A stretch of 27,987 bases of DNA from a virus. Under the pieces are notes generated by a model. That model saw nothing but the letters and a program-made list of their open reading frames with translations, was not told the DNA's origin and did not search any database. Made by a program: the position numbers and the translations under genes. The stretch covers positions 1 to 27,987 of the IMG/VR virus record IMGVR_UViG_3300049846_000412, one strand, 5' to 3'. Below, one piece after another: positions 1 through 27,987 of this stretch (positions are counted from its first letter, which is position 1; each line of letters starts with the position of its first letter).

Positions 1-489
1 GAACTTGACAACCCTATCAAGTGGGCGCAGGATAGATTAAGGTTTCTATTAGGCAAGAGGTTCTATGACCAGCTTTATACTCAGGGCACTTCTACACCTA
101 CTACGTTTTCTACTGACAATTCAGCCTTATTTGATCCGTACGTTAAACAGTTTCTAGCATGGCAAGCGCATGAGTTCTATGTGATTAAGAGTACGGCCAT
201 ACGAAAGAGAACGGGACTCAGGACACATTTGGACGATGTAGACGAAGCGGCCCCGAGTGATATAGTAAACCTTCACATCAAAACAGCAAAGGAGCAGACC
301 CAGTTCTATAAAGGGGAGATGGTGAATTATATTTTGCAGGTGCAGGAAGCGGATTCGACAAAGTTTCCTTTGTACGATGATGATTGTGACAATACCAAGT
401 TCGGCAACGGCTTCGGTATTACTGGGGTAACTAAGATAGACACTTCACAGAGAGACTTTAACAGAACATTTGAAGATAATGGCAATTAA
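1..489 (+). CDS. Head-tail connector/neck-like protein, 5' end cut off
   Basis: The frame is open from base 1 to a TAA at 487-489, so the gene starts before the window; 162 residues are visible. The first visible residues (ELDNPIKWAQDRLRFLLGKR) and the part up to about residue 90 look helical; the C-terminus is acidic and Asn-rich. Length and place, just upstream of small virion genes and the adsorption proteins, resemble the small head-tail connector or adaptor proteins of Bacteroidota phages. That assignment rests mainly on position; I see no diagnostic motif. The next gene starts inside its last codons. It could instead be another neck or virion protein. Confidence 0.5.
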   Translation, partial: ELDNPIKWAQDRLRFLLGKRFYDQLYTQGTSTPTTFSTDNSALFDPYVKQFLAWQAHEFYVIKSTAIRKRTGLRTHLDDVDEAAPSDIVNLHIKTAKEQTQFYKGEMVNYILQVQEADSTKFPLYDDDCDNTKFGNGFGITGVTKIDTSQRDFNRTFEDNGN

Positions 490-865
490 TCGCACATACG
501 GCTTCGAGGGGGTTTACGCTTCATTGACGCTATACAACGCTCAAGCAGTTTTAAATCTTCCTATTTACTACTACTTAGAGGGAACAGAGACAGACAACGA
601 TGGAACGGTATACGGGGAATACATTAAAAACTACACTTTCCCCGGTTATGCTTCTTCTTTCCTGAATGTCTATGATTCAGAGGAACGGAATACGCTCGTT
701 AAAGAGTGGACTTCACAGGTGACTAGAAACTCCAACATCCAGGTTATTAACGCTTCTGTTTCAGATGCGACTTTTGAGGCTCCGGGGGTTTATTACTATG
801 AACTAGGATACGTTCGGAGCGGGTATGATGTGGTTTTAAGATATGGCAAACTTTTTATTCAATAA
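479..865 (+). CDS. Small virion protein, possibly baseplate-upper-like
   Basis: A 128-residue protein. I chose ATG 479 (MAINRTYGFEG) over an in-frame TTG at 470 because it is the only ATG near the junction and overlaps the upstream stop by 11 bp. The sequence is rich in Tyr and beta-branched residues. The C-terminal stretch, a Gly-x-Tyr-Tyr-Tyr-Glu-Leu strand followed by DVVLRYGKLFIQ, resembles the strand pair that closes the N-terminal domain of baseplate upper (BppU-like) proteins. That resemblance is from memory and weak. There is no signal peptide or membrane segment. Position between the connector and the adsorption proteins supports a virion role. Confidence 0.45.
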   Translation: MAINRTYGFEGVYASLTLYNAQAVLNLPIYYYLEGTETDNDGTVYGEYIKNYTFPGYASSFLNVYDSEERNTLVKEWTSQVTRNSNIQVINASVSDATFEAPGVYYYELGYVRSGYDVVLRYGKLFIQ

Positions 866-868
866 GAT

Positions 869-1156
869 ATGGCAAACATAACTCTAGCGGCTAACCCCGC
901 ATTGGTAACACCCGGCAACACTTCCGAGAATGTGGTATACTTTGACACCTCATTACAAGCTGGATGGCCCGGACTTGTCACCGCTACGGTGGAGATCGTA
1001 ACGGGCACGATCAACTTCAACACGGGCGGGCAACCCGCGGCAAACGGTGCATCATATACCACCGCGGGGACTAAGTTCATTGTATCATTTCGCCCTCTTG
1101 ATGGGCTGAGTGTTAAAGCGGGATCTGCAACCGATTCATTCAAAATTAGTGTCTGA
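869..1156 (+). CDS. Small beta-rich virion protein
   Basis: A 95-residue protein (MANITLAANPALVTPG...) starting at an ATG three bases after the previous stop. It is Gly/Thr/Ala/Val-rich, has one Trp and no Cys, and looks like a single small beta-sandwich, with alternating hydrophobic strands such as VTATVEIVTGTINF and TKFIVSF. It lies in the run of small virion genes that leads to the adsorption proteins, so a decoration, neck or baseplate accessory role is inferred from position. I do not recognise the family. The minus-strand reading of the same bases is a shadow. Confidence 0.5.
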   Translation: MANITLAANPALVTPGNTSENVVYFDTSLQAGWPGLVTATVEIVTGTINFNTGGQPAANGASYTTAGTKFIVSFRPLDGLSVKAGSATDSFKISV

Positions 1157-1610
1157 ACTGAAAACCATACTAAGGAATAGCAGGGTTCGTTCCCTGTTGG
1201 CGGCTGTCATTCCAGCGGGTTCGGAGGCTTCGCAGTCTCAGGTCAACACCGGAACTGCCACGGGTGTATACGTTTCTCCTTCGACTTTACAGGACAAAGA
1301 TGATGACGTAGTTGCTTTGGTCGATGGAGCAACTATTGACATCACGGGGCCGAAGCATACGTTAAGCACTTCAACAGGCAGGACGTTTACCATCTCTCAC
1401 GCGGGGGATGATATTGTACTTGTTATCACGCTTTCGGCCACTTCTGCGACTTTCACCTTCCCTGCGGCGGCTCTTTGTGTTGCTGACGGTACAGCTAGTG
1501 GGGACAATACTTTAGTAATCACCGGGGCGACTTCGGGGGATAAGCATTTAATCGCTATCGTGAAAGTAGGTTCAAGTTATTTCGTGGCCTCTAAAAACGT
1601 AGGGCAATGA
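1149..1610 (+). CDS. Virion or appendage protein, Ala/Ser/Thr-rich
   Basis: The frame opens at GTG 1110, but GTG 1149 is preferred: it overlaps the upstream stop by only 8 bp and gives a short helical start (SELKTILRNSRVRSLLAAVI), 153 residues in all. After the helix comes a low-complexity Thr/Ser/Ala beta region with repeated short strands (TFTISHAGDDIVLVI, ATFTFPAAALCV, NTLVITGA) ending in a strand-rich tail. That pattern, an N-terminal helix followed by a small beta module, is common in phage fibre or decoration proteins. The exact role is not recognisable. It overlaps the next gene by 4 bp (ATGA). Confidence 0.5.
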   Translation: MSELKTILRNSRVRSLLAAVIPAGSEASQSQVNTGTATGVYVSPSTLQDKDDDVVALVDGATIDITGPKHTLSTSTGRTFTISHAGDDIVLVITLSATSATFTFPAAALCVADGTASGDNTLVITGATSGDKHLIAIVKVGSSYFVASKNVGQ

Positions 1611-2404
1611 ACAAGAAACTCATTGATTGGTGGGCGGGATCGTCCTATGATTCAGATGCACAGGCTTTTTTTGCTGCCGCAGGAATTACAGACGCAACGC
1701 AGAAAACCGCAGTAAATACTCTTGTAACAGGGATGAAAACCGCCTCATTATGGACAAAAATGAGAGCATTATATCCAATGGTAGGCGGCACAGCGACAAC
1801 ACATAAGTATAACTTAAAAGATCCAAGAGATTTAGATGCGGCTTACAGACTTGTATTTACTGGAAGCTGGACTCATTCATCAACGGGAGCATTGCCCGAT
1901 GGAGCAACTACTTACGCAGATACAAAATTTAATGCTACTGGAATATTTACTTCCACTAATGGTTCAATGGGTTACTATTCCAGAACGAATAATAATACCG
2001 GAAACCAATATGAGATAGGAAATAGTGCTGCTGCCGATGCCAATAATGTTGTATTGATTTGTAGATATGGTACGGGGGCATTTTTTACCGCGTTCGGAAG
2101 TACTTCTTTACCATGTACGGTAGCAACCGCTGATTCATTGGGGTTTTTTGTAGGATCAAAGACATCAGGAACGAACGTAACAGGGTTTAAAAATGGGGCT
2201 TCAATTAAAGATATAGCGGATTCTGTGACAATCCCGAACCTCACGATATACTTAGGCGCATCTAACAGAAACGGAACTGCTACATATTTTTCCCGAAAGG
2301 AATGCGCCTTTGCATTTTTAGGAGATACATTATCGTCTGCCGAAGTATCTACATTAAATACATTAGTTCAGGCATACCAAACGTCTCTTGGTAGAAACGT
2401 ATGA
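1607..2404 (+). CDS. Lectin-like adsorption/tail appendage protein
   Basis: A 265-residue protein. Residues 1-60 are helical; about 75-260 look like a concanavalin A/LamG-type beta-sandwich typical of phage adsorption proteins. The C-terminal part (GFKNGASI near 193, IYLGASNRNGT at 214-224, then a Phe-rich strand and LSSAEVSTLNTLVQAYQTSLG) lines up with residues about 200-268 of the next gene, so the two are paralogues in this domain. Translation is coupled by ATGA overlaps at both ends. The bases are more A+T-rich than in the terminase or recombination genes, as often seen for receptor-binding genes. A glycan-binding role is inferred. Confidence 0.6.
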   Translation: MNKKLIDWWAGSSYDSDAQAFFAAAGITDATQKTAVNTLVTGMKTASLWTKMRALYPMVGGTATTHKYNLKDPRDLDAAYRLVFTGSWTHSSTGALPDGATTYADTKFNATGIFTSTNGSMGYYSRTNNNTGNQYEIGNSAAADANNVVLICRYGTGAFFTAFGSTSLPCTVATADSLGFFVGSKTSGTNVTGFKNGASIKDIADSVTIPNLTIYLGASNRNGTATYFSRKECAFAFLGDTLSSAEVSTLNTLVQAYQTSLGRNV

Positions 2405-4335
2405 GGATTTTACACTCTATACTTTCTGGCTCTAATGGATTCTGCTCACAATATCAGGCAGTCCTTGACTACGCGTCAGCGCAAGGATATACCGCCCCTG
2501 TACTCTATGACAAACAGCAGGAAGATGCTTTTGTAAGGCTTTTGGTTTCTTCGGGCGTTTGGGCTTTGTCGGATCAAATTTTTAATCTATCCGCGGCGGG
2601 TGATAAGAATTTTGCGCTTATCAACATGAAGTCGCCAGGCACAAGAAATGGAACACTTTCTGCCACCGAACCTAAATGGATTAAGGGTTTAGGGTTTTAC
2701 GGAAATGCTACTTCTTCTTATATAAAGACAAACTACGCGCCCTTAACTCATGGTGTAAATTTTACACAAAATAACGCCGGGGTATATATATATATAGTTG
2801 ATTCAACTGGAGGGAGTTCTAATGCTGTTGATTTTGGGGCCGCAGATGCTTCTTTATCTAAAGGAACGCTTGCATCAATACATATCAATAACAATACAAT
2901 CGCAATAAGGATAAACGATTCTACTAACTCAACAAATACAAACACCTCTGCGGCTGGACGATACGGATTTTCCAGGTCTGCGTCTAATGCCTTAAAAACT
3001 TTCAAAAATGCTTCACAAGTAGGTAGCACTTCAACAGCAGTATCTACCGGGCTAACCGCAAACGATATATATCTAGGCGCATATAATAATAATGGAACCC
3101 CCGGCGGGTATTCTAACAGACAAATAGGATTTTGGCTTATTGGGGCCAATATTGATTCTGTTATTGCCGCACTTGATGGTTATCTGACTACTTATTTGGG
3201 AACTTCACAAACGGTAACAATCCCAAGTTTTGCAGATAAAACCAATATTAATAATTTCCTATCATCAACAAGTCAGTTGAGTTCGTTCTCTTATGGAGAA
3301 CCAGCACAGCAGTTAATCACATCGCCATCTTTTGACGGTTTTGGCGGGGCATTGGCAAGTAATGGAAAAATATATTGCCCACCAGGATCGTATACCGTTG
3401 CGTTAAAAATTGATACGTCCAATCAAACGGCTTCCACTTTTGGATCATTTGCGGTAAACACATTTAAATACGGCGGTGCTGTATTTGCTAATGGAGCTGT
3501 TTATTTCATTCCGGCTACCTCAACAGTAGTGGCTAAAGTAAACATTTCAAATGATACCGTTACGTTCTTTGATTCGTCAGGGGTAAAGGGGACCGAATCG
3601 GGGAATCTTGGGGCTGCACTTCAAAAATGGTACGGCGGTTATATTGGTTCAGACGGTAAAATATATTGTATTCCGTACAATGCTACAGCCGTAATGATTA
3701 TTGATCCCACAACGGATGCAATTACTTTTCTTGATACATCAGGAATAGTAGCGGGGCCAACAGGGAATTTAAGTGGTACGCAAAAATGGGATACCGGCGC
3801 GGCGTATGGTCAATATGTTTACGGATCGCCAAGTGATGCCACCGATATGCTAAAAATTGACACATCGGTTCCGTCATGCACCAGGGTAAGTTCATTCCCT
3901 TCTGGTACAGCTAAATGGGCGTTGGCTTCGGTTGCGCCAAATGGTTATATCTACTTCTTCCCTTATTTCGATAACAGGGTAATGAAATTCAATCCCGCTA
4001 ATGATACGTTTTCATATTTGGGTACAACTATTGGATCAATAGATGCAAACATAAAAATAATAGGATCAGGATTGATGCCCAATGGTAAGGTGTTGATGGT
4101 TACATATACATCGACTATTACTAACCATTATATTCTTGATCCTGCTACCGACACGCTGACAACATTTGAAAGGCTTTCAACTAATGCTACAAATGGCGCA
4201 ACGTTGGCAAGTGACGGTTCAATTTATGCAACGCCTCAGAATGGTTCTAATATTGTGCAGAGATTCTATTTTCCGCGCAGGACTATTTCACTTCCCGACA
4301 ATTTTACGGACAGCAATTTTGTAAAGGGATATTAA
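2401..4335 (+). CDS. Receptor-binding-type protein: lectin-like domain plus seven-bladed beta-propeller
   Basis: A 644-residue protein with two parts. Residues about 45-270 repeat the lectin-like domain of the preceding gene (FKNAS at 201, IYLGAYNNNGT at 223-233, YLTTYLG at 261-267). Residues about 305-625 hold seven repeats of about 45 residues. Each has a Gly-Ala strand, a turn such as SNGKIY, ANGAVY, SDGKIY, PNGYIY, PNGKVL or SDGSIY, and a later ID-P/T-xx-D/N-T-x-T-F strand; the turns fall near 320, 363, 416, 470, 513, 560 and 604. This reads as a closed seven-bladed propeller of the Kelch/NHL-like kind. The likely role is binding a host surface glycan or protein. It is A+T-rich, and a (TA)7 tract lies at 2783-2796. 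Confidence 0.7.
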   Translation: MRILHSILSGSNGFCSQYQAVLDYASAQGYTAPVLYDKQQEDAFVRLLVSSGVWALSDQIFNLSAAGDKNFALINMKSPGTRNGTLSATEPKWIKGLGFYGNATSSYIKTNYAPLTHGVNFTQNNAGVYIYIVDSTGGSSNAVDFGAADASLSKGTLASIHINNNTIAIRINDSTNSTNTNTSAAGRYGFSRSASNALKTFKNASQVGSTSTAVSTGLTANDIYLGAYNNNGTPGGYSNRQIGFWLIGANIDSVIAALDGYLTTYLGTSQTVTIPSFADKTNINNFLSSTSQLSSFSYGEPAQQLITSPSFDGFGGALASNGKIYCPPGSYTVALKIDTSNQTASTFGSFAVNTFKYGGAVFANGAVYFIPATSTVVAKVNISNDTVTFFDSSGVKGTESGNLGAALQKWYGGYIGSDGKIYCIPYNATAVMIIDPTTDAITFLDTSGIVAGPTGNLSGTQKWDTGAAYGQYVYGSPSDATDMLKIDTSVPSCTRVSSFPSGTAKWALASVAPNGYIYFFPYFDNRVMKFNPANDTFSYLGTTIGSIDANIKIIGSGLMPNGKVLMVTYTSTITNHYILDPATDTLTTFERLSTNATNGATLASDGSIYATPQNGSNIVQRFYFPRRTISLPDNFTDSNFVKGY

Positions 4336-4345
4336 AAGAATACCA

Positions 4346-4636
4346 ATGGAACACTTACAACAGCAATTAATAAGCTCGAATGAAATGCTCGCCCAACAGG
4401 TTTGGATTTTGGGCGGGCTTATTATTGCCTTGTTGGCCCTGCTTGGTTTTTTCGCCCGTTCAGCATGGCTTGATATGAAACAAATGTTAGAGGAACACGA
4501 GGCCAGGATTAGAAAGGTAGAGGATCACAAGATCGAAGTTCATGCCCTTGTCGAAAGACATGAAAAGGATATCACAGAGCATAAGCAACTCATGGCGCAG
4601 TTGAGCCACAACGTAAGCCGATTGTCTAAGCTATGA
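4346..4636 (+). CDS. Membrane-anchored coiled-coil protein of the lysis cassette
   Basis: A 96-residue protein starting at ATG 4346, ten bases after the propeller gene. A single hydrophobic segment at about residues 19-40 (QQVWILGGLIIALLALLGFF) follows a short polar N-terminus; residues 44-96 are a charged heptad-like helix rich in Glu, Lys and His. Such small one-TM plus coiled-coil proteins commonly sit beside phage endolysins and act as holin-like or spanin-like accessories. No lipobox is seen. It overlaps the endolysin start by 4 bp (ATGA), so the two are co-translated. The lysis role is inferred from topology and place. Confidence 0.6.
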   Translation: MEHLQQQLISSNEMLAQQVWILGGLIIALLALLGFFARSAWLDMKQMLEEHEARIRKVEDHKIEVHALVERHEKDITEHKQLMAQLSHNVSRLSKL

Positions 4637-5112
4637 GTGCAATGAACTTATCACCAAAGGTTTCTTTACTCACCGCCACCAAATCGGACACGGCTATTAG
4701 GTTCGGTATAGACAATACACCTAATCAGGTACAATTAGAGAACATGAGAAGGGTATCAGAGAAAGTAATTGAGCCAATTTTATCACGATACCCGTGGGCG
4801 TTTGTTAGTTCGTTCTTTCGGTCACCTGCACTCAATCGTAAAATCGGCGGGGCGAAAAACTCCCAGCATATGAACGGCGAGGCGGTGGACATTGATTCCC
4901 CCGATAACAAAGCCAACCTGGATATTTTCAACTTCGTTAAGGACGAACTGGTCTACGATCAGGTAATCCTCGAAGCCCCTGATGCTGATGGCGTTCCTTC
5001 GTGGGTTCATGTGAGTTTAAAGAATACAGATAACAGGGGGCAGATTCTTGTCTACCTCGCATCTACAAAGAAATATTTGCCCTATGGGCTATGGACTAAA
5101 GGAATGGTATGA
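4633..5112 (+). CDS. Endolysin, peptidase M15-type (D-Ala-D-Ala carboxypeptidase fold)
   Basis: A 159-residue zinc peptidase predicted to cleave peptidoglycan cross-links at the end of infection. Family signatures are visible in order: Arg63 in SSFFRSPALN, the SxHxxGxAxD metal motif SQHMNGEAVD at 77-86 (His79 and Asp86 as zinc ligands), and the WVHVS motif at 124-128 with the third ligand His126. The length fits a single M15 catalytic domain with no cell-wall-binding module, and there is no signal peptide, so export would depend on the adjacent holin. It overlaps its neighbours by 4 bp on both sides. Confidence in the family is high; bond specificity is not determined. Confidence 0.9.
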   Translation: MSAMNLSPKVSLLTATKSDTAIRFGIDNTPNQVQLENMRRVSEKVIEPILSRYPWAFVSSFFRSPALNRKIGGAKNSQHMNGEAVDIDSPDNKANLDIFNFVKDELVYDQVILEAPDADGVPSWVHVSLKNTDNRGQILVYLASTKKYLPYGLWTKGMV

Positions 5113-5567
5113 GCTTCATTGACAAAATTTTAGGCGGCGGGGCCATTAAGGTTGCCGAGGGTGTGGCAAACATCGTGGACAAGTTTGTCGATACCAAAAC
5201 TGAAAAAGCAGAAAGGGACAGATTGATTCAGGCCGAAGTAAACCGGCACATGGAAGAAATGGCCAAAGATGCTACCCGCCAGTTAGAGTTGGAAAACCAG
5301 GACAGGGACTCAGCACGAAAAAGGGAATCAGAATTTGTCAAATCAACCGGCCATATTGATTACATCGTGTGGGTCTTGGTAATTGTCGCGCTGGCGATCT
5401 TCGGCTTCATGGTGTTTTCAGTTGTGAAAGGTAAAGTACCCGATGAAAACAGGGAGCTGATCTTCCATATTTTCGGTATCGTGGAAGGGTTTTTACTTTC
5501 TATTTTCTCATACTACTTCGGCAGTTCTGCCGGCTCGCGTATCAAGGACATGAGAGCGAAACTATGA
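5109..5567 (+). CDS. Holin, 3TM/GTA-type
   Basis: A 152-residue inner-membrane protein. The N-terminal 80 residues form a charged amphipathic/coiled-coil region with an opening Gly-rich segment (ILGGGAIKVAEGVANIV); transmembrane helices lie at about 84-104 (IDYIVWVLVIVALAIFGFMV) and 117-137. The C-terminus, YYFGSSAGSRIKDMRAKL, matches the conserved end of the GTA_holin_3TM family as I know it. The role is forming membrane holes that release the M15 endolysin encoded immediately upstream. It overlaps the endolysin and the phosphoesterase by 4 bp each. The N-terminal Gly-rich segment may be the third membrane-associated stretch. Confidence 0.85.
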   Translation: MSFIDKILGGGAIKVAEGVANIVDKFVDTKTEKAERDRLIQAEVNRHMEEMAKDATRQLELENQDRDSARKRESEFVKSTGHIDYIVWVLVIVALAIFGFMVFSVVKGKVPDENRELIFHIFGIVEGFLLSIFSYYFGSSAGSRIKDMRAKL

Positions 5568-6538
5568 ATAAAGCTGAAGCGGCAAGAAAGATCATTGAGG
5601 AGCATCCTAAATGGTCTAAAAATGCATTAGGCAAAGAGTTATACAGGATTTACCCCACACATTTCAGTAGCAAAGAGGCGGCAAGGTGTTACATCCAAAA
5701 AGTGACTGGCACTAATAATACCTCTAATGGTAATTTAATACAGTCCGATAAGTATATCGGGCCGAAACTCAATCCCGGAAGGATTAATGACGTAACCCCC
5801 TACGTACTCAATCACAAACGAATAGCGATACTTTCAGACATTCATATCCCGTTCCATGATCGGGATTCTTTATATCTGGCCCTTACGTGGGTTAAGAACT
5901 TTAGACCGGATTGCATCGTCCTCAATGGTGATATAATCGACTGCTACCAGTTATCGAACTTTCAGAAGGATCCTGAAGAAAGACGCTTTGCCGAAGAGTT
6001 GGAAGAACTTCAGAATTTCCTTTCCGATCTGCGGACAGAGTTCCCAAAGGTTGACATTATCTACAAGATGGGCAATCACGAGGAAAGGTACGAACGGTGG
6101 CTATGGGATAAAGGAAAGGACATTACGGGGATCAAAGGCGTTAACGGTGAAGATTTGTTAAGCTGGGCCACTATTACGCATTCGAGTTTGTACGGCCATA
6201 AGATCGTCACTAATAAACGGATCATTAAAGCCGGCAAGTTAAACATCGGCCACGGGCATGAGTTTGGGAAGTCTATCTTTTCACCCGTCAATCCGGCCAG
6301 GGGTTACTATCTGAGGGCTAAGAGTTCGTTTATCGGTGGGCATTACCATCAGACTTCCGAACACGTTGAAAGGGATTTGAACGGGGGGATTACGGGGTGC
6401 TGGTCAACGGGGTGTTTGTGTGATTTGAGTCCGTCTTATATGCCCATAAATCGCTGGAATTTGGGGTTTGCGGCGGTAGAGGTTGACGATGATTTCACGG
6501 TGTATAACAAGAAGATTCTAAACGGTCGGGTAGTATGA
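5564..6538 (+). CDS. Calcineurin-like metallophosphoesterase
   Basis: A 324-residue enzyme with the full dimetal phosphoesterase motif set: DIHIPFH at 92-98, GDIID at 122-126, GNHEER at 170-175, GHGH at 229-232 and GGHYHQ at 258-263. An N-terminal segment of about 50 residues (KAEAARKIIEEHPKWSKNAL...) is separate and looks like a small helical, possibly DNA-binding domain. Such proteins occur in many phages and are usually labelled DNA-repair exonuclease or phosphatase; the true substrate here is unknown. It is the last large gene before the late-early boundary and is coupled by ATGA overlaps to the holin and to the next small gene. Confidence 0.85.
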   Translation: MNKAEAARKIIEEHPKWSKNALGKELYRIYPTHFSSKEAARCYIQKVTGTNNTSNGNLIQSDKYIGPKLNPGRINDVTPYVLNHKRIAILSDIHIPFHDRDSLYLALTWVKNFRPDCIVLNGDIIDCYQLSNFQKDPEERRFAEELEELQNFLSDLRTEFPKVDIIYKMGNHEERYERWLWDKGKDITGIKGVNGEDLLSWATITHSSLYGHKIVTNKRIIKAGKLNIGHGHEFGKSIFSPVNPARGYYLRAKSSFIGGHYHQTSEHVERDLNGGITGCWSTGCLCDLSPSYMPINRWNLGFAAVEVDDDFTVYNKKILNGRVV

Positions 6539-6777
6539 AGGTCGTTGAAGTGGTCTGGCTGGATATAGAATGCAGTGCCCCGGGCTGGATGACTCAGGAC
6601 GAAGCCGATGAGTTCATAACAAACGCCAAGAATAGAACGGTTACCCATGTAGCCTACCTGTACGAGGAGGACGAAGATCAGGTCGTTTTAACCGATTCCT
6701 ATACGGCAGACGCTTTCGGGACGTTTAACGTGATTCCGAGGGGGTGTATAAAGTCTATGGAGGTATTGAAAAGCTAA
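6535..6777 (+). CDS. Small conserved-looking phage protein
   Basis: An 80-residue acidic protein. The pattern MKVVEVVWLDIECSAPGW, then a strand THVAYLYEEDEDQVVLTDSY and a closing IPRGCIKSMEVL, is one I know from small proteins of unknown function in many tailed phages, where the segments V-W-x-D, G-W, a Tyr-Leu strand and IPxGCI are kept. It is probably a small compact beta-barrel. It starts in a 4-bp overlap with the phosphoesterase and ends in a 4-bp convergent overlap with a minus-strand gene. No function can be assigned. Confidence 0.7.
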   Translation: MKVVEVVWLDIECSAPGWMTQDEADEFITNAKNRTVTHVAYLYEEDEDQVVLTDSYTADAFGTFNVIPRGCIKSMEVLKS

Positions 6778-6953
6778 GCTATCCTTTTCACAAAAAAATC
6801 TCCGTTTTCGTCCTCTGTTTTCTCAAAATCCCAACCGGTAGCCTTCCTAAAGTTGTTCAAATACTGGTAAATGTATCTTTGCTTTCTCTTTGGAAAAGGC
6901 ATTTTTTGGCCTATTTTGAGGCTTTTAACGTCAAATATTGGTAATCGTCCCAT
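6774..6953 (-). CDS. Small basic protein on the opposite strand, between late and early modules
   Basis: A 59-residue reading frame from ATG (complement of 6951-6953) to TAG (complement of 6774-6776). It reads naturally: MGRLPIFDVKSLKIGQK, a Lys/Arg-rich helix with PFPKRKQRYIYQYLNNFRK, then GWDFEKTEDENGDFFVKRIA. The LKIGQKMPFPKR start and a C-terminal FFVKRI strand fit small DNA-associated proteins of Bacteroidota mobile elements that I have seen, but I cannot name the family. It is one of only two minus-strand genes, ends in a 4-bp overlap with its convergent neighbour and is divergent from the early promoter. A role in early/late regulation is possible but unproven. No good promoter was found for it. 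Confidence 0.6.
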   Translation of the reverse strand: MGRLPIFDVKSLKIGQKMPFPKRKQRYIYQYLNNFRKATGWDFEKTEDENGDFFVKRIA

Positions 6954-6992
6954 AGTGTTGTAAAAATACTAATAAAATTTTATATAAAAAAC

Positions 6993-7022
6993 TTGCGGGT
7001 AATTAAATTAGTGTTACCTTTG
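6993..7022 (+). promoter_or_regulatory. Early promoter, Bacteroidota consensus
   Basis: TTG at 6993-6995, a 19-bp spacer, and TACCTTTG at 7015-7022 match the Bacteroidota -33/-7 pattern TTG-N19-TAnnTTTG exactly. The upstream 6954-6992 is very A+T-rich. Transcription would begin near 7029 with a leader of about 15 bases before ATG 7045, and would serve the run of tightly packed early genes that follows. Confidence 0.85.
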
Positions 7023-7044
7023 ACTTAACAAAACGGACAAGGAT

Positions 7045-7263
7045 ATGACAACTCACGTTTGGGCACCCGATTACACCTGCGCGATGTGCGGGGGTAAGTT
7101 CTACGAAGAGCAGATGTACTCCCACGATTCTACTGGTGACAAGGTTTGTGAGGGGTGCGTAGAATCTCATCAGGCCATGGAAACCCTTTGTGCTATCCTG
7201 GAGGGATTCCAACCAAATCTGAAATACCGCAACATTCAAGACGGCGAATTATACCAACGCTAA
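7045..7263 (+). CDS. Small zinc-ribbon protein
   Basis: A 72-residue protein, first gene after the early promoter. Two CxxC pairs (Cys12/Cys15 in CAMC, Cys35/Cys38 in CEGC), 20 residues apart, make a likely four-Cys zinc ribbon; the C-terminal part is helical (SHQAMETLCAILEGF). The start ATG is preceded by a weak purine stretch (caaggat). The family is unknown; small zinc proteins in this place in phages often act on host or phage transcription, which is only a guess. The minus-strand reading of the same bases is a shadow. Confidence 0.65.
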   Translation: MTTHVWAPDYTCAMCGGKFYEEQMYSHDSTGDKVCEGCVESHQAMETLCAILEGFQPNLKYRNIQDGELYQR

Positions 7264-7264
7264 T

Positions 7265-7486
7265 ATGACTGACTCAAAGCAAATCACAATCCTGTCTGAT
7301 CTTCCAATAGCGACATTGGAATATTTCAGACTTGCCCTCAACATAGCATACGCTACCGATCCCACTGGCAGGGAGAATTGCGCCTCACTTTGCCGTTTGA
7401 TTAACAAGGCATTGGAGCAGAAGCAACTCAATTACTACACGAGTTTCGAAGAACTGGATGACGATAACCAAATGGCTTTTATATGA
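7265..7486 (+). CDS. Small early protein, unknown function
   Basis: A 73-residue acidic, mostly helical protein starting one base after the previous stop and ending in a 4-bp ATGA overlap with the next gene. The first 20 residues (TDSKQITILSDLPIATLEYF) are followed by a long helix that includes NCASLCRLINKALEQKQL. I see no motif, membrane segment or metal site beyond two cysteines. The operon position says early function; nothing more can be claimed. Confidence 0.6.
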   Translation: MTDSKQITILSDLPIATLEYFRLALNIAYATDPTGRENCASLCRLINKALEQKQLNYYTSFEELDDDNQMAFI

Positions 7487-7722
7487 AATACAACGAACGC
7501 TATGACCTTATTCTTTCCGAGGAAGGAATACTGATCTACGACACCGACATGGATGAATACGTCAACCCCACACGTCCCCTAAAATACGTTTGCCACGTTG
7601 CAAGCGAACTGCAAAGCTACGAGGATAACCAGGCAGAAGCCGCATGGTATCGATCAATACAGGACACAGAAAGTCAGTCAGAAAGAAGCGAACGGCATCA
7701 CAATTATCAAAGACTAAAATGA
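7483..7722 (+). CDS. Small early protein, unknown function
   Basis: A 79-residue protein (MKYNERYDLILSEEGILIYD...) with a strand-turn-strand N-terminus and a highly polar Gln/Ser/Arg/His-rich C-terminus (SQSERSERHHNYQRLK) that looks disordered. Both ends are coupled by 4-bp overlaps. The next gene begins within its last codons. Unrecognised. Confidence 0.55.
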   Translation: MKYNERYDLILSEEGILIYDTDMDEYVNPTRPLKYVCHVASELQSYEDNQAEAAWYRSIQDTESQSERSERHHNYQRLK

Positions 7723-8495
7723 CACAATTAGCACAAATCGAACCCGCTCTTATTTCCAATTTGGTTATCAAGGGCGATCTGTCAGGACTAACGCCAGAGC
7801 AAAAAGTTGAGTATTACAAACTCTTCTGCGAACGGTTAGGACTTGATGCACTCACCCAGCCCTTTAAACTCCTTCGTTTGAACGGTAAGGAAATCCTCTA
7901 CTGCGACCGCTCCGGGGCGCAACAGTTGAACAAAAAGCATAACGTCAGCCACGAGGTAAAGAGCAGGGAAACTTCAGGCGATTTGTATATCGTAACCTGT
8001 CGGGCCTCACTTTCAGACGGACGCTTTACCGAATCCATCGGTGCGGTAAACATCAAGGGACTTTCAGGTGACAATCTGGCCAATGCCCTAATGAAGGGCG
8101 AAACCAAAGCCAAACGCAGGGCAACCCTTGACCTTTTAGGATTGGGAATCCTTGACGAAACCGAAGCGGAAACGATCAAGGACGCAGTGGTGATTCCTGA
8201 CGAAGTGTTTAGGAGTGCTGACGAGTTGAAAGATGACTACCTAAAACTCCTTACCGAGTTGGAACAGGTGACCAAAAGAAACCCGCCCTATACAGACAGG
8301 CTTCTTCCCGATAACTGGCAACGTGAGCAGACGCAGGAGAACTTCCTGAAAGCTATCGACCATGTGAAAAAGTTGATTCAACAGGAGCGCGACTTGCGCC
8401 ACGTACCGCACACGGTGGAAGAGGTTAACGCGATGATTACCCGTGCCGCTGATCTGGACGATTACAAGGAAGAACGCAGAAATAACAAGAAATGA
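7719..8495 (+). CDS. Putative ssDNA-annealing recombination protein
   Basis: A 258-residue protein. The frame opens earlier (7644), but ATG 7719 gives the ATGA overlap with the upstream gene and the natural start MTQLAQIEPALISNL. The core, about residues 30-145, has the pattern GLDALTQPFKLLRLNGKEIL, YCDRSGAQQL, a VTCRASLSDGR strand, GAVNIKGLSG, NALMKGETKAKRRATLDLLG and LGILDETE. I know this pattern from a widespread phage family found beside recombination and ssDNA-binding genes and thought to resemble RecT/Rad52-type annealing proteins. The C-terminal 100 residues are charged helices. The role, annealing single strands during replication-recombination, is family-based inference. It is coupled to the next gene by ATGA. 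Confidence 0.6.
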   Translation: MTQLAQIEPALISNLVIKGDLSGLTPEQKVEYYKLFCERLGLDALTQPFKLLRLNGKEILYCDRSGAQQLNKKHNVSHEVKSRETSGDLYIVTCRASLSDGRFTESIGAVNIKGLSGDNLANALMKGETKAKRRATLDLLGLGILDETEAETIKDAVVIPDEVFRSADELKDDYLKLLTELEQVTKRNPPYTDRLLPDNWQREQTQENFLKAIDHVKKLIQQERDLRHVPHTVEEVNAMITRAADLDDYKEERRNNKK

Positions 8496-8839
8496 CTTTA
8501 GCGGTAATAGTTGAAGGGGTAAGAACCCGCAAGGATCGAACGCTGGCCGTAACGCTTGGCACACAAGAAGTCAGCCCCTCACAAGCTGGCCAACTGGTAG
8601 AAATGACGGGTAAGCTGTGCGCCGTGTATTTGACGGAAAAAGAAAGCATACCACAGGAGGTGATAGACGCAGTTGACGAAGCGGACTTCGACCGACCGGG
8701 AAAGACGCAGAGCCAAAGAATCCGCGGTGTGCTTTACAAGTTATTCGAGCAGGATGCAGAAGGGTTCAAAACCTTTGACGAATACTATCACAACAAGACG
8801 GAGAAATATATCGAACACCTAAAATTAAAAATTAAATAA
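8492..8839 (+). CDS. Recombination-associated small protein, unknown function
   Basis: A 115-residue protein. Residues 1-55 form a small beta domain (LAVIVEGVRTRKDRTLAVTL...), and 70-115 a helical region with QSQRIRGVLYKLFEQ, then FKTFDEYYHNKTEKYIEHLK. This helical pattern recurs in proteins downstream of annealing proteins in Bacteroidota phages, as far as I recall, so a role with the upstream recombinase is plausible. It has a 4-bp overlap with that gene. No catalytic motif is seen. The following 103 bases hold no convincing gene. Confidence 0.6.
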   Translation: MTLAVIVEGVRTRKDRTLAVTLGTQEVSPSQAGQLVEMTGKLCAVYLTEKESIPQEVIDAVDEADFDRPGKTQSQRIRGVLYKLFEQDAEGFKTFDEYYHNKTEKYIEHLKLKIK

Positions 8840-8846
8840 CAAAACC

Positions 8847-8894
8847 ATGAACACCGAATTGATAAAAACGATCCAAAAATTGTCAATGGATTAG
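8847..8894 (+). other. 15-codon ORF in an otherwise empty gap, possible gene remnant
   Basis: ATG 8847 opens MNTELIKTIQKLSMD and stops at TAG 8892-8894, eight bases after the previous gene. It looks like the natural beginning of a helical protein cut off early. The rest of the gap up to 8942 has no frame that continues it clearly. It may be a gene remnant left by a deletion, or chance. Confidence 0.2.
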
Positions 8895-8942
8895 TTTGGT
8901 ATTACTTGTCACCTATTGACCCAAAATAAAAACCAAAATCCA

Positions 8943-9146
8943 ATGAGTTACGAACAGAAACCAGGAGGCGGGAGCCTCTTTAAGAACACCAAGAAGAAAG
9001 AAGATAAACACCCCGAATACACAGGGGAAATTGTTACACCTGAAGGAAAGAAGTACCGCCTTGCCGCATGGATCAAGGAGGGGAAGAACGGTAAATTTTT
9101 CTCGCTCAAAATGAGCGTACCGCAAGAAAAGGATCTGCCATTCTGA
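8943..9146 (+). CDS. Small basic phage protein, beta-rich
   Basis: A 67-residue protein. The frame could begin at TTG 8916, but ATG 8943 gives the natural start MSYEQKPGGGSLFKNTKKKE. After a basic Gly/Lys-rich tail, residues 28-67 (YTGEIVTPEGKKYRLAAWIK, then FFSLKMSVPQE) form a three-strand pattern common in small phage proteins near recombination genes, with a DLPF end. The PF end recalls the acidic tip of ssDNA-binding proteins, but it is too short to be one. Function unknown; two bases separate it from the next gene. Confidence 0.6.
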   Translation: MSYEQKPGGGSLFKNTKKKEDKHPEYTGEIVTPEGKKYRLAAWIKEGKNGKFFSLKMSVPQEKDLPF

Positions 9147-9148
9147 TT

Positions 9149-9331
9149 ATGCCAAGAGTCAGTGCCGGTGATTCAGAGTACGTGCATCCGTACCTGATCC
9201 CAAGAAAATACATTCAAATCGCTTCGGAAAGATTAGCAAACGACAAAGGCTCACTTGGGCCTAAGTACAGGAAACTACTCGCCAAGCAGATCGCAGACTG
9301 TTACAAAGAAATGGGAAAGAGAGCATTATGA
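9149..9331 (+). CDS. Small early protein, unknown function
   Basis: A 60-residue basic helical protein (MPRVSAGDSEYVHPYLIPRK, then a Lys/Arg-rich helix with one Cys). It starts two bases after the previous gene and overlaps the HTH gene downstream by 4 bp. No motif is recognised. Confidence 0.55.
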   Translation: MPRVSAGDSEYVHPYLIPRKYIQIASERLANDKGSLGPKYRKLLAKQIADCYKEMGKRAL

Positions 9332-9528
9332 ACGCAGATGAAATCAAACACTGGTTAAGTCACGGCGATCTTAAAAGGTTGTCCGAGATGTTCGGGATAG
9401 ACCGATCAACTGCTTCAAAAGTTCTTCACGGTAAGGTCAGGAGGTTTGACTTCCTGGCGGCACTCATAGCGAAGGCTAACGAAAACAGGACATTAATCAA
9501 TTCAGGACTTGAAAGACTAAAGCAATGA
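9328..9528 (+). CDS. Small helix-turn-helix (Cro/XRE-like) DNA-binding protein
   Basis: A 66-residue protein. Residues about 12-40 (HGDLKRLSEMFGIDRSTASK) make a helix-turn-helix: a helix with the LSEMFGID turn and a recognition helix RSTASKVLHGKVR, as in Cro/XRE-type regulators where VLxGK closes the motif. The remainder is a helix (FLAALIAKANENRTLINSG). It probably regulates phage transcription. It is coupled by ATGA overlaps at both ends. Its operator is not identified. Confidence 0.7.
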   Translation: MNADEIKHWLSHGDLKRLSEMFGIDRSTASKVLHGKVRRFDFLAALIAKANENRTLINSGLERLKQ

Positions 9529-9758
9529 AACGCGACATAATAGCAGAGATCAACCGCGAGAACAGGAATAGGCTTTTGTGGCCTGTTTATACCGCACTCG
9601 CCCTTCCGTTGGTGGTTATATCAACTATCCTGATGGTTTACGCCTACGGGCCTGAGATAGACTATTGGGCATCAAGGCATCCTTATTTGATTCTATCCAT
9701 CCTGGTTCCTATGTGCCTGTTCGGATTATGGCGGTTATTTAAGTCGTTCGTATGGTGA
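9525..9758 (+). CDS. Small two-helix membrane protein
   Basis: A 77-residue protein with two hydrophobic segments, about residues 19-41 (WPVYTALALPLVVISTILMV) and 51-72 (RHPYLILSILVPMCLFGLWR), joined by a short polar loop. The N-terminus is charged (MKRDIIAEINRENRNRL), so both ends are probably cytoplasmic. Its early-operon position argues against a role in lysis; superinfection exclusion or another membrane role is possible but unsupported. It overlaps the HTH gene by 4 bp. Confidence 0.6.
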   Translation: MKRDIIAEINRENRNRLLWPVYTALALPLVVISTILMVYAYGPEIDYWASRHPYLILSILVPMCLFGLWRLFKSFVW

Positions 9759-9777
9759 TGGTAAAAATAAAACACAC

Positions 9778-11166
9778 ATGAAACAGACAAAACTATTTGA
9801 AGAAAAGATTGAACTAATCGCGTTGCCATCTGTGATAGGCTCCGGCTACGAAACACAAGTGGCTAAACTGGCCCTTGAAGATAAGGTTGCTTATCGTGCA
9901 GCCCGTAAGAATATGCAGATTCATTCGGCAATCATCCTAAAGATAAATGATGAATTTTCGGGGTTCTTCACTTTCCAGGTTAACCACGAGGTAAAAGAGT
10001 TTTGTTTACTTCAATCTGCCATGCTTTTAGACCGTAAGGACAAGGCTATTTATAGCATGATGGTTGAGGAGATTATCAAACAAAATACCTACGGGTATCC
10101 AATGATAATGACCGTATCACAGAAACATGATCTTGAATGTCCTTCAGTTTTTGCGGCCATTGGATTTAAGGAATATCTGAATCTAAGTGGATATTCATAC
10201 ATGGTCTATGGCACATTGGAACAAGTAAGAATGAAGCGCCTTGCCCATGCCACGATGACAAACGTCTGGAACTCAACTAAGGGCGACTGGCTTAAGATGA
10301 AAAAAGAGTGGAACGAAAGGATAGAAGAAGCTGGTAAAAAACACGGGATAGAAAACCCTAAGTATGCTTCTCGCGAGGGTGCATGGCAGGGTGAAAATGG
10401 GATGGCTAACGTAGTGTTGGCAAAGCAAAGCGTAGAGGGTGATGAGATAAAAGACGACCGGAGCAAGTCACTTAATCACAATGTATCCGTACTTGACCCT
10501 GTGGCCTGTGAGGTTATACTACGTTTCTTCATGCCCACCGATGGCGTAAGGGTTTACAATCCTTTTGGCGGTGGTGTTCAAATGGGCTTTGTCACTGGAT
10601 GGTATACTTTTGAATACCTTTCAAGTGAGATCAGACAAAACCAATGTGACGCAAACAATGCCATTTGTAAGGATTTCTACAATACTAAGTGGCTTAAATC
10701 AGACACATCTAAGTTCACCCCAAAGCAAAACTACGACCTTATTTTTACCTGTCCACCATATTACCAGGTTGAGGATTATCTGGACTATGACGGCAACCCG
10801 CCAGAGGGTGAACTAAATTCATTGCCAACTTACGAAGAGTTTAGGGACACGCTTTTTAAGGGCTACAAAAACGCTATTGATGTACTGAATGACAACTGCT
10901 TTTTTGTGGTCATGACTGGCGACAGCAGGGATAAAAACGGGGCTTACTATGGATGTGAAGCTGAGCACGAATTGTTTTTTAAAGAGCAGGGGCTACACAT
11001 TTATAACAAGATTGTCTATTTGGAATCTGAATTTACACGCCTTGCCCATGCTAAGAGGACATTGGATTACCGCAAATTCCCCAAAAGGGAGCAAAAGATA
11101 CTTGTCTTTTTCAAGGGTGACATGAAAACTATTAAGGATAGATTCCCTAAGATTGGCCGGTTGTGA
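9778..11166 (+). CDS. Fused GNAT-like domain and DNA methylase-like domain
   Basis: A 462-residue protein. Residues about 15-145 look like a GNAT acetyltransferase fold: central strands AIILKINDEFSGFFTF, a helix, and the late AAIGFKEYLNLSGYSYMVYG. Residues about 235-450 look like an amino-DNA methyltransferase with a motif-I-like YNPFGGG at 260-266 (Asn where Asp is usual) and catalytic motif IV TCPPYYQVEDY at 324-334, then GDSRDKNG and a KILVFFKG strand. The methylase part matches a phage DNA methylase family I know. GNAT folds on DNA recall Mom of phage Mu, so an unusual adenine modification is conceivable. It overlaps the next gene by 4 bp, and the pair is more A+T-rich than the neighbours. 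Confidence 0.65.
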   Translation: MKQTKLFEEKIELIALPSVIGSGYETQVAKLALEDKVAYRAARKNMQIHSAIILKINDEFSGFFTFQVNHEVKEFCLLQSAMLLDRKDKAIYSMMVEEIIKQNTYGYPMIMTVSQKHDLECPSVFAAIGFKEYLNLSGYSYMVYGTLEQVRMKRLAHATMTNVWNSTKGDWLKMKKEWNERIEEAGKKHGIENPKYASREGAWQGENGMANVVLAKQSVEGDEIKDDRSKSLNHNVSVLDPVACEVILRFFMPTDGVRVYNPFGGGVQMGFVTGWYTFEYLSSEIRQNQCDANNAICKDFYNTKWLKSDTSKFTPKQNYDLIFTCPPYYQVEDYLDYDGNPPEGELNSLPTYEEFRDTLFKGYKNAIDVLNDNCFFVVMTGDSRDKNGAYYGCEAEHELFFKEQGLHIYNKIVYLESEFTRLAHAKRTLDYRKFPKREQKILVFFKGDMKTIKDRFPKIGRL

Positions 11167-11960
11167 AAACCTACTTACCATACATAAGCCTACAAAAAAA
11201 TGGTAGGGGTATTTGGGACTTGGATGTATCTAAGGGTTGCCGATCTGGGATGGCTGAACCTGGTGGATGTTATGGTGAATGCTACGCCGCTAAGTCAGCC
11301 GCAAGGCGTGGTATAGATTTCTCAAATACAGTTTTGAGGCACTTCAAAAACCGCGCACACCAAGAGCAGATTATAAGGGAGATTAACAAAGCAGACATGA
11401 AGTTTATAAGGATTGGATGTAGCGGTGACCCGTCAGAAAATTGGGAGCATACATTTTTAATTCTTAGAAAAATTCAAAGCGTAAACAAGGAGATTGTGAT
11501 TATTACAAAACATTGGACAGAGATACCCGAAAGACTTTTGCATGAATTGTGCGGGTTCAATGTGTGTATTAACACTTCAGTTTCAGCCCTTAGCGTTAGC
11601 ACGCTGACCCATTGTGTCGATCAATTCCACAGGCTAAAGCCATTTTGTAAATCGGTGCTAAGGATTGTTTCTTGTGACTTTAACCAGGGAAACGAAACCG
11701 GCAGAAGATTGTCAAGAATACAGGATGAGCTATTTAAAAACTCGCCAATAGTCGATACTGTTTTCAGGGCTTCAAAGAAAAGCCATTGGGTAACGGATGG
11801 GATAATAAACATCAAAAAGTCAAAGTTTATGAGTTCAGTTCAGTACATAAGCAAGAGAAACCGGAAGACATACTTGGGTAAGTGTGGCCCATGTAAAGAG
11901 CAATGTGGGATATTTAACGATGTTTTACGGGTTAGTCAGCCACAAATTTCACTTCTATGA
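11163..11960 (+). CDS. Cys-rich radical-SAM-like protein
   Basis: A 265-residue protein. Near the N-terminus three cysteines (C26, C36, C40) lie in GCRSGMAEPGGCYGECYAAK. This C-x9-C-x3-C pattern with CYA recalls the phage Gp37/Gp68 (DUF5131-like) radical-SAM relatives, whose motif also ends in CYAE, though the spacing is not the classical CxxxCxxC. Strands FIRIGCSGDPSENW at 81-94 and IVIITKHW at 111-118 fit a TIM-barrel layout with a SAM-binding Gly motif. A second cluster CGPCKEQC at 241-248 could bind another iron-sulfur centre or zinc. Its coupling by ATGA to the GNAT-methylase suggests joint action, possibly DNA modification; the reaction is unknown. Confidence 0.5.
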   Translation: MKTYLPYISLQKNGRGIWDLDVSKGCRSGMAEPGGCYGECYAAKSAARRGIDFSNTVLRHFKNRAHQEQIIREINKADMKFIRIGCSGDPSENWEHTFLILRKIQSVNKEIVIITKHWTEIPERLLHELCGFNVCINTSVSALSVSTLTHCVDQFHRLKPFCKSVLRIVSCDFNQGNETGRRLSRIQDELFKNSPIVDTVFRASKKSHWVTDGIINIKKSKFMSSVQYISKRNRKTYLGKCGPCKEQCGIFNDVLRVSQPQISLL

Positions 11961-12175
11961 GCAAACGAGGAAAAGTCAGTAGCGGGTCAATGGATGGTGT
12001 ACATCCTTACACCAGGCCGGAATTTTGGACTAATCCCAAGAACTGGTACTGGTGGGAGCGGAAGGAGATGTACACGCCTGGGGGCAGGGATTACCTTTTC
12101 GGGGTAGTCAGGGCGGCCCAGAAGGAGCTGGATAAGAAGGCTAAGGCTGACTATTTGCCCCATTTGCATAAGTGA
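11957..12175 (+). CDS. Small Trp-rich basic protein, unknown function
   Basis: A 72-residue protein in a 4-bp overlap with the radical-SAM-like gene. The middle is unusually aromatic (RPEFWTNPKNWYWWERKEMY), followed by PGGRDYLFGVVRAAQKEL and a Lys-rich helix. No metal or catalytic motif is seen. The end of the gene carries the -33 element of the next promoter. It may belong to the upstream pair or be a separate small nucleic-acid-binding protein. Confidence 0.55.
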   Translation: MSKRGKVSSGSMDGVHPYTRPEFWTNPKNWYWWERKEMYTPGGRDYLFGVVRAAQKELDKKAKADYLPHLHK

Positions 12176-12193
12176 GTAATTAGTTTATCTTTG
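12164..12193 (+). promoter_or_regulatory. Second early promoter, Bacteroidota consensus
   Basis: TTG at 12164-12166, a 19-bp spacer and TATCTTTG at 12186-12193 match TTG-N19-TAnnTTTG exactly. The -33 part lies in the last codons of the preceding gene. Transcription would begin near 12200, just upstream of a 28-codon ORF and a terminator-like hairpin, and then enter the replication genes. Confidence 0.85.
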
Positions 12194-12207
12194 CAATGCT
12201 ACTTCGG

Positions 12208-12294
12208 ATGAACATTATAAAAGAATCCCCAGTCTATCGCGTGTCCGGCTCATTTCTCCGGAGTAGCCGCGTGGTAGCTGGGGTATTTTTTTGA
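12208..12294 (+). CDS. Leader ORF across the terminator hairpin
   Basis: ATG 12208 begins a 28-residue frame (MNIIKESPVYRVSGSF...) that ends at TGA 12292-12294, four bases before the ATG of the replication gene. It covers the whole hairpin, so a translating ribosome would keep it open. It begins about 8 bases after the inferred transcription start. It may be a real leader peptide or an accident of the structured sequence. Confidence 0.3.
   Translation: MNIIKESPVYRVSGSFLRSSRVVAGVFF
12227..12292 (+). terminator. Terminator-like/attenuator hairpin before the replication gene
   Basis: CCCCAG (12227-12232) pairs with CTGGGG (12278-12283). After a bulged T the stem continues with CTATCGCG against CGTGGTAG (8 pairs, two G-T), and an inner CGGCT/AGCCG stem adds more. 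The hairpin is followed by TA and seven T (12286-12292). This is an intrinsic terminator shape placed between the promoter near 12164 and the ATG at 12298, so it would produce an RNA of about 90 bases or act as an attenuator. Confidence 0.7.
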
Positions 12295-12297
12295 CTT

Positions 12298-13020
12298 ATG
12301 GCCAACAAACGTATGATTAGAGATTGGACAGCATCTGAAAAGATGGACGAACTTACTCCACAGGCAGAGGTATTTTTTACCCGCCTGATTATGAAAGTGG
12401 ATGACTTTGGAGTATTCCCAAACAATGACCGACTGCTTAGGTCTGCATTATTCCCGCTAAAGAACTATGGAATTATTGAGGTAGGAGCATGGAAAAAGGA
12501 ATGTTTATCACTTGGCCTGGTAATTACTTTCAAGGCCGATGGCAAGGAATATTTAGCCATTAAGAACTTTGACCAGAAGCTACGCCGTATGCATCACACC
12601 TATCCGCCGCCACCTGTCGGACAAGTGACGGACAGTGAGCGGACAAGTGACGGACAAGTGACGGACAAAAGACCGCCTGAAGTAGAAGTAGAAGAGAAGA
12701 AGAAAGAAGTAGAAGAAGAAGGCGTGTCGTTTGATGATCTTTTTTTAAGGGCTTTTGATGAAATCACCTGCGAACGCCTGCAAATGACCTTTAAAAACAT
12801 TCCTGACCTGGGGCGCGAACTTCAAATGTTCCGCACAAAATGCGACAATGCGCCGGAAGATTACTACAAAAGGGACGTTTCTGGCCTCAGGTTAGCTTTT
12901 CAATACCAGTTAAAAAATTACAGAAATGGAAAATCTGCCAAAACCTTACAAGACACAAACGCTGAGATTGACCGGATCATTAAAGCCAGATACGGTAATC
13001 AGGGAGCAGAGCAAGAGTGA
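12298..13020 (+). CDS. Replication initiation/replisome-organizer-like protein
   Basis: A 240-residue protein. Residues 1-105 resemble the N-terminal winged-helix domain of phage replisome organizers (MIRDWTASEKMDELTPQAEV, FFTRLIMKVDDFGVF, NNDRLLRSALFP, then KEYLAIKNFDQKL). Residues 106-145 are a low-complexity linker encoded by five 11-bp direct repeats and a purine-rich run. Residues 147-240 are a helical C-terminal part (EITCERLQMTFKNIP...). A replication protein with iterons inside its own gene is the arrangement of lambda O. ATG 12298 follows a terminator U-run by five bases. Its end overlaps the next gene by 95 bp. The assignment is by resemblance and context. Confidence 0.6.
   Translation: MANKRMIRDWTASEKMDELTPQAEVFFTRLIMKVDDFGVFPNNDRLLRSALFPLKNYGIIEVGAWKKECLSLGLVITFKADGKEYLAIKNFDQKLRRMHHTYPPPPVGQVTDSERTSDGQVTDKRPPEVEVEEKKKEVEEEGVSFDDLFLRAFDEITCERLQMTFKNIPDLGRELQMFRTKCDNAPEDYYKRDVSGLRLAFQYQLKNYRNGKSAKTLQDTNAEIDRIIKARYGNQGAEQE
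12618..12672 (+). repeat. Five 11-bp iterons, candidate replication origin
   Basis: The unit CGGACAAGTGA is repeated with an exact 11-bp period: 12618, 12629 (variant CGGACAGTGAG), 12640, 12651 and 12662 (variant CGGACAAAAGA). Units 1, 3 and 4 are identical. Eleven is not a multiple of three, so the protein repeats only every three units, which argues for selection on DNA rather than protein. A strongly purine-biased stretch follows at about 12678-12722. Iterons plus an asymmetric purine-rich region inside a replication gene match the layout of lambdoid origins. Confidence 0.7.
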
Positions 13021-13570
13021 GGTAGTTACCGAACTTGCAAAGCAACTTGCGGTATTGGCGGCCCTGTACAATATCAAGGATTACACCGCCGTAAATGCGT
13101 CAGTATTAGCCGAATGGATATATGAAACCTACCAATATGAGCAACTCGAAACAGTCTACAAATGCCTTAGAAATCCGCCAGTTACTGATGAGAGAATTTG
13201 GCGACTCACCCCAGACGTTATACGATCTTGGATGCTGGTTTATCTTGATCGCGCTGCTCTTGAAAGAGAAAAAGCTATCCATAACGAAAGGTTCAAAGAG
13301 GAGCCAGAAGGAGAAGTTGACCCGCGACTTGAAGAATGGCTCAAAGAACTTGAGAAAAAGGAAACCGCAGTCAGGCCGATCACGGAAGAGGAAATAAAAA
13401 AAGAAGGGGGTGAACGCCCAGCGGCCCCTAAATACATCCCACCGGGGAAAGAGTATTACGTTTTAAAGCAGTTGCAGATCAGATACGGGCGGGAGTGTAC
13501 GGACTTACACACGGGCAGAGTTAAACCCGGGATGCCCTCGTTCGATGAATGGTTACTAATGCAAAAATGA
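12926..13570 (+). CDS. Replication-module protein, unknown function
   Basis: A 214-residue protein. ATG 12926 (MENLPKPYKTQTLRLTGSLK) overlaps the previous gene by 95 bp in another frame; the only later in-frame starts are TTGs, so this start is kept with caution. Residues 30-110 are helical (LAKQLAVLAALYNIKDYTAV, then WIYETYQYEQLETVYKCLRN and TPDVIRSWMLVYLDR), followed by a charged Glu/Lys linker and a C-terminal GKEYYVLKQLQIRYG...FDEWLLMQ. The pattern recalls proteins next to initiators in Bacteroidota phages, possibly loader-like. It overlaps the MerR-like gene by 4 bp. Confidence 0.55.
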   Translation: MENLPKPYKTQTLRLTGSLKPDTVIREQSKSEVVTELAKQLAVLAALYNIKDYTAVNASVLAEWIYETYQYEQLETVYKCLRNPPVTDERIWRLTPDVIRSWMLVYLDRAALEREKAIHNERFKEEPEGEVDPRLEEWLKELEKKETAVRPITEEEIKKEGGERPAAPKYIPPGKEYYVLKQLQIRYGRECTDLHTGRVKPGMPSFDEWLLMQK

Positions 13571-13845
13571 AATACTACGATAAACCAATAGAAAAAATCT
13601 ACTGGAGTGTTGGCGAAGCCGCGCTGATTGTCGGCGTACCACCGTCAAAGGTGCGCTACTGGCTCAAACACTTCGACCTTGACGGCTATGTGAATCGCAG
13701 CCATCACCGTTCCCCGTTCGGGGCTAACCGCAGGCTGACCGCCAAAGACATCAACCGCCTGTTTGAGATCAAGCGATTGTTACAGGTCGAGGGCTTGCAC
13801 ATCTGGGCGGCAAAAAAACGAATCAAACAATATGCACCAGCTTGA
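13567..13845 (+). CDS. MerR-family DNA-binding protein
   Basis: A 92-residue protein. ATG 13567 is chosen over GTG 13549 because it forms an ATGA overlap with the upstream stop. Residues 11-36 (YWSVGEAALIVGVPPSKVRY) are a MerR winged helix-turn-helix, followed by a wing with NRRLTAKDINRLFEIKRLLQ and an EGLHIWAAKKRI helix, the usual MerR N-terminal domain. There is no effector domain, so it is a compact DNA-binding regulator, plausibly of the phage's own genes. The family call is secure; the target is unknown. Confidence 0.85.
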   Translation: MKYYDKPIEKIYWSVGEAALIVGVPPSKVRYWLKHFDLDGYVNRSHHRSPFGANRRLTAKDINRLFEIKRLLQVEGLHIWAAKKRIKQYAPA

Positions 13846-14122
13846 CATCTTCTACAACACCACCCGCCTACAGGGCGAGGAGTTGAAAGTGGCCAAGACG
13901 AGGGCCGCTAACCAGACTGACAGGATTTTGAAAATCTTTCAAGATCATCCCTATATTTGGTTCACCCCGTGGGAGATTCATTTCTACACGGGCCAGCAGA
14001 TGATGATAACCAGCGTTAGAAGGGCTATCACCACGCTGACCGATCAGGGGTATTTGGTAAAGGGAGAGCGGCGCAAGTCGGGGCCGGCGAATGAGACTAA
14101 CTATACCTGGAAACTTAAATGA
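13832..14122 (+). CDS. Winged-helix DNA-binding-like protein
   Basis: A 96-residue protein. ATG 13832 gives a 14-bp overlap with the MerR gene; the earlier open frame is not needed. The layout is helix (ANQTDRILKIFQDHP), FTPWEIHFYTG, helix (SVRRAITTLTDQGYLVKGER), then a wing ending NYTWKLK: a classic winged-helix of the kind found in phage homologues where ITTLTDQGYL is the recognition helix. It probably binds DNA and adds to the regulators in this cluster. Target unknown. Confidence 0.65.
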   Translation: MHQLDIFYNTTRLQGEELKVAKTRAANQTDRILKIFQDHPYIWFTPWEIHFYTGQQMMITSVRRAITTLTDQGYLVKGERRKSGPANETNYTWKLK

Positions 14123-14123
14123 T

Positions 14124-14237
14124 ATGAGCATACGAACAGGAATTTGCAAATACTGTGGGGAGACAAAATTGGAGCATCTTTCTATTACATCCCACCGGGG
14201 AAAGACTAACGTGTTTCTCTCCTCCGGCAAATCTTAA
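14124..14237 (+). CDS. Possible small zinc-knuckle protein
   Basis: A 37-codon frame from ATG 14124 to TAA 14235-14237, one base after the previous stop. It reads MSIRTGICKYCGETKLEHLS followed by THR-rich residues, with one CxxC pair (Cys8, Cys11). The CKYCGE start is typical of zinc-binding phage peptides, but a second metal pair is absent, so it may be truncated. The 58 bases after it hold no gene I can support. Confidence 0.35.
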   Translation: MSIRTGICKYCGETKLEHLSITSHRGKTNVFLSSGKS

Positions 14238-14295
14238 CAGGGATAACCCAACGGTAGGGCATAAGAAAAAAGTTCTACGCATAAACTAAACGACT

Positions 14296-14502
14296 ATGGA
14301 AGCAGAGAAACTTTGGATGGAGTATGATGAAAAAGAATGGGGGGTTTGGAAAACTGCCTGTATGACATCCCGCTCCGCCTACAAGTCACAGTTGAAGAAA
14401 CGGATTTTGCAACGTATTGAAATCGAATCCCATAAAATAGTAATTGCAGGATTAAGAGATGCTCTTGCACTCATCGACCAAGTAGAACCCCCTAAAGTTT
14501 AG
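14296..14502 (+). CDS. Small helical protein, unknown function
   Basis: A 68-residue protein (MEAEKLWMEYDEKEWGVWKT...), acidic N-terminus then a basic helix SAYKSQLKKRILQRIEIESH and a hydrophobic helix. No motif is recognised. It ends in an 11-bp convergent overlap with the integrase remnant on the other strand, and is the last plus-strand gene before the attachment-site region. Confidence 0.5.
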   Translation: MEAEKLWMEYDEKEWGVWKTACMTSRSAYKSQLKKRILQRIEIESHKIVIAGLRDALALIDQVEPPKV

Positions 14503-14788
14503 CGTTCATTTTACGCTTGGTTTCAAGGTCGAATCCTGAAATATAATTCTCGGTGGTCATAATCGATTGATGACCTAACGCCTCTTGGATGAACTCCTTG
14601 CTTGCTCCTTTGAGTAGGCTGATGTTTGCAAAGGTATGCCTTGCGGTATAGGTGGTCAGGTGTGGCAGTCCTAACTCGTCAGCTACTTTAGACAGTCCAG
14701 CATTGATTTTCTTTGTAAAGGCGTGTACCGCCGCCCTCTGTTGTTCGGGGATCATTACCAGGGAGATTACCGGCTTTAGTCGGTACAT
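14492..14788 (-). pseudogene. Truncated tyrosine recombinase (integrase) C-terminal domain
   Basis: A 98-residue minus-strand frame keeps only the end of a phage integrase. TYTARHTFANISLLKGAS holds box II (Arg of ARH), EALGHQSIMTT holds the LGH, and ENYISGFD the catalytic Tyr. The N-terminal arm-binding and core-binding domains and the first catalytic Arg are missing: a full integrase has about 350-400 residues, and no continuing frame exists upstream toward 14940. A possible second piece (FYVPTKAGNLPG in another frame) could be decayed sequence. It cannot catalyse integration alone. It lies about 150 bp from a tRNA-Arg 3' relic, fitting int-attP organisation. Confidence 0.75.
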
Positions 14789-14935
14789 AGAAAGTGAATA
14801 GAAACGTTGCTGAAATGTATATGAAAGTTTCCGAAACGTGGATGATAATTTCCCAAAGTTGCCGATTCAGCAAAAATTAGCGGTTTTTCTTGCAAGTACA
14901 GTCCTGTTTTGCAATCATTGCATGGGGAGGATATG

Positions 14936-14980
14936 TCTACGGATCAGAAGAGGTGGGGGTTTGAATCCCTCCAGGCCCAC
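14936..14980 (+). other. tRNA-Arg(ACG) 3' half: candidate attP core
   Basis: From the anticodon loop to the 3' end the sequence reads like a bacterial tRNA-Arg: CTACGGATCAGAAG contains the ACG anticodon and the 3' anticodon stem, followed by a variable region, a T-arm (GGGGG TTTGAAT CCCTC) and an acceptor end CAGGCCCA. The 5' half is absent: the bases before TCTACGGATCAG do not pair with the 3' anticodon stem, and no D-arm is seen. Identity starting in the anticodon loop is the usual form of an attP core for tyrosine integrases, which restore the host tRNA on integration. It lies next to the truncated integrase. Confidence 0.65.
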
Positions 14981-14996
14981 TGATTATCAAGCACTT

Positions 14997-15026
14997 AGAC
15001 ACACTCTCCCGGGTGTGTCTTTTTTT
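14997..15026 (+). terminator. Intrinsic terminator, possibly host-derived
   Basis: AGACACAC (14997-15004) and GTGTGTCT (15013-15020) form a perfect 8-bp stem with an 8-base loop, followed by a run of T to 15026. An outer AAGCAC (14989-14994) / GTGCTT (15027-15032) pair encloses it. It follows the tRNA relic by 16 bases, as a tRNA operon terminator would in the host, and would stop transcription from the replication genes. Confidence 0.75.
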
Positions 15027-15050
15027 GTGCTTAGATTTTTCATACAAAAC

Positions 15051-15659
15051 TTGAGAGGAACCCACACATACACGAACGAGGATTGCATGGTCGGGATGGC
15101 TCGCTACCCTGATAAGCACTTTGACCTTGCCATCGTAGACCCGCCTTATGGGATTGGCGGTGGTGCTAATACGAAATTTACTGTTAAATGGGATGACTCA
15201 ATTCCATCAAAGGAATATTTCAGAGAGTTAATTAGAGTATCTAATCATCAAATTATTTGGGGCGGTGCAAGTAATATTCATTTTAACTCAAGACACACAA
15301 TCGTTTGGGATAAAGAAAATGGGGATAGTTTTATGTCAGATGGGGAGATAGCCTTCACTTCATTTAATAAGCAGACAACAAAATTTTTTAGATTATTCTG
15401 GATGAGTAATATGATGAAACCGGAGGAAAAACCAATCATCCACCCCACCCAAAAGCCCATAGCCCTTTACAAATGGCTCCTTAAAAACTATGCCAAAGAG
15501 GGCGATAAAATACTTGACACCCATGTAGGTTCAGGTTCTTCGATAATCGCGGCCTTAGACTACGGCTTTGACATTACTGGTTTTGAATTGGATAAGGACT
15601 ATTTCGAGGCTAGTACAAAGAGGATAAAGAATCATTTGGCTCAACTGGTTTTAGTTTGA
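15051..15659 (+). CDS. Small phage DNA methyltransferase (DPPY type)
   Basis: A 202-residue protein. The open frame runs back to 14838 through the tRNA relic and terminator, so that part is not gene. TTG 15051 is chosen because the family's opening strand (here TYTNEDCMVGMARYPDKHFD) begins before ATG 15087. Catalytic motif IV is DPPYGIG at 30-36. It is followed by the target region, HPTQKPIALYKWLLKNY, and then motif I (ILDTHVGSGSS, 154-164, with His in place of the usual Phe/Tyr-Gly context) and GFELDKDYF. The IV-to-I order is that of small beta-class N6-adenine or N4-cytosine methylases. It probably methylates phage DNA. It overlaps the next gene by 4 bp (TTGA). Confidence 0.85.
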   Translation: MRGTHTYTNEDCMVGMARYPDKHFDLAIVDPPYGIGGGANTKFTVKWDDSIPSKEYFRELIRVSNHQIIWGGASNIHFNSRHTIVWDKENGDSFMSDGEIAFTSFNKQTTKFFRLFWMSNMMKPEEKPIIHPTQKPIALYKWLLKNYAKEGDKILDTHVGSGSSIIAALDYGFDITGFELDKDYFEASTKRIKNHLAQLVLV

Positions 15660-16045
15660 AAAAACCCAAGACCATAGCAAAACTCAAAGCTGATCTTGAT
15701 AAGGTCTTTGCCGCCTACATCCGCAAGAGGGACTCCAAAAACGGTCACTTCGTTTGTATCAGTTGTGGACAGACCAAGACGGTAGATCAAATGCACGCCG
15801 GCCACTTCTACGCCAGGACGTTCACGGCTACCCGATGGGATGAAAGGAATGTTAATGGTCAGTGTGCCGCCTGTAATACGTTCAAACACGGTAATCTTCT
15901 TGAATATCGCAAGGGGATGCTTTCAAAGTTCGACGATGGAGTAGTTGACTTTTTGGAGCGCACGCACAATAGTTCTAAGAAGTTAGACCGCCATTGGCTT
16001 GAAGATCAGATAGGGTACTACAAGGAGAAACTAAAAACCGCATAG
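15656..16045 (+). CDS. ninG: NinG/Rap-like recombination endonuclease
   Basis: A 129-residue protein. It starts at TTG 15656 (KKPKTIAKLKADLDKVF), the only near start, in a TTGA overlap with the methylase. The family pattern is clear: CISCGQ (CxxC zinc pair), QMHAGHFYAR, a DERNVNGQCAACN segment with the second CxxC and Arg/Asn residues, then KHGNLLEYRKGM. NinG of lambda (Rap) is a structure-specific endonuclease that processes recombination junctions. A partnership with the annealing protein upstream is plausible. The family call is strong; exact activity not shown. Confidence 0.85.
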   Translation: MKKPKTIAKLKADLDKVFAAYIRKRDSKNGHFVCISCGQTKTVDQMHAGHFYARTFTATRWDERNVNGQCAACNTFKHGNLLEYRKGMLSKFDDGVVDFLERTHNSSKKLDRHWLEDQIGYYKEKLKTA

Positions 16046-16121
16046 CGTTCTTTCATGGGGAAACGGTTTAGGGTTACGGGAGTTAGCGGTTCTCCCAGCA
16101 TTGAAACAAACTTTTAAAAAT

Positions 16122-16202
16122 ATGACAGGACTAATCATCATCATCTTCTTCGCAGTAGGATTCCTCTTTGGACTCTACATCGGACGCAAGACAAAGAATT
16201 AA
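16122..16202 (+). CDS. 26-residue single-span membrane micropeptide
   Basis: ATG 16122 to TAA 16200-16202 encodes MTGLIIIIFFAVGFLFGLYI plus GRKTKN: one hydrophobic segment of about 20 residues followed by a basic, cytoplasm-facing tail. The sharp contrast of Ile/Phe/Leu core and a GRKTKN end is more protein-like than chance. No family is recognised. The gap 16046-16121 before it holds only a GGGAG/CTCCC hairpin and a 20-codon ORF I do not support. Confidence 0.4.
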   Translation: MTGLIIIIFFAVGFLFGLYIGRKTKN

Positions 16203-16262
16203 TTTGTTTTTTAAACTTTTAATCACGCACTTCGCACCGATGCGCAAATCATGCATTTTTTA

Positions 16263-16320
16263 AGAGCGGGGAATAAGGGAAAACCAATAGGTGAATACCA
16301 GACTCCGCTCTATTTTTTTT
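16263..16320 (+). terminator. Intrinsic terminator abutting a start codon
   Basis: AGAGCGG (16263-16269) pairs with CCGCTCT (16305-16311), extended by a G-T and a G-C pair to nine pairs, with a long loop of about 31 bases that contains a small GGT/ACC hairpin. Eight T (16313-16320) follow directly and the ATG of the ParB-methylase remnant begins at 16321. It would end transcripts from the NinG side, or act as an attenuator for the terminase genes. Confidence 0.6.
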
Positions 16321-16643
16321 ATGCTTGTAAGCAAGATAAAACCCAACCCTAACAACCCCCGCACGATAAAGGACGATAAGTTCAAGCGTCTGGTTCAATC
16401 TATTAAGGAGTTCCCGGAAATCACTCTGTTGGCCTTATTCTGGACATTTTCCTCGGCTCCGGCTCCACTATGGTCGCCGCTCACCAATTAAACCGTAAGT
16501 GCTACGGCATGGAGTTAGACCCTAAATACTGTCAGGTGATTGTTGACCGGATGCTCAAGTTAGACCCCACGCTCACGGTAAAAAGAAACGGCCAAGAATA
16601 CGTCAAATCAGGTGAAAATCAGGTGAAAGATGCCGTTTCCTAA
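16321..16643 (+). pseudogene. ParB-DNA methylase fusion with a large internal deletion
   Basis: ATG 16321 opens a ParB-type N-terminus (SKIKPNPNNPRTIKDDKFKR, then LVQSIKEFPE) that stays in frame to about 16420. From 16430 a different frame reads the end of a DNA methylase: LILDIFLGSGSTMVAAHQLN (motif I, GSGST), then CYGMELDPKYCQVIVDRML, ending at TAA 16641-16643. Phage ParB-methylase fusions normally have over 350 residues; here everything between the ParB start and motif I is gone and the frames disagree, so the reading frame stops at 16491. The end overlaps the small terminase start. Confidence 0.75.
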
Positions 16644-16974
16644 TGACCAGACGCAATTTAAGCCCGGAGAGTCGGGTAACCCATCCGGCAGACCAAAGGG
16701 GGTGCGTAACCTATCCTCTATCCTAAGGGAAATGCTCGAAGAAGAGGTAGAGGTAAACATTGACGGCGTAAAGTCACGCAAGCAGTTCCAAGAGGTCATC
16801 ATCCGCAAGCTATTAAAGAAAGCCAACGATGGGGATATAAGGGCCATCATGGAAATCTTCGACAGAGTAGAGGGCAGACCTAATCAGCAGATAAATCAAA
16901 GAACAGAGCATAGTGGAGGTGTTAGAATCGTCTGGGAAGACCCTGACGCTGGACAGGGTAAAGGTTCAGCTTGA
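16630..16974 (+). CDS. Terminase small subunit-like protein (DUF5681-type start)
   Basis: A 114-residue protein. The N-terminus FKPGESGNPSGRPKGVRNLS matches the FKPGxSGNPxGRPKG signature found in proteins before phage large terminases. A helical part follows (LREMLEEEVEVNIDGVKSRK, FQEVIIRKLLKKANDGDIRA, then IMEIFDRVEGRPNQQINQ). Small terminases recognise packaging sites on phage DNA and hand DNA to the large subunit. ATG 16630 lies in the end of the deleted methylase gene, and the C-terminus overlaps the large subunit by 62 bp. The role is by position and signature. Confidence 0.75.
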   Translation: MPFPNDQTQFKPGESGNPSGRPKGVRNLSSILREMLEEEVEVNIDGVKSRKQFQEVIIRKLLKKANDGDIRAIMEIFDRVEGRPNQQINQRTEHSGGVRIVWEDPDAGQGKGSA

Positions 16975-18088
16975 ATCCTACAAGGCGTTCAAAGAAGGCA
17001 AACGCATTGTAGTCAACCAGGGAGGAACCCGTTCGGGTAAGACCTTCGGGCTGATGAAGCTACTCATAGCCCTTGCCTACAAAGACAAGTATTCGATTTC
17101 GATCACTTCGCTATCATTCCCCCATTTACGCAAGGGTGCTTTGAGGGATTGGCGGACGATCATGGAGAATTACGACCTCTATTCGGTTCCAGAGCACATG
17201 AGGACAGAGAACACCTACTATTTCCCAACAGGATCCTACATGGAGTTCTTTTCGGTTGACGATCATTTGAAAGTCCGTGGGCCAGGACGGGATATTCTGT
17301 TTATCAACGAGGCTAACCTGATTGACTTCGACACCTTCACCCAGCTTCTACTCCGCACGAAAGTCTGTTGTTTCATCGATTACAACCCTGCGGACGAATT
17401 TCATTGGATTTATGATAAGATTCTAACCCGTCCCGATACTCATTTTATCAAATCAACCTATCAGGACAACCCATTTCTTCCTAATGAACAAGTAAGAGAA
17501 ATAGAAAACCTTAAAAACGTAGATGAAAACTACTGGCGGATTTATGGCGAAGGTGAAAGAGGCCACAGTGAGGGCGTTATTTATACCCATTGGGATAATT
17601 ACTCTGTCTGTGGTGGCGGTGGTACTTATTACGGCCTGGACTTTGGATTCAATGCTCCTTCGGCCCTTGTTAAGATTACGGAAGTGGACAAAGAGATATT
17701 TGCGGAAGAGTTACTCTATCAATCGCAACTTACGAACCAGGATTTGATATCGCTTCTAAAGCAACTGGTTCAGCCAGGGCACGCAGTTTATTGTGATTCA
17801 GCAGAACCGGCGAGGATTGCAGAGATCAGGAAGGCGGGAATAAACGCCCTGCCAGCGGATAAGGACGTAAAAGCGGGCATAATGTTCTTAAAGGGCAGAA
17901 AATTGCACATTCATCAAGGTTCTGCCAATCTGATAAAGGAAATCAAGAGTTATAAATTCCTGAATAAGGATTCCAAAGACCTTTTGCCGCTAAAAATGAA
18001 CGATCACGCCTGTGACGCACTGCGTTATGCGACTACGGCACTTAGAAAAACAGGCGGCACACACAGTCAACCAATGTTTATCCGATGA
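16913..18088 (+). CDS. Terminase large subunit
   Basis: A 391-residue packaging motor. The ATPase part has Walker A GGTRSGKT at 37-44, Walker B DILFINEAN at 127-135, and a C-motif-like FIDYNPADEF region. The RNase-H-like nuclease part keeps its acidic residues: YGLDFGF (Asp243), VYCDSAEP (Asp295) and NDHACDALRYA (Asp364, Asp368), as in PBSX-type terminases. Start is GTG 16913 or GTG 16919 in the same frame; no ATG is available. It overlaps the small subunit and, by 4 bp, the next gene. In most phages portal and capsid genes follow; here tail-type genes follow. Confidence 0.95.
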   Translation: MEVLESSGKTLTLDRVKVQLESYKAFKEGKRIVVNQGGTRSGKTFGLMKLLIALAYKDKYSISITSLSFPHLRKGALRDWRTIMENYDLYSVPEHMRTENTYYFPTGSYMEFFSVDDHLKVRGPGRDILFINEANLIDFDTFTQLLLRTKVCCFIDYNPADEFHWIYDKILTRPDTHFIKSTYQDNPFLPNEQVREIENLKNVDENYWRIYGEGERGHSEGVIYTHWDNYSVCGGGGTYYGLDFGFNAPSALVKITEVDKEIFAEELLYQSQLTNQDLISLLKQLVQPGHAVYCDSAEPARIAEIRKAGINALPADKDVKAGIMFLKGRKLHIHQGSANLIKEIKSYKFLNKDSKDLLPLKMNDHACDALRYATTALRKTGGTHSQPMFIR

Positions 18089-18390
18089 GATTACCCGAAG
18101 CGATCAGCAACGAGGAAGAGTTGGATGCCTACCTAAGAAAGTTGAGGTGGTTCATCACTCAGGAAGGGGAATACGAGTGGCTACTGGCAAGGGTTGAAAG
18201 GTTTTTACGATGGTATCAGAGGACAGAATTTAAAGGGCGCTATAAGACTAACGAAACGGTATTCTACGAACGCGCGAGGGTGATTTTAATAAGATCGATT
18301 TATGATAAAAGCAAAGGTAAACGGAAACCAAATCCAAATAGAAACCTCCTGGGAAGAGTTGTCTTTCAGAAAGTACATAAAACTACTTGA
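18085..18390 (+). CDS. Small protein after the terminase, unknown function
   Basis: A 101-residue basic helical protein (MRLPEAISNEEELDAYLRKL, RWFITQEGEYEWLLARVERF, then LRWYQRTEFKGRYKTNETVF). The first 70 residues look genuine; the last 30 (KGKRKPNPNRNLLGRVVFQK) overlap the start of the next gene by 89 bp and are less natural. It begins in a 4-bp overlap with the large terminase. No motif is recognised. The long overlap may mean that a stop codon was lost. Confidence 0.55.
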   Translation: MRLPEAISNEEELDAYLRKLRWFITQEGEYEWLLARVERFLRWYQRTEFKGRYKTNETVFYERARVILIRSIYDKSKGKRKPNPNRNLLGRVVFQKVHKTT

Positions 18391-19089
18391 ACGGGGGATA
18401 GGTGCTGATAACTTCCAGGTAAAGCAGTCCGATGTGCTTTCGGTCATGCTTGATCTTCCCCCTGAAACGATTAAAACGGCACAATTCGAAGGATTAGACC
18501 CGGTTATATCGGCCCTTGCCTTCCTGTACACTATCCCGAAGGTAGAAGAGTACCCCAAGAAGCTGGGTGATTATGTCATCCCCCAGGACATTACCCATAA
18601 GTCCGTTGAGCAGTTCGAAACGATGGAAAAGTACATCAACGAGGCCGCCAAACAGGAAAGCATGGTCGATAAGGTCAAGCCCCTTGTCCTTTATTGCGCT
18701 ATCTACTGCCAGCCTTTGAACGGGGACTACTTTGACGAAGAAAAAGCCGTCTGGTTATCTGAAAAGATCATGGATTACCCATGCCAGGAGGTCATGAGTG
18801 TGGGCACTTTTTTTACTCTCAAGTTCGTAAGTATAAAGAAGGGCTTGCCAATGAACTACCTGTATCGGACTATTCCTCTGAGGAAGAAGCAGCCGGTTTT
18901 AAGCGCCTTAATGAAACGTTTGGCTTCTACGCGACACTTGATAACATCGCGCGCTATCTGGGATGTAGCGATCAGGAAGCCCTTCGCCTCACTGTTCGGG
19001 AGTTCTACACGAAAGTAAAGTATCTGGCCTGGAGGTCGCACTGCCAGAAGGAGTATCAAGACATTTTGAACAAGAAAAGTAAAAAGTAA
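18302..19089 (+). CDS. Tail assembly chaperone-like protein, -1 frameshift fusion
   Basis: The 0 frame begins at ATG 18302 (MIKAKVNGNQIQIETSWEEL) and continues to 19018 (238 residues). Around 18808-18814 (TTTTTTT, read T TTT TTT in the 0 frame) the natural-looking sequence moves to the -1 frame, open to 19089: VRKYKEGLANELPVSDYSSE, then FGFYATLDNIARYLGC and EFYTKVKYLAWRSHCQKEYQ. The fused product would have about 262 residues. The 0-frame tail beyond the site looks artificial. Two-frame products are typical of tail chaperones (lambda G/GT), which bind tape measure and tail-tube subunits. A base lost from the T run is the alternative. Confidence 0.6.
18808..18814 (+). other. Candidate -1 ribosomal frameshift (slippery) site
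   Basis: Seven T are placed as T TTT TTT in the 0 frame of the chaperone-like gene, the X XXY YYZ arrangement that allows both tRNAs to re-pair one base back. Reading then resumes with TAC at 18814 in the frame that carries the natural-looking C-terminal part. Confidence 0.6.
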
Positions 19090-19099
19090 ATTTTGCACG

Positions 19100-19576
19100 G
19101 TGACGCACGAATCAGTAATAACGCTACTTGAAGACACGGCTAAATCGCTGGGCGATTCGGTTCAGTTCGGCTACGGTGCGCTCGAAGATTTCAACACCAT
19201 TCCAAATAAGACGTTCCCTTTTGTGTGGGTGTACCCTATGAAAGGTGAGTTCGCTAAACTGGGCCAGTCTGTTAGTTCAATCGTTGAATTTGACGTGGAA
19301 GTGAATTTTGTTGTATTGGATTCTGTCAGCGGTGCGGAGTACGAAACGGCCAAAGCGTGGGATGATGCCTTCCAGCTGATGGAGAAATTTATACACAAGT
19401 TAGACCAGTACATCCTAAACTATGACCCACAGGTACCGAGTTCTGATATAGTTGAATTAGATCGGATAAGGTTTGAATCTGGCAGAAAAGCAACGGGCGA
19501 TGTATTAAGCGGCTGGAAGCTGGGTTTTCTTTTGAAGGTTCCTACGCAGTTCGAATACTGTTCCATTTATGAGTGA
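19100..19576 (+). CDS. Tail completion/terminator-like protein
   Basis: A 158-residue protein from GTG 19100 (THESVITLLEDTAKSLGDSV); the first ATG lies much further in. Features: an N-terminal helix, the strand FPFVWVYPMKGEF, FDVEVNFVVLDSVSG, then a long helix AWDDAFQLMEKFIHKLDQYI and a closing LSGWKLGFLLKVP strand. This alpha-beta layout fits tail terminator or head-tail joining proteins, which lie beside gp10-like proteins in many phages. The role is inferred from size, fold pattern and its neighbour. It overlaps the next gene by 8 bp. Confidence 0.55.
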   Translation: MTHESVITLLEDTAKSLGDSVQFGYGALEDFNTIPNKTFPFVWVYPMKGEFAKLGQSVSSIVEFDVEVNFVVLDSVSGAEYETAKAWDDAFQLMEKFIHKLDQYILNYDPQVPSSDIVELDRIRFESGRKATGDVLSGWKLGFLLKVPTQFEYCSIYE

Positions 19577-20012
19577 AATCGATGATATCCTGGATGAAGC
19601 GGGCCGGCGGTACGTGGACGAGATCAGGGCTAACCTTGCCTCAACTGGGACGGATGCTACTGGAGAAACTTCCGCTTCGGTTGGTTATGAGGTTCGTCAG
19701 GAGGGGTCAAAGATTGTTTTAGAAGTCTATGGGGGGAGGCCGTATTTCCCAACGGTGGAAACGGGATCCAAGCCGAGTAAAAAGAACCCATCCCCTGATA
19801 TGATCGACAAGATTAAGACCTGGTCGGGCGTTAGGGGAATCTTAGCCAGCCCGTGGGGGATAGCTAAGAACATTTTAAAGTTCGGGTCTAAGTTGTGGCA
19901 GAAGGGCGGAAGGCGGAATATTTATTCCAATGTGGCTGAAAAGAGTTTTTATGAGTTACCCAGGATGATAGCTGAAGCACAAAACAAAAAAGTAGTTGAC
20001 AACCTACGTTAG
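19569..20012 (+). CDS. HK97 gp10-like tail/neck protein
   Basis: A 147-residue protein (MSEIDDILDEAGRRYVDEIR...) with the gp10 layout: an N-terminal amphipathic helix; a strand pair with SASVGYEVRQEGSKIVLEVY; a loop YFPTVETGSKPSKKNPSPD in which the ETG element is the family's marker; then a helix with IDKIKTWSGVRG and a C-terminal helix. These proteins join the tail to the neck in HK97-like phages. Its position after a tail-terminator-like gene supports this. It overlaps the small frame at 19996 by 17 bp. Confidence 0.65.
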   Translation: MSEIDDILDEAGRRYVDEIRANLASTGTDATGETSASVGYEVRQEGSKIVLEVYGGRPYFPTVETGSKPSKKNPSPDMIDKIKTWSGVRGILASPWGIAKNILKFGSKLWQKGGRRNIYSNVAEKSFYELPRMIAEAQNKKVVDNLR

Positions 20013-20127
20013 GGAATATGACAGGTATTTCTTTATCACGCACGATACGTTGCCGGTGGTTGTATATGTTATTAAGCCCAATGAGTGTTTCTGGTATGCG
20101 GTTGAGTTCACTTTACATTTAAACTGA
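19996..20127 (+). CDS. Small protein with TTG start, unknown function
   Basis: A 43-residue frame from TTG 19996 to TGA 20125-20127; a TAG lies immediately upstream in frame, so TTG is the earliest start. It reads TTYVREYDRYFFITHDTLPV, then VVYVIKPNECFWYAVEFTLH, an alternating strand pattern that looks coded. Its stop overlaps the ATG of the next gene by one base (TGATG), a coupling usual here. It fills what would otherwise be a 114-base gap. Confidence 0.45.
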   Translation: MTTYVREYDRYFFITHDTLPVVVYVIKPNECFWYAVEFTLHLN

Positions 20128-21881
20128 TGGCAATAACGGTAGTTAAATATCCTCAGGGTCATATAGTAGATACTGAAGCAGTAACGGCTACGGTTTCCTC
20201 TTCATCGGGGGCTTTGTTCACTAAGGTTGCTCATGGTCTTTCTACTGGATCATGGATTTACGTTTATTCCTCCTACGCTCAGTATAACGGGTATTGGTAC
20301 GTGTCTAAAGTAAGCAACGACACTTTCAGAATAAGGGAATACGCCACTGCTTCTGATGTTTCTTTTTACAATACGGCCACGGTAACCTATTACGTTTCTA
20401 CCATTAATCACGGCTGGAATTGTGTGCATCTTCCGATGATCTACAAGTTTAAATCAGATACTTGGCCGATCAACGGGGTAGATACTTCCCGCACTATTAC
20501 CACTTTCACCAACTGGAACGGATATACCTACCTGGTTTTAAACGGTGATATCAAAGCAACTGGCACGGCTTCGACTTTGGAAAACGTAATCCTTTCAGGC
20601 GTTACGGGTGTAAACGGGACTACTATCACGGGGGTTTACAGGATTATTCAATGGTTCTCTGATACCAATGTGGTTATTGATCTTGCATACAATGCGGGCC
20701 ACGTTCTTTCCGGTGGCACTTGCCAGTATTACTATCTGAACTACCACGCCAAAGTAAAAGTTTATGCTGGGTTGACGGGCACGCACTATTGGGCATCGGT
20801 AAAGCCTTACGTTTTACTCTCTACCGAAAAGGTAACCTTTGATTCAACCGGGGTAGGCCAGTTAAACGTAGCGGATATTGTTAAGAGCAAAATTGAAATT
20901 TTTTCAAACAATCTCCAGTTAGATACGCTTCCGAATAACTTGGATGCTTGGTGCCAGGTTTATATTTCAGTGGCCGAGAGTTACGATGATTCGGATATGT
21001 ACACGATTTCCGAATATACTGGAAGTTATACCGATGACACTACCGCAGTCTATGCAGTAAACGCGAGGCTTCCGTTTAAAACACGCTCAAGCGGTACGCT
21101 CGATGCATACGTTTCAGGGCTTACCTCTTTGACGCTGGCTAATTTCCTTACTCCATTCACCCAGCCAACTTTATTTGATGGGTATTATTTCGATCTGTCT
21201 TTCATTAAAAATTCACTTTATTCAAACGACTATTTAAAGATTGACCGATATACCAAATCAAACGGGAATTATACGCTTGCTTCTTCTACACTTGCCACGC
21301 TGACCGACTATGATCAGGGCGTTTACAGGTATTCGCTTTCCCGGTCAAGCACGGAGTCAAGGATTGACGTAACATACTATTCGACCGATTTCGGATATCC
21401 ATTGCAGTTATCTAATACAATAACCATCGATGTTAATTCAGAATGTAACGCTTACAAAACGACTAACCTTTACCTCACCTGGCTGAATTACTTGGGCGGT
21501 TATGACTACTGGCTCTTTACACCTCAGAAGCAGTTCAAAGTAGATATCACTGAAAGCAAAACCCAGGAGGTCAATATTCACAACAACTGGCCCAAGAGTT
21601 ACGGGGAGTTTGCCCAATCGATGACCCAGCAATCGGTGAGGAGTTCGAAGAACGTAGTTAAACTCACTTCGCAGTATTTGACCAAAGATCAGGCGGATGC
21701 GTTGGCGTGGATCGTTTCATCCCCGTTGGTGCAGATTCTATCTACTACTTCAGGGGTAACTACCGCGCGGACGGTTATTGTGGACTCTGGTACGCTGAGC
21801 AAGTACCAGGACAGGGACAATCTTTATAGCGTAAGTTTCTCAATCACTTATACCGATGAGTTACCGGTTCAGACCCTCTAA
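20127..21881 (+). CDS. Large tail/baseplate structural protein
   Basis: A 584-residue beta-rich, aromatic protein. The N-terminal part (about 1-100) has a repeated strand-turn plan (VAHGLSTGSWIYVYSSY, YWYVSKVSNDTFRIREY). The middle resembles stacked fibronectin-like modules. The C-terminal part (YDYWLFTPQKQFKVDITESK, then NNWPKSYGEFAQSMTQQSVR and a closing VSFSITYTDELP) matches proteins I know from Bacteroidota phage tail modules between gp10-like and tape-measure genes. There is no signal peptide. Role in the tail tip or baseplate is inferred; exact position in the virion unknown. Confidence 0.6.
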   Translation: MAITVVKYPQGHIVDTEAVTATVSSSSGALFTKVAHGLSTGSWIYVYSSYAQYNGYWYVSKVSNDTFRIREYATASDVSFYNTATVTYYVSTINHGWNCVHLPMIYKFKSDTWPINGVDTSRTITTFTNWNGYTYLVLNGDIKATGTASTLENVILSGVTGVNGTTITGVYRIIQWFSDTNVVIDLAYNAGHVLSGGTCQYYYLNYHAKVKVYAGLTGTHYWASVKPYVLLSTEKVTFDSTGVGQLNVADIVKSKIEIFSNNLQLDTLPNNLDAWCQVYISVAESYDDSDMYTISEYTGSYTDDTTAVYAVNARLPFKTRSSGTLDAYVSGLTSLTLANFLTPFTQPTLFDGYYFDLSFIKNSLYSNDYLKIDRYTKSNGNYTLASSTLATLTDYDQGVYRYSLSRSSTESRIDVTYYSTDFGYPLQLSNTITIDVNSECNAYKTTNLYLTWLNYLGGYDYWLFTPQKQFKVDITESKTQEVNIHNNWPKSYGEFAQSMTQQSVRSSKNVVKLTSQYLTKDQADALAWIVSSPLVQILSTTSGVTTARTVIVDSGTLSKYQDRDNLYSVSFSITYTDELPVQTL

Positions 21882-22029
21882 GTATCTGCGGCCGGCTTAC
21901 GAGTGGTGGCTGGATCGTGCTACATGGGTTGCAGTTGCGGCTACTCCCGTTGTAGGGTGTTGGATATTAGATACTGGCTTTTGGGCTGATTCCTGTACGT
22001 GGGATGATACAAAAACATGGATTGATTAG
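21856..22029 (+). CDS. Small Trp-rich tail-module protein
   Basis: A 57-residue frame from ATG 21856 (inside the end of the previous gene, overlap 26 bp) to TAG 22027-22029. It reads MSYRFRPSKYLRPAYEWWLD, RATWVAVAATPVVGCWILDT, then GFWADSCTWDDTKTWID. Seven Trp residues and the repeated C/T-W-D turns look coded. The following gene's GTG starts on the last base of its stop (TAGTG). No family is recognised; small tail-tip or fibre accessory is a guess. Confidence 0.5.
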   Translation: MSYRFRPSKYLRPAYEWWLDRATWVAVAATPVVGCWILDTGFWADSCTWDDTKTWID

Positions 22030-23435
22030 TGGCACAACAGACGATAAATAACGGCGATGCGGGGGTAGATGCCCGTAGTAAAATAAATACCAACTTCCTT
22101 GAATTATACACGGGCAAGATTGGAACGGCTACCGCAGGCACTAATATAACCTGGACGGTAAACTCCAACGGGATAAGCATTAATAACCCCTCTTGGCTGA
22201 CTACGGCGAGAGCCTCTAATGACGGGATAGGATTAAATACGGCTAAAACTAACGTCACTTGGACTGTCAACAGTTCTGGAATAAGTTTTAATGCCGCAGG
22301 GTATGCCGGCACGGGAACGAGCGCAACTAACGCAACTTTCACCCTTGACTCTAACGGCCTTCAGCTGAGTGTGGCCCCACCTACGGGGATAACTAATATC
22401 CAGGTATCGGCTGGGCTAACTACCACGCTAGGGAGTTATATCTATTTCAGCAATAGCAACGGTGTTTCGTTTGGGCTTGATACGGCTAATAACTGTTTAA
22501 CGGGCTCTATCAATACGGGTGCGGCGTTAACGAATATCAAGATTTCAGCCGGTTCTTCTTCGGGGTTAAGGAGTGACGTTACATTTAGCAACGCTAACGG
22601 TGTTTCTTTCCAGATGGATGCCGTGGGGATTATCACTGCAACGGTTAAGACTGCGTACGTAGGATTAAACACCGCAAAGACCAATGTAACATGGACGGTA
22701 GATAGTTCAGGGATCAGCTTTAACGCTTCTGGATATGCGGGTACTACTACGGGTGCGCCTTCGAATATGTCCATTACTTTGAACTCGCAGGGCATTTCTA
22801 TTTCTTCTACTGGTGGAGTCACTACCTATAAAGGCTTTGACCCGTTTCCTGGTGCGGCTTCCGTTGCTAACGCAATTGGGGCGGGTACGCTTTTCCTTAT
22901 GCCATTCACCGCGCCGGCATTTCAAGCTGACAGGATTTGCCTTCCTATACAAATATCCAACGCTTCAAACTCGTCTAACTCCGCTACCCTTTCAATGAGT
23001 GTGGGGATTTACACGCGATTAAATAACAACTCCCTTACACTTTATACTTCTACGTCCACTTCGTTTGCCTGGACCGCATCGGGAACGCAGGGTAGTTATT
23101 CTCAGTGGGGCGGGATTCGTTTAATGACCATCGCTTACACAAATACCTATCCAGCGGATAACTACTGGATGGGTATCTGGTCACGCACCACCACGGGCGG
23201 TGGCGGTGGTCAGACGGTTAACCAAATGTGTATGTCACAACCCGCATCCTCCTATTCTGGTATTCTCGGTGAAGGAAGTAACAACTCCCATTTGTATATG
23301 ATCGGAAAGGGGATATCATCGGCTTCTTTTGCTACGGCCATGCCCAACGCCGTCCCCCTGGTTGATATACAGGGCAATAGTTCAGCATGGCAAAGACCCC
23401 CAATGTTTTACTTCGCAAGCGGCACGCTACCATGA
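22029..23435 (+). CDS. Tail fibre/appendage protein with repeated modules
   Basis: A 468-residue protein from GTG 22029 (AQQTINNGDAGVDARSKINT, a known kind of fibre N-terminus). Residues about 35-260 are low-complexity Asn/Gly/Ser/Thr beta repeats: the unit GLNTAKTNVTWTV(N/D)SSGISF occurs at 68-89 and again at 212-233, and shorter variants such as VSAGLTTTLGSYIYFSNSNG fill the space. The C-terminal 200 residues (YKGFDPFPGAASVANAIGAG..., ADNYWMGIWSRTTTGGGGG) look like a globular trimerising or binding head. It overlaps the glycosyltransferase gene by 4 bp. Confidence 0.65.
   Translation: MAQQTINNGDAGVDARSKINTNFLELYTGKIGTATAGTNITWTVNSNGISINNPSWLTTARASNDGIGLNTAKTNVTWTVNSSGISFNAAGYAGTGTSATNATFTLDSNGLQLSVAPPTGITNIQVSAGLTTTLGSYIYFSNSNGVSFGLDTANNCLTGSINTGAALTNIKISAGSSSGLRSDVTFSNANGVSFQMDAVGIITATVKTAYVGLNTAKTNVTWTVDSSGISFNASGYAGTTTGAPSNMSITLNSQGISISSTGGVTTYKGFDPFPGAASVANAIGAGTLFLMPFTAPAFQADRICLPIQISNASNSSNSATLSMSVGIYTRLNNNSLTLYTSTSTSFAWTASGTQGSYSQWGGIRLMTIAYTNTYPADNYWMGIWSRTTTGGGGGQTVNQMCMSQPASSYSGILGEGSNNSHLYMIGKGISSASFATAMPNAVPLVDIQGNSSAWQRPPMFYFASGTLP
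22230..22745 (+). repeat. Pair of diverged 84-base coding repeats in the fibre gene
   Basis: The segments 22230-22313 and 22662-22745 encode nearly the same 28 residues (GLNTAKTNVTWTV, N/D, SSGISFNA, then A/S-GYAGT), while many third codon positions differ. Protein-level conservation with silent DNA change points to an old duplication kept for structure, not to a recent repeat. Confidence 0.7.
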
Positions 23436-24142
23436 TTGTAGGAATAGATTCAGGAATACATAACGCAGACCTTCACAAATCCGGGCAAAGGATTATTGAA
23501 GGCGGAAGCTGGAAACAACAGAGGGTAGTTATGCTCATCCCCGCAGGGAAGCACATACCCACAAAAGTATATCTATCTCATTGTGCCATTGTTTTTCCGC
23601 CTAATAACGGGCAGTATAGGATGGCCTGTATTGGAATGGAAGTAGGCGAGGCGTTCTCGCAGGGGATAAATGAAATCATCTCCCACCCCGATCTGTCACA
23701 GTGGGAGTATATTCTGACGATAGAACACGATAATATTCCGCCTTTTGACGGTTTAATAAGGCTCATTAAGTCTATGGAGGCCCACCCTGAGTATGCCTGT
23801 ATTGGAGGTTTATACTGGACGAAAGGCGAGGCGGGAGTGCCTCAGATTTGGGGTGACCCAAAAGAGCCGTTGAATTTCCGTCCCCAGCCGCCAGACCCCA
23901 ATGGGGGATTGGTAGAATGCTCTGGTACTGGGATGGGCTTTAACCTGTGGCGTATATCGATGTTCAAAGACGAAAGATTAAGAAGGCCGTGGTTTAAGAC
24001 ATTGACAGGAATTGAAGGGCAAGGGGTAGGAACCCAGGATTTGTATTTCTGGGGTGATGCAAGAAAACACGGGTATAGGTGTGCCATTGACTGCTCGGTG
24101 AAAGTAGGCCATTATGATTCAAACACAGATATAACATGGTGA
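23432..24142 (+). CDS. GT-A fold glycosyltransferase-like protein
   Basis: A 236-residue protein. ATG 23432 is chosen over the earlier open frame because it forms an ATGA overlap. Signs of a family-2-like GT-A enzyme: strand RVVMLIPAGK, a helix FSQGINEIISHP, the strand WEYILTIEHDNIPP with the DxD-like EHDN at 98-101, the CSGTGMGFNLWRISMF segment, and the GTQDLYFWGDARKHGYRCAI helix-strand near 200-219, where the acceptor-site (E/Q)D is usual. The sugar and acceptor are unknown: tail protein or DNA are options. It precedes a methyltransferase gene by a 7-bp overlap. Confidence 0.7.
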   Translation: MIVGIDSGIHNADLHKSGQRIIEGGSWKQQRVVMLIPAGKHIPTKVYLSHCAIVFPPNNGQYRMACIGMEVGEAFSQGINEIISHPDLSQWEYILTIEHDNIPPFDGLIRLIKSMEAHPEYACIGGLYWTKGEAGVPQIWGDPKEPLNFRPQPPDPNGGLVECSGTGMGFNLWRISMFKDERLRRPWFKTLTGIEGQGVGTQDLYFWGDARKHGYRCAIDCSVKVGHYDSNTDITW

Positions 24143-24657
24143 AATTAGACCTCGCTTGCGGACAGAATAAACAACCCGACCACATCGGGGTAGATATCGC
24201 CGGGGATGCGGATGTTAAACACGATCTGTTTACTTTCCCGTATCCGTTTGAAGATAACTACGCAGACGAAATCTTCTGCCAGCATTTCATAGAACACATT
24301 CCGATGCAGTATGTAAATGGAAAAGATATGCTTTTCTGTTTCATAGACGAGTGCCACAGGATTTTAAAGAAAGGAGGTAAGATTACTTTGATCTTCCCCA
24401 ATGCGATGAGCATACGGGCTTTTCAGGATCCTACGCACAGGAGATTCATCCCGTTCACTACGGCGTATTATTTTAACGCTGAATGGAGAAAGATCAATAA
24501 ACTCGATCACTATAACGTGCAATGTGACTTTGATTTCCAGGTAGGCGAGGCAACTAATGGGAATTGGGTAAACAGAAGTCAGGATGCGGTGCAGTTTGCC
24601 AAAGTTCACTATTGGGGTGTGATTGATGACCTTTACTTTATCATGACTAAAAAGTGA
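24136..24657 (+). CDS. Class I SAM-dependent methyltransferase
   Basis: A 173-residue protein with a Rossmann-type SAM site: motif I LDLACGQNKQPDHIGVDI at 4-21, a HFIEHIPMQY motif near 65, and ILKKGGKITLIFPN as the strand-turn before motif VI. This is the pattern of type 11/UbiE-like small-molecule or sugar methylases rather than a DNA methylase (no PPY motif). Next to a glycosyltransferase it may methylate the transferred sugar. It overlaps both neighbours by 7 and 4 bp, so the pair is translated with the tail genes. Confidence 0.75.
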   Translation: MVKLDLACGQNKQPDHIGVDIAGDADVKHDLFTFPYPFEDNYADEIFCQHFIEHIPMQYVNGKDMLFCFIDECHRILKKGGKITLIFPNAMSIRAFQDPTHRRFIPFTTAYYFNAEWRKINKLDHYNVQCDFDFQVGEATNGNWVNRSQDAVQFAKVHYWGVIDDLYFIMTKK

Positions 24658-26894
24658 CTTCTTTCGTTGACGATAGCGGCAATTACTTAGACTACTCGGG
24701 CGAGGACTTCGGGATCACCAAACAGGTAGCCACCTGGCATGACTTTAAAATAAAAGGTGACGTTTCGCTGGATTTCAAAATCCCCAACACGGCTAAAAAC
24801 AGAAAGGCGTTAGGGTATTACAACATTCAGCAGATTTCATCCCCGGCTTTCCCTTCGGTGATTTTTAACGTCATCAGAAACGGAAACAAGATTCTCCGGG
24901 GGACGATTGTAATCAAAGGCCATGACCAGGACTCGATCAGTGTTTTCTTCCTTTCTGGAAATTCGAATTGGTTCAACTCCCTTCAGTTCTCGCTAAAAGA
25001 GATCGATTTCCCCGACAGATATAACGTATTGATCGATTCAGCCAATACGCAGAAGTCCAACACGGAAGGAATTATTTTTCCACTTGTGGACTGGTGGGCA
25101 AAAGGCCAGCACGGGAGTACAGTATTTGTTCAGGGAGCAAACCAAACTCAGGAGGAGGGGCCGGTATTTTCTGAGTGGCACCCATGTATTTATGCTTATA
25201 CGGTACTTACCGAGATGTGCAACTATGGGGGCATTAAGGTAACTGGCGATTTAGTAACCGATCCGCTTTTTAGAAAAATCATCATTACCCCCACAGGCCC
25301 GGACTTATTTGTCCCTGATTGGATTGTAAACGAAAGTCAGGTAACGGCTTATCATCCCTCAGGGGTAACGTATAACACCGCATCGGATCCTAACCTGATT
25401 CAGTGGTCAGACCTTAGAGAACAACCGCAGTTAAACACCTGGAACGCTACTAACTACTCTTTCACCGCACCACGGACGGCGGCGTACCAGTTTGAGATGA
25501 AGCTGAAGTTCTCTCCCAACTCTGCGCCTTATCGGATTGATCTGTACTTAAATGGCTCGTTAGATTCAGCACTTTACAACGGGGCGGATAATAACAGTCT
25601 GATTTTCTATAAGTCTTTGACTAAGGGGCAATACGTACAGTTCTATGTGACCCGAACCGTTGGAGGCCCGACTTACAGACTTACGAGCGAATCGAAAATA
25701 AGCGTTAAAGTCGTTAAGTCTATAGGTACCTGGTTGCCTTCGACCTACTACACCACCACAGGAAAAATACCATACGTATTCCCCCAGGCGATCGTGCCGG
25801 ATATCAAAGCGGTGGATTTCATTAAGTTCCTATGTATGTACTTTGGCGCGGTGTGTTCTTATACCGAAGAATCCAAGACGCTGACGATAAATAAGTATTC
25901 GCGGATGAAACGCGAAGACGGGGAGAACTGGAGCGAGTATTTCCTATCGGCAAAGGTATCGTTTAACAACACGGTCGCTTCGCATAATTACATCCAAATG
26001 GCCGAAGGTCAGGAGGAACAGATGCAAGCCTATAACGAGCAGTCTAAAGTTACTTACGGCGGCGGGGATATACAGAGCCCTAATGATCTGACCTATGAAA
26101 GGGAGATATATCGCGCACCGTTTAGTATTTCATGGGATCAACTCAACACCGCAAATAAGGGTTTCTTCCTTCCGTTCGTGAAGTTCTACGAATTGAACTT
26201 CGAGGAAGAGGTAGCCTATTCGGGTGTGACCAGTACTGCCGATCTTGCTGGAAATACGGCGGCTACGTTCACCTCTACTTTCAATAGCGACATAAGCCAA
26301 AATAACGTCTTCTTCATTAAGTCCAATTCGGGTGAATATACGGGCTGGACTATTTGTAGAGATATAACCACCTCTACGACTAATCCTATAACAGGAATGA
26401 CCTACGGGGCTAACGATTCTGGGAGGATAGCCAAATATTCCGTTTCGAAGGTTAGTTCTAATTCGCGTCTTTTGATCGTAAGACCGGGGGCAAGTGTTTC
26501 GGATTCTGGCGGGGGCACGATTTACTACTACATGGGCAACAACGCTTCGTATGCTTCGGCCACTACGGCGGCTTTAGCGTGGAGCGATAAGCCGCAGATT
26601 TCTTCCCAGGTTCTTGACACTTTCTTTGACTCTTTGGCTATCGATACGGTGAATAACAGGACGTACAACGTGACGGCGGGTGAAAGATTCCACAGGGAGA
26701 TAGAGAATTTCTACGGCAACGCAAAGGTAGAGGCGATGATGCTTTTGCCTACGGATGTTTTCTCACGGTTCAATTTCCAGAACTATATCTATTTAAATAC
26801 GCCTGATTTCATCGGTTACTTCTGGGTTCAGAAGATAGACGGTTATAAGGATGCGAGTATTCCGGTAAAGGTGGAACTCTTATACGCTGACTAA
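24654..26894 (+). CDS. Large tail/baseplate structural protein
   Basis: A 746-residue protein from GTG 24654 (GTGA overlap with the methylase stop). The N-terminus SFVDDSGNYLDYSGEDFGIT, then LDFKIPNTAKNRKALGYYNI, and later RNGNKILRGTIVIKG and SFTAPRTAAYQFEMKLKFSP are typical of long tail proteins in Bacteroidota phages. The middle contains a beta-sandwich (APYRIDLYLNGSLDS) and the end is a globular part with YFWVQKIDGYKD. It lies directly before the tape measure, as tail-tip or baseplate hub proteins often do. No enzymatic motif was seen. Confidence 0.6.
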   Translation: MTSFVDDSGNYLDYSGEDFGITKQVATWHDFKIKGDVSLDFKIPNTAKNRKALGYYNIQQISSPAFPSVIFNVIRNGNKILRGTIVIKGHDQDSISVFFLSGNSNWFNSLQFSLKEIDFPDRYNVLIDSANTQKSNTEGIIFPLVDWWAKGQHGSTVFVQGANQTQEEGPVFSEWHPCIYAYTVLTEMCNYGGIKVTGDLVTDPLFRKIIITPTGPDLFVPDWIVNESQVTAYHPSGVTYNTASDPNLIQWSDLREQPQLNTWNATNYSFTAPRTAAYQFEMKLKFSPNSAPYRIDLYLNGSLDSALYNGADNNSLIFYKSLTKGQYVQFYVTRTVGGPTYRLTSESKISVKVVKSIGTWLPSTYYTTTGKIPYVFPQAIVPDIKAVDFIKFLCMYFGAVCSYTEESKTLTINKYSRMKREDGENWSEYFLSAKVSFNNTVASHNYIQMAEGQEEQMQAYNEQSKVTYGGGDIQSPNDLTYEREIYRAPFSISWDQLNTANKGFFLPFVKFYELNFEEEVAYSGVTSTADLAGNTAATFTSTFNSDISQNNVFFIKSNSGEYTGWTICRDITTSTTNPITGMTYGANDSGRIAKYSVSKVSSNSRLLIVRPGASVSDSGGGTIYYYMGNNASYASATTAALAWSDKPQISSQVLDTFFDSLAIDTVNNRTYNVTAGERFHREIENFYGNAKVEAMMLLPTDVFSRFNFQNYIYLNTPDFIGYFWVQKIDGYKDASIPVKVELLYAD

Positions 26895-26895
26895 T

Positions 26896-27987
26896 ATGGC
26901 AGACACGACAAAAACGGTACTTATCAAAGTTGAGGTAGAGGGCGTACAACAGGCCGCCACTCAGACCGAGAAACTAACCAAAGAGATCGATAAACAGGAG
27001 GTCAGTATAGCCCGCCTTCGTGAAGAGAATAAAAAACTCACAAAGGAAAGGAATGAGGTAGATATTTCTTCTAAAGAGGGTCAGGCAAGGCTAAAAAATC
27101 TCAATGATCAGTTAGATGCCAATAACAAAAAGATCAAAGAGAATGTCGATGCCTACACCCAGCAGAAGATAAACATTGGAAACTATAAGGGGGCGTTAGA
27201 CAAGTTAGTCCCGGGATTGGGTGCTACTGCCGAGGGTATCGGCGGGATGACTAAAGCATCTTTGGCGTTTATAGCTACCCCTATTGGTGCGGTAGTGGCC
27301 GCGCTGGGTATTGCGCTAAGTGCATTAAGTTCTTATCTAAAGAATACAGGCGAGGGTCAGGACAAACTCACCGAGATAATGAGCGTGGGTAAGGTTGTTA
27401 TGGAAGGGGTGATGCGTGTAGTCGAAGCGGTAGGAAAAGCGGTCATGGCTTACATTGAATTTTGGGCCAGTGCTTACAAAAAGGTAATAGATATTTTCAT
27501 TCCGTCTTTAGGCAAAAAGATAGACGAAGCGGTAAAAGCCGGCAAGGATATAGCCGCATTAGATGATAAGATAGATGAGATCGAAACTAATTTAGTTGAG
27601 CGAAGGGCTAAAGTAAACCAGGAAGTTCAGCAACTCAGAGCCGAGGCCATTAGAAAAGAAGGCAAAGAAAAAGAGGATTTAATTAACAAGGCTATAAAAC
27701 TTGAAAACGACTTAGCCGATGAGGAAGTTAGGTTGTCAAAAATGAAGCTAGAATTATGGGATAAAGAACACGCCAGTAAAATAGCCAATAACTCTTTGAC
27801 TGATGAAGAAAAAAGAAAAAGAGCCGAGTTAAATGCTGATATAACAAACCAAGACACGGGAAGAAATAATGCTACCATAAGGTTTCAAAAGGAAATAGAA
27901 AGCATAAAAGACGAAGCAAACAAAAAAGCAGATGCAAGACGGGCCATTGAATTAGACAGAAGGGAACAGGATAAGCTATGGAAAGAA
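26896..27987 (+). CDS. Tape-measure protein, 3' end cut off
   Basis: ATG 26896 opens a frame that runs without a stop to the window end: 364 residues visible. It begins ADTTKTVLIKVEVEGVQQAA, then a long coiled coil of heptads (LTKEIDKQEVSIARLREENK...). NIGNY at 93-97 is a motif I know from Bacteroidota phage tape measures. A hydrophobic stretch at about 120-147 (ASLAFIATPIGAVVAALGIA) is typical of the class, followed by more coiled coil. It sets tail length and is threaded with the chaperone products. The minus-strand frame at 27627-27878 is a shadow. Confidence 0.85.
   Translation, partial: MADTTKTVLIKVEVEGVQQAATQTEKLTKEIDKQEVSIARLREENKKLTKERNEVDISSKEGQARLKNLNDQLDANNKKIKENVDAYTQQKINIGNYKGALDKLVPGLGATAEGIGGMTKASLAFIATPIGAVVAALGIALSALSSYLKNTGEGQDKLTEIMSVGKVVMEGVMRVVEAVGKAVMAYIEFWASAYKKVIDIFIPSLGKKIDEAVKAGKDIAALDDKIDEIETNLVERRAKVNQEVQQLRAEAIRKEGKEKEDLINKAIKLENDLADEEVRLSKMKLELWDKEHASKIANNSLTDEEKRKRAELNADITNQDTGRNNATIRFQKEIESIKDEANKKADARRAIELDRREQDKLWKE

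Follow-up and report, generated by a model that had tools for sequence, protein, structure and literature searches.

Hypermodification of phage DNA is a driving force both in the evasion of host defence by phages and in enzyme discovery. Mom of phage Mu is a GNAT-fold enzyme that modifies adenine, and Iyer et al. reportedly predicted in 2013 that some DNA modifications use altered SAM. In radical-SAM enzymes, the cluster cysteines are typically, not universally, spaced as CX3CX2C, and a GGE-like motif follows the second strand of the barrel. Mom GNATs have been described in jumbo phages along with further enzymes of DNA modification (PMC7824862), and a carboxymethylcytosine hypermodification pathway, CmoX/CmoA/CmoY, has been published (PMC12783734). 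The locus analysed here resembles the latter in that a phage methylase would carry out the handle-installing step of a multi-enzyme pathway, but CmoX/CmoA/CmoY uses a C5-cytosine methylase with carboxy-SAM, whereas here an N6/N4-type methylase fold is combined with a GNAT-fold domain and a radical-SAM-fold protein. This combination was not found described in the literature, of which coverage was partial, and its novelty is not certain.

We analysed the IMG/VR virus record IMGVR_UViG_3300049846_000412 from positions 1 to 27,987 (the window; 27,987 nt), in which two overlapping genes, designated P1 and P2, form a module at positions 9,778 to 11,960 (Table 1). Both open reading frames were confirmed at the positions and lengths originally predicted, as were the motifs YNPFGGG and TCPPYYQ (residues 260–266 and 324–330 of P1). 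The four bases shared by the genes, given as ATGA in the original prediction, are GTGA, and P2 starts with GTG. An overlap of 4 bases or 1 base was seen in most loci in which P1 is followed by P2. A contrast in G+C content, taken from two 60-base lines as a sign of joint acquisition, proved to be unrepresentative. Over the whole genes, P1 has 42.0% and P2 40.7% G+C; the window has 44.6%, and three other genes have 41.0%. On these values, G+C content was rejected as a sign of transfer.

Table 1. Positions of the P1–P2 module and its predicted features in the window.
Feature	Position (nt)	Strand	Basis
P1: GNAT-fold domain and putative SAM-dependent DNA methylase, 462 aa	9778..11166	+	Open reading frame; AF2 model; phrog_498 'DNA methyltransferase', E 4.2e-36
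GNAT-fold domain, P1 residues 10–145	9805..10212	+	Strand/helix order of AF2 model; structural matches NatC and ElaA
Methylase domain with preceding helices, P1 residues 155–448	10240..11121	+	Structural match to Trm11; PF01555 in relatives
Methylase motif I, YNPFGGG, P1 residues 260–266	10555..10575	+	Invariant in family alignments
Methylase motif IV, CPPYY, P1 residues 325–329	10750..10764	+	Invariant in family alignments
GTGA overlap, P1 stop/P2 start	11163..11166	+	Sequence; P2 start codon GTG
P2: radical-SAM-fold protein, 265 aa	11163..11960	+	AF2 model; structural match to spore photoproduct lyase 4fhf
Putative [4Fe-4S]-binding loop, C26-X9-C36-X3-C40	11238..11282	+	Cysteines 100% conserved in 146 relatives; between strand 23–25 and helix 41–48 of model
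G88-D89-P90 after strand 81–84, place of radical-SAM GGE motif	11424..11432	+	G 100%, D 97%, P 100% conserved
C241-X2-C244-X3-C248, putative auxiliary cluster or zinc site	11883..11906	+	99% conserved

The AF2 model of P1 had a pLDDT of 80 and a pTM of 0.82, with weak stretches at residues 195–237 and 417–437. Residues 11–144 were modelled in the order b-a-a-b-b-b-a-b-a-b-b, which is that of GNAT, and the comparison of residues 10–145 by VIA-align placed this domain structurally nearest to the protein N-acetyltransferases NatC/Naa50 and ElaA (NatC 7rb3, Z 15.5, 2.1 Å over 128 aa; ElaA 5z6n, Z 15.1). This result supports the GNAT fold that had been predicted for the first half of P1. The P1 family is very strongly conserved, with 148 positions at ≥97% in 159 non-identical sequences, but none of these 159 relatives contains motif A, (R/Q)-x-x-G-x-G/A, by which GNAT enzymes usually bind acyl-CoA. 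For this reason the domain is labelled GNAT-fold, a putative rather than a proven acetyltransferase. It resembles Mu Mom as a GNAT-fold domain of phage origin with a link to DNA modification, but the kinship on which the original prediction had drawn was not borne out. The profile comparison by hhalign gave no detectable similarity (probability 0.3%, with Mom as a single sequence, which is a weak test of distant kinship), and the domain here differs from Mom in being fused to a methylase, partnered by a radical-SAM-fold protein and devoid of the usual acyl-CoA motif.

Residues 155–448 of P1 matched SAM methylases by VIA-align and were structurally nearest to Trm11/Trm14, the best match being the tRNA methylase Trm11 (5e71, Z 16.8, 2.5 Å over 177 aa). 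The window P1 matched PF01555 (N6_N4_Mtase, Pfam) with an E-value of 6.7e-5 and 23.4 bits, under the cut-off of 26.7, and this family was matched by 32 of the 37 P1 relatives (best E 4.3e-6). Together with the match to PHROG 498, these results agree with the predicted methylase second half and assign it to the N6/N4 DNA methylase family PF01555/phrog_498, with a putative methyl transfer to an exocyclic amine of DNA. In cultured phages, the same methylase clade (hhalign probability 99.9%) carries an N-terminal ParB-like domain instead of GNAT, as in Croceibacter phage P2559S gp66, Pseudomonas phage ZRG1 and Mycobacterium phage AlanGrant gp1. These ParB-methylase genes are also overlapped by a downstream partner gene, which is AdoMet_dc in P2559S and ZRG1 (E 2e-19 and 2e-23) and a PLP enzyme in AlanGrant (E 3e-10), whereas the window pairs GNAT with radical SAM. 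Because of these partners, the methylase clade appears often to travel with a candidate for altering SAM or the product. The AdoMet decarboxylase and PLP partners suggest aminopropyl-type or other SAM-derived DNA adducts, and we read the slot downstream of the methylase as one that houses enzymes modifying SAM or its adduct. The positions recorded for this arrangement are L138 4803–5120 (P2559S), L312 2950–3336 (ZRG1) and L311 1406–2272 (AlanGrant).

P2 was modelled with a pLDDT of 91.7 and a pTM of 0.88. Sequence searches of Pfam, NCBIfam, PHROGs and the PDB gave nothing usable for P2 and no PF04055 match; a PDB sequence match to a pentatricopeptide repeat protein was rejected as a short chance stretch. 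With Foldseek, no PDB match reached an E-value under 0.001, so the fold assignment is based on the Z-scores of VIA-align and on the uniformity of its matches. The best 50 listed were all radical-SAM enzymes (Z 8.0–12.1), headed by spore photoproduct lyase 4fhf (Z 12.1, 4.0 Å over 219 aa, residues 1–248), and those listed include spore photoproduct lyase, RlmN, MiaB and TYW1, which act on DNA or RNA. The viral matches in BFVD were mostly radical-SAM proteins. The model and these matches indicate a partial (b/a)6 barrel, in accordance with the radical-SAM barrel originally predicted for the second protein. The uncharacterised phage family 'Gene product 88' (A0A6J5S9G7 and A0A514K2X2) was found among the weak BFVD matches of P2, and it may be radical-SAM-like too.

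The six cysteines that had been pointed out in P2, C26/C36/C40 and C241/C244/C248, were located correctly, and they are not a matter of chance, because they are at least 99% conserved across 146 non-identical relatives. The first three are situated between the first strand and the first helix, which is the place of the radical-SAM cluster. Their spacing is C-X9/10/11-C-X3-C (X9 in 4, X10 in 86 and X11 in 56 of the 146 relatives), and the canonical CX3CX2C was found in none of these relatives. To our knowledge, such a spacing has been described for no radical-SAM enzyme. On account of this spacing and the absence of a PF04055 match, we call P2 a radical-SAM-fold or radical-SAM-like protein, not a canonical member, and its cluster and SAM cleavage are putative. 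G88-D89-P90 is replaced by GEP in one relative, and 144 of the 146 retain the C-terminal CX2CX3C. P2 shares the barrel with spore photoproduct lyase (SplB), an enzyme acting on DNA, but the identity is about 10%, and SplB has CX3CX2C where P2 has C-X9/10/11-C-X3-C together with the C-terminal CX2CX3C. P2 defines a radical-SAM-fold family that is recognised by neither Pfam nor NCBIfam. Residue 144 (nt 11592–11594), which follows barrel strand 134–140, is Ser in the window, Asn in L001 and Asp in 99% of the relatives; this Ser may tune or weaken the window copy. In L185, L194 and L215, P2 has an apparent long extension at its N-terminus, which we attribute to read-through of the open frame upstream.

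P1 was found directly before P2 in 49 of the 50 related viral loci first found. Among all of the collected loci, the distinct arrangements, with distinctness judged by protein signature and not by phylogeny, were P1 then P2 (92), a fused open frame P2-P1 (46, from 71 loci), P2 ahead of P1 in separate frames (15), P1 with an alternative partner, designated P2' (10), P2 without P1 (8) and P1 alone (3, each near a contig end). P1 and P2 adjoin in more than 100 distinct environmental loci. The fused proteins are about 730–835 aa long with the domain order radical SAM–GNAT–methylase, and MAG contigs of Desulfobacterales, Smithella and Desulfobacula contain such proteins as well. This co-occurrence and gene fusion support the proposal that the two genes are inherited as a pair. 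Across 177 loci, the surroundings of the module contain no third conserved gene, and therefore the module looks self-contained.

P1 is paired with a radical-SAM gene or its remnant wherever the flanks are readable. All ten distinct P1 loci without P2 and with a readable downstream flank carry in the same slot a gene, or a remnant, of P2', which overlaps or directly abuts the end of P1. P2' is absent from the window and is known from other loci. Seven P2' proteins matched PF04055 (Radical_SAM, Pfam) with E-values of 8e-8 to 1e-11, all above the cut-off (33–46 bits against 29.5), and the canonical CX3CX2C is conserved; by both signatures P2' is assigned to the radical-SAM superfamily. P2' looks unrelated to P2; the similarity between the two by hhalign was weak but collinear (probability 19%, pairwise P 0.0012), and P2' showed a weak SPL match in Pfam (E 0.0064). 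We interpret the exchange as non-orthologous replacement, with one radical-SAM partner substituting for the other, and the radical-SAM step therefore appears to be needed. Loci that seemed to contain P1 only turned out to hold P2' or its remnant (L133) or to be cut by the contig end (L245, L248 and L293). The remnant in L133 (7569–7835) directly follows an intact P1 and is an internally deleted P2' of 88 aa. In L244, an additional gene at 157–1023, near a P1–P2' pair, is also radical-SAM-like, with a sub-threshold PF04055 match (E 1.3e-4).

The genes neighbouring P2 and P2' include those of DNA modification. P2 without P1 was found beside TAGT (TET-associated glycosyltransferase; matches at E 7e-52, 8e-42 and 4e-15) in L048, L207 and L215, beside ParB_N proteins in L207, L208, L209 and L215, beside a PAPS-reductase-like gene (PAPS_reduct) in L208, and beside another PF04055 protein in L209 and, below the cut-off, in L215. 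These TAGT/ParB neighbours are few, from about five distinct contigs without P1. TAGT is also near P1–P2 in L014 and beside P1–P2' in L306, and P2' is beside a C5-cytosine methylase in the faecal phage scaffold L309. Of the genes of the known 5hmdU/5hmC hypermodification pathways, no TET, hmdU kinase, pyrophosphorylase or TAGT was detected among the scanned subset of the ORFs in the window, itself a phage fragment, and most module loci have no TAGT nearby. Because the methylase clade is fused to ParB and DNA-modification genes lie beside P2 and P2', we infer DNA as the target, and the proposed installation of an unusual base by the module is well supported by the neighbouring genes. A common cassette of a small ORF (about 143–153 aa) and TAGT was observed near the pairs in L014 (6476–7781) and L306 (1809–3916).

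We consider it likely that P1 and P2 constitute a self-contained DNA-base hypermodification module, and they probably add a chemical decoration to phage DNA. The order of steps and the purpose that we infer are as follows. The methylase domain of P1 would bind SAM and phage DNA and alkylate the target base. P2 would hold a [4Fe-4S] cluster via C26/C36/C40 and cleave a second SAM, and the radical of P2 (or P2') would functionalise the alkylated base or a group placed on the base; less likely, P2 prepares the donor instead. A second metal site would be provided by the C-terminal CX2CX3C of P2. The GNAT-fold domain would acylate, or otherwise load, the new group to give an acyl-type cap, and the modified product would hide the phage DNA from host restriction. 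All domains for a multi-step base modification would be contained within one or two proteins, and the module is small enough for direct expression and assay from synthetic genes. Against hypermodification weigh the lack of GNAT motif A in every P1 relative, the non-canonical cysteine spacing of P2, the tRNA methylase as the best structural match of the methylase, the PF01555 score of the window P1 under the cut-off, the small number of TAGT/ParB neighbours and the weak link between P2 and P2'. More tentatively, and with rather more doubt than confidence, we suggest that a one-polypeptide machine, combining a domain of a new C-X9/10/11-C-X3-C radical-SAM sub-family, a GNAT without use of the normal acyl-CoA site and a methylase, builds a base unseen in nature, in uncultivated viruses only.

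The strongest alternative, which we regard as unlikely but worth weighing, keeps DNA as the target and has P2 remodel SAM or another small donor, with transfer by the methylase and acylation by GNAT. The partners of the ParB-methylases are consistent with it, namely AdoMet_dc, for an aminopropyl donor, in P2559S and ZRG1 and the PLP enzyme in AlanGrant, and a published phage cytosine methylase homologue transfers a carboxymethyl group from carboxy-SAM (PMC12783734). However, the structures nearest to P2 include enzymes acting on DNA or RNA, and P2 is found beside TAGT without P1, where the need for a methyl donor is not obvious. Because this alternative also has a DNA target, it overlaps with hypermodification of the base, and the likelihoods given to the readings do not sum to one. 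It is distinctly less probable that the target is tRNA, rRNA or a host protein and that the module serves in takeover or counter-defence: the methylase is structurally nearest to Trm11/Trm14 and the GNAT-fold domain to NatC/Naa50 and ElaA, but the sequence family is that of phage DNA methylases with ParB fusions, and the genes neighbouring P2 belong to DNA modification. A role of P2 in DNA repair, as an enzyme like spore photoproduct lyase that merely travels with an ordinary methylase, is very improbable in spite of its best structural match (Z 12.1) and the weak SPL match of P2', since P2 is fused with GNAT-methylase in single polypeptides, gives way to a different radical-SAM family at the same place and has only about 10% identity to the lyase.

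The proposed hypermodification module is widespread in environmental phages, and its parts stay together, frequently within a single protein, in more than 100 uncultivated phages. Searches of 50,697 phage records matched neither P2 nor the GNAT domain at the sensitivity applied, and within this limit the module is carried by no isolate. In a sample of 395 genomes from relevant phyla, P2 was present in the centre genome alone, and near-full-length P1 in the centre genome and one other. A pattern scan of genome contigs for P2, limited by its patterns, returned zero, but P2 is present in MAG contigs, either as a fusion with P1 or next to it. In the window, a second methylase-like ORF is located outside the module at 14838–15656, and it matched PF01555 (E 1.9e-15 over residues 177–260) and phrog_67.
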